A stretch of 64,000 nucleotides of DNA, taken from assembly GCA_005502875.1 (NCBI GenBank), contig SCMV01000007.1, forward strand, positions 1-64,000, read 5' to 3'. This document shows positions 1-64,000 of the stretch, one piece after another (within the stretch, counting starts at the first letter, position 1; the number at the start of each line of letters is the position of its first letter). The notes below the pieces were generated by a model that did no database searches, had not been told where the DNA came from, and saw only the letters and a program-made list of their open reading frames with translations. Made by a program: the position numbers and the translations under genes. This DNA comes from Comamonadaceae bacterium 2PF. GTDB lineage: Bacteria; Pseudomonadota; Gammaproteobacteria; Burkholderiales; Burkholderiaceae_C.

Positions 1-172
1 GAGCAACGTTCAGGGGGCGGGGGGTGCCTGCTCCGGCCCTGCGCGGGGCATCACCGAGCGTGTCCACCGTCACCCCTTGAACGCGAGCCTGGCTGTTGCC
101 GAGCCATGACACCGCACACGTCGGGCCTGCGGAGGCACCCCTCCCACCGAGCCATGCACCAGCCGACGCACG

Positions 173-202
173 AACCCAACCCAACCCAACCCAACTCAAC
201 CC
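173..202. repeat. pentanucleotide tandem repeat (AACCC)
   Basis: Six consecutive five-base units: four AACCC, one AACTC and one AACCC. The tract ends 20 bases before the stop codon of the small minus-strand gene at 223-573, so it lies in that gene's 3' flank rather than in its coding or promoter region. The rest of 1-222 holds no gene I can support. Confidence 0.8.
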
Positions 203-222
203 AGCAAGCAAAGGTGATCAGT

Positions 223-573
223 TCAGGCCAGGGCCTCTTGCTCGAGCACGAGGCGGTCGAGCGCGGCGCACACTTCGGCGAACTTGCCCGCGATCACGGT
301 GCGGCGCGCATCTTGTGGGTCGACCGAAATGCGCACGGCCTGGGCTGAATGGGCTGTGGCGCTGGGCGAGAAGGGCGCTTGCGCAGCCCGTGGGAAATCG
401 ATGACGCGCCCCAGGTTTCCGCGTGGCGGTGTGCCCCAGGGCGTGAGTGGGCGAGGGCGCACCGGCTGTTGGCTGGCTGGGCGCTGCGCCGAGCCAGGCT
501 CGGTGGCGCCAGCTGCGGCCAGGGCGCTGGTGTTGTGACGGACTGCGAGGGCGCGTGCGAGGTGGTGAATCAT
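223..573 (-). CDS. small conserved-looking hypothetical protein
   Basis: A 116-residue frame downstream of lexA on the same strand, with a 182-base gap. The first two thirds are low complexity, rich in Ala, Pro and Arg. The last ~40 residues are of balanced composition (ISVDPQDARR followed by KFAEVCAALDRL) and look like a folded helical tail, the part most likely to be conserved. No signal peptide or membrane segment is visible. I do not recognise a named family and infer no function. The alternative is a spurious GC-rich frame, but the C-terminal composition and its position after lexA favour a real gene. Confidence 0.55.
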   Translation of the reverse strand: MIHHLARALAVRHNTSALAAAGATEPGSAQRPASQQPVRPRPLTPWGTPPRGNLGRVIDFPRAAQAPFSPSATAHSAQAVRISVDPQDARRTVIAGKFAEVCAALDRLVLEQEALA

Positions 574-755
574 GGTGAACTCCGAAAGCTGTGAAGTTCG
601 GCAGGATTCGATTGCTCAAGCCTCCGCGGGAATCGCGCCAGTTGCCTGGCGCCAATGCCCGCCACCCGCGGTGGCCACCTTGCCCCTTGGTCTGATCTGT
701 TCGATCAACGGCCGGGGCGCCAAAAAAGTCGATTCAGTTGAGGTGCCTTGCCAGG

Positions 756-1472
756 TCAGTTCAGGGGCTGGTTGCGGATCAGCCCGACGGCCAAACCTTC
801 AAGCTCGAAGTCGTCTTGCTCGGGCGACACGAGGATGGGCTCGAACTCAGGGTTCTCTGGCAGCAGCTGGATGCCCTGAGGTGTGCGCTGAAAGCGCTTG
901 ACGGTGACCTCATCGCCGATGCGGGCGACGACGATCTGGCCATTGCGAGCCTCTCGGGCGCGGGCCACGGCCAGCAGATCGCCGTCAAGGATGCCGATGT
1001 CCTTCATGCTCATGCCCCGCACGCGCAGGAGGTAGTCAGGCTTGCGGGCGAACAGGCTGGGCTCGACCGCGTAGGTTTGTTCGACGTGCTCTTGCGCCAG
1101 GATGGGGCTGCCGGCTGCCACGCGCCCCACCAGGGGCAACACCAGCTGTTCCAGACCGGGCAGCGGCAAGTTGAACGGCAGGCCGGACTTGCCGGTGCTG
1201 CCGCGCTGTACTTCGTCCCGGCGGCTTTCGTTGACGGTGCGCAGCGTGCCCGCCTTGAGTCGGATGCCGCGCGAGGTGCCGCCAACGAGTTCGATCACGC
1301 CTTTGCGGGCGAGGGCTTGCAGGTGCTCTTCAGCAGCATTGGCCGAGCGAAACCCCAGCTCCGACGCGATCTCGGCCCGGGTGGGCGGCGCACCGGTGCG
1401 CGCGATGCTGCGCTGGATCAACTCGAAGATCTGCTGCTGGCGCGGGGTGAGTTTGGGTTTATCGTCGGCCAT
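756..1472 (-). CDS. lexA: LexA repressor, SOS regulator
   Basis: A 238-residue LexA. The N-terminal winged helix (residues ~1-70) opens [12 protein letters not shown] and recognises SOS boxes. The C-terminal S24 peptidase domain contains the self-cleavage site Ala120-Gly121 (RVAAGSP), nucleophile Ser155 (RGMSMKD) and general base Lys192 (VTVKRF). On DNA damage, RecA filaments trigger cleavage and derepress the regulon. It is longer than E. coli LexA (202 residues) because of a longer linker (~75-105), which I believe is usual in Burkholderiales. Two SOS boxes lie 43-76 bases upstream, so autoregulation is expected. Confidence 0.98.
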
Positions 1473-1514
1473 CTGGTTGGAGCTGCCGTGCAGGCAGCGC
1501 GATGAAGCGAATGA

Positions 1515-1530
1515 CTGTCATTTTATACAG
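1515..1530. promoter_or_regulatory. LexA (SOS) box 1
   Basis: CTGTCATTTTATACAG matches the CTGT-N8-ACAG proteobacterial LexA consensus exactly. It starts 43 bases upstream of the lexA start codon and also lies ~100 bases upstream of the divergent asparaginase gene. LexA binding here would autoregulate lexA. Confidence 0.93.
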
Positions 1531-1532
1531 GG

Positions 1533-1548
1533 CTGTTTGTTTGTCCAG
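1533..1548. promoter_or_regulatory. LexA (SOS) box 2, one mismatch
   Basis: CTGTTTGTTTGTCCAG is CTGT-N8-CCAG, one base off the consensus. It begins two bases after box 1, so the two sites are 18 bases apart centre to centre, nearly two helical turns. That spacing would allow two LexA dimers to bind side by side. Confidence 0.7.
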
Positions 1549-1632
1549 TGTTTTGTTGCGCCCTGGCCGCCTTGCGTCGCCAGGGCGCAACCCTGCTTCT
1601 GCGGCGTGGTCCGCGCATCGCAAGGGGGCGCC

Positions 1633-2562
1633 ATGCCCAAGGTGCTGATCCTGGGCACCGGCGGCACCATCGCCGGCATCGCGTCCGATCCTGGCCGCAG
1701 CTGGGCTTACCGCGCGGCGCAACTGGGCGTCGATCAACTCGTGAGCGCGGTGCCCGAGCTGGCGGGCTTTGACCTGGCCACGCAGCAGGTCGCCCAGATC
1801 GACAGCAAGGACATGGGCTGGGCCACGTGGCAGGCCCTGGGGCGGTCGCTCGAAAGCGCGATGGGTGATGACGCCGTCTCGGCCATCGTCATCACCCATG
1901 GCACCGACACCCTGGAAGAAACCGCCTGCCTGTTGCACGCCCTGCACGATGGCCTCAAGCCCATCGTGCTGACCGCCGCCATGCGCCCGGCCACCGCGCC
2001 GGATGCCGATGGGCCTGGGAACCTCGCACAGGCCGTGCGGGTGGCGCAGGCCGCGGCGCAACGTGGTGAGGGTGGGGTGGTCGCGGTGCTGGCAGGTCGC
2101 GTCTGGTCGGCGCGCGATGTGCGCAAGGCCCACAGCCATGCCATTGATGCATTCGACGGCGGTGGGGCCGAGCCTCTGGACGAGCACGCGCCGTGGCCAA
2201 TGCCGCAAGCGCAAGGCTGGCGCGTGTTGCGGCAATCGCGTCCACCCAGGGTGGAGGTCGTCACCAGCCATGCCGATGCCGATGGCTGGTTGGTCGATGC
2301 CGCGCTGGTTCATGCCCGGGCGTCGGGCGACAAGCTCGATGGCCTGATCGTGGCCTGCACTGGCCATGGCACGGTGCATCAAAAGCTGGAAGCGGCCCTG
2401 CAGCGCGCCCGCGATGTCGGGGTGGTCGTGTGGCGCACCAGCCGGGTGGCCCGGGGTGGTGTGCAGCCGCGCGAGGGTGACGCCTGGCCCGCTGCAGGCA
2501 ACTGGACGCCAGCCCAGGCTCGGGTGAGCCTGCTGCTCGAGCTGCTCAGCGCCCGCCCGTGA
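1633..2562 (+). CDS. type I-like L-asparaginase family protein
   Basis: A 309-residue asparaginase/glutaminase-fold protein that hydrolyses L-asparagine to aspartate and ammonia. The first catalytic Thr is in LGTGGTIAG near the N-terminus and the second in ITHGTDTLEETA around residue 95. MRPATAPDADGPGNL follows, and a late CTGHGTVHQK contacts the active site in this family. No signal peptide is present, so a cytoplasmic enzyme is expected. The start at 1633 was chosen because homology begins immediately (MPKVLILGTGG) and the frame upstream is lexA antisense. It is divergent from lexA, and its 3' end overlaps the convergent SDR gene by 17 bases. Confidence 0.92.
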   Translation: MPKVLILGTGGTIAGIASDPGRSWAYRAAQLGVDQLVSAVPELAGFDLATQQVAQIDSKDMGWATWQALGRSLESAMGDDAVSAIVITHGTDTLEETACLLHALHDGLKPIVLTAAMRPATAPDADGPGNLAQAVRVAQAAAQRGEGGVVAVLAGRVWSARDVRKAHSHAIDAFDGGGAEPLDEHAPWPMPQAQGWRVLRQSRPPRVEVVTSHADADGWLVDAALVHARASGDKLDGLIVACTGHGTVHQKLEAALQRARDVGVVVWRTSRVARGGVQPREGDAWPAAGNWTPAQARVSLLLELLSARP

Positions 2563-3295
2563 CGTCGAGGATGGCGCCTGCCGTGTAGCTGGCGGCGTCG
2601 GAGAGCAACCAGGCAATGGCTTCGCCGACTTCTGCGGGTTGGGCTGCTCGGCCCATTGGCAATTGCGGCGCCATGCGGCTGGCGCGATCGGGCTCGCCGC
2701 CCGTGGCATGGATGCCGGTGTCGGTGATGCCCGGGCGAACCGCCACCACGCGCACCCCCTCGCTGGCCACTTCTTTCGACAGCCCGCCCGTGAACACATC
2801 GATGGCGCCCTTGCTGGCGGCGTAGTCCACGTACAGGGCGGGTGAGCCGGTGCGCACCGCGCTGCTGGAGACGTTGACGATGACGCCGCCTTGTCCGCCA
2901 TGCCGACGTGACATGCGCTTGATGGCCTCGCGGGCGCACAACATCGGGCCCAACACGTTGACGGCCAGCATGCGCTGCAGGCGCTCAGCGCTCATCTCGT
3001 CGAGCCGCGCGGTGTGGTCGACGATGCCGGCGTTGTTCACAAGGCCTGTCAAGCGTGGCAGAGCGGCATCCACTTGCGCGAACAGGGCCAGCACCTCGAC
3101 CTCATTGGCCAGGTCGGCCTGGGCGATGATGGCCTGCGGCGCCCCCAGGCGCAGGCAGTCTTGGGCGACGGCCTGCGCCAGGTCGGCGCGGTGAGCGAAG
3201 TGAATGACCAGGGTGTGGCCGCGCTGTGCGAGCAGCCGGGCGGTGGCGGCGCCGATGCCTTGGCTGGCGCCGGTGACGAGGGTGACAGGTGGCAT
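2546..3295 (-). CDS. SDR family NAD(P)-dependent oxidoreductase
   Basis: A 249-residue classical short-chain dehydrogenase/reductase. The cofactor motif TGASQGIG lies at the N-terminus, NNAG around residue 88, the catalytic Ser in VNVSSSAV, and the YxxxK pair in YAASKGA around residue 157. The C-terminal half has VRPGITDTGIH and ends AGAILDVTGGR, as in FabG-like members. The His-Phe-Ala stretch after the second strand does not settle NAD versus NADP preference. Substrate is unknown. It converges with the asparaginase (17-base overlap) and is divergent from macA across 68 bases. Confidence 0.9.
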   Translation of the reverse strand: MPPVTLVTGASQGIGAATARLLAQRGHTLVIHFAHRADLAQAVAQDCLRLGAPQAIIAQADLANEVEVLALFAQVDAALPRLTGLVNNAGIVDHTARLDEMSAERLQRMLAVNVLGPMLCAREAIKRMSRRHGGQGGVIVNVSSSAVRTGSPALYVDYAASKGAIDVFTGGLSKEVASEGVRVVAVRPGITDTGIHATGGEPDRASRMAPQLPMGRAAQPAEVGEAIAWLLSDAASYTAGAILDVTGGR

Positions 3296-3363
3296 GCCCT
3301 CACTTTACTTCGCTTAACCTGCGAGACTGAGAGCCACAACACAGCCCTGCGAAACTTGAAGGC

Positions 3364-4593
3364 ATGACAACCGCAAACAAGAAGTCCTGGTGGGCAGGCT
3401 GGCGCCTGTTCGCCATCCTGGGGGTGCTCGCGCTGGCGGGCTGGGGCGTGTACGCCAAGTTCATCAAAAAGGCCCCGCCGCCCGAGGTCATCACGGCCGA
3501 AGTGGAGCGCACCAACCTGGAAGACACGGTGCTGGCCTCCGGCACGATCAAATCCGAGCGCGATGTCAACGTCGGCGCCCAGGTCTCGGGTCAGATCAAG
3601 CGGCTGCACGTGGCCTTGGGTGACCAGGTCAAGCAGGGCCAGTTGTTGGCGGAAATCGACTCCACCACCCAGAACAACACCCTGCGCAATGCCGAGGCCC
3701 AGGTGGCCTTGCTGCAAGCCCAGTTGCAGGCCAAGGAAGCGTTGTTCCGGCAGGCCGAGATCACGTTCAAACGTCAACAGGGCTTGTTCAAGCTCGATGC
3801 GGCCTCGAAGGCCGAGCTCGATGGCGCCGAGGCCACGCTGGCCACCACGCGCGCCGACATCAACGCTTTGCAGGCGCAAATCAGGCAGGCCAACATCTCG
3901 GTGGACACGGCCCGCGTGAACCTGGGCTACACGCGCATCCTGGCGCCGATCGATGGCGTGGTCACGGGCGTGATCGCCGAAGAAGGGCGAACGGTGAACG
4001 CTGTGCAGTCGGCGCCGACCATCATCAAGCTCTCGCGCCTGGATCGCGTGCTGATCAAGGCGCAGATCTCTGAAGCCGATGTGGTGCGGGTCCAGGCGGG
4101 CTTGCCGGTGTACTTCACCATCCTGGGTGAGCCGCAGAAACGCTACGAAGCCAAGCTGCGCGCCATCGAGCCCTCGCCCGAGTCGGAGCAGGTCGACACC
4201 AGCACCAAGACGAGCACGACCACGTCGTCATCCACCACGGCTGCGGTCTATTACAACGGCCTGTTTGAGGTGCCCAACCCCGACGGCAAGCTGCGCGTGG
4301 CCATGACGGCGCAGGTCTTCATCGTGCTGGCCAAGGCCGATGACGTGCTGGCCATCCCTGCCTCGGCGCTGGGCAAACGCAACCGCAAGGACGACACGTA
4401 CGTGGTGCGGGTGCTCGAAGGCGAGCCCGGCGATGCCCAACGCGTCGTCGACCGCCAGGTCAAGGTGGGCCTGAACAACCGCGTGCAGGCTCAGGTGCTG
4501 TCGGGCCTGAAAGAAGGCGAGCGCGTGGTCGTTGGCGAGGCCTCGGCTGGCGGTGGTTCGGGTGGCTCGCGTCGTCCGCCGGGCATGTTCTGA
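3364..4593 (+). CDS. macA: MacA-like periplasmic adaptor of a tripartite efflux pump
   Basis: A 409-residue membrane fusion protein. One N-terminal membrane segment (residues ~14-33) anchors it in the inner membrane. Then come a lipoyl half ([14 protein letters not shown]), a long coiled-coil hairpin (~95-190), the second lipoyl half ([12 protein letters not shown]) and beta-barrel and membrane-proximal domains. A Ser/Thr-rich insert (~280-295) and a Gly-rich tail are unusual but look tolerated. It links MacB to an outer membrane factor. Its stop overlaps the macB start (TGATG), giving translational coupling, and the outer membrane factor follows macB. Confidence 0.93.
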
Positions 4594-6611
4594 TGAAAAG
4601 CGAGATCGATCAGATCCAGCCCGGTCAGGGCGGGCAAGGCGCCCCCACGCAGCCTGGGCCGGATGCGCCCTTGCTCGAGGTGCGCGACCTCTGGCGTGAG
4701 TTCCCCTCGGGCGATGGCACCGTGGCCGTGCTCAAGGGCATCGACCTGGGCATCCACGCCGGTGAGATGGTGGCCATCATGGGCGCGTCCGGCTCGGGCA
4801 AGTCCACGCTGATGAACATCCTCGGCTGCCTGGATCGGCCTTCGCGCGGCAGCTATCGTGTCGCTGGACAGTTCACCGCCGACATGGCGCCCGATGACCT
4901 CGCCCGATTGAGGCGCGAGCACTTTGGCTTCATCTTCCAGCGCTATCACCTCATGGGTGACCTGAGCGCGCTGGGCAACGCCGAGATCCCGGCCATCTAT
5001 GCGGGACACAGCCCCGCGCGGCGCCACGAGCGTGCGTTGGCGCTGCTCAAACGCCTGGGCCTGCAGGACCGCTCAGAGCACCGGCCGGGGCAGCTCTCGG
5101 GTGGCCAGCAGCAGCGCGTGTCGATCGCGCGGGCGCTGATGAACGGTGGCGACGTCATCCTGGCCGACGAGCCCACTGGCGCGCTCGACAGCGTCAGCGG
5201 CGAAGAGGTCATGCGCATCCTCAAGGAGCTGCACGCCGATGGCCACACGGTCATCATCGTGACCCACGACGCCAAGGTGGCGGCGCACGCGCAACGCATC
5301 ATCGAGGTGGCCGACGGCCGCATCATCGCCGACCGGCTTGCCGATGGCGCCGAGCCGATCAAGCGGGCGGCAGCGCGCCCCGCCATGCAGCCCGATGCGT
5401 CATGGTCGGCGGTGTGGGGGCGTTTCAACGAGGCCTTCACCATGGCCTTGCGGGCCATGGCCGGCCACCGCCTGCGCACCTTGCTGACCATGCTCGGCAT
5501 CATCATCGGCATCGCTTCGGTGGTGTCGATGGTGGCGCTGGGTGAGGGCTCGCGCCAGCGCGTGCTCAAGGACATCGCGGCGATGGGCACCAACACCATC
5601 GACATCTACCCTGGCAAGAACTTCGGGGACCGGCAGGCTGGGCGCATCCGCACGCTGGTGCCCGGTGATGCCAACGCGTTGGCGCAATTGAACTACGTCG
5701 ACAGCGTCACGCCCGGTGTGAGCACCAGCGTGACCTTGCGCCGGGGCAACGTCGAGGCCACGGCCAACGTCACGGGTGTGGGCGACCAGTTCTTCCGCGT
5801 CAAGGGCTATGACATCGCCCAGGGTCAGGCCTTCGATGACGAAAGCGTGCGTCGCCAGACGCAGGAGGCCGTCATCGACCCGAACACCCAGGCCGCGCTG
5901 TTCCCGAACGGCGAGAACCCCGTGGGGCAGGTCATCTTCCTGGGCAGCGTGCCGGTGCGGGTCATCGGCGTGACGGCACCGTCCGAGAGTGGCTTCAACA
6001 TGTCGGACAACCTCAATGTGTGGGTGCCCTACACGACCGCGATGCGGCGCCTGATGGGCCAGAACCACCTGCGCAGCATCACCGTGCGCATCAGCGACAG
6101 CGCCAACCCTTCGGCGGCAGAGCAGGGCATCACCAAGCTGATGACACAGCGCCATGGCTCGAAGGACTTCTTCGTGCGCAACAGCGACAGCATCCGCCAG
6201 ACCATCGAGAGCACGACGCAGACGCTGACGCTGCTGATCTCGTCGATCGCGGTGATCTCGCTGATCGTGGGCGGCATCGGGGTGATGAACATCATGCTGG
6301 TGTCGGTCACCGAGCGCACACAGGAGATCGGCGTGCGCATGGCCGTGGGCGCGCGCCAGTCCGACATCCTGCGCCAGTTCCTCATCGAGGCGGTGCTGGT
6401 GTGCCTGCTGGGCGGGGGGCTGGGCATCGCGCTGGCTTTGAGCCTGGGCGTGATCTTCGATCAGTTCGACAGCGGCTTCAGCATGATCTATTCGACCGCC
6501 TCCATCGTGACGGCCTTTGGTGTGTCCTCGCTGATCGGCGTGGTGTTCGGCTTCCTGCCGGCGCGCCGTGCGGCCCAGCTCGACCCGGTGGATGCGCTGA
6601 GCCGGCAGTGA
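4593..6611 (+). CDS. macB: MacB-like ABC exporter, fused ATPase and permease
   Basis: A 672-residue inner-membrane ABC exporter. The N-terminal ATPase has Walker [10 protein letters not shown] (64-72), signature LSGGQQQR (168-175) and Walker [11 protein letters not shown] (to ~200). After a linker come the first membrane helix (~292-315), a large periplasmic MacB core domain (~320-545) and the FtsX-like C-terminal helices. MacB uses ATP as a mechanotransmitter to push substrates from the periplasm through the outer membrane channel, for example macrolides, enterotoxin or lipopeptides. It starts inside the macA stop codon. The likely partner gene begins 33 bases downstream. Confidence 0.95.
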
Positions 6612-6644
6612 GGCCGAGCGCGGCGAGCAGCGAAGTACCAGCCC

Positions 6645-8252
6645 ATGAACCATTTCACCTCTTTCGACCCTGTTGTGACCGATCAGCCTGGTGTCCTTCC
6701 TCGACCGATGAGCGCCAGCATGGGCCTGCGAGCCCCCGCTGTGAGCCAACGCAAACCGGTGTCCTGGGCCGTTGCCAGGTGGGTGTCGATGCTGGCGAGC
6801 GCCAGCGCCCTGCTGACCGGGTGTGTCACGACCCCCTACGAGCGACCCGCGCTGAGCGTGCCGGCGGCGCACGCTTCGGCGGGGGCCGAGGCCGAAGGCC
6901 GTGGGGCTGGGGATGCCAAGGCTTTTGCCCAGGATTCGCCAGCAGCCCAGACCGCCCAAGGGCTGTCACCCTGGTGGCTGGCTTTTGATGACCCGACCCT
7001 GCACCAGCTCATCCGCGAAGCCCTGGCGCGCAACAACGACCTGGCGCAGGCCGCTCTGAAGGTGCGTCGGGCCCAGCTCGTGGCTGGCCAGGCCGCCAGC
7101 GATCAGTTGCCCACGGTGACGTTGCAAGGCAACTCCACCGCGTCCCGACCGCTTGATGGCGGCGACACGACGCGCCTGAACAGCGCCTCGCTCGGCTTGA
7201 GCTGGGAGGCAGACTTGTGGGGGCGCGTGGCGTCCCTGCGCAGCGCTGCCGACTGGGAGGCCCAGGCCACCGAAGAAGACCGCCTGGCCGCGGCCCTGGC
7301 CCTGGTGGGCACGACGGCGCGCCTGCATTGGCAAGTGGGTTACCTGAACCAGCGCGTCCAGGCCAGCCAGCAGAGCATCGATCACGCACGGCGCACGCTG
7401 GAGCTGGTGCAGGCCCAGAAAGGGCAGGGCGCCGTCTCCGGCCTGGAGGTGGCGCAGGCCACGCAGTCGCTGGCCGCGCAAGAGGCCTCGCACACCCAGT
7501 TCCTGCTGCAGCGCACGCAGGCGCGCAATGCCTTGGCCATCCTCTTTGACGGCCCGCCCGGCGGGGCGCTGGACGAGGCCAACCGCCTGCCCGATGGGGC
7601 GTTGCCTGCCGTGCCCGCAGGCGCCCCGGCCGAGCTCCTGAGCCGTCGCCCCGACCTGCGCGCCGCCGAGCTGCGCCTGCGCAAGACCCTGGCCCAGGTG
7701 GACGCCACGCGCGCCGCCGCCTACCCCAGGCTCACCCTGACCGGCAGCGTGGGCGGCAGCTCGAGCGAGCTCAGCCGCGTGCTGGCCGACCCGGTGGGCA
7801 CCTTGGGCGCGGGCCTGCTGCTGCCTTTCGTGCAGTGGCGCGACGTGCAGCGCAACGTCGACATCTCGAAAACCGACCACGAGCTGGCCATCCGGGGCTT
7901 TCGCCAGAGCTGGTACACGGCGCTCTCCGAGGTGGACAACGCCCTGGCTTCGCGCCTGCGCTACGAGCAGCAAGGCGAGCGGCTGCAGACCGCCGTGGCC
8001 GCCGCCCGTGACAGCGAGCGCCTCTCTGAAGCCCGCTACCGCGCTGGCGCCGTCCCCCTGAAGACCTGGCTGGACGCCCAGGAAACCCGCCGCCAGGCCG
8101 AAAACAACCTGGCGCTCAACCGATTCAACCGGCTCGATGCCCTGATCACCCTGTACCAGGCGGCTGGCGGTGGCCTGGGTGACGTGGCAGGTGTGGCGCC
8201 GACCGCCACTTCGGTCTCGCAGGCATCGTCCGAACGGATCACCCCGAGGTAA
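6645..8252 (+). CDS. NodT/OprM-type outer membrane efflux lipoprotein
   Basis: A 535-residue TolC-superfamily channel with two OEP repeats, probably the exit duct for MacAB. The lipobox LLTGC places the lipidated Cys at residue 60. That is far from the first ATG, so a later start is quite possible (ATG at 6720, GTG at 6741 or ATG at 6789), giving a normal 12-35 residue lipoprotein signal. The family signature LSRRPDLRAAELRLR sits near the middle and the second repeat near the end. It is co-directional with macAB, with a 33-base gap. Confidence 0.92.
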   Translation: MNHFTSFDPVVTDQPGVLPRPMSASMGLRAPAVSQRKPVSWAVARWVSMLASASALLTGCVTTPYERPALSVPAAHASAGAEAEGRGAGDAKAFAQDSPAAQTAQGLSPWWLAFDDPTLHQLIREALARNNDLAQAALKVRRAQLVAGQAASDQLPTVTLQGNSTASRPLDGGDTTRLNSASLGLSWEADLWGRVASLRSAADWEAQATEEDRLAAALALVGTTARLHWQVGYLNQRVQASQQSIDHARRTLELVQAQKGQGAVSGLEVAQATQSLAAQEASHTQFLLQRTQARNALAILFDGPPGGALDEANRLPDGALPAVPAGAPAELLSRRPDLRAAELRLRKTLAQVDATRAAAYPRLTLTGSVGGSSSELSRVLADPVGTLGAGLLLPFVQWRDVQRNVDISKTDHELAIRGFRQSWYTALSEVDNALASRLRYEQQGERLQTAVAAARDSERLSEARYRAGAVPLKTWLDAQETRRQAENNLALNRFNRLDALITLYQAAGGGLGDVAGVAPTATSVSQASSERITPR

Positions 8253-8295
8253 CCCCGCTTGTGCATGCTGCACTGCAACACGGTATCCTTCGCGC

Positions 8296-8982
8296 ATGAT
8301 CACCGTTCATCACCTGGAAACCTCTCGGTCACAGCGGATCCTGTGGCTGCTGGAAGAGCTCGGCCAACCTTACGAGCTCAAGGTCTACAAACGCCATCCT
8401 GTCACCAAGCTGGCGCCGCCCGAGCTCAAGCAGGTGCACCCGCTGGGCAAGTCCCCCGTCATCACGGACAGGGGCGAGGTCATCGCCGAGTCGGGCGCCA
8501 TCCTGGAGTACCTGGTCGAGCAGTACGGCCGCCAGGCCCCCGGTGACGCGGCGCGCCTGGTGCCCGCCGTCGGCACGCCGGAGCACCGCCAGGTGCGCTT
8601 CTGGATGCACTTTGCCGAAGGCTCGCTGATGAACTGGCTGGTCATGAAGCTGGTCTTCATGACGATCCCGACGCAGCCCATGCCGTTCTTCGTCAAGCCG
8701 ATCGCGCGGGAGCTGTGCAAGCGGGTGCAAAAGCAGCTCATCGACCCGAACGTGAACACCTCTTTGGCCTTCATCGAGGACCACCTGGGGCGCCACACCT
8801 GGTTCGCAGGCGATCAAATCAGCCTGGCCGACTTCCAGATGAGTTTCGCGGTCTCAGCCCTGCTGTCGCGCTCGGATGCGGCCGCGACGCACCCCAACCT
8901 GCTGGCCTACGCCAAGCGCATGGAAAGCCGCCCGGCCTACCAGCGTGCGCTGGCCAAGGGCGGGCCGGTGGTGATGGGGTGA
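8296..8982 (+). CDS. glutathione S-transferase family protein
   Basis: A 228-residue GST: N-terminal thioredoxin-like domain (ITVHHLETSRSQRILWLLEE, with LGKSPVITD and ESGAILEYL for the gamma-glutamyl contacts) and an all-helical C-terminal domain. The N-terminal SRSQR region could supply a catalytic Ser. The start was set at 8296 because homology begins at MITVHH; the frame extends further upstream only into the preceding gene. It lies 43 bases after the outer membrane factor gene. Substrate is not predictable, and a link to the efflux genes would be guesswork. Confidence 0.9.
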   Translation: MITVHHLETSRSQRILWLLEELGQPYELKVYKRHPVTKLAPPELKQVHPLGKSPVITDRGEVIAESGAILEYLVEQYGRQAPGDAARLVPAVGTPEHRQVRFWMHFAEGSLMNWLVMKLVFMTIPTQPMPFFVKPIARELCKRVQKQLIDPNVNTSLAFIEDHLGRHTWFAGDQISLADFQMSFAVSALLSRSDAAATHPNLLAYAKRMESRPAYQRALAKGGPVVMG

Positions 8983-9028
8983 GCCTGTCAGCTTGCCGGG
9001 TCCGTGGCGGATCAGGCGAGCGTGTTGC

Positions 9029-10093
9029 TCAACCCCGCGCTGGGCTGGTCTGGCGGCTGCTCGCCAGTTTCAGCACCTCCAGGTACGTGGGCGCCTCCGG
9101 CACGCCGGCCTGCTCGCGCAACCATTTGTGCATCAGCGGCAGCCGGTGATAAGGCACCGATGCCATCACGTGGTGTTCCATGTGGTGGTTCACGTGCACA
9201 GGCGCGACCGTCATGCGGGCCAGCCAGCCGGCCCTCGTGGTGCGGGTGTTGAGGAACATGTCGGGTGAGCGCGGCAGGCACCCGTGCTCGGCGATCGAGC
9301 GGATGCGCACGAACAAGGGCAGCACGTTGAGGTACGCCACCACCCAGGCCCAGTACAGCCAGGCGTGTCCGGTGGCGGCCAGCGCGGCCCACAGCACCAG
9401 GTTGGTCAGCACCACGGGGGCCATGTTCCTCGTGGTGGTGGCGATGCGCCCGGGCCAGGTGCGCCCGGCCTGGGGCAGGCGCTCGATGTGGTTGGCCACC
9501 GTCCACTTGAAGACGCCGGCATCCATCATGAACAGGCCGTAGAGCAGTTTCAGGCCCGTCAGCCCTGAGAGGTCGCGCAACACCTTGCGAGCCAGCGAGG
9601 CGCGCGTCACGGGGTAGTCGGCATGCAGCGAGATGTCCGGGTCGTCGAGCGTGCCGGTGCGGGTGTGGTGACCGAAGTGATGCACCTTGTACTTCGGCAG
9701 GTTCTGCCAGATGGGGCGGGCGCACAGCCAGTCGGTGAGCACGTCGTTGGCCCAGCGGTTTTTGAACAGCGTGCCGTGAGAGCCCTCGTGCTGCAGGATG
9801 GCCAGGCACAGCTGGCGCCCGGCGATGACGATGCAGGCCAGGAGGAAGGTGAACACGCTGGGCCACCAGGCCAGCACCGCGAAAGCCGCAGCGATCACGC
9901 CCCAGGTCGACGCGATGGCCCAGGCACCGCGCCAGTCCGAGCGCTCGGTCAGCGTGGCCAGTTGCTCACGGGTGAACAGGTCTTTGAGCTTTCTGCGCGT
10001 GGCTGCGGGCAGCTCGGTGGGCGTGGCGCTCTCGACCTGTGCGCCGGGGGCGAGGTCGGGTTGCGGGGCGTTCGATGGGGTGGGGGCGCGCAT
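9029..10093 (-). CDS. membrane fatty acid desaturase / hydroxylase family protein
   Basis: A 354-residue di-iron membrane enzyme. The three histidine clusters are HEGSH (~residue 103), HHFGHH (~140) and HHMEHH (~303), separated by hydrophobic segments at ~57-95 and ~225-265. They ligate the di-iron centre of acyl-lipid or acyl-CoA desaturases and related hydroxylases. Substrate and double-bond position cannot be told from sequence. A paaX-like regulator gene lies 39 bases upstream on the same strand, so the two are probably co-transcribed. Confidence 0.88.
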   Translation of the reverse strand: MRAPTPSNAPQPDLAPGAQVESATPTELPAATRRKLKDLFTREQLATLTERSDWRGAWAIASTWGVIAAAFAVLAWWPSVFTFLLACIVIAGRQLCLAILQHEGSHGTLFKNRWANDVLTDWLCARPIWQNLPKYKVHHFGHHTRTGTLDDPDISLHADYPVTRASLARKVLRDLSGLTGLKLLYGLFMMDAGVFKWTVANHIERLPQAGRTWPGRIATTTRNMAPVVLTNLVLWAALAATGHAWLYWAWVVAYLNVLPLFVRIRSIAEHGCLPRSPDMFLNTRTTRAGWLARMTVAPVHVNHHMEHHVMASVPYHRLPLMHKWLREQAGVPEAPTYLEVLKLASSRQTSPARG

Positions 10094-10132
10094 GGTGTGG
10101 TCGTCTGCGGTGGGTTGCTGCGGCGAATGGGG

Positions 10133-11011
10133 TCAGTGCGTCCAGCGTCGATCGGCTGGCAGCACCTCGGGCTGTGGATGCAGGGGCTCGCTGGCGCCAT
10201 CGCTCGTGTTGCCGTCCCCCGAGGTGGGGCGCAACGAGGGGAGCAGGCCCTGCCAGATCCGATGGCCAGCGGCGTCGAAGTCGATGACGGCTTGCAGGAA
10301 ACCACGTCGAGCCGAGACGTCCACCAGTGGCTGGGGCAGCAAGGGATCGAAAACGAGTTGCCGGATGGCTTCGTTGCCCAGGATGTAGCTCTCTCGGGCG
10401 GCCGTTTCGAGCTCGAGTTGGTCGGCGCCCCGCAGCCAGGCCTCGAGCTTGTGTCGGGTGCGGGCGTAGCTCTGGTCGAGTTGCTTGTGCGCCCAGAGTT
10501 GGCGGGCTCGCTGGTCGAGTTCTGGTGCCAGGTCGCGGGCCACGAAAACGTGGGCGTCGGGGTCCATGCCCAGTTGCTGCAGGCGATGGCGAGCGCCCTC
10601 GGCGTGCCCCACCAGGTTGTCGGGGCGAACATGCAACTCGGGAGCGAGGGTTTCGAAGCCGGCCAGTGCCAGCGCGCGTTCACGCAAGCGCAGGGCCGCG
10701 CGGTCGCTGCGGCGCAGGCCGGCGGTGCTGACCATCAGCCAACCCCCATCCCAGTCGCACACGCGCTGTTCGGCGTGCCGCCAACTGGCGATGTCCGCCG
10801 CCAGGGTGGCCGCCTGGGGCCCCAGGCGGTAGGCGCCACGCCCCACCGACTCGATCAGTGCGGCCGCATTCAGTCGCACCAGGGCCACGCGCACGCTGTT
10901 TTCCCGTATGCCGAACAGTTGGCATGAGGCCACGGCGTCGCTCGCGCTCAGCGGCTCGCCGCCTGCTGCGAGAAGCAGGTTGAGGATGAGGTTTTTGGGG
11001 GTGGGGACCAT
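10133..11011 (-). CDS. PaaX-family transcriptional regulator
   Basis: A 292-residue protein with an N-terminal winged-helix region (residues ~1-65, including IRENSVRVALVRLNAAALIE) and the central and C-terminal domains typical of PaaX (FDPLLPQPLVD near the end of the conserved part). Classical PaaX represses phenylacetate degradation and is released by phenylacetyl-CoA. No paa genes are nearby, so the target here is more likely the downstream desaturase, itself or distant genes. The C-terminal ~35 residues are low complexity. An AT-rich palindrome lies 30 bases upstream of the start. Confidence 0.82.
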   Translation of the reverse strand: MVPTPKNLILNLLLAAGGEPLSASDAVASCQLFGIRENSVRVALVRLNAAALIESVGRGAYRLGPQAATLAADIASWRHAEQRVCDWDGGWLMVSTAGLRRSDRAALRLRERALALAGFETLAPELHVRPDNLVGHAEGARHRLQQLGMDPDAHVFVARDLAPELDQRARQLWAHKQLDQSYARTRHKLEAWLRGADQLELETAARESYILGNEAIRQLVFDPLLPQPLVDVSARRGFLQAVIDFDAAGHRIWQGLLPSLRPTSGDGNTSDGASEPLHPQPEVLPADRRWTH

Positions 11012-11040
11012 GGTTGTGACATGAAATTTAAAACAATGCT

Positions 11041-11057
11041 AAATCATGTAATGATTT
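11041..11057. promoter_or_regulatory. perfect inverted repeat, candidate operator
   Basis: AAATCAT-GTA-ATGATTT, seven-base arms with a three-base spacer, inside a markedly AT-rich stretch (about 11018-11060) in otherwise GC-rich DNA. It lies between the divergent paaX-like and Crp/Fnr-like genes, 30 bases from the paaX-like start, so it could be an operator for autoregulation or be bound by another regulator. Confidence 0.5.
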
Positions 11058-11210
11058 GAGGAATGAGGGTTACCACGGGGCAAGGGGCAGAGCCATGATC
11101 GGCGCCAGAGGTGCAGGCTTGGCAAGCAGGCAATCCTTGCGCGACATCAAGTCCGTGGCGGACAGGTTTTCTCAGAATCCAGGGCGTGGAGAACCCCCAA
11201 GGAGCCTGAC

Positions 11211-11918
11211 ATGCCACCCGCCCCGTTTGACGCAGCCCATGTCCTGCGCGGGCTGAACCTGTTTCGCGAAGCCCCCGAGCCAACCTTGGCGCGCATGGCG
11301 GCGGCGTCTCGGCGCATCCACCTGGCCCGTGGTGACGAGTTGTTCCATTCCGGGGACGTCAGCGAAGGGCTCTACGTGGTCAGCAAAGGGCAGATCAAGG
11401 TCTATGCCCGAGCGGACAACGGCCAGGAAAAGGTGATTGAAGTGGTGTCGGCGCCAGCCTGCCTGGGCGGCTCGCTGCTGCTGGCCGATGTGGCAGGACA
11501 GGGCGCCAGCGTGTTGCGCCATGTCAGCCATGCAGCCGCGCTCACCGAAGCCCAGCTGTTGTTGTTGCCGCGTGCGCAATTGCTGGCCGAGCTGCAGGCG
11601 GAGCCAAGGTTGGCGGTGAAGCTGCTGGCGGAAGTGTCCGGGCGCCTCAATCGGCTGGTGCGAGACATCGAGGCCGTGACCCTGCACAGCGCCGCGCAAC
11701 GCGTCGTGAGCTACCTGCTGCGCACGAGTCCGCAGGCGGCCACGTCGGCTTGCACGGTGTCGCTGCCGGCCAGCAAGGGCACGATCGCCTCGCTTTTGTC
11801 GGTCACGCCTGAGCATTTCTCGCGCATCTTGCATGACCTGCAGTCCCGCGGCCTGATCGCGGTGAACCGGCGCGAGATCGTCATCCCCGACGTGGAGCGA
11901 TTGGCCGGGTGCGTTTGA
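11211..11918 (+). CDS. Crp/Fnr family transcriptional regulator
   Basis: A 235-residue protein with an N-terminal cyclic-nucleotide-binding-like beta roll (residues ~15-130) and a C-terminal winged helix whose recognition region is ASLLSVTPEHFSRILHDL. No Fnr-type cysteine cluster is present at the N-terminus, so it does not look like an oxygen-sensing Fnr. The cAMP-contact residues of Crp are not evident, so the ligand is unknown; Dnr-like haem binding is one possibility. An AAGGAG-type ribosome site precedes the ATG. It is divergent from the paaX-like gene and convergent with aminopeptidase P. Confidence 0.88.
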   Translation: MPPAPFDAAHVLRGLNLFREAPEPTLARMAAASRRIHLARGDELFHSGDVSEGLYVVSKGQIKVYARADNGQEKVIEVVSAPACLGGSLLLADVAGQGASVLRHVSHAAALTEAQLLLLPRAQLLAELQAEPRLAVKLLAEVSGRLNRLVRDIEAVTLHSAAQRVVSYLLRTSPQAATSACTVSLPASKGTIASLLSVTPEHFSRILHDLQSRGLIAVNRREIVIPDVERLAGCV

Positions 11919-11939
11919 GCCCGCGCCTGGGGGCCGCGA

Positions 11940-13823
11940 TCAGAGGGGCTCTGTTCGCAGCATCAGCCAGTTCAAGGCCTCGCCACTCACGTGCGGCGAC
12001 AAGCGTCGGCGCACTTCGGCGTGGTAGGCGTTGAGCCAATCGATTTCATCGGGGCGCATCAGGCCCAGGTCGATGCAGCGCGTGTCGATGGGGCACAGGC
12101 TCAGCGTCTCGAAGGCCAGGTAGCGGCCATGCTCCGGCGTGCCCGGCGCGGCATCGGGCACGGTGGGCGTCACCGGCACGTTGAGCACCAGGTTCTCGAT
12201 GCGGATGCCCCATTGTCCTGGCCGGTACAGCCCCGGTTCGATCGACGTGATCATGCCCGGGTGCATGGCCATGTCCGGGTTGGGCATGGCCTTGGAGATG
12301 GACTGCGGGCCCTCGTGCACGTTGAGGAAGTAGCCCACGCCGTGGCCCGTGCCATGGCCGAAGTCCAGGCCCTCGGCCCACAGCGGCGCGCGGGCGATGG
12401 CGTCGAGCATGGGCGCGAGCGTGCCCAGCGGAAAGCGCGTGCGGGACAGGCCCAGCGTGCCCTTGAGAACGAGCGTGAAGTCGCGCTTTTGCGCAGCCGT
12501 GGGCGCTCCGATGGCCCACACGCGCGTGATGTCGGTGGTGCCACCCAGGTACTGCGCGCCCGAGTCGATCAGCAGCAGGCCTTCGGCCACCAGGCCTTGC
12601 GGCGAGCTGATCACCGAGAAGGCCTCGGGCGTGGCGCGGTAGTGGGGCAGGGCGCCGTTGGCGTTGAAGCCGGCGATGGTCGGGAAGCTCAGCGAGACGT
12701 AGCCCGGTTGTTTGGCGCGCTCGGCCGTCATGCGCTCGTCGATGGTGAGTTCGCTCACGTGCTCGCGGCCCAGGGCCTGTTCGAGCCAGGCGTAGAAGGC
12801 GCACATGGCGGCGCCATCGCGCTCCATGGCCTCGCGGATGTGGGCGGCCTCGGCGTCCGTCTTGCGGGACTTGGCGACGGTGCTCGGGTTGATGGCCTCG
12901 ACCACGCGCACGCCCTCGGGCACGGCTTCGCGCAGGCCCCAGGTGGTACGTTTGGGGTCGAGCCACAGCACGGCGCTGGCGGTCAGCTTGGCCAGCGTGG
13001 GCAGGGACTGGTCGTAGGCGCGGCATTGCACGCCGTCGTCAGCCAGGCGGGCGGCCAGTGCCGCATCGACCTTGCCTTCGCCCACGAAGAGCTCGGCGCC
13101 ATCTGGCGAGACCAGCAGGTGCGCCAGAAAGACCGGGTTGTACTCGACGTCGGCGCCGCGCAGGTTCAGCAGCCAGGCCAGGTCGTCGAGCGTGGCAATC
13201 CAGTGGTGGGTGGCGCCGCGCTCGGCCAGCGTTTCGCGAACGTGGGCCAGTTTGTCGGCGCGCGAGGTGCAGGCGTGCGGGGGCACGTGCTCGTACACCG
13301 GCGCAGAAGGCAGGCCGGGGCGCTCGGGCCAGGCGCCCTCCAGCACGTCGCCCTGGGTGTGAAGGTGCCAGCCAGCGTCCTTCAGGGCCGATTGCAGTTG
13401 CTGCGTCTGGGCCAGGCCCATGACGGCGCCGTCGGTGGCCAGCGTGGGCGCTTTGCCCGCATCGCCAGCATCACCCTTCAGACCCAGCGACTGCAGCCAC
13501 TCAACGCAGGCTGGGTTGAAGGCACCATCGAGCTTGACCAGGTCCACACCCGAGCCGGCGAGCTCTGCCTCGGCCTGCGTCCAGTAACGGCTGTCGGTGA
13601 ACACGGCGGCTCGGTCGGCGGCCACGAGCAAGGTGCCCGACGAGCCGGTGAAGCCGCTGAAGTGCGCGCGGCCCTGCCAGCGCTCGGGCAGGTATTCGGA
13701 GAGGTGCGGGTCGCTGCTGGGCAGCAGCACGGCCTGCCAGCCTCGTGCGGCCATGCGGGCGCGCAGGGTGGTCAGGCGGGCCGGGATGGGCGAAGCGAGG
13801 GCGGCGTTGGTGGGGGCGTTCAC
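11940..13823 (-). CDS. aminopeptidase P family metallopeptidase (M24B)
   Basis: A 627-residue three-domain Xaa-Pro aminopeptidase: two creatinase-like N-terminal domains (~15-160 and ~170-335) and a C-terminal pita-bread catalytic domain. Metal ligands are recognisable: the two Asp in DSGAQYLGGTTDITR, the His in HGTGHGVGYF, and the Glu in SIEPGLY and IRIENLV. It removes an N-terminal residue preceding proline. The ~600-residue length matches the eukaryote-like cytosolic APP1 type rather than the ~440-residue E. coli PepP. No signal peptide is seen. Confidence 0.95.
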   Translation of the reverse strand: MNAPTNAALASPIPARLTTLRARMAARGWQAVLLPSSDPHLSEYLPERWQGRAHFSGFTGSSGTLLVAADRAAVFTDSRYWTQAEAELAGSGVDLVKLDGAFNPACVEWLQSLGLKGDAGDAGKAPTLATDGAVMGLAQTQQLQSALKDAGWHLHTQGDVLEGAWPERPGLPSAPVYEHVPPHACTSRADKLAHVRETLAERGATHHWIATLDDLAWLLNLRGADVEYNPVFLAHLLVSPDGAELFVGEGKVDAALAARLADDGVQCRAYDQSLPTLAKLTASAVLWLDPKRTTWGLREAVPEGVRVVEAINPSTVAKSRKTDAEAAHIREAMERDGAAMCAFYAWLEQALGREHVSELTIDERMTAERAKQPGYVSLSFPTIAGFNANGALPHYRATPEAFSVISSPQGLVAEGLLLIDSGAQYLGGTTDITRVWAIGAPTAAQKRDFTLVLKGTLGLSRTRFPLGTLAPMLDAIARAPLWAEGLDFGHGTGHGVGYFLNVHEGPQSISKAMPNPDMAMHPGMITSIEPGLYRPGQWGIRIENLVLNVPVTPTVPDAAPGTPEHGRYLAFETLSLCPIDTRCIDLGLMRPDEIDWLNAYHAEVRRRLSPHVSGEALNWLMLRTEPL

Positions 13824-13911
13824 GGGGAGGTCCTGCTCGGGGCCTGGTGCGTCAGGCGTTCAGGCTCCGATGTTGCCACGCCAGGCGTCACCCGTTGGAC
13901 GCTGTGGCGAC

Positions 13912-15432
13912 TCAGCCAGCCTGGCTTGGCGCCGGGGCATGGACGGCCGTGGGCGCCGGGGGCGGTTGGGCCCCAGGCGTGGCGCGCGCATCGGCCACGC
14001 TCACCAGCACCTTGTGCGGCTCCAGCGCATGCGGGTCGGGGAAGACGCGTGCGTGGCGCTGCGAGGTGAAGTAGGCCCAGGCCCAATCCATCATCACCAC
14101 CATGCGGTTGCGGAAACCGATCAGGAAGTACACGTGCACGAAGAGCCAGAACAGCCACGCTGTGAAGCCGCTGAAGCGCACCTGTTTTTTGGTGAAAGGC
14201 AGGTCGATCATGGCCACGGCCGCGCGCTTGCCGATGGTGGCCAGCGAGCCGTAGTCGAAGTAGCGAAAGGCCTGCGGCTCCAGGCCCTTCATGCGTCGCA
14301 TGATGTTGAAGGCGGCCTTGCGGCCCATCTGCTTGGCGCCGGGGCTCACGCCGGGCACGGGCGTCGGGTTGTGCGGGTCGAGGTAGCTCTTGGCGCTGGC
14401 CAGGTCGCCCACCACGTGGATGTTGGGGTGGCCCGGGATGGTCAGGTCGGGCTGCACCACCACGCGGCCGGCGCGGTCGAGCTCGCAGCCGGTGCTCTTG
14501 GCCAGGGCCTTGCCCAGCGGTGAGGCGGCCACGCCCGCGGCCCAGATCACGGTGCGGGTGGGCAGGAAGTGCGAGACGTTGCGGCTGCTGCCGTCGGGCT
14601 GCTTCTCGGCCACGTCGTAGTGGATGCCGAAGGCGGTGATGTTGGTCACCTTGGCGCCTGGCAGCACCTCGGCGCCCAGGCCTTCTAGCTGCTCCTTGGC
14701 GCGCTGGGACAGGTCTTCGGTGAAGGTGCCCAGCACGCGTGGCGCGCCTTCGAGCAGGATGACGCGTGCGTCGCGCGAGTCGATGCGGCGGAACTCCGCG
14801 CTCAGCGTGTGCTGTGCGATCTCGGACATCGTGCCGGCCATCTCGACGCCGGTGGGGCCTGCGCCGACGACGGCGAAGGTCAGCCATGGCACGCGCTTGG
14901 CCGGGTCTGGTTCGCGCTCGGCTTGCTCGAACGCCGTCAGCACCCGCCGGCGGATGGTGAAGGCATCGCCCAGGGTCTTGAGGCCAGGCGCGTACTTGGC
15001 CCAGTCGTCCCGGCCGAAGTAGCTGTGGGTGGCGCCAGCGGCCACGATGAGCTGGTCGTAGTGCAGGTGCTCGCCGCCATCCAGCACCACGCAAGACGAA
15101 GCCGTGTCGATGGAGGTGACCTCGCCCATCAGCACGGTGAGGCGGCCTTGGGCGATCTGCTTGCGCAACACGTGGCGGATGGGCGCGGCGATGGCGGGTG
15201 CGGGCAGGCCGGCGGTGGCCACCTGGTAGAGCAGGGGCTGGAAGAGGTGGTGGTTGGTGCGGTCGATGACCACCACGTCGACGTCAGCGCCCTCCAGAGC
15301 CTTGGCCGCCTCCAGGCCGCCGAAGCCACACCCGATGATGACGACACGCTGTCGCTGGGCCTGCGCAGGTCGGCTGGTCACCCCGTTGGGGCCGGTGACT
15401 TGATGAGAACCAGGGCGGTCGTGAGGCTGCAT
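13912..15432 (-). CDS. ndh: type II NADH:quinone dehydrogenase (NDH-2)
   Basis: A 506-residue FAD-dependent, non-proton-pumping NADH dehydrogenase. The FAD motif is VIIGCGFGG (~residue 30), the NADH motif is VVGAGPTGVE (~185), and the family motif NIHVVGDLAS precedes a C-terminal hydrophobic/amphipathic anchor (FTAWLFWLFVHVYFLIGF, ~430-448). It passes electrons from NADH to quinone on the inner face of the membrane. The start at 15432 (MQPHDRPG) puts the FAD fold ~28 residues in; the frame remains open upstream, but that part is low complexity. A 10-bp hairpin lies 33 bases upstream of this start. Confidence 0.93.
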   Translation of the reverse strand: MQPHDRPGSHQVTGPNGVTSRPAQAQRQRVVIIGCGFGGLEAAKALEGADVDVVVIDRTNHHLFQPLLYQVATAGLPAPAIAAPIRHVLRKQIAQGRLTVLMGEVTSIDTASSCVVLDGGEHLHYDQLIVAAGATHSYFGRDDWAKYAPGLKTLGDAFTIRRRVLTAFEQAEREPDPAKRVPWLTFAVVGAGPTGVEMAGTMSEIAQHTLSAEFRRIDSRDARVILLEGAPRVLGTFTEDLSQRAKEQLEGLGAEVLPGAKVTNITAFGIHYDVAEKQPDGSSRNVSHFLPTRTVIWAAGVAASPLGKALAKSTGCELDRAGRVVVQPDLTIPGHPNIHVVGDLASAKSYLDPHNPTPVPGVSPGAKQMGRKAAFNIMRRMKGLEPQAFRYFDYGSLATIGKRAAVAMIDLPFTKKQVRFSGFTAWLFWLFVHVYFLIGFRNRMVVMMDWAWAYFTSQRHARVFPDPHALEPHKVLVSVADARATPGAQPPPAPTAVHAPAPSQAG

Positions 15433-15464
15433 GCGCGACAAAAGGGAAGGTTGGGCGAAACGCC

Positions 15465-15489
15465 GACAGCCTGCATCCAGCAGGCTGTC
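15465..15489 (-). other. perfect 10-bp hairpin in the ndh leader
   Basis: GACAGCCTGC, a five-base loop, and its exact complement. It lies between the TATAAA element at 15505-15510 (minus strand, a plausible -10) and the ndh start, so it would sit in the 5' untranslated region if that promoter is used. No U-tract follows on the minus strand, so it is not a standard terminator. Confidence 0.5.
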
Positions 15490-15580
15490 CGGTGGGGCTT
15501 GGTGTTTATACCAGGGTGATCCGGATGGCGGATGCCTGGCACCGTTGTGGTGCGCCCCTCGATCGCGGGGAACAGGGGCC

Positions 15581-17545
15581 TCAGGCGCAGGCCTGCTGCA
15601 CCGATGGGGGGTGATGCGGTGCCAGCTCGTCACCTTGCAGCACGAAGCGGGCCTTGCCGGCGCGCTTGGCGGTGTACATCGCGGCATCGGCGCGCTGGCA
15701 AAGGCTGTCGTGGCTGTCTTGCGCCTCGAACAAAGCCGCTCCCACGCTGGCTGCGGGCCAGACGGTTTCTTCGCCGATCACGCAGGGCTGCCCCAGGCGC
15801 TCGAGGATGCGCTGGCCGATGCGATGCACCTCGGTCGGGTGGCCGGCGCCCTCGAGGATGATGGTGAACTCGTCGCCCGCCAGGCGACAGACGCAGTCGG
15901 TGTCGCGCACGCAGGACTCCAGTCGCGTTGCGACCTCGATGAGCAGCTTGTCGCCCGCGGCATGGCCAAGTCGGTCATTGATGGCCTTGAAGCCGTCCAG
16001 GTCGATGAACATGACGGCCAGCGTCTGCGGCTTGCGGCGTGCGCGGGCCATGGCCTGTCTCAGGCGCTCGACGAAAACGCGGCGGTTGGGCAAACCGGTG
16101 AGGCTGTCGCGGCGCGCCTGCTCAGCCAGCTCGCGCTGCTGGGCCTTGAGCACGGAGATGTCGGTCAGCACGCGGATGTGCTGCGACAGGCGCTGGTCTT
16201 CGCCGCGCAGGGTGGTCACGGCCAGCCAGGTCTCCAGAGGGCGCCCGTCTGAACCCACCAGCGCGCACTCTCCCGCCCACCGTTGCCCTGACTTCAAGGC
16301 GGCCTCGATGCCAGGCAGGTGGCTTTCGCGCAGCGGGGTCAAACCCAGCAACTCCGCGCCCTGACCGATGACCTCCTGGCGGCTCAATCCCATCAGCTTG
16401 AGGAAGGCCGGGTTGACCATCACGATGCGGTCGAGCGCGTCGCTGACCACCACGGCATCGGCGGTTTCCTCCATCACGCGCGATGCCAGCTTGAGCTGCT
16501 CGGCCGCGCGCCGGCTCTCGGTCACGTCGGTGGCGATCGACAGGATGTGGTCCAGTTGCCCATCGACGCCGTAGACGGGCGTTTTGATCAGGTCGATCAG
16601 GCGTTCGCCCTGGGGGGTTTGGAAGGGCAGGTTGGGGAAGAAGTGGGTGCGGGGCTCCTGCACCACCAACTGGTCGTGCGCATCACCCCTTTGTGCGATC
16701 TCGCTGGGCATGACCTCGCAGGCCCGCCGCCCCAGGACCTGCTCAGCCGACATCTGCATGATCTCGGCCGCCTGGCGGTTCCAGACGATGTAGCGGCCCT
16801 GGTTGTGCGCTCGGGCGCTGCGGGCGTAGAGCGCCATCGGCAGGCTGTCGACGGCGCTGCGGTAGAAGGTTTCCTGCTCGCGCAGGGCCTGGATGGATTC
16901 GTGGACCTCGGTGGTGTCCCGCGAGATCAGTGCCATGCCGGAGGGCAGCGGGACGATCTGGTGGTGCAGCCAGCGCTGGCCTTTGTTGCGCTCGGGTGAG
17001 GGGCTGGCGTGTTCATCGACCTGGGCTTGCCCGGACTCGGCGGCCAGCCGCACCCGTTGGTGGAAGCTGCCATGTTCGCCCTCGGGCACGACGTCCTTGA
17101 GCAACTGCCCCACCAGCGGCAGCCCACCTGTGCGAAACAGCTGATGCGCCTGGTGGTTGGCCTGCACGACCGTGTAGCCCATGAAGCGGCCCATCATGTC
17201 GTTGCGGCGCTCCAGCACCATGACCGCGTCCTGGCTGCCCTGCAGGCAAGCCTGCCAGGTGGATTCGTTGTGGTGGGCAAGTTCCAGCGCCCGGCGCATG
17301 CGGGCATGGGCCCTCCAGCTCATCCAGCCGGTGGCCCCGGCCAGGAACAGGCCGGCCACCTGGACCGGCACTTGATGAGAGGACGTCAACGCGAGCCCTG
17401 CCGCGAGGCAGGCCAGCGAAACCAGCCCGGAGGCGCGGTGTGCTGGATGGAAAGGGCTGGTGGGCGTCCCCATGTTCACCGAAGAAATCAGCGACGACAT
17501 GGACACCCCGACTGGTGAGAACACAGTGATGGGGATTTCGGTCAC
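15581..17545 (-). CDS. membrane-anchored PAS-GGDEF diguanylate cyclase
   Basis: A 654-residue signalling protein. Two hydrophobic stretches (about residues 38-55 and 60-76) form an N-terminal anchor. PAS-like regions follow (~85-200, ~205-335, ~340-465), then a GGDEF domain (~480-640) beginning RRDSLTGLPNRRVF. The active loop reads RLAGDEF, i.e. AGDEF instead of GGDEF, a substitution that often keeps activity. RDTD five residues earlier matches the inhibitory I-site. No EAL domain is present. It probably makes cyclic di-GMP in response to a signal sensed by the PAS modules. The start may be later than the first ATG. Confidence 0.9.
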   Translation of the reverse strand: MTEIPITVFSPVGVSMSSLISSVNMGTPTSPFHPAHRASGLVSLACLAAGLALTSSHQVPVQVAGLFLAGATGWMSWRAHARMRRALELAHHNESTWQACLQGSQDAVMVLERRNDMMGRFMGYTVVQANHQAHQLFRTGGLPLVGQLLKDVVPEGEHGSFHQRVRLAAESGQAQVDEHASPSPERNKGQRWLHHQIVPLPSGMALISRDTTEVHESIQALREQETFYRSAVDSLPMALYARSARAHNQGRYIVWNRQAAEIMQMSAEQVLGRRACEVMPSEIAQRGDAHDQLVVQEPRTHFFPNLPFQTPQGERLIDLIKTPVYGVDGQLDHILSIATDVTESRRAAEQLKLASRVMEETADAVVVSDALDRIVMVNPAFLKLMGLSRQEVIGQGAELLGLTPLRESHLPGIEAALKSGQRWAGECALVGSDGRPLETWLAVTTLRGEDQRLSQHIRVLTDISVLKAQQRELAEQARRDSLTGLPNRRVFVERLRQAMARARRKPQTLAVMFIDLDGFKAINDRLGHAAGDKLLIEVATRLESCVRDTDCVCRLAGDEFTIILEGAGHPTEVHRIGQRILERLGQPCVIGEETVWPAASVGAALFEAQDSHDSLCQRADAAMYTAKRAGKARFVLQGDELAPHHPPSVQQACA

Positions 17546-17599
17546 GCCTGCGGCGACTTGAGCGCCGAAGGGGGCTTTTTGCGCCGATTTGCGCTTGAC

Positions 17600-18133
17600 T
17601 CAGGCCGCGACCATCCGCCAGGGCTGCACAGCCAGGAAGGTCTGTTGCAGCAGCCGCGCGTCGGCGCTGGCGCGGTGACGCTGACTGCCCAGTGTGCCCA
17701 TCAGCCTGGCCTTGACCTCGTGCCAGTGCGAGGCTTGTTGCTCATCGAGCAGGGCTCGCAGGTTGTCGAGCTTGAAGCTGGGGCTGCGCTCCGCCGACTC
17801 GTAGATGCGATTGAGCCAGGTGTAGTCATGGGCCCAGGCGTCCGAGTAGACGGTCTGGCCGCGCAGCCGTTCGTTCAGGGCTTTGGCGATGTCAGCGACG
17901 CTGCGACCGTGCCGCTCGATGTGCGCGCGGGTGATGCCGTGCATGGAGGCGGCCTGGTCATCCCAGTGGCGCCAATCGGCTTCGGGTCGGATGAGGCTGC
18001 ACCACGCTTTTCCCTCGCTGGTGACGAAACCGACCTCGATGGGGTAGCTGCCCGGACCGAAGCCGGAGGCCTCGATGTCGAGGATGGTGGGCAAAACCGG
18101 GGCGGGTGCCCCGGGCGATGGGTTGCCTTGCAT
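17600..18133 (-). CDS. DEDDh-type 3'-5' exonuclease family protein
   Basis: A 177-residue RNase T / DnaQ-fold protein. Exo I is DIEASGFG (residues ~19-26), Exo II-like Asp residues lie around AWAHDYTWL, and Exo III is HRASADARLL near the C-terminus, supplying the final His and Asp. The HGITRAHIE segment also matches the family. It carries only the nuclease domain. The substrate (DNA repair intermediate or RNA 3' end) is not predictable. It lies 21 bases downstream of the DUF482 gene on the same strand. Confidence 0.8.
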   Translation of the reverse strand: MQGNPSPGAPAPVLPTILDIEASGFGPGSYPIEVGFVTSEGKAWCSLIRPEADWRHWDDQAASMHGITRAHIERHGRSVADIAKALNERLRGQTVYSDAWAHDYTWLNRIYESAERSPSFKLDNLRALLDEQQASHWHEVKARLMGTLGSQRHRASADARLLQQTFLAVQPWRMVAA

Positions 18134-18154
18134 GGCGGGTTGTCTCGGCCTGTT

Positions 18155-19387
18155 TTATTCGGAAGATGGTGCACCTGCTTGCGTCGGCTCGCCAGAGGGT
18201 TTGAACGGTGCCCTGTCTTCGAGCTCGTCCACGTAGCGACCGATGCCTTGCGATTCACGATGCAAGAAATCGGCCACGGCTTCGCGCAAGCCGGGGTGGC
18301 GCAGCCAATGCACGGATCGTGTCGGGCTGGGCAGCAGGCCACGCGCCAGCTTGTGCTCGCCTTGAGCGCCGCCTTCGAAACGGCGCATGCCCCGCTCGAT
18401 GCACCAGGCCAGCGGCTGGTGGTAGCAAGCATCGAAGTGCAGGCACGACACCGTTTGCAAGGCGCCCCAGTAGCGGCCGAAGGCCAGCCGGTTGAGCGGG
18501 TCCACGGCCAGCAGCGATGCGGCGATGCGCTCGCCGCCCAGGCTGGCGGTGAACATCACCCAGTGTTCGGCCCCGGCCTGGCTGGCCATCGACCAGAAGC
18601 TGCGGTCCAGGTAAGGGCGCTGGCCGTGCTCGAGGTAAGTGCGCGTGTAGCAGCGGTGAAAGAAATCCCAGTCAGCCTCGGTGATGGCGGGGCCTTCGAG
18701 CACCTCGAAGGTGACGCCGGCTTCGCGCACCTTGCGCCGCTCCTGCTGGATCTTCTTGCGCTTGTCTCGCTGCAGGCTGGCCAGGAAGTCCTCGAAGCTG
18801 GCGTAAGGCTCGGGCTCCCTGTTTTGCCAATGGAACTGCACGCCTTGCCGCACCAGCCAGCCGGCCGCCTGGGCGAGCCGGGCCTCGTCTGGCGAGACGA
18901 ACAGCAGGTGGGCCGACGACCAGCCTTGGTCTTCGCAGGCTTGGCTCAGCGCCGCGAGCATCTGCTGCCGCACCAATGCCTGCTCCGGCTCGGGCAGCGT
19001 GGGGTGCACCAGCAGCCGCACCCCGGGAATCGGCGAAAAAGGCGAGGCCGACAACAGCTTGGGAAAGTAGCTGTGGCCGTGCTGAGCCAGTGCGCGGTCG
19101 TGGGCGTCGGCCCAGGCCCAGTCGAAGACGTACTCGCCGTAAGAGTGCGATTTCAGGAACACCGGGCAGGCCCCGAGCAGTTGCCCTTGCGCATCGCGCA
19201 CGACGAGGAAACGCGGTCGCCAGCCGGTTTCGGTGCAGGCGCTGCCACTGTCGACCATGGCGCTCAGGAAGCCATGGCGCAGGAAAGGCGTGCCGCCTTC
19301 GATGCCCGCCACCAAGGCATCCCACTCGCTTGAATCCACCTGTGAAGGGTGGTCGAGCCACGCCAGCCGGCTGGCTGCCGGTACCAT
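18155..19387 (-). CDS. DUF482 / COG3146 GNAT-like N-acyltransferase
   Basis: About 410 residues from the ATG at 19387. Recognisable parts are GTPFLRHGFLSAMVDSGS near the N-terminus, LRYHxSY-like KSHSYGEYVFDWAWADA, the basic RDKRKKIQQERRKVREAG, and the C-terminal FEGGAQGEHKLARGLLPSPT. This is the FemAB-like GNAT fold of the DUF482 family, whose substrate is unknown. Other starts exist at 19432 and 19438. The 19432 start would overlap the nadE start codon on the other strand, so I prefer 19387. Confidence 0.83.
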   Translation of the reverse strand: MVPAASRLAWLDHPSQVDSSEWDALVAGIEGGTPFLRHGFLSAMVDSGSACTETGWRPRFLVVRDAQGQLLGACPVFLKSHSYGEYVFDWAWADAHDRALAQHGHSYFPKLLSASPFSPIPGVRLLVHPTLPEPEQALVRQQMLAALSQACEDQGWSSAHLLFVSPDEARLAQAAGWLVRQGVQFHWQNREPEPYASFEDFLASLQRDKRKKIQQERRKVREAGVTFEVLEGPAITEADWDFFHRCYTRTYLEHGQRPYLDRSFWSMASQAGAEHWVMFTASLGGERIAASLLAVDPLNRLAFGRYWGALQTVSCLHFDACYHQPLAWCIERGMRRFEGGAQGEHKLARGLLPSPTRSVHWLRHPGLREAVADFLHRESQGIGRYVDELEDRAPFKPSGEPTQAGAPSSE

Positions 19388-19430
19388 GATGGCCTGCCCT
19401 CGTGCGCCCGGTGCGCTGTCTGCCTGATCC

Positions 19431-21140
19431 ATGTCCATGAATGCTGTGACCCCTGAGGCCGCTCCTGTGCTCCATGCGGCCCTGCTGCAAATCAACCCCG
19501 TTGTCGGCGACCTGGCCGGCAACGCTCGCCTCATCACCGAGGCGAGCCGCCAAGCCTACGCCGAAGGCGCCCGCCTGGTGGTGACGCCGGAAATGGCCCT
19601 GTGCGGCTACCCCCCGGAAGACCTGCTGCTTCGTCCCGCCTTCCTGCGGGCGTGTGAAGCGGCTTTGTCTCAGCTCGCAGCCGACCTGGCCGACCTGAGC
19701 GGCCTGACGCTCATCATCGGGCATCCGCAGCGCCAGCGCGACGAAGGCGTGCGCACCCGCTCGCACGCCGTTGCGCGCCTGCTCAACGCCGCCAGCGTGA
19801 TCCAGGGCGGCCAGGTGGTGGGCACCTACGCCAAGCGAGAGTTGCCCAACTACCAGGTCTTCGACGAACGCCGTTACTTCGTCAGCGGTCGCGAAGCGGG
19901 CCTGCAGCCCCTGGTGGTGGACGCCGATGGCTGGAAGGTGGGCGTGCTCATCTGCGAAGACGCCTGGTTCGAAGAGCCTGCCCAGGCTGCAGCGGCGGCC
20001 GGTGCCCAGGCCCTGGTCGTGCTCAACGCCTCGCCCTTCCACGCCGGCAAACTGGCCGAACGCGAGCAGCGCATGGGCGAGCGCGCGCGCCAGGTTCGCC
20101 TGCCGTTGTTGTACGCCCACCTCGTGGGGGGGCAGGACGAGGTCGTTTTCGATGGCGCCTCGTTCGCGGTCGATGCGTCGGGGCAGGTCATGGCCCGCGC
20201 GCCGAGCTTCGAGCTCGCCACGCTGCACGTGCGTGTCCAGCTCGGTGGACACGTCGGCGGGGCCATGGCGGCGCCGCTGTCGCCCGAAGCCGAAATCTGG
20301 CAGGCCCTGGTCACCGGCGTGCGCGACTACCTGGGCAAGAACGGCTTCCCGGGTGCGATCATCGGCCTGTCCGGTGGCATCGACTCGGCCCTGGTGCTGG
20401 CGATCGCGGTCGATGCGCTGGGTGCCGACAAGGTGCGCACCGTGATGATGCCGTCCCCCTACACCGCCGACATCTCCTGGATCGACGCACGTGACATGGC
20501 CGATCGCCTGGGCGTGCGGCACGACGAGATCGCCATCGCGCCCGAGTTCGAGGCTTTCAAGGCTTCGCTCGCGCCCCTGTTCGTTGGCAGAGCCGAGGAC
20601 ACCACCGAAGAAAACATCCAGGCCCGCATCCGCGGCACCCTGCTCATGGCCCTGTCCAACAAGACTGGCGCCATCGTGTTGACCACGGGCAACAAGAGCG
20701 AGATGGCCACGGGCTACTGCACGCTCTACGGCGACATGGCCGGGGGCTTTGCCGTCATCAAGGACCTGGCCAAGACCCTGGTGTACCGCCTTTCGCGTTG
20801 GCGCAACGCCCAGGCTGCGGCCGCAGGCCTTGTCGAGCCCATTCCCGAGCGCATCATCACGCGCCCGCCCTCGGCCGAGCTGCGCCCCGACCAGACCGAC
20901 CAGGACAGCCTGCCCGAATACGACGTGCTCGACGCCATCCTCGAGCGCTACATGGAGCAGGACCAGTCCATCGAGCAGATCGTGGCCGCTGGCTTTGCCC
21001 CAGCCGATGTCGACAAGGTCACCCGCCTCATCAAGGTCAACGAGTACAAGCGTCGACAGGCCCCCATCGGCATCCGCATCACACACCGAGCCTTTGGACG
21101 AGATTGGCGTTATCCCATCACCTCTCGCTTTCGCGCATGA
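19431..21140 (+). CDS. nadE: glutamine-dependent NAD+ synthase
   Basis: A 569-residue two-domain enzyme that amidates nicotinate adenine dinucleotide to NAD+, the last step of NAD synthesis. The N-terminal nitrilase-type glutaminase (residues ~13-265) shows its Glu-Lys-Cys residues in CGYPPEDLLLR, KRELPNYQVF and LICEDAWF. The C-terminal synthetase has the PP-loop LSGGIDSAL (~312) and the late KSEMATGY and PSAELRPDQTDQDSLPEYD. It starts at 19431, 43 bases from the divergent DUF482 start, and is followed by glnB, a common betaproteobacterial order. Confidence 0.97.
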   Translation: MSMNAVTPEAAPVLHAALLQINPVVGDLAGNARLITEASRQAYAEGARLVVTPEMALCGYPPEDLLLRPAFLRACEAALSQLAADLADLSGLTLIIGHPQRQRDEGVRTRSHAVARLLNAASVIQGGQVVGTYAKRELPNYQVFDERRYFVSGREAGLQPLVVDADGWKVGVLICEDAWFEEPAQAAAAAGAQALVVLNASPFHAGKLAEREQRMGERARQVRLPLLYAHLVGGQDEVVFDGASFAVDASGQVMARAPSFELATLHVRVQLGGHVGGAMAAPLSPEAEIWQALVTGVRDYLGKNGFPGAIIGLSGGIDSALVLAIAVDALGADKVRTVMMPSPYTADISWIDARDMADRLGVRHDEIAIAPEFEAFKASLAPLFVGRAEDTTEENIQARIRGTLLMALSNKTGAIVLTTGNKSEMATGYCTLYGDMAGGFAVIKDLAKTLVYRLSRWRNAQAAAAGLVEPIPERIITRPPSAELRPDQTDQDSLPEYDVLDAILERYMEQDQSIEQIVAAGFAPADVDKVTRLIKVNEYKRRQAPIGIRITHRAFGRDWRYPITSRFRA

Positions 21141-21156
21141 CGGCAGTCGTGATTAA

Positions 21157-21534
<378 letters not shown>

Positions 21535-21540
21535 TCCCGC

Positions 21541-22152
21541 TCAGGTTCCCGGCGCAACGCCACCCGGACCAGCCAGCTGGTCGGGTGGCGTTTGTGCTTT
21601 CAGGGTGGCCGCTTCTGCCGCCAGGCCGTCCAGCAGGCCGTCGATGTCGGCGCCAACCTGCAGCAGGGCGTGCACATCGGGCCACAGGAAGCCGCTGACC
21701 TCGCTGCGATCGATGAAGCGCAGCAGCTCGTCGTAATAGCCGCCCACGTTGAGCAGGCCCAGGGCCTTGCGGTGGTAGCCGAGCTGGCGCCAGGTCCAGA
21801 TCTCGAAAATCTCTTCCATGGTGCCGATGCCGCCCGGCAGGGCGATGAAGGCGTCCGATTGCTCGGCCATCTTCTGCTTTCGCTCGTGCATGCTGCCGAC
21901 CACCTGCAACTCGGTGACCCCACCGTGACCGAGTTCGCGCTCGATCAGCCGGTCGGGGATGATGCCGATGACCTCGGCGCCAGCGGCCAGCGCAGCGTCT
22001 GCCACCGCGCCCATCAGGCCGGTGTGTCCGCCGCCGTAGACGAGGCGCCAGCCGCGCTGGCCGATTTCACGCCCGACCTCGCGGGCAGCGGCCAGGTGCG
22101 CCGGGTCCAGGCCATCGCGGGAGCCGCAGTAAACACAAAGAGAAAAGGTCAT
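21541..22152 (-). CDS. LOG-family / TIGR00730 nucleoside-5'-monophosphate phosphoribohydrolase
   Basis: A 203-residue Rossmann-fold protein. GGGHTGLMG (residues ~46-54) and the catalytic signature PGGIGTMEE (~103-111) define the family that hydrolyses AMP or cytokinin ribotides to base and ribose 5-phosphate; many were once mislabelled lysine decarboxylases. The start at 22152 (MTFSLCVYCGSRDG) begins exactly at the conserved first strand. The C-terminal tail KAQTPPDQLAGPGG is weakly constrained and coincides with the glnB terminator hairpin. The physiological substrate here is unknown. Confidence 0.92.
   Translation of the reverse strand: MTFSLCVYCGSRDGLDPAHLAAAREVGREIGQRGWRLVYGGGHTGLMGAVADAALAAGAEVIGIIPDRLIERELGHGGVTELQVVGSMHERKQKMAEQSDAFIALPGGIGTMEEIFEIWTWRQLGYHRKALGLLNVGGYYDELLRFIDRSEVSGFLWPDVHALLQVGADIDGLLDGLAAEAATLKAQTPPDQLAGPGGVAPGT
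21556..21595 (+). terminator. intrinsic terminator of nadE-glnB, inside the convergent gene
   Basis: A 16-bp hairpin with one bulged G: left arm 21556-21572, four-base loop CCAG, right arm 21577-21592, followed by an interrupted T-rich tail (TTTGTGCTTT). It begins 22 bases after the glnB stop and lies wholly within the last codons of the convergent LOG-family gene, so those bases both encode protein and terminate glnB. Confidence 0.72.
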
Positions 22153-22249
22153 GGAAAGCTCGAAGAAAGGGTCAGAGGCTGTTGTGTGCCACCGCTGAGC
22201 CATCGCTGGTGCGCGGTGTGAACAGGCTTGGCGGCTCACGCCGGGCGAT

Positions 22250-22807
22250 TCAGGCGGGCAACTGGTCGCGGTGGTCGATGACCCGCGTGCCGCAGACGAG
22301 GTCATGCAGGAACTGCTGCCTGGGCAACAAGCGCGAGATGCCTGCGTAGAACAGCCCCCACACCAGCATGCCGCCAAGCAGGTACTTGGATTGGTGCCAG
22401 CCAGCCAGCCACGCTGCCAGCCAGGCGGGCATGAACCACAGCCAGGACATCAGGAAACGCGTCAACGCCTGCCACAACGTGATGGGCCCACCCGATGCAC
22501 TGAGCAGTCGAATTTGCCAGGTGCGCATCGCCAGGGTCTGGCCACCATGGGTCCAGAACCACATGAAGTAGGCGGCCAGCGCAACGAACTGCGCGGCCAT
22601 CATGCCTTCACGGCCTTGCAGTCCGTGGTGCTGTCCGACCGCGATGCTGTAGAGCGCGCCCACCGCCATGACGAGGCCAAACAGCAGGACGCCTTCGTAG
22701 GTGAAGGCAGCCATGCGACGAGCGAGGGGGGCAGCGGGGCCTTGGGCGCGGGCGGCCAGTTGAGCCGAGCTCAAGCCGCCCTGGGATGGGATGGAAAAGA
22801 CAGACAT
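22250..22807 (-). CDS. RDD family membrane protein
   Basis: A 185-residue integral membrane protein with the RDD pattern: LARRMAAFTYEGVLLFGLV opens the first helix, hydrophobic segments follow at ~37-55, ~72-90 and ~120-160, and the end reads FLHDLVCGTRVIDHR. RDD proteins are poorly characterised; some influence ion transport. It is the last gene of the sigma factor-DUF3619-DUF3106 run, 63 bases after DUF3106. Confidence 0.87.
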   Translation of the reverse strand: MSVFSIPSQGGLSSAQLAARAQGPAAPLARRMAAFTYEGVLLFGLVMAVGALYSIAVGQHHGLQGREGMMAAQFVALAAYFMWFWTHGGQTLAMRTWQIRLLSASGGPITLWQALTRFLMSWLWFMPAWLAAWLAGWHQSKYLLGGMLVWGLFYAGISRLLPRQQFLHDLVCGTRVIDHRDQLPA

Positions 22808-22870
22808 GGGTGGTGGCGATCAACAGCCGCGAACGATATCACCGCTGTTGACCGCCTGGCCGAGACCGAT

Positions 22871-23710
22871 TCAAGGACGCTGCCCCGATGCCGGCAGGCT
22901 GGCCATGGCGGCGCCTTGAGCGCCCGTGCGCGGCAGCAGGGTCACCGGGTCGACCGAGCCCCTGGCTGCGTTGACCTTGGGCATGCCCACCTGCTGGTGC
23001 ATGGGGGGCGAGGGCTGCCGGGTCACCAGGTTGGTGGTGGCGCCAGAGCCTGCCTTGACGGTGGCAGGCGAGACGACCGTGGGCTGGCGCGGGCTGGCCG
23101 TCACGGCATTGGGCACGGTGTTGGACTTGGCCGGGGAGCCAGAGGCGCTGGCCGTGCGCTTGTTGCCATAGGCCTGGGCGGGCTCGCGCGGGCCTGCCAC
23201 CCGGTCAGGCAGCATCACGGGCTTGCTGCGGCGTTGCGCCTGGCGGCCAAGGTCCTGCTTTTCTTCGCTGGACAAGGCCTGGTAGGCCTGCCATTTTTCC
23301 TGCCTCTGGCCGGCCGGCAACTGTCGGGACTGCTGATAGCGCAGACGGGCCTCGCCCCGCTGGTCGGAGGGCAGTGCAGCCCAGCTCGACATGCGCTCTT
23401 GCACACGCGTTTGCTCGGTCGGGGACAGCTGGTCGAAGCGACGCGCCACCTCGACCCATTTCACGCGGCTCGACGGTGCGAGGCTGGCCCATTGCGAAGC
23501 CAGGGGAGCCAGGGCCTTGCGCTGGGCTGCGCTGAGCTGGGTCCAGTCGCTGGGCGCGCCCATCGGGGAGGCCGCAGCAGACTGAGCGTTGGTCGTCGCC
23601 TGGGCCGACGGGTGCCAGGCCAGGCTGCCGAACAGGCCGAGACCGGCCAAGGCCAGCAGGCCTGAGGCCAGCAGCGAGCGGGAGGAAGGGGGCGAGGACG
23701 AAGCGGTCAT
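22871..23710 (-). CDS. DUF3106 family exported protein
   Basis: A 279-residue protein with a signal-anchor-like N-terminus (residues ~12-38, ending around ASAQA). It carries the repeated DUF3106 pattern WxxLxxxQRxALxPLAxxW, seen as WTQLSAAQRKALAPLASQW and again with KWQAYQALSSEEKQDL, which forms alternating helices. The C-terminal ~100 residues are low complexity (Pro, Ser, Thr). The start at 23710 was chosen because it precedes the signal directly. Function is unknown; it is probably periplasmic. It lies 13 bases after the DUF3619 gene. Confidence 0.87.
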   Translation of the reverse strand: MTASSSPPSSRSLLASGLLALAGLGLFGSLAWHPSAQATTNAQSAAASPMGAPSDWTQLSAAQRKALAPLASQWASLAPSSRVKWVEVARRFDQLSPTEQTRVQERMSSWAALPSDQRGEARLRYQQSRQLPAGQRQEKWQAYQALSSEEKQDLGRQAQRRSKPVMLPDRVAGPREPAQAYGNKRTASASGSPAKSNTVPNAVTASPRQPTVVSPATVKAGSGATTNLVTRQPSPPMHQQVGMPKVNAARGSVDPVTLLPRTGAQGAAMASLPASGQRP

Positions 23711-23723
23711 GCGGGTGGCGTCC

Positions 23724-24347
23724 TCAGGGGGTGATCTCGGCGGCTTCGGTGTCGGTGCTGCTGAGGTCGCCATCTGCTTCGGGGATGGCTTCTTCGATGG
23801 GACGCATCGGCGTGCGTTCGTCGCCGCGCAGGAACTCTTCGAAGCCCGGGTCGGCGTAGGCGTCGGGGGGCAATTCGTCGGTCAGGATGGCGGTGTCGAT
23901 GTCTGCCGTGGCCTCGACCTTTTCCTGGTCGTGGTAGGCGTGAACCATCCAGAGTCCGGCCACCAGGGCCAACACCGGCAAAGCCGTTGCCAGCTTCCAG
24001 CCCCAGGAGAGGGGGCCGTCGTCGAGGCGGCGACCGTGGCCGGGTTGACGGGCCTGACCGGCTTCATGCCAGCCGCCCAGCATGGCGGCGCCTTGGTTGC
24101 CGACCCCAGCCAGGGCAGCCGAGCCCACGGGCGCGAGCTCGCCAGCCACGACCACACCCAAGCGGGCTTGTTGGGCCTGGCGCGCGGCGTCAACCGCTTG
24201 CTCGCGCGCGATGCGCAGCCGCTCGGTGATGTCGTGTGGCAGCCCCTGGCTGCCTTCGTTCAGGCGCGCTGTCACGCGCAGCGCAAAGCGAGCCTGCAGC
24301 GCTTCGCGCTGGGCGTCATTCAGCTGGGTGGTCTGGCGCGTTTTCAC
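23724..24347 (-). CDS. DUF3619 family single-pass membrane protein, possible anti-sigma factor
   Basis: A 207-residue protein from a GTG start. The soluble N-terminal region (~1-110) is followed by one membrane segment (ALPVLALVAGLWMV, ~122-140) and a conserved acidic C-terminus (LPPDAYADPGFEEFL) that marks DUF3619. The start is supported by a four-base GTGA overlap with the sigma factor stop codon, implying translational coupling. A membrane protein coupled to an ECF sigma factor suggests anti-sigma activity; that is inference, not sequence proof. Confidence 0.88.
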   Translation of the reverse strand: MKTRQTTQLNDAQREALQARFALRVTARLNEGSQGLPHDITERLRIAREQAVDAARQAQQARLGVVVAGELAPVGSAALAGVGNQGAAMLGGWHEAGQARQPGHGRRLDDGPLSWGWKLATALPVLALVAGLWMVHAYHDQEKVEATADIDTAILTDELPPDAYADPGFEEFLRGDERTPMRPIEEAIPEADGDLSSTDTEAAEITP

Positions 24348-24928
24348 AATGTGATCCCTCTGGCTTGCAGGGCCTTGGACAGTGCGGCAACCGCTCGCGA
24401 ACAATGGGTTTTGACGCTCCCTTCGGAGCAGCCCATGGCCGCGGCCGTTTCTGCAACATCCAGTTCCTCCCAGTAACGCAGCAGAAACGCTTCCCGTTGA
24501 CGCGCTGGCAGTTGCCCGATTTCTTCTTCGATTTGTTTCAGTGTTTCGGCTCGGCTGACTTGAACTTCAGCAGCTTCCGTGCCTGTGTCCTCCACATCGA
24601 GGACCTCCAGCAGGTCAAAATCCCCATCTTCTCCCCCTGCAGAGCCCGCCATCTCTTCGATGCTGGTGAACACCGCGTTGCGCACCTTCTGGCGGCGGAA
24701 CCAGTCCAGGGTGGCGTTCGAGAGGATGCGCTGGAACAGCATCGGCCATTCGTTGGCCGGCCGGTCGGCATAGCTCTGGGCCAGCCGGATCATGGCGTCC
24801 TGGACGATGTCCAGCGCGGCGTCGTCCTGGCGAACCGCGTACACCGTGCGTCGGAAGGCGCGAGACTCGACACCTTTGAGGAAGGCATTGAGTTCTTCTT
24901 CGCGGGAAGGCGTGGGCAGGGGGGTCAA
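24344..24928 (-). CDS. ECF-type RNA polymerase sigma factor
   Basis: A 194-residue sigma-70 family protein with region 2 (AALDIVQDAMIRLAQSY and ATLDWFRRQKVRN, ~35-85), an acidic linker (~95-120) and region 4 (LPARQREAFLLRYWEELD with the helix-turn-helix CSEGSVKTHCSRAVAAL, ~140-190). It heads a run with DUF3619, DUF3106 and RDD genes, divergent from ilvB. The regulon is unknown. The GTGA overlap with DUF3619 sets equimolar synthesis, as for many sigma/anti-sigma pairs. Confidence 0.93.
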   Translation of the reverse strand: MTPLPTPSREEELNAFLKGVESRAFRRTVYAVRQDDAALDIVQDAMIRLAQSYADRPANEWPMLFQRILSNATLDWFRRQKVRNAVFTSIEEMAGSAGGEDGDFDLLEVLDVEDTGTEAAEVQVSRAETLKQIEEEIGQLPARQREAFLLRYWEELDVAETAAAMGCSEGSVKTHCSRAVAALSKALQARGITL

Positions 24929-25007
24929 GCGCAGGGGCGGGCCGCTTCGGGCCGTGGATTCGAGCCGGGCGCATTATGGCATCAGCCCCTGTCAGGCAGG
25001 GTTTGTC

Positions 25008-25035
25008 TTGAATTGCCTCGCGGGGGTGCGATAAT
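25008..25035 (+). promoter_or_regulatory. candidate sigma-70 promoter of ilvB
   Basis: TTGAAT (25008-25013), a 16-base spacer, then GATAAT (25030-25035): four of six and five of six matches to the consensus. It would start transcription near 25042 and give a ~200-base leader before ilvB. It lies in the 315-base gap between the divergent sigma factor gene and ilvB, which holds no gene I can support. Confidence 0.55.
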
Positions 25036-25163
25036 GCGCGTTTTGCGTCATCTCGATCTGGCCTGAGTCGTTTGCCCCACAGGGCATCCGTGGCAGGCCG
25101 CGCAGGCTCCAAATCCGCCTCACAAGGGCGAGCACACGGCCATCCGTGGTCGCAGTGCTGCTG

Positions 25164-25212
25164 CCGTGCCCCAGCCGGGGTGCGACGGTGTAGAGGGGCA
25201 CCGATCGTTTTT
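25164..25212 (+). promoter_or_regulatory. attenuator-like pair of competing hairpins before ilvB
   Basis: Hairpin A (25164-25188) pairs CCGT with ACGG and CCCC with GGGG around AGCC. Hairpin B (25183-25207) pairs CGA-CGGTG with CACCG-TCG, with one bulged A, and is followed at once by TTTTT (25208-25212), the layout of an intrinsic terminator. A and B share 25185-25188, so they cannot form together. B ends 36 bases before the ilvB start. This fits transcription attenuation, but no leader peptide rich in Ile/Val/Leu codons is visible downstream of the promoter, so the sensing mechanism is open. Confidence 0.5.
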
Positions 25213-25243
25213 CGTTAGAGAAATTCTGAAAGGTTCTTCCACC

Positions 25244-26992
25244 ATGGAAATGTCCCAAGCCGCGATCGCCAACACCGGCGACGTCATCAACGGCTCTGAA
25301 ATCCTCGTGCGCTGCCTGCAGGCAGAAGGCGTCAAGTACATGTGGGGCTACCCCGGTGGCGCCGTGCTGTACATCTATGACGCGCTGTACAAACAAGACA
25401 CCATCGAGCACGTGCTCGTGCGCCACGAACAGGCCGCCGTCCACGCTGCCGACGGCTACGCCCGCGCCACCGGCGACGTTGGCGTGGCCCTGGTCACCTC
25501 GGGCCCTGGTGTGACGAATGCCATCACCGGCATCGCCACCGCCTACATGGACTCGATCCCCATGGTGATCATCACGGGTCAGGTGCCCACCCCGGCCATC
25601 GGCCTGGACGCATTCCAGGAATGCGACACCGTCGGCATCACCCGTCCCATCGTCAAGCACAACTTCCTTGTCAAGGACGTGGCCGAGCTGGCTTCGACCA
25701 TGAAAAAGGCCTTCCACATCGCCCGCACCGGCCGCCCTGGCCCCGTGGTGGTGGACGTGCCCAAGGACGTCTCGCTCAAGACCACCGCTTTCCACTACCC
25801 CGAGTCGGTGGAAATGCGTTCGTACAACCCGGTCCGCAAGGGCCACGGCGGCCAGATCCGCAAGGCCGTGCAGCTGCTGCTGGGCGCCAAGCGCCCCTAC
25901 ATCTACACCGGTGGCGGCGTCATCCTGGGCGAAGCCTCCAATGAGCTGCGCGAGCTGGTCAACATGCTGGGCTACCCCAGCACCAGCACCCTGATGGGCC
26001 TGGGCGCCATCCCCGCGTCCGACAAGACCTTCCTGGGCATGCTGGGCATGCATGGCACGTACGAGGCCAACATGACCATGCAGAACGCCGACGTGGTGAT
26101 CGCCGTGGGCGCCCGCTTCGACGACCGCGTGATCGGCAACCCCAAGCACTTCGCACAGGTCGAGCGCAAGATCATCCACATCGACATCGACCCGTCGTCG
26201 ATTTCCAAGCGCGTGAAGGTCGACATCCCCATCGTGGGCGACGTCAAGGACGTGCTGATCGAGATGATCGCCCAGATCAAGGAATCGTCGGTCAAGCCGG
26301 ACCAGAACGCGCTGGCCTCGTGGTGGAACCAGGTCAACGAGTGGAAGAAGCGCGACTGCCTGAAGTTCAAGACCTCCGACGAGGTCATCAAGCCTCAGTA
26401 CGTGGTGCAAAAGCTCGCCGAGCTGACCGCCGGCACCGACTACTACATCACCTCGGACGTGGGCCAGCACCAGATGTTCGCGGCTCAGTACAGCAAGTTC
26501 GAAGAGCCGCGCCGCTGGATCAACTCCGGTGGCCTGGGCACCATGGGCGTGGGCCTGCCCTACGCCATGGGCATCAAGCTGGCCAAGCCCGACGCCGATG
26601 TGTTCTGCATCACCGGCGAAGGCTCGATCCAGATGTGCATCCAGGAGCTCTCGACCTGCCTGCAGTACCGCACGCCGGTCAAGGTGCTGTCGCTGAACAA
26701 CCGCTACCTGGGCATGGTGCGTCAGTGGCAGCAGCTGGACTACGGCAGCCGCTACTCGCACTCCTACATGGACGCGCTGCCCGACTTCGTCAAGCTGGCC
26801 GAGGCCTATGGCCACGTCGGCATGCTGATCGAGCGCCCGGGTGACGTCGAAGGCGCGCTGCGCGAAGCCATCAAGCTCAAGGACCGCTCGGTGTTCCTGG
26901 ACATCCGCACCGACCCCACCGAGAACGTGTGGCCGATGGTGCAGGCCGGCAAGGGCATCTCCGAGATGCTGCTGGGCTCGGAAGACCTCTGA
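25244..26992 (+). CDS. ilvB: acetolactate synthase large (catalytic) subunit
   Basis: A 582-residue ThDP-dependent enzyme condensing two pyruvates, or pyruvate and 2-oxobutyrate, in the first common step of valine, leucine and isoleucine synthesis. The catalytic Glu is in VRHEQAAVHAADGYAR (~residue 60), the FAD/domain segment lies in the middle, and the ThDP motif TGEGSIQM ending LSLNN lies at ~462-486. It has Gly-Glu-Gly where Gly-Asp-Gly is commonest. The start at 25244 (MEMSQAAIA) follows AAAGGTT. The next gene is the regulatory subunit, after an unusually long structured spacer. Confidence 0.97.
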   Translation: MEMSQAAIANTGDVINGSEILVRCLQAEGVKYMWGYPGGAVLYIYDALYKQDTIEHVLVRHEQAAVHAADGYARATGDVGVALVTSGPGVTNAITGIATAYMDSIPMVIITGQVPTPAIGLDAFQECDTVGITRPIVKHNFLVKDVAELASTMKKAFHIARTGRPGPVVVDVPKDVSLKTTAFHYPESVEMRSYNPVRKGHGGQIRKAVQLLLGAKRPYIYTGGGVILGEASNELRELVNMLGYPSTSTLMGLGAIPASDKTFLGMLGMHGTYEANMTMQNADVVIAVGARFDDRVIGNPKHFAQVERKIIHIDIDPSSISKRVKVDIPIVGDVKDVLIEMIAQIKESSVKPDQNALASWWNQVNEWKKRDCLKFKTSDEVIKPQYVVQKLAELTAGTDYYITSDVGQHQMFAAQYSKFEEPRRWINSGGLGTMGVGLPYAMGIKLAKPDADVFCITGEGSIQMCIQELSTCLQYRTPVKVLSLNNRYLGMVRQWQQLDYGSRYSHSYMDALPDFVKLAEAYGHVGMLIERPGDVEGALREAIKLKDRSVFLDIRTDPTENVWPMVQAGKGISEMLLGSEDL

Positions 26993-27012
26993 TCCACTGA
27001 AACTCAAACGAG

Positions 27013-27149
27013 AGCCTGGCCGACCCAGGCTGCCACAGACGGGCGCTTGCCGGCGCCCGCTTCGGGTGGCAGACCGCAGCGACCAGGCTGAAACGACACA
27101 ACCGAACTTCATCGAACCGCGAGGCCACAGCGCCGGGGTTACCGCCCCG
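27013..27149 (+). ncRNA. structured intercistronic RNA between ilvB and ilvN
   Basis: The 188-base spacer can form: helix 1 AGCCTGG/CCAGGCT (27013-27019 with 27025-27031); a long nested element with outer helix CTGCCAC/GTGGCAG (27030-27036 with 27066-27072) around inner helix GGGCGC/GCGCCC (27041-27046 with 27053-27058); and helix 4 CGGGG/CCCCG (27134-27138 with 27145-27149), close to the ilvN ribosome site. Helix 1 and the outer helix share 27030-27031. This may correspond to the ilvH motif I recall being described in Betaproteobacteria; I cannot confirm that here. Confidence 0.55.
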
Positions 27150-27180
27150 ATGACCCAAGAGCCTTGCCAGGACGATCAAC

Positions 27181-27672
27181 ATGAAACACATCATTGCCCT
27201 GCTGCTGGAAAACGAAGCCGGCGCCCTGTCTCGCGTGGTGGGCCTGTTCTCCGCCCGCGGCTACAACATCGAGAGCCTGACGGTGGCCACCACCGAAGAC
27301 CCCTCGCTGTCGCGCATGACCATCGTGACCACCGGCTCGGACGACGTCATCGAGCAGATCACCAAGCACCTCAACCGCCTCATCGAGGTGGTCAAGGTGG
27401 TGGACCTGTCCGAAGGCCCTTACACCGAGCGCGAACTCATGCTCATCAAGGTTCGCGCCGTGGGCAAGGAGCGTGAAGAGATGAAGCGCATGGCCGACAT
27501 CTTCCGCGGCCGCATCATCGACGTCACCGACAAGACCTACACCATCGAACTCACTGGCGACGCTGCCAAGCTCGACGCTTTCATCGAAGCGATCGACCGC
27601 GCCGCCATCCTTGAAACCGTGCGCACCGGGACCAGCGGGATCGGGCGCGGCGAGCGCATCCTGCGCGTGTGA
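27181..27672 (+). CDS. ilvN: acetolactate synthase small (regulatory) subunit
   Basis: A 163-residue IlvN/IlvH-type subunit: N-terminal ACT domain (MKHIIALLLENEAGALSRVV, residues ~1-80), which binds valine for feedback inhibition, and a C-terminal domain (~85-163) ending GTSGIGRGERIL. It activates and confers end-product control on the IlvB subunit. The length matches the family. AGGAC lies upstream of the ATG, with a stable hairpin just before it that could modulate translation. It lies between ilvB and ilvC on the same strand. Confidence 0.97.
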   Translation: MKHIIALLLENEAGALSRVVGLFSARGYNIESLTVATTEDPSLSRMTIVTTGSDDVIEQITKHLNRLIEVVKVVDLSEGPYTERELMLIKVRAVGKEREEMKRMADIFRGRIIDVTDKTYTIELTGDAAKLDAFIEAIDRAAILETVRTGTSGIGRGERILRV

Positions 27673-27688
27673 TGACGCTTGGCTGCCT

Positions 27689-28812
<1,124 letters not shown>

Positions 28813-28836
28813 TCTGAATTGATCTGATCTTCAAGG

Positions 28837-28873
28837 CAGGCCGCGAGGGGCGACTCTCGCGGCCTGTTTATTT
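28837..28873 (+). terminator. intrinsic terminator after ilvC
   Basis: An 11-bp perfect stem, CAGGCCGCGAG with its complement (28837-28847 and 28856-28866), and a T-rich tail TTTATTTT. It lies 24 bases after the ilvC stop and ends at the stop codon of the convergent outer membrane factor gene. Confidence 0.88.
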
Positions 28874-28874
28874 T

Positions 28875-30428
28875 CTAGGGCGCAGGCCAGCCACCGCCCA
28901 CGGCCTTGTACAGGGCCACGGTGACGAGCGCTCGGGCGGTTTCTGCCTGGATGAGGTCGTCCTCGCGCTGCAGGGCGGTCAAGCGTGCTTCGACGGCGCC
29001 TTGCAGCAGCCCGTTGCCCTCGTCGAACAGGCGTTGCGCGTGGCGCGCACCCAGGTCTGCGGTCTGCCAGGCCGATTGCAGTTGGGCCGAGCGCTGGTCG
29101 AGCGCGCGCCGGGTGCCGTAGGCGTTCTCGACGTCTTCGAGCGCCGTGAGCACTGCCAGCTCGTATTGGGTCACGGCGGCTTCGAGTTGGGCATCGCTGG
29201 CGCGGATGCGGGCGCGGATGCGGCCCGCTTCAAAGATGGGCAGGTACAAGCCGGCGCCCCACGAGGTGAAGCGTCCCGACGCGCCCAGGTCACCGATTTC
29301 GATGCGGCCGTCGTTGGCCAGGAAGCCCACGTAGAAGCGCGGCAGGAGGTCGGCCTTGGCGCTGCCGAGTTGCGCGGCACGTGCCCTGACCACTTGCGCG
29401 GTGCCGCGCACGTCGGGCCTGCGTTCGAGCACGTCCGAGGGCAGCACGGTGGGCAGGGCGGATGGGATCGCGCGGCCATCGGCCGGGGCGGCGTCGGTGG
29501 GCGGCGGCAACTGGGACGCTTGATCGGGTGTCTGGCCGGTCAGCACGGCCAGGCGGCGCAACCGTGCCTGCAGCAGGGTCTGCAGCGGCGCGGTGCCGCC
29601 ACGCAGCGCCTGCACTTGGGCGCTCACCCGATCGACGTCGTACCGCGTGGCCTGCCCGGCGTCGAAGCGACCCTGTGCGTACCGCTGCAGGCGATCGGCC
29701 TCGGCGATGGTGCGCTGGAGCACCGCGATGCGGCGCTCGAGGCTGCGCGCTTCGATGTAGTTGGCGGCGATGTCTCCGGCCACCATCAACTGGGCGCCGT
29801 GCAGGCGCTCTTCGTTGGCCAGGGCGGCGCTGCGGGCGGCTTCGGCGTCGCTGCGCCGCGCCCCGAAGATGTCGACCTCCCAGGTGGCCGCGAAGCCGTA
29901 TCCGCTGTAGGTGCTGATGGGCAGCTTGGGCACCTGGGGCGTGGGCAGGTTGATCGCGGGCAGCGTGGGCAGGGTGACGGGCAAGCCGGGGATGGCGTTG
30001 GGCAGCTGGACCTGGCTGGGCACCTGGACCCCGGCCTCGTTTTGCTGGGTGCGGCCGGCGTAACCCAGGGCTGCGAGCGTGGGGTAAAGGGCCGATTCGG
30101 CCTGGGTGACCACCGCGCGGGCCTCGCGCACGCGGGCTGCGGCGATGCGCACGTCGGCGTTGGCGACGAGGCCTTTTTCGATCAGCGCTGAGAGCGTCGG
30201 GTCGGGGATGGCTCGCCACCAGCGGGCCAGGTCGGGCTGCGTTGCATGGCTGGAGCGGCTTGCTTCGACCTGCGTGAAGCGCTCGGGCACGCGCACGCCG
30301 CTGTCGGGCACGTTGACCTCGATGGTGGTGCAGGCGCCCAGCGCCAGCAGGCATGCGGCGAGGGTGACTTGGTGGGGCAACGCCGCGCGCATGCCGGGCC
30401 GTGAGGCGGTGGGGTGAGAAGAAGGCAT
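28875..30428 (-). CDS. NodT-family outer membrane efflux lipoprotein
   Basis: A 517-residue TolC-superfamily channel. The lipobox LALGAC places the lipidated Cys at residue 33; the ATG at 30392 would give a more usual 20-residue signal. Two OEP repeats are present, with the family signature LERRPDVRGTAQVVRARA in the middle. It is the last gene of the minus-strand operon that starts with tetR at 39399, three bases after the MaoC/Pta gene, so it is very likely the outer membrane partner of the HlyD-RbbA-permease exporter in that operon. Confidence 0.93.
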   Translation of the reverse strand: MPSSHPTASRPGMRAALPHQVTLAACLLALGACTTIEVNVPDSGVRVPERFTQVEASRSSHATQPDLARWWRAIPDPTLSALIEKGLVANADVRIAAARVREARAVVTQAESALYPTLAALGYAGRTQQNEAGVQVPSQVQLPNAIPGLPVTLPTLPAINLPTPQVPKLPISTYSGYGFAATWEVDIFGARRSDAEAARSAALANEERLHGAQLMVAGDIAANYIEARSLERRIAVLQRTIAEADRLQRYAQGRFDAGQATRYDVDRVSAQVQALRGGTAPLQTLLQARLRRLAVLTGQTPDQASQLPPPTDAAPADGRAIPSALPTVLPSDVLERRPDVRGTAQVVRARAAQLGSAKADLLPRFYVGFLANDGRIEIGDLGASGRFTSWGAGLYLPIFEAGRIRARIRASDAQLEAAVTQYELAVLTALEDVENAYGTRRALDQRSAQLQSAWQTADLGARHAQRLFDEGNGLLQGAVEARLTALQREDDLIQAETARALVTVALYKAVGGGWPAP

Positions 30429-30431
30429 GGG

Positions 30432-31841
30432 TCAGGCCTCAGTCGTCGGTTTGATTTCAGCTCGGGCCTGCAGCAGCGCGAGCGCGGCACAAGCCAGCCG
30501 GGTGCGTGGCGGGTCGGTGGCGTCGGACAGGATCACCGGGACCATGGCGCCGAGGGCGATGCCAGCCACATCGGCGTGGGCCAGGTGGCTGAGTTGCTTG
30601 ACCAGCATGTCGCCTGTTTCGAGGTTGGGCACCACCAGCACGTTGGCGCGCCCTGCCACGGGCGACGAGGCGTGGCGCACCCGTGCCGCGTCGGGGCTGA
30701 TGGCGACGTCAAAGGGCAGGGGGCCGTCAACCGTGCCACCCGTGATCTGCCCAAGCCTGGACATCTCGCACAGGGCTTTGGCGTCCACCGATGAGGTGAG
30801 CTGGCTGCCTGGGGCGTTGGCCGCCGACAGGATGGCCACGCGCGGGCTCAGCCCCATTTGGAGCGCCAGGTCGATGGCGTTCTGGGTGATGTCTCGCTTG
30901 GCCTGCAGCGTGGGCTGGATGTTGAGCGCGGCGTCCGTGATGATCAGGGGCTCGTCGCGGCCGGGCACGTCGGCGATCCATGCGTGGCTGATGCGGCGTC
31001 CTGTGCGCAGGCCGGTGTCGCGCGCCATCAGCGCCGGCAGCAGCTCGAAGGTGGGCACGCCTGCCTGCATCAGCGCCTCGACCTCGCCAAGGTGGACGAG
31101 CTTGAAGGCCTCCTGCAAGGCGGTTGCGCGGTCGGGGCAGGGGTGCCACCGCGCGGTTGTCAGGTCGATGTCATGGGCTGCGGCCAGGGCTTCGATGTCT
31201 GCCTGCGGTCCAAGGAGCACCGGCTCGATCAGGCCTGCGTGGCTGGCCTGCATCGCGCCGAGCAAGGCCTCTGCGTCCAGGGGGTGGAGGACGGCGCAAC
31301 GCGCTGGGCGCAGGCCCTGGGTGCGAGACATCAAATCAGCGAATCGTTCGTGGTGATGCAAGGCCAGGTCTGGCAGCACGGTGGCGGCTCGGCGCACCTT
31401 CACGTCGGGCGCGATGACCTCGGCCTCGCCGGTGATGACGGCTTTGCCCAGCTGGTTGCTGCACAGGCAATCGAGGATCACGCGGTGTTTGTCCAGCTTG
31501 TCCTTGACGGTCACGGTGACGGTGATGACGTCGTCCAGGCCCACCGGACGCACGAAGGCCAGCGATTGCCGCACGTAGATGGTGCCGGGGCCTGGCAGGC
31601 GCGTGCCCAGCACCGTGGAGATGAGCGTGCCACCCCACATGCCGTGTGCGATGACCTGGTGAAAGGGCGTTTGCCTGGCGTAAGCCTCGTCGAGGTGGGC
31701 CGGGTTGACGTCGCCACTGAGGATGGCGAAGACCTCGATGTCTTGCTTCGTCAGCGTTCTGGTGATGCTGGCTGAGTCGCCCAGGGCGAGCTCGTCGTAA
31801 CAGCGGTTCTCCAGCAGCCTGGGGGTGTCGGTGACGGGCAT
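30432..31841 (-). CDS. bifunctional MaoC-like enoyl-CoA hydratase / phosphate acyltransferase
   Basis: A 469-residue fusion. The N-terminal hotdog domain (residues ~10-150) carries the R-specific hydratase motif LSGDVNPAHLDEAYA with catalytic Asp and His, and HGMWGGTLIS. The C-terminal ~310 residues are a phosphate acetyl/butyryltransferase domain (VPNLETGDMLVKQL near the end). It could hydrate enoyl-CoA and exchange acyl-CoA with acyl phosphate. Such fusions usually sit with an acetate/butyrate kinase and FabI; neither is here. It is three bases from phaC and three from the outer membrane factor gene. Confidence 0.92.
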   Translation of the reverse strand: MPVTDTPRLLENRCYDELALGDSASITRTLTKQDIEVFAILSGDVNPAHLDEAYARQTPFHQVIAHGMWGGTLISTVLGTRLPGPGTIYVRQSLAFVRPVGLDDVITVTVTVKDKLDKHRVILDCLCSNQLGKAVITGEAEVIAPDVKVRRAATVLPDLALHHHERFADLMSRTQGLRPARCAVLHPLDAEALLGAMQASHAGLIEPVLLGPQADIEALAAAHDIDLTTARWHPCPDRATALQEAFKLVHLGEVEALMQAGVPTFELLPALMARDTGLRTGRRISHAWIADVPGRDEPLIITDAALNIQPTLQAKRDITQNAIDLALQMGLSPRVAILSAANAPGSQLTSSVDAKALCEMSRLGQITGGTVDGPLPFDVAISPDAARVRHASSPVAGRANVLVVPNLETGDMLVKQLSHLAHADVAGIALGAMVPVILSDATDPPRTRLACAALALLQARAEIKPTTEA

Positions 31842-31844
31842 GCT

Positions 31845-33587
31845 TCAGGCTTGTTTGACGTAGTGGCCGGGGGCGTCGGGCAGCTTTTGTTTGCGGCCTG
31901 GCACACCCAGGGGTGGCGGCGCCTGCCTGGCGCCGGAGTGGGCGGCCAGCCAGGCTTGCCAGGTCGGCCACCAAGAGCCCTCGGTGTGTGGCACCTCGGC
32001 CTGCCAGCGCTCGGGTGCCACGTAGGCTTCGGTGGGCGGGCGGTGGTGCACCTGGAAGTGGCGTCCCTTGTGACCGGGCTCGCTGACGATGCCGGCGTTG
32101 TGTCCTCCGCTGGTGAGCACGAAGGTGATGTCCAGTGGCAGCAGGTGCAGTTTGTAGACGGACTTCCAGGGCGCAACATGGTCGGTCACGGTGCCCACGG
32201 CGAAGCAGGGCACGCGGATGTCGGTGAACCAGATGGGCCGACCATCGACCTCGTAGCGGCCACCGGCCAGGTCGTTGTGCAAAAAGAGCTTGTGCAGGTA
32301 CTCCGAGTGCATGCGGTAGGGCATGCGCGTGGTGTCGGCATTCCATGCCATCAGGTCATTGGGGTGGTCGCGCTGGCCCAGCATGTAGTTCTTCAGGGCC
32401 CTCGACCAGATCAGGTCGTCGGCGTGCAGCAGCTGGAAGGTGCCGGCCATCTGAGAGCCCTTGAGGTAGCCCTGCTGCGCCATCATCGACTCGATGAGCT
32501 CGACCTCGCTCTCGTTGATGAACATGAGCAGCTCGCCGGCCTCCGTGAAGTCGCCCTGCGCCGCGAACAGCGTCATCGAGGCGAGGCGGTCGTCCTTTTC
32601 GCGGCCCATGGTGGCGGCGGCGATCATCAGCAGCGTGCCGCCCAGGCAGTAGCCGGTGGCGTGAACCTTCTTGCCGGGCAAGATGCGGCCGATGGTGTCG
32701 AGGGCTGCCATCACGCCGTTCTGGCGGTAGTCGTCCAGGCCTTTGCAGCGGTCGTCTTCCGTGGGGTTTTTCCAGGAGATCATGAACACCGTGTGGCCTT
32801 GGTCAACCAGGTGCTTGACCAGCGAGTTGTGTGGCGCCAGGTCCAGGATGTAGTACTTCATGATCCAGGCCGGCACGATGAGCACGGGCTCCGGGTGCAC
32901 GGTCTCGGTGGTGGGGCTGTACTGGATGAGCTCGATCAAGTCATTGCGAAACACGACCCTGCCTGGGGTGATGGCCACGTTTTCGCCGGGCTTGAAGGCC
33001 TCGACGCCCACTGGCGGCAGGTCACGCGCGATGCGCTGCAGGTCATCGGCCCAGTTCGCGGCGCCGCGCACTAGGTTCATGCCGCCTTCGCGGGCGGTGG
33101 TGGAGATGACGTCCGGGTTCAGCCAGGGGATGTTGGCCGGGTTGAAGACGTCCAGCCACTGGCGGGCGGCGAAGGCGGCGATGTCTTCGTGGCGGTGGTT
33201 CAGGCCTGGCACGCCGTGGGTGGCGCGGTGCCAGGCCCGCTCGAGGATGTGAAAGCCCTGCGCATAAGCGTTGAAAGGCCACTGCTGCCAGCCCTCGCTG
33301 GCAAAGCGCCGGTCGGGCACGTCGGACGGGCGTCCTTGCGTGTCGGTGCTCAGGTGCGAGGCGGCAGGGTTGGCGGCGGCGGCGCTCAGGTCTTCGGCCG
33401 TTTGTTTGACGAGGTCGAGCTGCTTGCCCGGCGAGATCATCAGGTGCGAGAGCCAGTCGAGGTAGACCAGCGTGGTCTGGATGGGCGAGATGCCGCTCAT
33501 CAGGTGGCCGATGTCGCCATGCACCTGGCGGTCCAGTGCGCGGACCCAGTCGTTCCAGCTCATGTCTTGGGGTGGGCATTCGCTCAT
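31845..33587 (-). CDS. phaC: class I poly(3-hydroxyalkanoate) synthase
   Basis: A 580-residue PHA synthase that polymerises 3-hydroxyacyl-CoA at the granule surface. The N-terminal PhaC domain (~95-265) is followed by the alpha/beta hydrolase core. The lipase-box-like GYCLGG supplies the nucleophile Cys (~312), Asp is in GTVTDHVAPW, and His is in SGGHNAGIV. WXXDXXXMP-like AWNADTTRMPYRMH is also present. The start at 33587 has GGAG nine bases upstream. It sits inside an efflux operon, not beside phaA/phaB, so it may be an accessory PhaC rather than the main storage enzyme. Confidence 0.93.
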   Translation of the reverse strand: MSECPPQDMSWNDWVRALDRQVHGDIGHLMSGISPIQTTLVYLDWLSHLMISPGKQLDLVKQTAEDLSAAAANPAASHLSTDTQGRPSDVPDRRFASEGWQQWPFNAYAQGFHILERAWHRATHGVPGLNHRHEDIAAFAARQWLDVFNPANIPWLNPDVISTTAREGGMNLVRGAANWADDLQRIARDLPPVGVEAFKPGENVAITPGRVVFRNDLIELIQYSPTTETVHPEPVLIVPAWIMKYYILDLAPHNSLVKHLVDQGHTVFMISWKNPTEDDRCKGLDDYRQNGVMAALDTIGRILPGKKVHATGYCLGGTLLMIAAATMGREKDDRLASMTLFAAQGDFTEAGELLMFINESEVELIESMMAQQGYLKGSQMAGTFQLLHADDLIWSRALKNYMLGQRDHPNDLMAWNADTTRMPYRMHSEYLHKLFLHNDLAGGRYEVDGRPIWFTDIRVPCFAVGTVTDHVAPWKSVYKLHLLPLDITFVLTSGGHNAGIVSEPGHKGRHFQVHHRPPTEAYVAPERWQAEVPHTEGSWWPTWQAWLAAHSGARQAPPPLGVPGRKQKLPDAPGHYVKQA

Positions 33588-33621
33588 GGTGTGCTCCAGG
33601 CTTGCGCTGACGATGCGGGCC

Positions 33622-34761
33622 TCAGCCCTGCCGCGCCAGCATCGAACGGAATCGCGACAACGCGATGAAGAGGAAAACCGCGCCTGCCACCGAGACGGCA
33701 AGCAACTGCGGCCAGACGATGTCCAGGCCTGCGCCGCGGTACAGCACGGCGTGGGTGAGCTTGACGAACTGCGTGGTGGGTGAGACCTGCACCACGCCTT
33801 GCATCAGCTCGGGCATGCTCTCGACCGGCGTGGCCGCACCCGAGAGCAGGTAAAGCACCACGTAGACGGGCGCGGCCAGCAGCCCGAACTGCGGCATCGA
33901 CGAGGTGACGGTGGCCAGCAGCACGCCCAGCGAGGTCACGGCAAACAGGTAGGCGGCCGTGCCCGCCAGGAACAGGGTGATCGAGCCCAGCAGCGGCACG
34001 CCCAGCCAGCCCTGCACCACGAACATCAGCGACAGCCACACCGCCAGCAGGATCACGCCGCCATTGGCCAGGATCTTGGCCAACGCGATTTCGGAAGGGC
34101 GCACCGGCATCACCAGCAGGTGCTCGATGGTGCCGTGCTCGCGCTCGCGGATCACGGCTGCGCCGACCAGGATGATGGCCAGCACCGTGATGTTGGTGAT
34201 GATGAGCATCACCGAGGTGAACCAGTGCGATTGGTTGTTGGGGTTGAACTCGAGGTGGATGACGGGCCGGGCCGGCAGCAGGCTCTCGATGCCTTGCTGG
34301 TGAAAGAAGCCCAGCAGTTCTTGCAGGAAGATCTCGTTGAGGTAAGCCACGCCCAGGCCGGCTTGCGTCATGGCCGTGGCGTCCACCGTGACCTGGATGG
34401 CGGGCGCACGCCCGGCCAGCACGTCGGCTTCGAAATGCGGCGGCACGTCGATGACAAAGATCACGTCGCCCCGGTCGAGCGCCGCGCCCGCCTGCTGCGC
34501 GGTGATGTCGCGCGGCGCCTGGAAGTAGGGTGCGCGGATGGCGTCGCGCAGGCACGTGGACAGCGCCGACTGATCGGCGTCGATCCAGCCCACCGAGGCG
34601 TGCGAGACCTCGGCCTTGACACCCTTGGCCGTCGTGTAGACCGAGATGGTGAAGGCGAACAGGATCAAGGCGACCAGGGGCACGTCGCCCAGCAGGCTGC
34701 GCAGCTCTTTGGCCGACAGCCTGGCGACGTTGAGCAGCCATTGCCGTGTGTCATGGCCCAT
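33622..34761 (-). CDS. ABC-2 type transporter permease
   Basis: A 379-residue integral membrane protein of the YhhJ/ABC-2 type: one N-terminal helix (~25-48), a long periplasmic domain (~50-170), then five further helices from ~175, including the conserved REREHGTIEHLLVMPVRPSEI loop. It would pair with the ATPase-permease fusion three bases upstream to form the inner membrane channel. A 34-base gap separates it from phaC. No ATPase motif of its own is present. Confidence 0.92.
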   Translation of the reverse strand: MGHDTRQWLLNVARLSAKELRSLLGDVPLVALILFAFTISVYTTAKGVKAEVSHASVGWIDADQSALSTCLRDAIRAPYFQAPRDITAQQAGAALDRGDVIFVIDVPPHFEADVLAGRAPAIQVTVDATAMTQAGLGVAYLNEIFLQELLGFFHQQGIESLLPARPVIHLEFNPNNQSHWFTSVMLIITNITVLAIILVGAAVIREREHGTIEHLLVMPVRPSEIALAKILANGGVILLAVWLSLMFVVQGWLGVPLLGSITLFLAGTAAYLFAVTSLGVLLATVTSSMPQFGLLAAPVYVVLYLLSGAATPVESMPELMQGVVQVSPTTQFVKLTHAVLYRGAGLDIVWPQLLAVSVAGAVFLFIALSRFRSMLARQG

Positions 34762-34764
34762 GGT

Positions 34765-37608
34765 TCACGCCTCCTGCTTTCGCACGGCCAGCCGCGCCAG
34801 CGCCAGGTAGCCCAAGCCGAAAGCCAGCAGCGCCGCGTACATGGGCCCGAAGCTGTCAAAGCTCAGGCCTTTGGTGAAGCTGCCCAGGCTGATGAGCTGG
34901 AACCACGAGGCCGGAAAACCCAGCCCCACCCACAGCGCAGGGCCCGTGAGCGTGGACACCGGGTAGAGCAGGCCCGAGAAGTTGATGGAGGGGATCAGGC
35001 AGACGATGGCCGTGGCGAAGGTGGCCGCCACCTGCGACCTCAAAAAGGCCGAGATCAGCAGGCCCAGCGCCGTGGTGGCGAAGACGAAGCACAGCGCACC
35101 CAGGCTCAGCGCAAAGAAGTTGCCCTTGAGCGGCACCTGCAGCAGCACGATGGTCAGGAACACGAGGCTGAGGTAGCTCAGCATGGCCAGGCCGATGTAG
35201 GGCAGCTGTTTGCCGATGAGGAACTGTCCCACGCTGGCGGGCGAGGCGTAGAGGTTGAGGATGGAGCCCATCTCTTTTTCGCGCACCACGCCCAGCGCGG
35301 TGAGCATGGCCGGGATGATGATCAGGCACAGCATCAGCAGGCCGGGTGTGGAGGCGTAGATGCTGCGGAACGCCTGGTTGTAAGAAAAGCGCGGCTCCAG
35401 CCGCGCGGGCAAGGTGGGCGCTTTCAGGCCTGGCGTCTCTTGTGCGAAGCGCATGGCGTGCTCCAGCAGGATGCCTTTGGCGTAGCCGCGCACGTTCTCG
35501 GCGGTGAAGGTCTGCGCGCCGTCGATGTACAAGGCCACGTCGGGCCGACGGCCACCGATGAGGTCGCGCCCGAAGCCCGGCGGGACCTCGATCACCAGCA
35601 CCACCTCGTGCGCGCGCAGCAGGGCGTCACCTGCTTCGATCGTTTGCACCGAGCCGGACCTCGGGTGACGCTGAAAGTAGCGCGAGCCCTCGAAGTGCTC
35701 GATCAGCTGTCGGCTGTCGTGCGTCTGGTCGCGGTCGAGCACGGTGAAGCTGGCCTTCTGGATGTCGAAGGAGATGCTCCACGCCGCCGTCACCAGCAGG
35801 ATGATCGGCCCCAGCAGGGCAAAGGTCAGGCGGATCGGGTCGCGCTTGAGCTCCATGGCCTCGCGGCGCGCGAAGGCCCAGGTGCGGGCCCACCAGTCGA
35901 GCAGCGTGCGTTCGCTCGCCGAGCGGACCGATCGGGCCGTGCTGTTCAATGCACCGCTCGCAGCCTGATCTGGCCATGGCCCCGGACCAGGTGCGTGAGA
36001 TGCCGCGAGGGCGTTGGGTGCGGGCGCGGCTGGCGTGCGGGCCGTGGCCGCAGCCTGTGCCGCACTCACCGTGGTGTCGGCCGCCTGCAGGTGCGCCACG
36101 AAGGCGTCCTCCAGTGAGGCGGCGCCTTGCGCTTGCTGAAGCCCTTGGGGCGTGCCCACGGCCAGCACCCGCCCTCTGTGCATCAGCGAGATGCGATCGC
36201 AGCGCTCGGCCTCGTTCATGAAGTGGGTCGACACGAAGATGGTGACCTGCTCTTGCCTGGACAGCTGCACGAGCTGGCGCCAGAACAGGTCGCGTGCGGC
36301 CGGGTCCACGCCCGAGGTGGGCTCGTCGAGGATCAGCACCTCGGGCTTGTGCAGGCAGGCAGCGGCCAGTTGCAGGCGTTGGCGGATGCCCAGCGACAGC
36401 TCGCTGGGCTTGGCCTCGGCGTGTTCGCTCAGGTCGAAGCGTTGCAGGGCGTCGCCGATGGCGTGTTCTGCGACGTCGCCCTCCATGCGATACAGGCGCG
36501 CGTGCAGCACCAGGTTCTGCCGCACGCTGAGCTCGTCGTACAGCGAAAAGGCCTGCGACATGTAGCCCACCTTCATGCGCGTCTCGAGGTTGCGCGGTTC
36601 GATGGGTGCTCCCAGCAACCGCGCCGAGCCCGAACTGATGTCCAGCAGGCCCGTGAGCATCTTCATGGTCGTGGTCTTGCCACAGCCGTTGGAGCCCAGG
36701 AAGCCGAAGATCTCGCCGCGCTCGATGCGAAAGCTCACGTTGTCCACGGCCACGAAGTCACCGAAACGCCGCGTCAGGCCCTGGGCTTCGATGGCGGGCG
36801 GCCCTTGCACCGCAGGACGGGGCGGGATGAGCAGCGGCTCGCTGCTGCCGCGCGCGTCCTGCGGCAGGAGCTCGATGTAGGCCGCCTCCAGCGTGCGCCG
36901 AGGCGTGCGCCCCAGCACGTTCTCGGTGCGGTCGAAAACCAGCACTTGCCCCGCGTTCATGGCCACCAGGTGCTCGAAGCGTTCGGCCTCTTCCATGTAG
37001 GCCGTGGCAACGATCACCGTCATGCCGGGGCGCTCGGTGCGCAGGGCTTCGACCAGGGACCAGAACTGCCGCCGCGACAGCGGGTCCACGCCCGTGGTGG
37101 GCTCGTCAAGGATGAGCAGGTCGGGGTCGTGAACCAGCGAGCAGCACAGACCGAGCTTTTGCTTCATGCCCCCGGACAACTTGCCCGCAGGACGGTCGCG
37201 AAAGGGCGCCAGGCCCGTGGCGTCCAGCAGCCGCTGGATGCGCGCCTCGCGCTCGGCAGCGCCCTGGCCGAACAGCCGCGCAAAGAAGTCGATGTTCTCG
37301 GCGACAGACAACGTCGGGTAGAGGTTGCGACCCAGGCCCTGCGGCATGAAGGCCACGCGTGGCGAGAGCCGAGCACGGGCCTTGGCGTCGGACAGGTCTT
37401 CGCCCAGCACTTGAACGCGGCCATGCTGGATCACCTTCACCCCCGCGATGACCGACAACAACGTCGACTTGCCGACACCGTCCGGCCCCACCAGCGCGAT
37501 GGTGCGGCCAGCGGGCAGTTGCAGGCTGACGTGCTCGAGCGCCCGGGTGCCTCCGTATCGGTGGCCAAGGTCTTGCACATCCACGGCGATGGCGCTGGGG
37601 TGGGTCAT
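34765..37608 (-). CDS. rbbA: RbbA-like ABC protein: two ATPase domains fused to a permease
   Basis: A 947-residue fusion. ATPase 1 has Walker A GPDGVGKST (~40), signature LSGGMKQK and Walker B LDEPTTGVD. ATPase 2 has Walker A GSNGCGKTT (~320), signature LSLGIRQR and Walker B LDEPTSGVDP. A Pro/Ala-rich linker (~515-565) leads to an ABC-2 permease half with helices at ~590-610 and ~765-945. E. coli RbbA has the same architecture, and yhiI-rbbA-yhhJ the same gene order. The start at 37608 leaves four bases after hlyD; another lies at 37653. Confidence 0.92.
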   Translation of the reverse strand: MTHPSAIAVDVQDLGHRYGGTRALEHVSLQLPAGRTIALVGPDGVGKSTLLSVIAGVKVIQHGRVQVLGEDLSDAKARARLSPRVAFMPQGLGRNLYPTLSVAENIDFFARLFGQGAAEREARIQRLLDATGLAPFRDRPAGKLSGGMKQKLGLCCSLVHDPDLLILDEPTTGVDPLSRRQFWSLVEALRTERPGMTVIVATAYMEEAERFEHLVAMNAGQVLVFDRTENVLGRTPRRTLEAAYIELLPQDARGSSEPLLIPPRPAVQGPPAIEAQGLTRRFGDFVAVDNVSFRIERGEIFGFLGSNGCGKTTTMKMLTGLLDISSGSARLLGAPIEPRNLETRMKVGYMSQAFSLYDELSVRQNLVLHARLYRMEGDVAEHAIGDALQRFDLSEHAEAKPSELSLGIRQRLQLAAACLHKPEVLILDEPTSGVDPAARDLFWRQLVQLSRQEQVTIFVSTHFMNEAERCDRISLMHRGRVLAVGTPQGLQQAQGAASLEDAFVAHLQAADTTVSAAQAAATARTPAAPAPNALAASHAPGPGPWPDQAASGALNSTARSVRSASERTLLDWWARTWAFARREAMELKRDPIRLTFALLGPIILLVTAAWSISFDIQKASFTVLDRDQTHDSRQLIEHFEGSRYFQRHPRSGSVQTIEAGDALLRAHEVVLVIEVPPGFGRDLIGGRRPDVALYIDGAQTFTAENVRGYAKGILLEHAMRFAQETPGLKAPTLPARLEPRFSYNQAFRSIYASTPGLLMLCLIIIPAMLTALGVVREKEMGSILNLYASPASVGQFLIGKQLPYIGLAMLSYLSLVFLTIVLLQVPLKGNFFALSLGALCFVFATTALGLLISAFLRSQVAATFATAIVCLIPSINFSGLLYPVSTLTGPALWVGLGFPASWFQLISLGSFTKGLSFDSFGPMYAALLAFGLGYLALARLAVRKQEA

Positions 37609-37612
37609 GCGG

Positions 37613-38632
37613 TCACCGAGCTGGGTGGGGGGCACTCGCACTGGCCTGCGCACTGGGCAGCCTCACCTCGAGCGATGTTGGCCAGGCCTTGCTGGCATCG
37701 CTGCGCACGTGCCCGTACCCCGTCAGCCCCGCTTTCACGTAAGGAGCGTAACGGCTGGCCAACTCAGGCGCCACCTTGAGCTTGACGCGAAAGACCAGCT
37801 TTTCGCGCTCTGACGCCGTCTCCACGTATTTGGGCGTGAACTGCGCCTCTGATGCGACGAAGGACACCACCGCCGGGATGACGAACTGAGGCGCCGCGTC
37901 CAGCACGATGCGGGCCTCGTCACCCAACTTGAGCCCGCCCGCCACGTCGGTTGGCAGGAACAGCGTCATGTGCACCTCGGCCGTGTTCAGCAGCGTGGCC
38001 ACGCGTCCACCCGAGGGGATGACCGAGCCCGGCTCGACCACGCGGTACTCGATGCGGCCGGCCACCGGCGCGCGCAGCACCAGGTCATCGAGCGCCACGT
38101 TCAATCGCCTGATCTGGGCATCGGCCTCGGCGCGCGCAGCGGTGGCTTCGCCAATCGCCGCCTGGGCCACCTGGATGCCCGCGCGCTCGCCATCGCGTTG
38201 CGCCGTTCGCCGCTCCACCTCTGCGCCCGACACCAGCGCGTCCTGCTTGAGCCGCGTGGCGTGGTCCAGCTCCAACTGGGCGATGCGAGCCTGCACCTTG
38301 CGCACCTCCGTTTCAGCGCCCGCGCGTTGCATGGCCTGGGCTGCGCGATCGCGGGCGGCTTCCACGGCGGCACGTTGTGCCAGCAGGTCGGTCGGGTCCT
38401 GCCGGGCGATCACGTCACCGGCCTTGACCAGGTCGCCCTCGCGCACCGGCAACTCGACGATGCGACCCGGGTACTTGGCCGCGACCTCGATGCGCTCGAC
38501 CTCCACCCGCCCATTGCCTCGGTGGATGCCATCGGGCAGGCGGTCGCGCTGGGTGTTCACCCACCAGGCGATGCCCACGGCGGCGATCAGGGAGGTGGCG
38601 ATCAAGATCCGGTTCAGGTTGCGTCGGTTCAT
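37613..38632 (-). CDS. HlyD-family periplasmic adaptor subunit
   Basis: A 339-residue membrane fusion protein with an N-terminal anchor (residues ~8-25), lipoyl half motifs VAAKYPGRIVELPVREGD (~52) and LRAPVAGRIEYRVVEPGS (~197), a coiled-coil hairpin between them (~85-190) and a beta-barrel after. It corresponds to YhiI/YbhG-type adaptors that work with ABC-2 exporters. Its start overlaps the tetR stop by four bases, and its stop is four bases before rbbA, so the three are translationally linked. Confidence 0.93.
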   Translation of the reverse strand: MNRRNLNRILIATSLIAAVGIAWWVNTQRDRLPDGIHRGNGRVEVERIEVAAKYPGRIVELPVREGDLVKAGDVIARQDPTDLLAQRAAVEAARDRAAQAMQRAGAETEVRKVQARIAQLELDHATRLKQDALVSGAEVERRTAQRDGERAGIQVAQAAIGEATAARAEADAQIRRLNVALDDLVLRAPVAGRIEYRVVEPGSVIPSGGRVATLLNTAEVHMTLFLPTDVAGGLKLGDEARIVLDAAPQFVIPAVVSFVASEAQFTPKYVETASEREKLVFRVKLKVAPELASRYAPYVKAGLTGYGHVRSDASKAWPTSLEVRLPSAQASASAPHPAR

Positions 38633-39399
38633 GGTGCAGGGGGCGCCAGCGCGGCGAGCTGGGCGCGCAGCGAGATGGCGATCAAGTCAAGGAGTTGGTC
38701 GATGCGCTCTGGCGTGAAGCGATCCCAACCGAGCCGGCGCAGCAGCAAGGCATCGGACAGCCGCAGGCTCATCACCTGGTGTGCAGCCAGAAACGTGATG
38801 GCGCGGGGCAGGGCGTGCGAGGCATCGCGGCCGCAGATGCGCGCCACCAGGCCCTCGACGGCATCCTGCATGGGCGCCACGACCTGGCTGAACAATCGCT
38901 CCAGCGCCGGCCCCTCCTCGGCCTGCAGCCTCAGGAAGAACTGCACCCACTCAGCCGGGAAATCGTCGGCTAGCAGCACCCGAGCCTGCTCGCACAAGAA
39001 GGCCGCCACCTGGTCGATGAGTTCGTCTCGTTCGGCAACCGCTCGATCGGCCTCGACGCGTTCGGTGCTTTCGCTCGCGGTCGCAGCGACGCCGCACGAC
39101 CGCAGCAGCGACAAAGGTTCGCGCTGTCGAGCCTGGATGGCGTCGGCCAGGAAGCCTGCGGCCTCGACGTACAGCTCGTCCTTGGTGCCGAAGTAGTAGG
39201 GGATGGCGCCCAGGTTCATGCCTGCGGCGCTGGCGATCATCCGCGTGGTGGTGCCGTCAAAGCCGTGGCGACCGAACTGCTCCAGCGCGGCGCGCAACAT
39301 GCGTTCTCGAGCCAGATGCCCGCGCGCTGTTTCGGTCGGCGCAGACGTGTGACGTGCGCTGAGCCCGCAGGCATGGGTTGAGGAGGGCAGGGCGCACAT
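38629..39399 (-). CDS. TetR/AcrR-family repressor of the efflux-PHA operon
   Basis: A 256-residue regulator. The helix-turn-helix (ARERMLRAALEQFGRHGFDG with TTRMIASAAGMNLGAIPYYF, residues ~30-80) is canonical TetR. The larger C-terminal part (~90-225) resembles the DUF1956/CecR ligand domain found on regulators of ybhG-type and rbbA-type exporters. It is the first gene of the operon and overlaps hlyD by four bases, so autoregulation through the inverted repeat at 39442-39464 is likely. The ligand is unknown. Confidence 0.92.
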   Translation of the reverse strand: MCALPSSTHACGLSARHTSAPTETARGHLARERMLRAALEQFGRHGFDGTTTRMIASAAGMNLGAIPYYFGTKDELYVEAAGFLADAIQARQREPLSLLRSCGVAATASESTERVEADRAVAERDELIDQVAAFLCEQARVLLADDFPAEWVQFFLRLQAEEGPALERLFSQVVAPMQDAVEGLVARICGRDASHALPRAITFLAAHQVMSLRLSDALLLRRLGWDRFTPERIDQLLDLIAISLRAQLAALAPPAP

Positions 39400-39441
39400 G
39401 GGTCAAGGCTTGTTGCGATGCAGCATTGCATCGGCCTCGAA

Positions 39442-39464
39442 GTCAGTCAACCGTATGACTTGAC
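39442..39464. promoter_or_regulatory. candidate TetR operator and promoter of the efflux-PHA operon
   Basis: An imperfect inverted repeat: on the minus strand GTCAAGTCA-TACGGT-TGACTGAC, pairing fully apart from one extra A. It contains a minus-strand TTGACT that could serve as a -35 element; the -10, 17 bases later, is weak. It lies 43-65 bases upstream of the tetR start, the position expected for an autoregulatory operator. Confidence 0.5.
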
Positions 39465-39521
39465 GTGAATCAACCCCGCTGACAAAAACGCCGGCGCCCA
39501 ACGATGGGCGTCAACCGAGGC

Positions 39522-40019
39522 TCATGAACCAAGGGTCATGAAGCTCGCACCTTCGCCGAACGATCGCAGCTTGGCCAGCAGGCCCTGGTGGTCGACCTGC
39601 CTGGCTTGAAAGCCCTGTTTGACCCAATACGGCTGTGAGCCCTGGACGGCCACCAGGGCCAGCCCATCCAGCCCCGACGCACGCGCGTGCTCGAACGCCT
39701 TCTGGACCAGGCCTCGTCCCGCACCGCTGCCTCGGTGGCCGGGGTCAACCGCCAGGTCGTGCAGGTAGAGCCATTTCGGCTGCGCAGGCGGCTCCCAGTC
39801 GGCCGCATGCAGCGCCGGGAAGTGGTCTTCGTCAACCGGCAGGGTCACGAGGTAGGCCAGGGCCATTTCTGCCTCGACAGCCAACCAGGCTGACCTGGGT
39901 GATTGGCCGATTTTGTTTTCGAAGGCACTGAGCGGCTCGTGGTATCGGGGTGGGTAGCAGCGTTGCTGAATGGCGAGCACCTGGCCAAGGTCCTCCGGTG
40001 TCATCGATCGGATGTCCAT
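39522..40019 (-). CDS. GNAT family N-acetyltransferase
   Basis: A 165-residue single-domain GNAT. Motif A, the acetyl-CoA pyrophosphate loop, is LAVDPGHRGSGAGRGLV (~residues 88-105), and a late YWVKQGFQ matches motif B. An acyl acceptor cannot be predicted. It is monocistronic, 122 bases upstream of the tetR operon on the same strand and divergent from the hypothetical gene at 40170. Confidence 0.9.
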   Translation of the reverse strand: MDIRSMTPEDLGQVLAIQQRCYPPRYHEPLSAFENKIGQSPRSAWLAVEAEMALAYLVTLPVDEDHFPALHAADWEPPAQPKWLYLHDLAVDPGHRGSGAGRGLVQKAFEHARASGLDGLALVAVQGSQPYWVKQGFQARQVDHQGLLAKLRSFGEGASFMTLGS

Positions 40020-40060
40020 GGCTGGAGTCTAGGTGTCGGTGTGTAAAGCCTGTCCGATGC

Positions 40061-40078
40061 CCCACTGGTTCCAGTGGG
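40061..40078. promoter_or_regulatory. perfect inverted repeat CCCACTGG-TT-CCAGTGGG
   Basis: Eight-base arms with a two-base centre, in the 150-base gap between the divergent GNAT gene and the hypothetical gene at 40170. It could be an operator or an RNA hairpin. No T-run follows on either strand, so a terminator is unlikely. Confidence 0.45.
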
Positions 40079-40169
40079 AACTTGGTAGTAATACGGGGTT
40101 CGCTGGCGCGAGGCGCGCGCGGCATGGGGGTATCCTGCGTGCCTCTCGCAGCAGCATTCCCCGACTCCC

Positions 40170-40898
40170 ATGATCACGATCGAGAAGAACCGTTCCTGGA
40201 CTGGCGTGGCCATCGTGGCCGCTGTGGCCGTGGCTGGTGGACTGGCCTGGTGGGCGTTTGCCCCCCAAGGTGGCTCGGGTGACGCAGGCACCCCCGGCGC
40301 ATCGGGTTCCATGTGGCAGTGGTCCTCTGCATCTGGCGCCGCTGGCGGTGGTGCACCCGTGGCGTCCATCCTCAACGATGCGCGCTGGGGCGCCGTCAAC
40401 ACCGAAGACCAATCGACCCTCGAGACGGCCCTGAGCAAGAGCCCCAACGCCAAGGCCGAAGCCACCCGCATCGTCAGCTACGTGCAGTACCATCGTGCCT
40501 TCGAGGCCTGGCAGGGCCTGGACGAGCAAAAGCAGGCCCGCGAGCGCCGGCAACTGGCTGAAGGCCTCTTCAAGGAGCTGCCCGATCGCCTCAAGACGGG
40601 CGAATTCACGCTCATGGAAGCCGCGCTGATGGGCGCCGTGCTGATCGCCGAGGCCGAGCCCGACGAAGCCCGCCGCACCCAGCGCGTCGAAGCCTGGCAG
40701 GCGCAGCTGGCCGCCATCGTTCCCAACCCCGAGGACGAGACCCGCATGGCCGCCCAGAACCGGGAGACCGAGTACATGCGCCGCCGTGCCACCGCCTTTG
40801 GCGAATGGCAGAACCAGACCGACCCGGCGTTGCGCACGCCCGCCAAGCTCGAGCAGGCCATGGCGGAAATCAACCGCGCCTACGCCAGCGGCCAGTGA
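40170..40898 (+). CDS. hypothetical membrane-anchored periplasmic protein
   Basis: A 242-residue protein with a short basic N-terminus and one membrane segment (GVAIVAAVAVAGGLAWWAF, ~12-30), a Gly/Ser-rich linker (~33-60), and a long soluble region (~60-242) predicted to be mostly helical and charged (DEQKQARERRQLAEGLF, RIVSYVQYHRAFEAW). This suggests a periplasmic helical domain on an inner membrane tether. I recognise no family. The ordered composition and monocistronic setting with its own upstream region support a real gene. Confidence 0.78.
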   Translation: MITIEKNRSWTGVAIVAAVAVAGGLAWWAFAPQGGSGDAGTPGASGSMWQWSSASGAAGGGAPVASILNDARWGAVNTEDQSTLETALSKSPNAKAEATRIVSYVQYHRAFEAWQGLDEQKQARERRQLAEGLFKELPDRLKTGEFTLMEAALMGAVLIAEAEPDEARRTQRVEAWQAQLAAIVPNPEDETRMAAQNRETEYMRRRATAFGEWQNQTDPALRTPAKLEQAMAEINRAYASGQ

Positions 40899-40912
40899 GC
40901 GGCTGAGGCCGG

Positions 40913-41824
40913 TCAGCTTGCTGGCCGCAGCCAAGCCAGCACGCCGATCCACAGCGGCACGGTGGCCATGCCCAGCAGCGTGGACACGGTGATCAAACCG
41001 GCCACGAAGGGCCCGTTGCCCCCCATGCGCACCGCCAGCACGTAGGCGCTGGACGCCGTGGGCAGCGCCCCGAAGGCCACCAGGATGGCCTGCTCCGAGG
41101 GGGGCAGCTTCAGCCCCCAGGCCAGGCCGATGGCGGCGATCGGCAGCAGCAGGTGCCGGATGCCCAGCAGTCCCAAGGCCAGGGCCGGAGCGGCCGTCAA
41201 GCCGGTCATCTTCAGGCCTGCGCCGACGGCGAGCAGCCCCAGGGGCAGTGCCGCCTGACCGATGCGCCCCACCGTCTCCAGCAGCCAAACGGGCAAATGC
41301 AGGTCGAGCACGCGCACCAGCAGTCCGCTGAGCGTGCCGATGATCAAAGGATTGCGTGCCAACTCGGCCCAGGTGTTGTGGCCGCCATGCCTGGCCAGGC
41401 TCCAGACGGCGCCGGCGTTGCACAGCGGCACGCACAACGCGATCAGGATGGCGATCAGTGCGACGCCCTGCGCGCCCAGCAGGCGATCTGCCAGCGCCAG
41501 CGCGATGTAGGAGTTGAAGCGAAACGCCACCTGCGCCCCGCTGGCGTGCAGCGTGGCGTCTACCCCAGGCAGGTGGCGCAGCCAAGTCGCCAGCACCAGT
41601 CCCAGCAAACACAGCCCGACGCCAGCGCCAGCCAGGGTTGCGGCGTCGCCCGGCTGCAGGGGGCTGCGCACGATCGAGGCGAACAGCAGGGCCGGAAACA
41701 ACAGGTGGTAGACCAGCCGCTCAACCACCTCCCAGGTGGGTCGTCCGAAGGCCGTGTAGCGGCATAGGCAGAAACCTCCCAGAATCAACAGGAAATCAGG
41801 CAGCAACAAAAGCGGGTCCATCAT
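40913..41824 (-). CDS. AEC (auxin efflux carrier) family transporter
   Basis: A 303-residue membrane protein with ten or so hydrophobic segments spread over the whole length, beginning LLLPDFLLILGGFCLCRY, and the characteristic mid-protein gap between two five-helix halves (LARNPLIIGTLSGLLVRVL). AEC members export organic acids such as malate or malonate; the substrate here is unknown. The start was placed at 41824 (MMDPLLLL) because the upstream part of the frame is not hydrophobic or conserved in appearance. Confidence 0.87.
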   Translation of the reverse strand: MMDPLLLLPDFLLILGGFCLCRYTAFGRPTWEVVERLVYHLLFPALLFASIVRSPLQPGDAATLAGAGVGLCLLGLVLATWLRHLPGVDATLHASGAQVAFRFNSYIALALADRLLGAQGVALIAILIALCVPLCNAGAVWSLARHGGHNTWAELARNPLIIGTLSGLLVRVLDLHLPVWLLETVGRIGQAALPLGLLAVGAGLKMTGLTAAPALALGLLGIRHLLLPIAAIGLAWGLKLPPSEQAILVAFGALPTASSAYVLAVRMGGNGPFVAGLITVSTLLGMATVPLWIGVLAWLRPAS

Positions 41825-41933
41825 GGTGCCTGTGAGCCTAGCCGGTTTGCCCTTGAAAACCGATTGTGTGTCCCCACATGAAAACAGATCAGGCGGGCTG
41901 CTAGGCTGCCTTCCAACCTCCCCAAAACGCTGC

Positions 41934-42540
41934 ATGCTGAACTTTTCCTGGCGCTTGCGCGCCACCCGTCAACTGGCCTGCACCGCGCTGCTGGCCCTCG
42001 TCGCTGGCACCTGGATCGGGGCTTCGCCTGCCATGGCGGCCAGCCTAGAAGGCCAAACGTTCGAGGACACGGCGGTGCTGTCCGATCGCACCCTGCGCCT
42101 GAACGGGTTGGGCCTTCGCGGCGTGGCCTGGATCAAGGCCTTCGTGGCCGGCTTGTACCTGGCCGCCCCCACGAAGGACTCGGCGCAGGTGCTGAGCATG
42201 CCGGGCCCCAAGCGACTGCGCCTGAAAATCATGCTCGATGCACCCAGCAACGAGTTGACCAAGTCGCTGACCAGCCGCATCGCCCGCCACGAGCCGGAGA
42301 CCGTGCAGGCCCAGATCGGCGCCCGGCTGCAGACCCTGGCTGCCCTGATCGACGGCCTGGGCGAGCTCAAGGTGGGCGACACCGTTGACCTCGACTTCCA
42401 GCCCGATCGCGGCACCGTGCTGCGCTTGAACGACAAATCGATCGGCCAGCCCGTGGCCGGCGATGACCTGTACCGTGCGGTGCTGAAGATCTTCGTCGGC
42501 GAGCACCCGGCCGACAAGCGCATGAAAGAGGGCTTGCTGC

Positions 42541-42554
<14 letters not shown>
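41934..42554 (+). CDS. chalcone isomerase-like exported protein
   Basis: A 206-residue protein with a cleavable signal peptide (residues ~1-33, ending SPAMA-A) and a chalcone-isomerase-like domain. LRLNGLGLRGVAWIKAFVAGLYL opens the open-faced beta sandwich, and KRMKEGLLRG near the end matches the bacterial group. Bacterial members lack flavonoid chemistry and their role is unsettled (heme or fatty acid binding have been proposed). Its last 14 bases overlap the xerD start, suggesting translational coupling. Confidence 0.88.
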
Positions 42555-43500
<946 letters not shown>

Positions 43501-43542
43501 TGCCCTGGGGCGCGCCGACCGCCGCCACCGCTCAGCCGCAAC

Positions 43543-44433
43543 TCAGTCCGTGCCCAGCAGAAAAGCCATTTCTTCTTCGGTGAACCCCGCTGCCTTGCGC
43601 GCAGCCTCGTTGAAGGGCGGGCGCAGCCGGGGCGCTTCGAATTCGCGCACCAGCTGCGGGTAAAGCTTCACGGCATCGAGCCCCCTGGCCTCACAGAGGT
43701 GGTGGAACCATCGGTTGCCGATCGCCACGTGGCCGACCTCGTCCCGCAAGATCACGTCCAGGATCTCGACGGCGCGCAAGTCGCCCGCGCGGGTGAGCTT
43801 GTCCTGGATCAGCGGGGTGGCGTCCAGGCCTCGGGCCTCCAGCGTGCGGGGCACCAGTGCCATGCGTGCCACGATGTCGTGCCGGGTCTTCTCGCACATG
43901 CTCCAAAGCCCATCGTGGGCATCGAAGTCCCCGTAGTCGTGACCCAGGCTTCGAAGGTGCTCGCGCAACAGGCTGAAGTGCGTCGCCTCTTCGGCGGCCA
44001 CGCGCAGCCAGTCGCGGTAGAAGGCTTCGGGCATGCCGGCAAAACGCCAGACGGCGTCGAGCGCCAGGTTGATGGCGTTGAACTCGATGTGGCAGATGGC
44101 GTGCAGCAGCGCGGCGCGCCCCTCCTGGGTGAAGGGGCTGCGCGAGGGCACGTCCTTGGCGGGCACCAGCCGAGGCAGGGCGGGGCGGCCAGGCATGGCG
44201 GCTTGCTGCGCCTCGCTCAGTGTCAGCACCTCCAGCCGCCGAGGCTCGGACCAGGCGTCGCCACCGCTCGGATGCGGCGCCGTGCACGCAGCTGATGGCG
44301 GCGCCTGGCAAGCCGAAGCAGCCTCAAACAGCGCCCGTGTCTGGGCAGCTTTGCGTGCCGGATCGGGCTCGAGCAGGGCGTCAAGGGCCCGTTGTCGGAT
44401 GCTCGGGTGATGCGGTTGGCTCTGAGGGCTCAT
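43543..44433 (-). CDS. DUF455 ferritin-like protein
   Basis: A 296-residue protein with carboxylate and histidine pairs typical of a di-metal four-helix bundle: [17 protein letters not shown] (~residue 115), [13 protein letters not shown] (~148) and [14 protein letters not shown] (~230). DUF455 proteins are ferritin-like; some homologues act in tRNA or other hydroxylations, but no firm function can be given here. No membrane segment is seen. It is convergent with xerD and lies just after uppP on the minus strand. Confidence 0.9.
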
Positions 44434-44475
44434 GCCCTCGATTGTCGCAGCCCTGGCATCGGGCGGCCGCCAGGC

Positions 44476-45336
44476 TCACTCGTGCCAGCTCACCAAACCA
44501 AAATGCGCCGTCACCAGGATCAGGATGCCAAAAGCGATGCGGTACCAGGCGAAGGGCACGAACGTGTGACTCGACACGTAGCGGATCAGCCAGCGCACGC
44601 ACACCCAGGCCGACAGGAAAGCGAAAACCAGCCCGGTCGAGAACAGCGGCAGGTCATCCCAGGACAAGAGCGCGCGCTCTTTGTAGAGGCTGTACACACC
44701 CGCGCCCACGAGGGTGGGGATGCCCAGGAAGAAGCTGTAGTCGGTGGCCGCCTTGCGCGACAGGCCCATCAGCATGCCGCCGATGATGGTGGCTCCCGAG
44801 CGGCTGGTGCCCGGCACCATGGCCAGGCACTGGATCAGGCCGACCTTGATGGCATCGACAAAGCCCAGGTCGTCGATGGTCTCGACACGCGCTTGGGGCT
44901 GGCGCGCCGCGATGCGTTCTGCGATCAGGATGATCACCCCGCCGATGATGAAGGTGGTGGCCACCACGGTTGGCGTGAAGAGGTGCTCCTTGATCACCTT
45001 GCCGACCAGCAGGCCCATGATGACCGCGGGCAGGAAGCCGATGACCACGTTGAGGGCAAAGCGCTGGGCTTTCGGGTCGGAGCCGAGGCCCGCGACCGTG
45101 TCCTTGAGGCGCTGCATGTAGACCAGGATGACGGCGAAGATGGCGCCGGTCTGGATGGCGATCTCGAAGACCTTGGCTTTTTCCGAGCCGGCGGCTTCAG
45201 AAAAGCCCATCATGGCGTTGGCCAGGATGAGGTGGCCGGTGCTGGAGATGGGCAGGAACTCGGTCAGCCCCTCGACGATGCCCATCAACGCGGCCTTGAA
45301 GAACAACACCAGGTCCAAAGCGATCTCCTGCAACAA
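44476..45336 (-). CDS. uppP: undecaprenyl-diphosphate phosphatase
   Basis: A 286-residue BacA/Upp[17 protein letters not shown] (~residues 21-36) and [10 protein letters not shown] (~175) are the two catalytic motifs; eight or so hydrophobic segments span the protein. It recycles undecaprenyl diphosphate, the lipid carrier for peptidoglycan and polysaccharides, and affects bacitracin resistance. The start shown is TTG (followed by a second TTG); the first ATG lies inside the first helix, so a TTG start is likely. Confidence 0.95.
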
Positions 45337-45444
45337 GACGAAGCCGGCAGCGAGCCGGCAATGCAGCGCATCTTAGGGCCTGTGCATTCGGACACATGTC
45401 CCGCTGCGCCCCAGGGACAGGGGGGCTTGTCTACACTCCGCCAC

Positions 45445-46998
45445 ATGCCCACGCCAAACACCAACGCCGTCTTCGAGGACGGCTGGCACCCGCCCGAGCA
45501 AAGCTGGCCCAACCGGTACGCCGCAAGCAGCGAACGTGCCCGTGCCGAATTCGATGTGCCGCTGGGCACCTTCCTGCGAGGCGAGCCCTTGCCAGCCTTG
45601 CAATGGGCGGCCCGCAGCGATGCGTTGGCCGCCGAGCTGGGCTGGCCCGCCCACTGGGCCGATGAGCACGCGCTGCAGGTGTTGGGTGGCAACGGCATCT
45701 GGCCGGGCATGGCGCCCATGGCCACCGTTTATTCGGGTCACCAGTTCGGTGCTTGGGCCGGGCAGTTGGGGGACGGTCGGGCCCTGTTGCTGGGCGAGGT
45801 CGACACCCCGCTGGGTCCGCGCGAAATCCAGCTCAAGGGAGCCGGCCAGACGCCGTACTCGCGCCGGGGCGATGGCCGGGCCGTGCTGCGCTCTTCGATC
45901 CGCGAATTCCTGTGCTCCGAGGCGATGCACGGCCTGGGCATCCCGACCACACGCGCGCTCGCCCTGGTGGCTTCGCCCGAGCGCGTGCGCCGCGAAACCA
46001 CCGAGACGGCTGCCGTTGTCACCCGCGTGGCCCCCAGCTTCATCCGCTTTGGACATTTCGAGCACTTCGCGCACAGTGGCCAGTCCCGCCACCACGAGGC
46101 GCTTCAAGCCTTGCTCGACTTCGTGCTCGCGCACCACTTCCCGCAACTGGCAGCGCAAGCCCAGCCCGCTCTGGCCTTGTTGGACGAGGTGGTGCGCCGC
46201 ACCGCACACCTCATGGCCGACTGGCAGGCCGCTGGTTTTTGCCATGGGGTGATGAATACCGACAACATGTCCATCCTGGGCCTGACGATCGACTACGGCC
46301 CCTTCGGCTTCCTCGACGCCTTCGACCCGGACCACGTCTGCAACCACTCCGACACCCAGGGCCGCTACAGCTGGAACAACCAGCCGCAGATCGGCTACTG
46401 GAACCTGCGCGCGCTGGCCCAGGCCCTGCTGCCGCTCATCCCCGAGGCGCAAGCCGACCCCAGGGCGGTCATCGAGGTGCTTGAGCGCTACGAGCAGGCC
46501 TTCATCCAGGCCATGAACGCCCGCTGGCGCGCCAAGCTGGGGCTGCGCAGCGAACAGCCTGGTGACGACGCCCTGTGCATCGACTTCCTGCGCCTGCTGG
46601 CCGCTGGCAAGGTGGACTTCACCATCGCCCTCCGTCGCCTAGCCGGCTTCGACACCACGGTGGCGGTTGACGATGCGCACAACGCCCCTGTGCGCGACTT
46701 GTTCCTGGACCGCGCTGCCTTCGACGCCTGGGCCGAGCGCTACCGCACCCGCTTGCAGGCCGAAGCCAGCCGGGACGCCGAGCGAGCCGACCGCATGCGC
46801 CGCACCAACCCGCTGTATGTGCTGCGCAACCACATGGCCGAGGTGGCGATCCGCCAGGCCCAGCGCGGCGATTTCAGCGAGGTGCAGCGCCTGCATCGCC
46901 TGCTGCAGCAGCCGTTCACCGAGCAGCCCGGCTGCGAGGCCGATGCCGGCTTTCCGCCCGAATGGGCCCAATCCATCGAGGTCTCCTGTTCATCATGA
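45445..46998 (+). CDS. selO: SelO/YdiU protein adenylyltransferase (AMPylator)
   Basis: A 517-residue pseudokinase-fold enzyme. Conserved blocks are [54 protein letters not shown] and DYGPFGFLD. SelO binds ATP in an inverted orientation and transfers AMP to Ser/Thr/Tyr of redox proteins. The C-terminus ends Cys-Ser-Ser, with Cys in the antepenultimate place where animal SelO has selenocysteine. The ATG at 45445 was chosen because homology begins at once. The msrB start overlaps its stop by four bases. Confidence 0.95.
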
Positions 46999-47414
46999 GC
47001 GATCACCCCGTCAAGAAGACCGATGCCGAATGGCAGGCTCAACTCAACGAAGCGGGCGCCGAGCCCCTGGCTTTTCGCGTCACCCGCCATGCGGCCACCG
47101 AGCCTCCTTTCAGCGGCAAGCATTGGGACAACTTTGCCGAGGGCGGCTACCGCTGCATCTGCTGTGGCGTCAAGCTGTTCGAGTCCGAGACCAAGTTCGA
47201 CGCCGGTTGCGGTTGGCCCAGCTACTGGCAGCCCGCGGCCGATGACCTCATCGAGTACGTGCGCGACAACAGCCACGGCATGATCCGCACAGAGGTGCGC
47301 TGCAAGAACTGCGGCGCCCACCTGGGCCATGTGTTCGACGACGGCCCGGCGCCCACCGGTGAGCGCTACTGCATCAACTCCGCCGCGATAGACTTCGAGC
47401 CCCGGTCACGTTGA
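46995..47414 (+). CDS. msrB: peptide-methionine (R)-S-oxide reductase
   Basis: A 139-residue MsrB that repairs methionine-R-sulfoxide in proteins. Zinc-binding pairs are Cys54/Cys57 and Cys103/Cys106, the catalytic Cys126 is in ERYCINSAA, and GCGWPSYW and GHVFDDGP form the substrate pocket. The start at 46995 gives an ATGA overlap with selO, so the two redox-maintenance genes are translationally coupled. No signal peptide is present; cytoplasmic. Confidence 0.96.
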
Positions 47415-47448
47415 TCGCCCCGAGCTCGCCGCTGCCCTGCGCGTCCCC

Positions 47449-48090
47449 ATGAAATTCCTCTTCGACCTGCTGCCCGTCATCCTCTTTTTCGTCAGCTTCA
47501 AATGGGCCGACGGGCACAAGGAGGCCACGGCAGCCTGGCTCACCGAACACCTGGGCTTCGCGGTTTCCGGCGGCGCGGTGGGCGTGACCGAAGCGCCGGT
47601 GCTGCTGGCCACCGTCGTTGTCGTCTTGGCCACGGTCCTGCAAATTGGAACGCTCAAGGCGCTGCGCAAGCCCGTGGACAAGATGCTGTGGGCCAGCCTG
47701 GGCATCGTCGTCGTGCTGGGTGGCCTGACGCTGTGGTTCCACGACGAGACCTTCATCAAGTGGAAGCCCACCGTCATCTACTGGGTGATGGGCGCCGGGC
47801 TGTTGATCACCGAGGTCGTTTTGGGTCGCAAGATGCTCCGTCAGATGATGGGCGGGCAGGTCGATGCCCCCGACGCCGTCTGGCGCAACCTCGGCTGGGC
47901 CTGGGTGGTGTTCTTCGCGGCCATGGGCATGCTCAACCTGTACGTGGCCTTCAATTACCCCTTGGACACCTGGGTCAGCTTCAAGATGTGGGGCAGCCTG
48001 GGCCTGACCCTGGTCTTCACGCTGGCGCAAGGCGTCTACCTCAGCCGCCACATGGTTGAGCCCGAGCCGACCACCGAGGCCAAATCGTGA
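47449..48090 (+). CDS. yciB: YciB/IspZ family inner membrane septation protein A
   Basis: A 213-residue integral membrane protein beginning MKFLFDLLPVILFFVSFKWA, as in YciB, with further hydrophobic segments at ~45-62, ~75-95, ~120-140, ~150-170 and ~175-195. VIYWVMGAGLLITEV and WRNLGWAWVVFFAAMG are family motifs. YciB contributes to envelope integrity and intracellular septation. It overlaps bolA by a four-base GTGA, so the two are coupled. Confidence 0.93.
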   Translation: MKFLFDLLPVILFFVSFKWADGHKEATAAWLTEHLGFAVSGGAVGVTEAPVLLATVVVVLATVLQIGTLKALRKPVDKMLWASLGIVVVLGGLTLWFHDETFIKWKPTVIYWVMGAGLLITEVVLGRKMLRQMMGGQVDAPDAVWRNLGWAWVVFFAAMGMLNLYVAFNYPLDTWVSFKMWGSLGLTLVFTLAQGVYLSRHMVEPEPTTEAKS

Positions 48091-48383
48091 ACCCCGTGAA
48101 CCCGCAACCTGTCACCGCCGAAGAGATGGAAGGCGTGCTGCGCGCCGCGCTCTCGCCCGAGTCCATCGAGGTTCACGACGACACCGCCGCGCACCAGGGC
48201 CACGCCGGCCACAGCGGCGCCCCGTTCGGCACCCATTTCTCGCTGCGCATCCGCGCCGCCTGCTTCAACGGCTTGTCACACGTGGGGCGCCATCGCCTTG
48301 TGTATGATGCCCTGCGCAATCTCATGCCCCGGGGCGTCCACGCCCTGGCCATCCAGGCCGAGCCGACCCAGCCCAAGACCTGA
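48087..48383 (+). CDS. BolA family protein
   Basis: A 98-residue BolA-like protein from a GTG start inside the yciB stop. The class II KH-like fold is visible (LRAALSPESIEVHDDTAAH, then HFSLRIRAACFNGLSHVGRHRLVYDAL), with the conserved C-terminal His and RHRLVYDAL helix. BolA proteins pair with monothiol glutaredoxins in Fe-S or redox signalling, or act as regulators. A parvulin gene follows after 43 bases. Confidence 0.93.
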   Translation: MNPVNPQPVTAEEMEGVLRAALSPESIEVHDDTAAHQGHAGHSGAPFGTHFSLRIRAACFNGLSHVGRHRLVYDALRNLMPRGVHALAIQAEPTQPKT

Positions 48384-48426
48384 GTCCCTGACCTGACATC
48401 CCTGCACCCCAAGCGCTCTGCTCAAC

Positions 48427-49257
48427 ATGAAGACTTCCCGTACCGCCCTGGCTGCCCTGCTGGCCGCTTCGCTGTCGCTGGCCGCCCCGTTGGTGTCGGC
48501 CCAGAACATCGCCATCGTCAATGGCAAGGCCGTGCCCAAGGCCCGCGTCGACGCCATGATCGACCAGATCATCAAGTCGCCCCAGCAGCCTGGCCAGCCC
48601 CCGATGACCCGCAGCCCCGAGCTGGAGCAAAAGGTCAAGGACGAGATCGTGCTGCGCGAGATCTACATCCAGGAAGCCGAACGCCTGGGCCTGCAGCGCT
48701 CTGCCGACTACAAGACCCAGATGGAGTTCGCGCGCCAGTCCATCCTGATCCGCGCGCTGTTCACCGACGCCGAGAAGAAGCTGGGCACGACCGACGCCGA
48801 AGCCCGCGCCGAGTACGACCGCATCAAGGCCTCGAACGGCGACAAGGAATACCGCGCTCGCCACATCCTGGTCGAGAAGGAAGAAGACGCCAAGGCCCTG
48901 ATCGCTCAGATCAAGGGCGGTGCCAAGTTCGAAGACCTGGCCAAGAAGAACTCCAAGGACCCGGGCTCTGCCGAAAACGGTGGTGACCTGGACTGGGCCA
49001 ACCCCGGCAACTACGTGCCCGAGTTCTCGGCCGCGATGACCAAGCTGCAAAAGGGCCAGGTCACCGACACGCCCGTGAAGTCGCAGTTCGGCTTCCACAT
49101 CATCAAGCTCGAAGACGTGCGCGCCGTGCAGTTCCCCGCCTTCGAAGAGGTCAAGGAACAGATCGTTCAGCGCCAGAACCAGGTCAAGGTGGCCAAGTTC
49201 CGCGAAGACCTCAAGAACAAGGCCAAGACGGACTACAAGTTCACCAGCGGCAACTGA
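48427..49257 (+). CDS. periplasmic parvulin-type peptidyl-prolyl isomerase
   Basis: A 276-residue PrsA/PpiC-like chaperone. A Sec signal peptide (residues ~1-26, ending VSAQN) exports it. A SurA-like N-terminal helical region (~30-125) precedes the parvulin domain (~138-235; YRARHILVEKEEDAKALI, NGGDLDWANPG, QFGFHIIKLED) and a C-terminal helix. It should catalyse proline isomerisation and help fold outer membrane proteins. A terminator lies downstream at 49341-49376. Confidence 0.94.
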   Translation: MKTSRTALAALLAASLSLAAPLVSAQNIAIVNGKAVPKARVDAMIDQIIKSPQQPGQPPMTRSPELEQKVKDEIVLREIYIQEAERLGLQRSADYKTQMEFARQSILIRALFTDAEKKLGTTDAEARAEYDRIKASNGDKEYRARHILVEKEEDAKALIAQIKGGAKFEDLAKKNSKDPGSAENGGDLDWANPGNYVPEFSAAMTKLQKGQVTDTPVKSQFGFHIIKLEDVRAVQFPAFEEVKEQIVQRQNQVKVAKFREDLKNKAKTDYKFTSGN

Positions 49258-49277
49258 TGGCTGCTGGCACGTGGCCT

Positions 49278-49329
49278 CGGGTCGCTCGATGCGACCCGGG
49301 GACTGTGCCGGTGCGACGCTCGCGCGTCG
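49278..49329 (+). other. two hairpins in the 3' untranslated region of the parvulin gene
   Basis: Hairpin 1 is CGGGTCGC, loop TCGAT, and its complement (49278-49298). Hairpin 2 is CGACGC, loop TCGC, GCGTCG (49314-49329). They lie in series between the stop codon and the terminator at 49341, giving a ~120-base structured 3' end that could be a stabilising element or a 3'-derived small RNA. Confidence 0.45.
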
Positions 49330-49340
49330 ATGACGCGACG

Positions 49341-49376
49341 AAGGCAGGCGATCTCCGGATCGGCCTGCCTTTTTTG
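49341..49376 (+). terminator. intrinsic terminator after the yciB-bolA-parvulin run
   Basis: AAGGCAGGC-GATC stem pairing with GATC-GGCCTGCCTT (one extra G), loop TCCG, then a run of six to eight T. Located 84 bases after the parvulin stop codon. Confidence 0.85.
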
Positions 49377-49443
49377 TTGGTGTCGCTTGGGGGGTTGTGC
49401 TGGTGCTGCCACCGCCACAGAGGGGCAGGGGGCGCCGGCTTGC

Positions 49444-50172
49444 TCAGCTTCGCTTGCGGAACACCAGGTCCCACACGCCGTGGCCGAGCTTCAGGCCGCG
49501 GTTTTCAAACTTCGTCAGCGGGCGGTAAGCCGGTTTTTCAGCGTAGCCCTCGGCGGTGTTGACGAGGTCGGGGTCGGCACCCAACACCTCGAGCATCTGC
49601 TGGGCGTAAGGCTCCCAGTCGGTCGCGCAGTGGATGTAGCCACCAGGCGCCAGGTGCCGCACCAGGTCTGCCACGAAGGGGGCCTGGATGAGCCGGCGTT
49701 TGTTGTGGCGCTTCTTGTGCCAGGGATCGGGGAAGTAGACGTGCACGCCAGCGAGCGACCCCGGTCGGATCATGTGCTCGAGCACCTCCACGGCGTCGTG
49801 CTGGACGATTCGCAGGTTGGTCAGGCCGCGCTCGCCGACTTGCTTGAGCAGGGAGCCAACGCCCGGTTCGTGCACCTCGCAACCGATGAAATCGGTGTCC
49901 CGCAGGGTGTCTGCGATCTTGGCCGTGGCGTCGCCCATGCCAAAACCGATCTCCAGCACCACGGGCGCCGTGCGGCCAAACACGGTCGGGAAGTCCAGGG
50001 GCTGGGCGGTGTAGGGCAGCACGAAGCGCGGGCCCAGTTCGCTCAGCGCCTTGGCCTGGCCTTCGGTGGTTCGGCCAGCCCGCATCACGAAGCTTCGGAT
50101 GCTGCGGGGGTGGGCCACTTCGGGAGGGGTGCTGCCTTCAGGCGGGCAATCTTGCTCGTTTGGGGAGGTCAT
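49444..50172 (-). CDS. trmB: tRNA (guanine-46-N7)-methyltransferase
   Basis: A 242-residue SAM-dependent enzyme that forms m7G46 in tRNA variable loops. The SAM-binding motif is [16 protein letters not shown] (~residues 64-79), and the TrmB signature is [18 protein letters not shown] (~145-162). The N-terminal ~25 residues are variable and contain acidic and proline-rich sequence. Single gene, with a start near 50172 and no evident operon partner. Confidence 0.96.
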
Positions 50173-50336
50173 GTCCGTATTTTAGGGTTGGGGACAGCCC
50201 TGATGCCAATTGGCCAGGGTGTGCAGCCTGCCCGTGACGCAATTGACGGATCTCCACCTGGCCTTGAAACAGGCTGTGTTTTCCATGGCTGCTTCTGAGA
50301 TGCTTGCTTTCAACAGAACACGCACCGGAGTCCACC

Positions 50337-51086
50337 ATGGCATCGATCACCTGCTTCACCCGCAAAGGCCTGCTTGCGACGAGCCTCTCGCTTGGCGCAT
50401 CGGCGGCCATGGCTTTGCCGATCACCATCCCCACGAGCTTCATCGATGCCGAAGCCACCTTCAGCTTCAATTCAGACACAGCCGACCTGATGAGCGTGCT
50501 GGGCATCGGCGTTTCGGCCTTGGGCAACTCGGTGGACGACGGCTCGCACTGGAATTTTGCGATGCCCGTGACGCAGGTGTCGCTGGACGTGTCGCTGTTC
50601 AAGCTCAAGCCGCTGTCAGGTGCTGCGTCGGGCTCCGGTCTGCTGATCTACAACACCGAAAGCGGTGGGGCGCTGTCGCTGGCGAACTTCGGGCTGGACT
50701 TCAAGCGCAACGTGCTGACGGCCGACCTGGGAACCGTTGACGGCAAGATCTCCAAGTCTTTCGATGTGTTCAACTTCTCGGTCACCAAGGGCTTGCACCT
50801 GTCCACCAGCGGTGGGCTGTCGATGCAGATGCAGCTCGACAACATGATGCTGACCCAGCAGGCTCAGACGGCCTTCACTTGGTCGCTGGCCCTGGATGAA
50901 ATCGCCCAGGCTGGCCTGCCGACGCTGAATTTCGGTTCGCTGGGCGTCGACATCAACCCCTCTCTTCGCTTTGGGCTGTCGAGCAAGCCGCTGGTGTCAG
51001 CGGTTCCCGAGGCGTCCGGCCTTGGCATGCTGGCAGCGGGCATGCTGGCGATCGGTGCGATCACGCGACGCCGCATGAAGGCCTGA
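50337..51086 (+). CDS. PEP-CTERM sorting-signal protein, secreted
   Basis: A 249-residue exported protein. The N-terminal signal peptide (~1-27, ending ASAAMA) is followed by a beta-rich, Gly/Ser-rich, Cys-free body (~28-220). The C-terminus has the tripartite PEP-CTERM signal: VPEAS, a membrane helix (GLGMLAAGMLAIGAI) and a basic tail (TRRRMKA). Exosortase would cleave near the PEP motif during export to the outer surface, usually alongside exopolysaccharide. No exosortase gene is in the window. The mature function is unknown. Confidence 0.88.
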   Translation: MASITCFTRKGLLATSLSLGASAAMALPITIPTSFIDAEATFSFNSDTADLMSVLGIGVSALGNSVDDGSHWNFAMPVTQVSLDVSLFKLKPLSGAASGSGLLIYNTESGGALSLANFGLDFKRNVLTADLGTVDGKISKSFDVFNFSVTKGLHLSTSGGLSMQMQLDNMMLTQQAQTAFTWSLALDEIAQAGLPTLNFGSLGVDINPSLRFGLSSKPLVSAVPEASGLGMLAAGMLAIGAITRRRMKA

Positions 51087-51123
51087 ACGAGCGGCTCGCG
51101 ATGGCGCTAGAATCGCGTGCATC

Positions 51124-51197
51124 GCGGGTGTCGTTCAATGGTAGGACTCTTGCTTCCCAAGCAAATAACGTGGGTTCGATTCCCATCACCCGCTCCA
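51124..51197 (+). tRNA. tRNA-Gly(CCC)
   Basis: Cloverleaf: acceptor GCGGGTG pairs with CACCCGC, D-stem GTTC with GGAC, the anticodon loop is TTCCCAA (anticodon CCC), and the T-loop is TTCGATT in a stem of GTGGG/CCCAT type. The discriminator base is T, and the CCA end is encoded (51195-51197). The top pair of the anticodon stem is a C-A mismatch, which occurs in tRNAs. A strong terminator follows at once. Confidence 0.95.
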
Positions 51198-51203
51198 GAA
51201 CCC

Positions 51204-51232
51204 AAAAGGCCAGTCACCGACTGGCCTTTTTC
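51204..51232 (+). terminator. intrinsic terminator after tRNA-Gly
   Basis: AAAAGGCCAGTC and its complement GACTGGCCTTTTT around a three-base loop, starting six bases after the CCA end. Its A-run makes it potentially bidirectional, so it could also terminate the minus-strand NAD-synthase-like gene whose stop lies at 51258. Confidence 0.92.
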
Positions 51233-51257
51233 TTTGCTCGCTTCGTTTTGACGCCGC

Positions 51258-52268
51258 TCAGTCGGCCGGGCGCGGCACCGGGCCGGTCACGGGCTCCATC
51301 AACAACCCTGACCAGTGCAGCGGCGCCGTGGTGCGACGCTTGGCCTCGATGTCCTGGTAGATGAAGCCGGCCTGTTGTTCGCTCACGCCCAGGCATTCGG
51401 CCAGCTTGGCAGCGGGCAAGCCCTGGTTGAGGTGCCACAGCGCGACGTCCATCTCCTTGTACGGCAGGGCGTAATAGAACTCGTCCTGGCCCTGGCTGAG
51501 GCTGTAGGTGTCGGTGGTGGGCGTGGCGTTGCAGATGACCTTGGGCAGCCCCATGTGGCGGGCCAGCGCGTACACCTGGGTCTTGTAGAGGTGGGCGATG
51601 GGCTTGAGGTCGGCGGTGCCATCGCCGTTCTTGACGAAGAAACCCTGGTCGTACTCGACGCGGTTGGGTGTGCCCACCACGGCGTAGTTCAGTCGGTCGG
51701 CGTGGAAGAACTCCAGCGTTTTGCGGATGCGCTGCTTGAAGTTGGTGGCGGCCACGATCTGCAGGTACTCGCGTAGGCCCAGGCGCTGCTCGTGCAGGGG
51801 GCCGTTGCCTGGCTCTTGGACCACCAGCTTGAAGTGGTTGATCTGGCCCTGTGTGCCGCCAGCGATCACGATTTTGTTCTTCCAGCCTTCGCCATAAGCC
51901 GGGAAGACCGCGCGGATGGCTTCGTCGCGCCAGCGGTAGCAGCCGATGGCCTCGAGCGTGGGGGCGATGTCTTCGACCGTGTGGCGGATGCCCAGGTGAT
52001 CGGCCAGCAGGCGACCTTTGATCGAGCTGTCGGAGGACGAATCTCGCTCAGGCATCAGCAGGCCAAACACCTTGTCGGGGCCCAGGGCACGCACGGCCAG
52101 CGCTGCGCAGACCGAGCTGTCGATGCCGCCTGACATGGCCACAACCAGCCCGCGGCGTTTGAGGTGCAGGCGCATCAGCTCGCGGATCTTGCTGGTGATG
52201 CGGGTGATCTCGGCGTCGCGATCGAAGTCCAGCAGGGTGTCGATCAGGGTGTCGATGGATGGGGGCAT
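51258..52268 (-). CDS. divergent NadE-like (ammonia-type) amidating synthetase
   Basis: A 336-residue NAD-synthase-fold protein with no glutaminase domain. The ATP PP-loop SGGIDS is intact (46-51), as are N176/K178/R180 (TNFKQRIR), VVGTPNRVEYDQGFF and NGDGTADLKPI. It differs from canonical NadE (~275 residues): extra sequence at ~120-170, and the late PTADL block reads ATPTTDTYSLSQGQDEF. It should adenylate and amidate a carboxylate. Because the window already has a full nadE, and this gene lies in a biosynthetic cluster with an AMP-ligase 72 bases upstream, a specialised substrate is likely. Confidence 0.88.
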   Translation of the reverse strand: MPPSIDTLIDTLLDFDRDAEITRITSKIRELMRLHLKRRGLVVAMSGGIDSSVCAALAVRALGPDKVFGLLMPERDSSSDSSIKGRLLADHLGIRHTVEDIAPTLEAIGCYRWRDEAIRAVFPAYGEGWKNKIVIAGGTQGQINHFKLVVQEPGNGPLHEQRLGLREYLQIVAATNFKQRIRKTLEFFHADRLNYAVVGTPNRVEYDQGFFVKNGDGTADLKPIAHLYKTQVYALARHMGLPKVICNATPTTDTYSLSQGQDEFYYALPYKEMDVALWHLNQGLPAAKLAECLGVSEQQAGFIYQDIEAKRRTTAPLHWSGLLMEPVTGPVPRPAD

Positions 52269-52340
52269 GGCGATGGCTTTCCCTGGATTGGAATGGCTGG
52301 CTGAGGTGGATGGGGTGTCGGGCGGCAGCTCAGGTGCTGA

Positions 52341-53786
52341 TCAGGTGCCGATCAGGTGTTTTTGCACCTTGCCCGAGGCCGTTCGGGGCAGGGTGTCGAA
52401 ATAGTCGACCTGCTTGGGTGCTTTGTACAGGGCCAGGTGCTCGCGGCAATGGCGCTGGATGTCTCGCGTGAGCTGGGGCAGTGGCGGGTGACCTGGGGCC
52501 GGGATCACGCAGGCGCGAACCACCTCGCCCAGCAGTTCGTCGGGCAGGGGCACCACGGCGCACTCGCTGACGCCCGGCACCGCTTGGATGCAGTTTTCGA
52601 TTTCGTGAGGTGACACGCGGTGCGCGCCCACCTTCAGGATCTCGCGACTGCGCCCGTGCAGGAACAGGAAGCCCTCGGCATCGAGGTGACCGATGTCACC
52701 GGTGTGCAGCCAGCCGTCCACCAGGGTGCTCGCGGTGTCGTCGGGCGAGTCCCAGTAGCCGAGCATGATGTTGGGCCCGCGTGCCCAGATGTCTCCGACC
52801 TCGCCTGAAGGCGTGGTCCGACCCTGGGCATCGCGCACCTGCAGCTCGACGCCGGGCAGTGCCAGGCCCACCGAGCCCGGCCTGCCTCGTCGCTGTGCCG
52901 GGCTCAGCGTGGTCAGGCGCGAGCACGCTTCGGTTTGCCCGTACATCACCCAGAAACCCACCTCGGGCAGCGCTTGCTGCAGGCGCTCGATGCGCGCCGG
53001 GTCCATGGGGCCTCCGGCCTGAGCCATGTGGCGCAACGCAGGCAGGGGGTGAGCGTTCAGCTGACCTCGCTCGAGCAACAGGTAAAACGACGAGGGCACA
53101 CCGTAGAAGTGCGTGGCCGCGACCTGGGCCATGCGCTGCACGATGCGCTGCGGGTACATGAAGCTGTTCTCCAGCACCAGCGTGGCACCCAGGCTCAGGT
53201 GGGTGTGCAGCACCGAGCTGCCAAAGGCGTAGTGAAAGGGCAGCACGCACAGGGTCACGTCGTCGGGTGACATCGGCAAAGTCTGCTGCACCGCCAGGGT
53301 GTTGGCCGCCAAGGCGCCGTGGCTGAGCATCACGCCCTTGGGCTGACCGGTTGTGCCCGACGTGAAGACCAGGCTGGCGAGGGCCTGGGGCTCAAGCGAG
53401 CAAGGCGCTGCATTGGCCGGTGGTGGCGGGGGCGCCTCGGGCAGTGCCCGCCAGCACAGGCGGGCCTGACAGGCCTGGGTCAGCTGGGCGATGTCAGCGG
53501 GCTTGAGGGCAGGGTTCAGCGCGACGACCACGCCACCCGCCCACCACGTGGCGTAAATGGCCACGGCCAGCTCGGCGCTGTTGTCCATCACCAGGGCCAC
53601 GCGATCGCCGGGTTGAATCAGCGACTTCAAGTGCTCACCCTGGGCTGCAATCTGACTGGCAAGCGCGTCAAAAGAGGTGCAGCGCTCTGCCTCAATGAAA
53701 GCAGGGTGCGCGGGTCGCTTGGCCGCCTGGTGGAGCAGGCGCGTCAACAGCAGCGGGGCGGAGGTGGGGTTCTGGGCGCCGGACAT
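52341..53786 (-). CDS. AMP-forming acyl/aryl-acid ligase (ANL superfamily)
   Basis: A 481-residue adenylate-forming enzyme. The phosphate loop FTSGTTGQPKG (~155), YGQTEACSR (~300), LHTGDIGHLDAEGF (~370) and the C-terminal lysine region PRTASGKVQKHL are intact. It would activate a carboxylic acid to acyl-AMP and load CoA or one of the two acyl carrier proteins across the divergent promoter. The ATG at 53786 was chosen; a GTG at 53819 is an alternative. The exosortase A systems I know of carry a comparable ligase next to an asparagine-synthase homologue. Confidence 0.9.
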   Translation of the reverse strand: MSGAQNPTSAPLLLTRLLHQAAKRPAHPAFIEAERCTSFDALASQIAAQGEHLKSLIQPGDRVALVMDNSAELAVAIYATWWAGGVVVALNPALKPADIAQLTQACQARLCWRALPEAPPPPPANAAPCSLEPQALASLVFTSGTTGQPKGVMLSHGALAANTLAVQQTLPMSPDDVTLCVLPFHYAFGSSVLHTHLSLGATLVLENSFMYPQRIVQRMAQVAATHFYGVPSSFYLLLERGQLNAHPLPALRHMAQAGGPMDPARIERLQQALPEVGFWVMYGQTEACSRLTTLSPAQRRGRPGSVGLALPGVELQVRDAQGRTTPSGEVGDIWARGPNIMLGYWDSPDDTASTLVDGWLHTGDIGHLDAEGFLFLHGRSREILKVGAHRVSPHEIENCIQAVPGVSECAVVPLPDELLGEVVRACVIPAPGHPPLPQLTRDIQRHCREHLALYKAPKQVDYFDTLPRTASGKVQKHLIGT

Positions 53787-53890
53787 GACCGGTTGCGATG
53801 GAGCGATGCAATTCCACACAGTCTAGGGGGACTCCATGCCCTTGCGCGCCTTATCATCGTCCGGCAGGACTTGATTCAAGGGGGGTGTGC

Positions 53891-55879
53891 ATGTGCGGTG
53901 TCGCGGGGGTGCTGGATTGGCGAGCTCAGGCCAATCCGGTGTGGTCTCCTGACGACGGGCTGCTCAGGCGCATGGCCGACACCCTCCACCACCGGGGGCC
54001 AGACGGTCGCGGCTTCCTGAAGCGTCCGGAGCTGGGCTTGGCGCACACCCGCCTGGCCATCGTCGACCTGGCCGGCGGGGATCAACCCATTTTCAACGAA
54101 GACGGCAGCATCGCTGTCGTCTTCAATGGCGAGATCTTCAACCACATCGAGCTGCGCGAAGAGCTGATCGCGCAAGGCCATCGTTTTGCCACCCGCTCCG
54201 ACACCGAGGTCATCGTCCACCTCTACGAGCAGCATGGCGACGACTTCGTGCACCACCTCAACGGGCAGTTCGCCATCGTGCTGTGGGACGAACGACGCCA
54301 GCGACTGCTGCTGGTGCGCGATCGCGTCGGCATCGCGCCGCTTTTCTACCGCATTGGTGAAACCGACGACGAGCACCAACTGATCTTCGGCTCCGAGGTC
54401 AAGGCGCTCTTGCCGGCCCTCGTGCGCAGCCCGCGCGTCAACCGCCGCGCGCTCGATCAGGTCTTCACCTGCTGGACGCCGGTGGGTGCCGAGACCCTGT
54501 TCGAAGGCATCTGGTCGCTCGAGCCCGGCACCATGCTGATCGCCGAGCCCGACCGCGACAAGCACCTGCACGCCACCGTGCGTCGCTACTGGGACTGGCG
54601 CTTCCCGCTGTCGCCCGACGATTGTCAGCAAGGCTCTGACGAAGACCTGCTCGAAGAGCTGCGCGCCACCCTGGTCGACGCCACCCGCATCCGCCTGCGC
54701 GCCGACGTGCCCGTGGGTGCCTACCTCTCCGGTGGGCTCGATTCGTCGATCCTGACCAGCGTCATCCACCACGAGACCAACGCGCCGCTGCGCACCTTCT
54801 CGATCGGATTCGAAGACGCTGCGCTCGATGAGAGCGCCCAGCAGCGCGAGATGATCGAGTTCCTGCACGCGCGTCACAGCCGCATCGAATGCCGCCAGGA
54901 AGACGTCGGCCAAGGGCTGATGGACACCGTCTGGCATGCCGAATGCGCGGTGTTGCGCACAGCGCCTGTGCCCATGCGCCTGCTCTCGGGCCTGGTGCGC
55001 CGCCAGGGCTACAAGGTGGTGCTCACGGGCGAGGGCGCGGACGAGGTTTTTGGTGGCTACGACCTGTTCAAGGAGTCGCAGCTGCGACAGTTCTGGGCGC
55101 GCGAGCCGCATTCGGCTGCCAGGCCCCAGTTGTTGCAGCGCCTGTACCCGTGGCTGGCTGGCCAGTCCGGGCGCTCCGATGCCTTCATGCGCGGTTTTTA
55201 TGGCGCTGGCCTTGAAGACCCGGATGACCTGCTGTTCTCGCATGGCCCGCGCTTTGACACCACCCGCAAGGCGCGGATGTTCCTGCTCGACCCCAGGCCC
55301 GATCACGAGTCGCTGGACGACATCCGGGCGCTCATGCCCCGAGAAGCCAGCCGCTGGCACCCCCTGGCGCGCGCTCAGTACCTCGAGGCCCGCCTGCTGA
55401 TGGGCAACTACCTGCTGTCCTCGCAGGGCGACCGCATGCTGATGGCCAACGGGGTGGAAGGGCGCTTTCCCTACCTGGACCACCGCGTCATCGAACTGGC
55501 CAACCGCCTGCCCCCGCGCCTGAAAATGCGCGGGCTGCGCGAAAAGATCGGGCTGCGCCAGGCCATGGCCCAGTACCTGCCGGAGCGCACGCGCACCCGC
55601 CACAAGCAGCCCTACCGCGCCCCCGATGCCGCAGCCCTGTTCGATCCCGCATCGGGCCAACCCCTGCCGTTCGTGGCCGACCTGCTCTCGCCCGAGAGCC
55701 TGACCCGATCGGCCTGCTTCGAGCACACCAGGGTGGGTTTGCTGCTGCGCAAGGCCGCGCGCCAGCCCGAAGCCCTCGGCACCCGCGACAATCAGGCCCT
55801 GATCGGCATGGTCACGCTGCAAGCCTGGCACCGCCTGTTCATCGAATCCCACCACCCCATGCGTCCCCTGGCGCACTGA
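53891..55879 (+). CDS. asnB: asparagine synthase (glutamine-hydrolysing) family amidotransferase
   Basis: A 662-residue class II amidotransferase. The N-terminal Ntn domain begins with catalytic Cys2 (MCGVAGVLDW) and has HRGPDGRG, RLAIVDL and FNGEIFNH. The C-terminal synthetase has SGGLDSSI (~295) and GEGADEVFGGYDLF. It transfers glutamine-derived ammonia to an adenylated carboxylate. It heads the plus-strand unit with an ACP 18 bases downstream, which suggests a pathway-specific acyl or sugar-acid substrate rather than housekeeping asparagine. A 104-base gap separates it from the divergent ligase. Confidence 0.93.
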   Translation: MCGVAGVLDWRAQANPVWSPDDGLLRRMADTLHHRGPDGRGFLKRPELGLAHTRLAIVDLAGGDQPIFNEDGSIAVVFNGEIFNHIELREELIAQGHRFATRSDTEVIVHLYEQHGDDFVHHLNGQFAIVLWDERRQRLLLVRDRVGIAPLFYRIGETDDEHQLIFGSEVKALLPALVRSPRVNRRALDQVFTCWTPVGAETLFEGIWSLEPGTMLIAEPDRDKHLHATVRRYWDWRFPLSPDDCQQGSDEDLLEELRATLVDATRIRLRADVPVGAYLSGGLDSSILTSVIHHETNAPLRTFSIGFEDAALDESAQQREMIEFLHARHSRIECRQEDVGQGLMDTVWHAECAVLRTAPVPMRLLSGLVRRQGYKVVLTGEGADEVFGGYDLFKESQLRQFWAREPHSAARPQLLQRLYPWLAGQSGRSDAFMRGFYGAGLEDPDDLLFSHGPRFDTTRKARMFLLDPRPDHESLDDIRALMPREASRWHPLARAQYLEARLLMGNYLLSSQGDRMLMANGVEGRFPYLDHRVIELANRLPPRLKMRGLREKIGLRQAMAQYLPERTRTRHKQPYRAPDAAALFDPASGQPLPFVADLLSPESLTRSACFEHTRVGLLLRKAARQPEALGTRDNQALIGMVTLQAWHRLFIESHHPMRPLAH

Positions 55880-55897
55880 AACCCGAGGAGCCCCTCC

Positions 55898-56152
55898 GTG
55901 ACCGCCCGTGCAGCCCTTCGACGCTATGTCCTGGAAAACCACCTGTTCACCGACGACGATGCCGCCCTGAAGGACGCCGACTCTTTCCTGGAGACCGGCA
56001 TCCTCGACTCGACCGGCATCATGGAGTTGATCCTCTTCGTCGAAGAAACCTTCCAGCTCAAGGTGACCGACGACGAGATGGCGCCCGAGAACCTCGACTC
56101 CATCGACAGTCTGGTGGCCTACGTGGAGCGCAAGCAGGCCGCTGCGGCCTGA
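55898..56152 (+). CDS. acyl carrier protein (first of two)
   Basis: An 84-residue acidic four-helix carrier protein from a GTG start with GAGGAG upstream. The phosphopantetheine Ser38 is in GILDSTGIMELI, and the C-terminal helix reads LDSIDSLVAYVERK. It would carry the acid activated by the AMP-ligase or the ketosynthase product as a thioester. It lies 18 bases after asnB and 16 before the ketosynthase gene. Its sequence is quite different from the second carrier protein, suggesting separate loads. Confidence 0.92.
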   Translation: MTARAALRRYVLENHLFTDDDAALKDADSFLETGILDSTGIMELILFVEETFQLKVTDDEMAPENLDSIDSLVAYVERKQAAAA

Positions 56153-56168
56153 TCGCCGGGAGCGCACC

Positions 56169-57266
56169 GTGAGCTTCAGCCGCATCGATGGGTTCCGCAT
56201 CGCCGGGGTGAGCACCTGCGTGCCGCCCACCCGGGTCGACAACCTTGACCTGGGTGAGCGCTACGGCGCCGAGGACGTCCGCAAAGTGGTCTCGATGGCC
56301 GGTGTGCGCCACCGCCACGTGGTGGGCGATGAGCTCACCGCGGTTGACCTGTGCACCGAGGCCGCGCGCCGCCTGCTGGACCAGTTGGGCTGGGCGCCTG
56401 AGAGCATCACCGGCCTGATCATGGTCACGCAGTCGCCTGACCACTTCCTGCCTTCTTCGGCCTGCGTGGTGCACGCCAAGCTGGGCCTGCCGGTTGAATG
56501 CGCGGCCTTCGACATGGGCTTGGGCTGCTCTGGCTACCCCTACGGGCTCTACATCGCCGCGACCATGCTCAAGGCCGGTGGTCAGCAGCGCATCCTCATG
56601 CTGCACGGTGAAACGCCCAGCCGATTCGTCCACCCAGGCGATCACGCCACCACCTTGTTGTTCGGCGATGCCGGCTCGGCAACGGCGCTGGAGGCCGCGC
56701 CTGCTGCGTCGCCTGTGCCGGCCGCCGCCGATGCCGAGCCCGCCAGCTTCTGCCTGTTCACCGACGGCAGCGGCGCCGATGGCCTGATCATCCGTGGCGG
56801 TGCTTTCCGCGACCGCACGCCCGCCGATCCGCGCGACCTGTGCGTGCGCATGGACGGTGCGGGCATCTTCAACTTCACCATCAAGCGCGTGCCGCCGCTG
56901 GTCAACGACACGCTGGCCTTCGCGGGCCTGGCGGTGCCGGACATCGACGCCTACCTGTTTCACCAGTCCAACCGCTTCATCATGAAGCACCTGATGAAAA
57001 AGTGTGGCCTGCCCGAAGAGCGCGTGCCTTTCACCATCGAAGACACGGGCAATTGCGGTGGTCCATCGGTGGCGGTGACCCTGACGCGCGCGCTGGCCGA
57101 GCGCGAACGCGACAGGCCCTTGCGCCTGATGCTGCTGGGCTATGGCGTGGGCCTGTCGTGGTCATCAGCCATCGTCATGCTGCCTGCAGACGCCGTGTTG
57201 TTGCATGGTGTCTGTGCCCCGAGCCCCGCCACCGCAACGCCCGATCCTTCGGAAACCAAGCCATGA
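56169..57266 (+). CDS. FabH-like beta-ketoacyl-ACP synthase III
   Basis: A 365-residue thiolase-fold ketosynthase with a full Cys-His-Asn triad: Cys120 (GLGCSGYPYG), His265 (LFHQSNRF) and Asn295 (DTGNCGGPS). It normally condenses an acyl-CoA or acyl-ACP starter with malonyl-ACP. GTG start. A ~25-residue Ala/Pro insertion (~176-195) and a ~30-residue C-terminal tail make it longer than housekeeping FabH (~320). It is set between two ACP genes; its stop overlaps the second ACP start by four bases (ATGA). Confidence 0.92.
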   Translation: MSFSRIDGFRIAGVSTCVPPTRVDNLDLGERYGAEDVRKVVSMAGVRHRHVVGDELTAVDLCTEAARRLLDQLGWAPESITGLIMVTQSPDHFLPSSACVVHAKLGLPVECAAFDMGLGCSGYPYGLYIAATMLKAGGQQRILMLHGETPSRFVHPGDHATTLLFGDAGSATALEAAPAASPVPAAADAEPASFCLFTDGSGADGLIIRGGAFRDRTPADPRDLCVRMDGAGIFNFTIKRVPPLVNDTLAFAGLAVPDIDAYLFHQSNRFIMKHLMKKCGLPEERVPFTIEDTGNCGGPSVAVTLTRALAERERDRPLRLMLLGYGVGLSWSSAIVMLPADAVLLHGVCAPSPATATPDPSETKP

Positions 57267-57517
57267 GCCAACGCACCCTCACCACCCAGGAAGCCCTGGA
57301 GATGATGGCGGACGCCTTCAACGAGCCGATTGAAAACCTGTTGCCCGACACCCCTCGCGACAGCATCCCGGGCTGGGACTCGATGGGCGCGCTCATGTTG
57401 ATCGCCGAGCTGGACGAGCGCCTGGGGCTGGAGCTGCAGGCCGAGGTCTCGCGCGAGATGAAGCGGGTGCAGCACGTGCTGGATTTCCTGGCCGCGAACG
57501 GGGCGTTGGCCCCTTGA
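57263..57517 (+). CDS. acyl carrier protein (second of two)
   Basis: An 84-residue carrier protein. The attachment Ser40 is in PGWDSMGALMLI, closer to PKS/NRPS-type carrier motifs (W-D-S) than the first ACP's L-D-S. A start within the ketosynthase stop gives coupled translation. Likely partners are the ketosynthase and the GNAT-like protein 31 bases downstream. Confidence 0.91.
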   Translation: MSQRTLTTQEALEMMADAFNEPIENLLPDTPRDSIPGWDSMGALMLIAELDERLGLELQAEVSREMKRVQHVLDFLAANGALAP

Positions 57518-57548
57518 TGCGAGGCGCGATCGCACCCGGGGGCCAGGC

Positions 57549-58691
57549 TTGAGCACACGCGGCGCGTTGCCTATCGAGAAAACCGCCCGCCTGGTGGCGC
57601 GGGCCCTGGGCTGCACGCCTGGGGAGCTCGCCGCTGGCTTGCGCCCGGCCCGCACCGATGAGTTGCCTGCTGTGCTGGAGCTGCGCCGCCAGGTGATCGG
57701 CGCGGACCTGCACTGGGACGACGAGGCCTACCTGCGCTGGCGATACCAGTTCGGTGCCAAGGGCGAAGGCTTGGCAACCTGTTGGGTCTGCACCCTTGGC
57801 GATCGGGTGTTGGGCATGATCGGGGTCGAGCCGCTGCGCCTGCAGGCAGGCGAGCAGGCCTGTGACGCCCACGTGACGATGGACATCATGGTGCGGCCCG
57901 ACCTCGACGGCGTGGGCTTGGGCGTGTGGATCAACCAGGCCATTTGCGAGCGCTTGGGCTGCGTGCTGGCGGTTGGCTCCAACCCGAACTCGCGCGGTGT
58001 CATCGCGCGCACCTTCGAGCCCCTGCCTGATCGCCGCAGCCACGCCCACCCGCTGAACTTCGGCCACTTCATGGCCAAGCGCCTGTCGCTGGGCTGGCTG
58101 GCGGCCCTGGCTTCATGGGCTGCCACCACCGGCATGGTCCTGTTTCGGGTGTCGACGCTTTGGCTGGCCTCCTCGACGGTGCAGGTCAGCCGGGCCGAGG
58201 TGCTGGGGCCGGAAGTCGAATCGCTGCTCGCGCGAGCGCAACGTGCTCGCCGGGTCGAGGTGATCCGCTCGCCGACGGGGCTCAGCCGCCGCCTGCTCCG
58301 CAACCCCCGCAGCCCGGCGCAGGTCTGGCTGGCACGCCGTGGCGGCGAGGTGGTGGGGCTGATGGCCGTTCGCCGCACGCAGATCGCAGAACAACGCCAC
58401 GCCCTTCAGATCATGGACGTGGTGCTCGACAGGCACCATGAGGACGTGGCGCTCAGGGCCTTGCTGGCGCGCGTGGCCGCATGGGGCTTCAGGGGCGGCG
58501 CCGAGTACCTGAGCGTGACGCTTTACGACCCCGAGCTTGAAGCGCGCTTTTCTCGCCTGTTTTTCAGGCACCAGCCTCAGCCCTACGAAACCATGGCCTG
58601 GTCATGCCCCGAGGGGCCCTTCAAGGACGCGGTTTTGGCCCGCTCGGCCTGGTCCCTGATGGACATCCACACCGACCGCGACCAGGGCTGA
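57549..58691 (+). CDS. GNAT-fold acyltransferase-like protein of the ACP cluster
   Basis: A 380-residue protein from a TTG start. The N-terminal half (~30-170) has a GNAT-like core (LPAVLELRRQVIGADLHWDD, TMDIMVRPDLDGVGLGVWI), and a second half (~220-360) has another GNAT-like pattern (RRGGEVVGLMAVRRT, MDVVLDRHHEDVALRALL). A hydrophobic stretch around 188-205 could associate with the membrane. It may transfer an acyl group from an ACP to an amine or sugar. Last gene of the plus-strand unit; it converges with the dioxygenase at an 8-base gap. Confidence 0.78.
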   Translation: MSTRGALPIEKTARLVARALGCTPGELAAGLRPARTDELPAVLELRRQVIGADLHWDDEAYLRWRYQFGAKGEGLATCWVCTLGDRVLGMIGVEPLRLQAGEQACDAHVTMDIMVRPDLDGVGLGVWINQAICERLGCVLAVGSNPNSRGVIARTFEPLPDRRSHAHPLNFGHFMAKRLSLGWLAALASWAATTGMVLFRVSTLWLASSTVQVSRAEVLGPEVESLLARAQRARRVEVIRSPTGLSRRLLRNPRSPAQVWLARRGGEVVGLMAVRRTQIAEQRHALQIMDVVLDRHHEDVALRALLARVAAWGFRGGAEYLSVTLYDPELEARFSRLFFRHQPQPYETMAWSCPEGPFKDAVLARSAWSLMDIHTDRDQG

Positions 58692-58699
58692 TCACCTGG

Positions 58700-59629
58700 T
58701 CACCAGAAGATCGCCAGCAGCAGCCCGATGATCAGCACCCACTTGCCGACGTAGTAGCCGGTGCGGTTCGTCGCCTTGAATTGCTTGGCCTTTTCGCGCA
58801 GCTGGTAGGCCACGCCGAAGAACTTGTTGATGCCGCCGACCTGCTCGCCTTGCTCGTTCTGCGTGGCCGAGGCCTTCATGACGATGCCTGCGAACACCTT
58901 GTTGACCCAGCGCACCACGGGCGTGTAGACCGGCCGCTCCACGTCGGCAAACAAGATGATGCGCGGCTGCTGCGTGGTGTTGGCAGCATGGTGGATGTAG
59001 GTCTCGTCGAACATCACGACCTCGCCGTCCCTCCAGTGGTAGCGCTGGCCATCGACCTCGATGTAGCAGCCTGGGTCGTTCGGTGTGATCAGGCCCAGGT
59101 GGTAGCGCAGCGAGCCTGCATACGGGTCGCGGTGCTTGACCAGGGTCGCGCCCGGCGGCAGCGAGGCGAACATGGCGGCCTTGATGCCGGGGATCTGGTT
59201 GAGCAGGGCCACCGTCTTGGGGCAGCGCTCGGCCGCCGAGGGTTGATCCACGCCGTACCACTTCAGGTAAAAGCGCTTCCAGCCCGTGCGGAAAAAAGAG
59301 TTGAAGCCGATGTCGTTGTAGCCATCGGCGGCCTTGATGCGGCCCCCCTCATCCAGCGCCAGGGCCTCCTCGCGGATCACCTGCCAGTTCTCCTGCAGCA
59401 CCTTGAGCTCAGGGAACTGCTTGGGATCCAGGTAGGGCTGGCTGCCCACTTTGGAGAACAGCACCATCAGCGAGTTGAAGGGCGCGATCAGCACCGTGAA
59501 GTCGGTCAGCGCGCGCACCAGGCCGAAGCGCACCTTGCCGCGAAAGTGGGCGTGCAGCGCGGCGGCGATGAAGGTGATCAGCACCCAGTGGCGGGGGGCC
59601 AGGGGCCAGATTTCTTGGACGAGGCTCAT
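58700..59629 (-). CDS. LpxO-like aspartyl/asparaginyl beta-hydroxylase family dioxygenase
   Basis: A 309-residue Fe(II)/2-oxoglutarate dioxygenase with a membrane helix at each end (~15-32 and ~290-308), as in LpxO, which 2-hydroxylates the acyl chain of lipid A. Conserved residues lie in VKHRDPYAGSLRYHLGL (~150), GEVVMFDETYIHHAANTT (~205) and PRIILFADVERP. The position beside the ACP cluster raises the chance that it modifies that pathway's lipid product; equally it may be an independent lipid A enzyme. The start at 59629 precedes the first helix directly. Confidence 0.88.
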   Translation of the reverse strand: MSLVQEIWPLAPRHWVLITFIAAALHAHFRGKVRFGLVRALTDFTVLIAPFNSLMVLFSKVGSQPYLDPKQFPELKVLQENWQVIREEALALDEGGRIKAADGYNDIGFNSFFRTGWKRFYLKWYGVDQPSAAERCPKTVALLNQIPGIKAAMFASLPPGATLVKHRDPYAGSLRYHLGLITPNDPGCYIEVDGQRYHWRDGEVVMFDETYIHHAANTTQQPRIILFADVERPVYTPVVRWVNKVFAGIVMKASATQNEQGEQVGGINKFFGVAYQLREKAKQFKATNRTGYYVGKWVLIIGLLLAIFW

Positions 59630-59691
59630 GGGCAGGCTCGGTGACAACGGTTCAATGACGGGGTGGCAAGGGGCGAGGCTTCGGGGCAGGT

Positions 59692-61197
59692 TCAGCGGTC
59701 CAGGCCACCCAGGCAAACGTACTTCGCTTCGACGTAGTCCTCGATGCCCTGGCGAGCGCCTTCTCGGCCCAGGCCCGACTGCTTGACGCCACCAAAGGGC
59801 ACCTCGCAGGTCGAGATGATGCCGGTGTTCACGCCCACCATGCCGTACTCCAGCCCCTCGCTGACACGCCAGATGCGGCCCACGTCGCGGCTGTAGAAGT
59901 AGCTGGCCAGGCCGAATTCGGTGTCGTTGGCCAGGCGGATGGCATCGGCTTCGGTGTCGAATTTGAACACGGGCGCCACGGGGCCGAAAATCTCCTCGCG
60001 GGCCACGCGCATGCTGGCGTCCACATCGGACAGCACGGTGGGCTCGAAGAAGGCGCCAGCGGCCAACTCGGGTGCCAAGGCGGCGCGCTTGCCGCCCGTG
60101 CGCACCTTCGCGCCCTTGGACAGGGCGTCGCCCAGCAGCTCCTCGACCTTGGCCAGCGCCTGGCCATCGATCAACGGCCCCTGTACCACACCGGCTTCGA
60201 AGCCGTTGCCCACCTTCATCTCGGCGACCTTGGCGGTGAGCTTGTCGACAAAACGCTCGTAGATGCCGGCCTGGGCGTACAGGCGGTTGGCGCACACGCA
60301 GGTCTGGCCGGCGTTGCGGTACTTGCTGATCAGCGCGCCTTCGACGGCGGCGTCCAGGTCGGCATCGTCAAAGACGATGAAGGGCGCGTTGCCGCCGAGT
60401 TCCAGCGACAGCTTCTTGACCGTCTGCGCACACTGCTTCATGAGGATGCGGCCGACCTCGGTCGAGCCCGTGAACGACAGGTGGCGCACCACGTCGCTGG
60501 CGCACAGCGCCTGGCCGACTTCGATGGAGCGGTCGCCATCTGCGGTGACGACGTTGAGCACGCCAGGCGGCATGCCCGCGCGCAGCGCCAGCTCGGCCAC
60601 CGCCAGGGCCGACAGCGGCGTCGCCTCGGCAGGTTTGATGACCACCGGGCAGCCGGCAGCCAGGGCCGGGGCCACCTTGCGGGTGATCATCGCGATGGGG
60701 AAGTTCCAGGGCGTGATGGCCGCGCACACGCCCACCGGTTGCTTGAGCACCAAAAAGCGCTTGCTCGGGTCGGTGGAGGGCACGGTTTCACCGTAGATGC
60801 GGCGGCCCTCTTCGGCGAACCACTCCAGGAAGCTGGCGCCGTAGCCGACTTCGCCCTTGGCCTCGGCCAGGGGCTTGCCTTGCTCGGCGGTCATGATGCG
60901 GGCCAGGTCGTCGGCGTGTTGCATCAAAAGGTGGAACCACTTCATCAGGATGGCCGAGCGGGCCTTGGCCGGCAGCTTGGCCCACGCGGGCCAGGCGCGG
61001 TTGGCGGCGGCGATGGCCGATTCGGTCTCGGCCGCCCCCAGGTTGGCCACCTGGGCGAGCAGGTGGCCCGTGGCCGGGTCGGTCACGTCGAAAACCTGGC
61101 CGTTGCCGGTCCATTGGCCATCGATGAGGGCCAGTGTCTTGAGCAGCGTGGGGTCCTGCAGGCTGGACAGGGGGGACGACAGCGGGGACGTTTGCAT
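59692..61197 (-). CDS. gabD: NAD(P)-dependent succinate-semialdehyde dehydrogenase
   Basis: A 501-residue aldehyde dehydrogenase superfamily protein of the GabD type. The catalytic Cys is in NAGQTCVCANRLY (~residue 304), the catalytic Glu in LELGGNAPFIVFDDAD (~270), the cofactor loop in FTGSTEVGR, and PWNFPIAMITRK lies at ~162. It oxidises succinate semialdehyde to succinate in the GABA shunt. The C-terminus ends with the family pattern GREGARQGIEDYVEAKYVCLGG. The dioxygenase gene follows after a 62-base gap on the same strand. Confidence 0.94.
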   Translation of the reverse strand: MQTSPLSSPLSSLQDPTLLKTLALIDGQWTGNGQVFDVTDPATGHLLAQVANLGAAETESAIAAANRAWPAWAKLPAKARSAILMKWFHLLMQHADDLARIMTAEQGKPLAEAKGEVGYGASFLEWFAEEGRRIYGETVPSTDPSKRFLVLKQPVGVCAAITPWNFPIAMITRKVAPALAAGCPVVIKPAEATPLSALAVAELALRAGMPPGVLNVVTADGDRSIEVGQALCASDVVRHLSFTGSTEVGRILMKQCAQTVKKLSLELGGNAPFIVFDDADLDAAVEGALISKYRNAGQTCVCANRLYAQAGIYERFVDKLTAKVAEMKVGNGFEAGVVQGPLIDGQALAKVEELLGDALSKGAKVRTGGKRAALAPELAAGAFFEPTVLSDVDASMRVAREEIFGPVAPVFKFDTEADAIRLANDTEFGLASYFYSRDVGRIWRVSEGLEYGMVGVNTGIISTCEVPFGGVKQSGLGREGARQGIEDYVEAKYVCLGGLDR

Positions 61198-61389
61198 GGT
61201 GGCCGTGTGAGCTGATGACGGGGGGCGATGCGCGGTGGCCCGGTGGAAGCGGGGCCGCCGCCGGGCAAAGGGGTCATTCTAGTGAGGCCGGCGCCCGGGC
61301 GCGATGGCCCCATCGGACAGCTTGCTTGCCGGTGGCGGGCGCGGCGGTGCGGCCGTGTGGGGCAGGGCGGTGGCGCATGCCCCCTTGCC

Positions 61390-61483
61390 TATAATTCAGG
61401 GCTTTGCCTCGCCCGTCACAGACGGGTGGTGTTGCCCCTCAGCCCCCCGAATGCCCCGGGTTCCCGTTGACGCCGTCAGCGGG
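61390..61483 (+). promoter_or_regulatory. alaS -10 element and leader hairpins
   Basis: A perfect TATAAT at 61390-61395; no good -35 is seen 17 bases upstream. Downstream are two hairpins: CCCGTC-ACA-GACGGG (61412-61426) and a 9-bp stem around GCC (61463-61483, containing one T-G and one G-C near the top), ending 31 bases before alaS. The whole 61198-61514 gap (317 bases) holds no gene. AlaS autorepression is known in E. coli, so a regulated leader is plausible. Confidence 0.5.
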
Positions 61484-61514
61484 AGCCGAACCGCCGTCCA
61501 CCGAAAGCCGCCGC

Positions 61515-64000
<2,486 letters not shown>

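What the first reader, a model, noticed from the sequence alone, without database searches (positions are those of the whole stretch)
51258..59629. Candidate undescribed pathway: ligase, NadE-like, AsnB, two ACPs, KAS III, GNAT and dioxygenase
Two divergent units share a 104-base promoter region. All key catalytic residues are intact: ligase P-loop, AsnB Cys2 and PP-loop, ketosynthase Cys120/His265/Asn295, and both ACP serines. A coherent but hypothetical scheme: the ligase loads an acid on an ACP, the ketosynthase adds two carbons, AsnB and/or the NadE-like protein amidates a carboxylate, the GNAT protein transfers the acyl group, and the LpxO-like enzyme may hydroxylate it. There is no modular synthase, transporter or glycosyltransferase, so the product may decorate a lipid or glycan made elsewhere. 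Two different ammonia-ligase folds beside two ACPs is the striking point.
Basis: inference. Interest (0 to 1): 0.8.

Follow-up and report, generated by a model that had tools for sequence, protein, structure and literature searches.

The report
Conserved amide-acyl decoration gene cassette
Next to a tRNA gene in an Aquabacterium bacterium sits a real, widely conserved but apparently undescribed set of genes, labelled as NAD and asparagine synthesis, that most likely builds a small amide-bearing acyl group on a carrier protein and attaches it to something else, perhaps a surface sugar.

Summary
In detail: all eight genes lie where stated, with the named catalytic residues and the 104-base gap. 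The pathway looks real, but its borders differ. The recurring unit is asnB, ACP, adenylate-forming ligase and NadE-like protein: of the 80 closest NadE-like loci, 76 match the ligase, 75 the ACP, 70 asnB. An even draw of Pseudomonadota genomes gave 14 other loci: ligase and ACP in 14, asnB in 13. A tandem-GNAT (N-myristoyltransferase-like fold) is in reach in 31 of 80. The ketosynthase and second ACP form a separable elongation module; some genomes add ketoreductases and a FabA-like dehydratase. The modules meet in several gene orders; in the window, module-1 genes of gammaproteobacterial type sit beside a resident kas-acp2-gnat. The LpxO-like gene is only a neighbour. Stand-alone copies sit on rhizobial plasmids, including S. 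meliloti pSymB. Exosortases do not track the cassette (2 of 15). Most likely function: load a carboxylic acid on an ACP, convert a carboxylate to an amide, optionally extend it, then transfer it to an amine, often on a surface polysaccharide. Gene content and order are shown; the chemistry is inferred. Ten paper searches showed no description.

The parts
51258..52268 (-). NadE-like ammonia ligase (NadE2), module 1
   Evidence: NF002048/PRK00876 470 bits over cut-off 313; NadE fold; 336 aa, SGGIDS loop
52341..53786 (-). class I adenylate-forming ligase, module 1
   Evidence: PF00501 and PF13193 over cut-offs; SGTTGQPKG
53787..53890 (.). 104-base divergent intergenic region
53891..55879 (+). AsnB-type glutamine-dependent amidotransferase, module 1
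   Evidence: TIGR01536 471 bits, cut-off 267; Cys2 and SGGLDS; only full-length PF00733 match in the genome
55898..56152 (+). acyl carrier protein 1, module 1
   Evidence: PF00550 21.2 v cut-off 20.8; Ser38
56169..57266 (+). ketosynthase III, module 2 (elongation)
   Evidence: PF08541 and PF08545; Cys120, His265, Asn295
57263..57517 (+). acyl carrier protein 2, module 2
   Evidence: overlaps KAS by 4 bases; Ser40 in DSMG; Pfam hit below cut-off
57549..58691 (+). tandem-GNAT acyltransferase (TTG start, exact start uncertain)
   Evidence: PF00583 22.2 v cut-off 20.7; predicted fold pLDDT 85.1, N-myristoyltransferase/Eis-like
58700..59629 (-). LpxO-like dioxygenase: flanking neighbour, not part of the pathway
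   Evidence: PF05118; distribution and cassette-free sites
51124..51197 (+). tRNA-Gly(ccc), flanks the cassette
   Evidence: ARAGORN

Best explanation
The genes form a carrier-protein-dependent acyl decoration pathway made of two modules. Module 1 (asnB, ACP1, ligase, NadE-like): the ligase adenylates a small carboxylic acid, probably with a second carboxylate, and loads it on ACP1; AsnB (with glutamine) and the NadE-like enzyme (with ammonia) turn carboxylates into primary amides. The tandem-GNAT then moves the carrier-bound acyl group onto an amine, most often an amino sugar of a surface polysaccharide. In some genomes a PrmC/HemK-like enzyme may N-methylate the amide. Module 2 (KAS III, ACP2) is an optional elongator: KAS III joins the starter, possibly from ACP1, to malonyl-ACP2; elsewhere dedicated ketoreductases and a dehydratase would process the product, while in Aquabacterium housekeeping FabG/FabZ would have to. 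Shown: recurring gene content and order, repeated joining of the modules, intact catalytic motifs, and predicted GNAT and NadE folds. Inferred: substrates, order of reactions, the two amide steps, the acceptor.
For: Content of the 80 closest NadE-like loci and of 14 loci from an even draw of 398 Pseudomonadota genomes (ligase and ACP1 14 of 14, asnB 13 of 14; one of the 14, L187, is the same contig as L119 of the 80). asnB-ACP-ligase-nadE operons in the four annotated plasmid records read. The GNAT superfamily spans Burkholderiales, Gammaproteobacteria and Rhizobiales and has the fold of amine acyltransferases. Of 18 KAS loci found with KAS alone (12, window included; 6 more), 14 have module-1 genes adjacent, 3 have module 1 (one partial) elsewhere in the genome, 1 has none found. 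Five relatives (four complete, one cut by a contig end) read AAC(3)-like, SDR, ACP2, FabA-like, SDR, KAS, asnB, ligase, ACP1, nadE (Pfam checked on L180 only). The L074 locus has both modules between XrtA-type polysaccharide deacetylase and FemAB genes. 24 of 80 loci match XrtA-type polysaccharide queries. WbpS, an AsnB homologue, makes a uronamide in a surface glycan (PMC7468200).
Against: None of the polysaccharide queries matched in window 45-64 kb, and 56 of 80 loci matched none of the XrtA-type queries, though some of these match glycosyltransferase- or deacetylase-like queries and some are short. The S. meliloti pSymB copy has no glycan gene annotated within 12 kb. Exosortase genomes are not enriched (2 of 15, Fisher p 0.75). 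The GNAT superfamily was found in only 31 of 80 loci and 6 of 14 even-draw loci. One relative (L036) lacks the ligase and four loci keep only kas-acp2-gnat. Module 1 occurs without KAS in G019 and G010. No ACP loading or amide product has been observed.
Confidence: 0.5

Rival explanations
1. The same enzymes make a free or membrane small molecule (an amide-bearing acyl-amino compound or aminolipid) rather than a glycan substituent; the GNAT joins the acyl group to a free amino acid or polyamine.
For: Compact four- or five-gene operons on rhizobial plasmids; GNAT fold resembles N-myristoyltransferase; the best NCBIfam neighbours of ACP1 are ornithine-lipid and cispentacin carrier proteins, though far under cut-off (49 v 130 and 47 v 80 bits). 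An ABC-transporter ATPase-like family occurs in 7 of the 80 loci (my reading of the ORF cluster). GNAT N-acyl amino acid synthases linked to PEP-CTERM systems are known (title in the reference list of PMC11631085).
Against: Many gammaproteobacterial copies sit among polysaccharide genes; P0007 matches no NCBIfam model at E 0.01, hence no N-acyl amino acid synthase model.
Confidence: 0.35
2. The elongated acyl group ends in lipid A or another envelope lipid and is hydroxylated by the adjacent LpxO-like enzyme.
For: The LpxO-like gene lies 8 bases from the GNAT and next to it in the window and the 7 other layout A and B loci.
Against: LpxO orthologues occur without the cassette and away from it; no lpxO match in the held stretches of the four layout-C loci or of the ten KAS loci outside the genus.
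Confidence: 0.05
3. Housekeeping: AsnB makes asparagine, NadE-like makes NAD, and the ligase, ACPs and KAS are unrelated fatty-acid paralogues brought together by chance.
For: Annotated relatives bear these names. AsnB is the genome's only full-length one.
Against: A separate 569-aa NadE-type ORF lies in the same window (19431-21140), 15 of 37 genus members show no AsnB at E 1e-30 (five of these genomes are under 90% complete), and the set recurs in distant taxa and on plasmids.
Confidence: 0.04

Closest known systems
P. gingivalis Wbp/Vim linking-sugar pathway (WbpS, VimA), PMC7468200 (abstract, passages and one section read)
   Same: AsnB-type amidotransferase making a uronamide and a GNAT/FemAB-like enzyme thought to acylate a freed sugar amine; relatives lie beside exosortase and deacetylase genes.
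   Different: No ligase, ACP, NadE-like protein or ketosynthase appears in the passages read; our AsnB falls below the cut-off of TIGR03108, the family to which the paper assigns WbpS relatives.
XrtA/PEP-CTERM exopolysaccharide loci (TIGR03006, 03007, 03018, 03019, 03097)
   Same: Module 1 sits among such genes in a number of Gammaproteobacteria.
   Different: The cassette does not track exosortases; no such gene matched beside the window copy; ligase 296 v cut-off 592 bits for TIGR03098, AsnB 393 v 817 for TIGR03108.
Flagellin or O-antigen acyl islands with ACP and KAS III (recalled, not tested)
   Same: Dedicated ACP plus KAS III plus reductase supplying an N-acyl group to an amino sugar.
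   Different: No NadE-like or AsnB genes that I recall.
Glutarimide and tetracycline malonamate starters with AsnB-type enzymes (recalled)
   Same: AsnB-type amidation of a dicarboxylate used as a starter unit.
   Different: No modular or iterative synthase here, and a second, NadE-type amide ligase.
GNAT N-acyl amino acid synthases linked to PEP-CTERM (Craig 2011; title only, seen)
   Same: GNAT acyltransferases near PEP-CTERM genes (from the title; use of acyl-ACP is recalled).
   Different: P0007 matches no NCBIfam model.

Membership tests
NAD synthetase (NadE) | PP-loop SGGxDS and NadE fold | tested here: met
   SGGIDS at 46; the top Foldseek rows are NadE structures, 2e18_A TM 0.82 by target, 0.63 by query
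NAD synthetase (NadE) | scores over an NCBIfam NAD synthase model | tested here: met
   NF002048 470 v 313 and TIGR00552 136 v 64 reached; NF010587 163 v 255, NF001979 83 v 250 and NF010588 79 v 479 not
NAD synthetase (NadE) | same core without an extra element (my own criterion) | tested here: not met
   47-54 extra residues between the two matched blocks in the three alignments shown (2e18, 3fiu, 3p52); the stretch is modelled with three strands
NAD synthetase (NadE) | makes NAD from deamido-NAD | not testable with these tools
   a second NadE-type ORF at 19431-21140 makes it unnecessary but not excluded
AsnB glutamine-hydrolysing amidotransferase | Cys2 glutaminase, PP-loop, TIGR01536 over cut-off | tested here: met
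XrtA amidotransferase TIGR03108 (WbpS type) | score over curated cut-off | tested here: not met
   392.6 v 816.9 bits
XrtA-associated ligase TIGR03098 | score over curated cut-off | tested here: not met
   296.3 v 592.35 bits
XrtA/PEP-CTERM system | co-distribution with exosortase | tested here: not met
   2 of 15 NadE-like genomes v 78 of 398 overall, at E 1e-15 for PF09721
FabH/KAS III | Cys-His-Asn triad and ACP_syn_III domains | tested here: met
FabH/KAS III | housekeeping FabH | tested here: not met
   below PRK09352 (216 v 249) and TIGR00747 (183 v 292) cut-offs; the genome has another KAS III at C30
GNAT N-acyltransferase | GNAT fold, tandem domains | tested here: met
   PF00583 22.2 v 20.7; 1iyl_A Z 21.6, rmsd 4.7, 312 aligned; 2ozg Z 20.6, rmsd 3.3, 292 aligned
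LpxO lipid A hydroxylase (neighbour gene) | score over NF033391 cut-off | tested here: not met
   447 v 500 bits, though over nearly the whole model

The most novel reading that the evidence does not exclude
The cassette is an undescribed, widely spread biosynthetic system in which a NAD-synthetase-like enzyme with an extra three-stranded element works as an amide ligase on a carrier-protein-bound acyl group, beside an AsnB, giving a doubly processed primary (or N-methyl) amide acyl unit that a myristoyltransferase-like GNAT attaches to an amine; an optional mini fatty-acid synthase extends it by two carbons.
Probability: 0.35. Interest if true: 0.85.

Novelty: new variant of a known kind. Interest (0 to 1): 0.62.

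Why it matters
The set occurs in many genomes under housekeeping names: 467 NadE-like relatives in one scan, of which only the best 80 were examined (the rest may include ordinary NadE), and 116 plasmid records with a NadE-like match, of which four annotated ones were read. If the reading is right, it is a common route to an amide-bearing acyl substituent, a repurposing of NAD synthetase, and it can be tested at once in Sinorhizobium meliloti, where the four genes lie in a row on pSymB. It may also bear on the unknown chemistry of exopolysaccharides in exosortase loci.

Tried and rejected
Exosortase dependence: suggested by loci among XrtA-type genes, not borne out by the 398-genome draw. A NadE2-HemK gene fusion in L043, suggested by a 635-residue length, proved false: a stop separates them. 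LpxO as a member: rejected; one genome, G024, has lpxO with none of the searched neighbours in 19 kb (L205). AsnB as WbpS/TIGR03108: below cut-off. KAS on plasmids: no match at E 1e-90. Mesorhizobium loti asnB paper (PMC3538637, passages) and PMC12337268 (one passage): of no use for this cassette. Paper searches whose listings (titles and abstract starts) showed no description of the set. In one search the kas hit in L081 (20% identity) and the weak gnat hits in L079 and L096 are not orthologues by identity; the kas count in those 80 loci is then 11, not 12. NaAD and aspartate pocket residues were not compared: no coordinates were at hand.

Rows dropped: G008 and G010 from the 37-genome table, told above; loci L045, L046, L048, L087, L098 and L120 were left out as duplicates; sequences with internal stops or low coverage were skipped by the scripts.

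Full report
Where it is. The window is contig C77 (bases 1-64000) of a 4.18-Mb genome in 95 contigs. The genus is Aquabacterium by named relatives: A. parvum B6 carries the same locus with a 97% identical NadE-like protein (L046). Upstream lie an ORF whose product is TrmB-like (49444-50172) and one with a PEP-CTERM-like end (50304-51086; both my reading of the ORFs), and tRNA-Gly (51124-51197); downstream the LpxO-like gene and an aldehyde-dehydrogenase-like ORF.

The observation. The LpxO-like gene is a third unit, convergent with the GNAT and 8 bases away.

Natural variation in the genus. KAS orthologues (73-96% identical to ours; the other KAS III matches are about 27-34%) occur in 12 of 37 genus members, our own included. 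Three layouts appear. A (window, L034, L035, L036): the window arrangement, with the ligase missing in L036. B (L037-L040): only kas-acp2-gnat at the same place. C (L041-L044): one collinear operon asnB-ligase-acp1-nadE2-(HemK-like in three of four)-kas-acp2-gnat, elsewhere in the genome, with no lpxO in reach. NadE-like is intact in 11 of 37. Of the four B genomes, two have asnB-ligase-acp1-nadE2-hemK elsewhere (L149, L150), one has asnB and a ligase fragment at a contig edge (L211), one has none found (G023, 88% complete). Module 1 without KAS: G019, with a GNAT of the same superfamily (L151), and G010, cut by a contig end (L153). G008 holds broken remains (L152). Sites without the cassette show trmB, PEP-CTERM-like genes and lpxO close together (L206, L207, L208) or trmB and lpxO (L209).

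Module 1 is widespread. A scan of named genomes with the NadE-like alignment confirmed 467 relatives at E 1e-3, of which the best 80 were fetched. Within the held flanks, 76 of 80 match the ligase, 75 ACP1 and 70 asnB. These 80 are the closest relatives, not an even sample. An even draw of 398 Pseudomonadota genomes gave 15 with NadE-like at E 1e-90; the 14 other than our own all have ligase and ACP1, and 13 of 14 have asnB within about 10 kb. One of these (L187) is the same contig as L119 of the 80. Plasmids: 116 records have a match at E 1e-60 (Sinorhizobium 76, Azospirillum 12, Ensifer 9, Shinella 8, Mesorhizobium 7, others 4). Five were fetched; the four with annotation read asnB, ACP, ligase, nadE: S. 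meliloti pSymB, M. ciceri pMESCI01, Nitratireductor, Shinella (the fifth has no annotation there).

The GNAT. The 380-aa protein has little sequence annotation. An iterated profile search joins it to three other neighbour families, including the 370-aa 'hypothetical protein' upstream of asnB in Nitratireductor and Shinella and beside a HemK gene in Mesorhizobium; profile comparison supports this (E 3.9e-6, probability 87%, 323 columns). 31 of 80 loci and 6 of 14 even-draw loci have a member in reach; counting FemAB too, 36 of 80. The predicted model (mean pLDDT 85.1) matches N-myristoyltransferases and Eis-like tandem GNATs (Z 20-21.6). A shared fold shows no function; it is consistent with moving acyl groups to amines.

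The NadE-like protein. It is over the cut-off of NF002048 and has the NadE fold, but carries 47-54 extra residues between the two matched halves in the three alignments shown, a stretch modelled with three strands. The window holds another NadE-type ORF of 569 aa at 19431-21140. An additional NAD enzyme is therefore unnecessary, though NAD synthesis by this protein is not excluded.

AsnB. It is the only full-length Asn_synthase in the genome. 15 of 37 genus members show none at E 1e-30 (five of them are under 90% complete), and the genome has no AsnRS over the model cut-off; GatCAB was not tested. So a housekeeping asparagine role looks unlikely.

Module 2. KAS orthologues at E 1e-90 are in 9 of 399 family genomes and 1 of 398 phylum genomes (our own). 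Of 18 KAS loci found with KAS alone (12, 6 more), 14 have module-1 genes adjacent, 3 have module 1 elsewhere (one partial), 1 has none found. In L180-L184 the order is AAC(3)-like acyltransferase, SDR, ACP2, FabA-like dehydratase, SDR, KAS, asnB, ligase, ACP1, nadE, with L181 cut by the contig end (Pfam on L180). L185 and L074 have an SDR between KAS and ACP2, and L074 also a dehydratase and a second SDR. L085, L092, L115 and the Aquabacterium loci show KAS and ACP2 without them. So the full module looks like a small type II fatty-acid-like elongator; the window keeps KAS and ACP2 only.

Assembly history. In trees of nadE2, asnB and ligase the layout-A genes form a clade (support 1.0) that groups with Gammaproteobacteria (0.87 for nadE2; for asnB and ligase first with L189, 0.81 and 0.95), apart from layout C. 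The group holding layouts C and the L149-L151 copies is weakly supported for nadE2 (0.43) and ligase (0.41), and for asnB (0.95) also holds Gammaproteobacteria; trees are midpoint-rooted. In trees of kas, acp2 and gnat, layout A groups with layout B (0.90, 0.95 and 1.0); for gnat, A is not a clade apart from B, L152 falls inside A+B+C, and for acp2 L115 does. The simplest reading is that foreign module-1 genes joined a resident kas-acp2-gnat. Repeated joining of the same parts in different orders is the best evidence that they work together.

Polysaccharide context. Neighbours in the 80 loci include XrtA-type deacetylase, chain-length, kinase and FemAB proteins over their cut-offs (the TIGR03016 and TIGR03097 examples are below); 24 of 80 loci match at least one XrtA-type query (similarity only, no random control). 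L074 places both modules between deacetylase and FemAB. L195 lies among glycosyltransferase-, flippase- and aminotransferase-like ORFs (my reading of ORFs). Against: exosortase genomes are not enriched, and the pSymB copy has no glycan gene annotated near it.

Mechanism and what is known. The closest parallel I saw in print is the P. gingivalis linking sugar, where WbpS (AsnB-type) gives a uronamide and VimA (GNAT-like) is thought to acylate a freed amine; the authors note relatives beside exosortases (PMC7468200, abstract, passages and one section read). No ligase, ACP or NadE-like protein appears in the passages read. A PrmC/HemK-like gene recurs near the cassette (8 of 80 loci; 6 of 14 even-draw loci); as PrmC methylates a glutamine amide (established knowledge), this hints at a primary amide in the product, but is inference. 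Ten searches of the open-access library listed no paper describing this gene set; subscription papers are not covered.

Verdict.

Noticed in passing
50304-51086; L041 2673-3404; L044 16072-16665: ORFs with a PEP-CTERM-like C-terminus (my reading) lie beside the cassette in layouts A, B and C, although those of C differ from that of A and B; such genes may be common in the genus, so this may be chance.
   Followed up: partly
L060 5604-6515 and 17 other loci of the 80: A secreted-looking protein with an FGHQSVG motif and no Pfam match lies near module 1 in 18 of 80 loci; only one of these also has the GNAT.
   Followed up: partly
L193 2359-5112: 918-aa protein with AMP-binding and thioesterase domains and a weak carrier match beside module 1; ligase-like matches at similar places in L194 and L197.
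   Followed up: no
L036 7146-7256: A layout-A relative lacks the ligase cleanly: nadE2 and asnB are head to head with about 110 bases between.
   Followed up: no
L152: Degenerate cassette remains with NadE-like broken across frames in G008.
   Followed up: no
L202 1268-4643: TniB/TniQ/Mu-type transposition genes lie just upstream of the cassette on a Nitratireductor plasmid, a possible route of spread.
   Followed up: no
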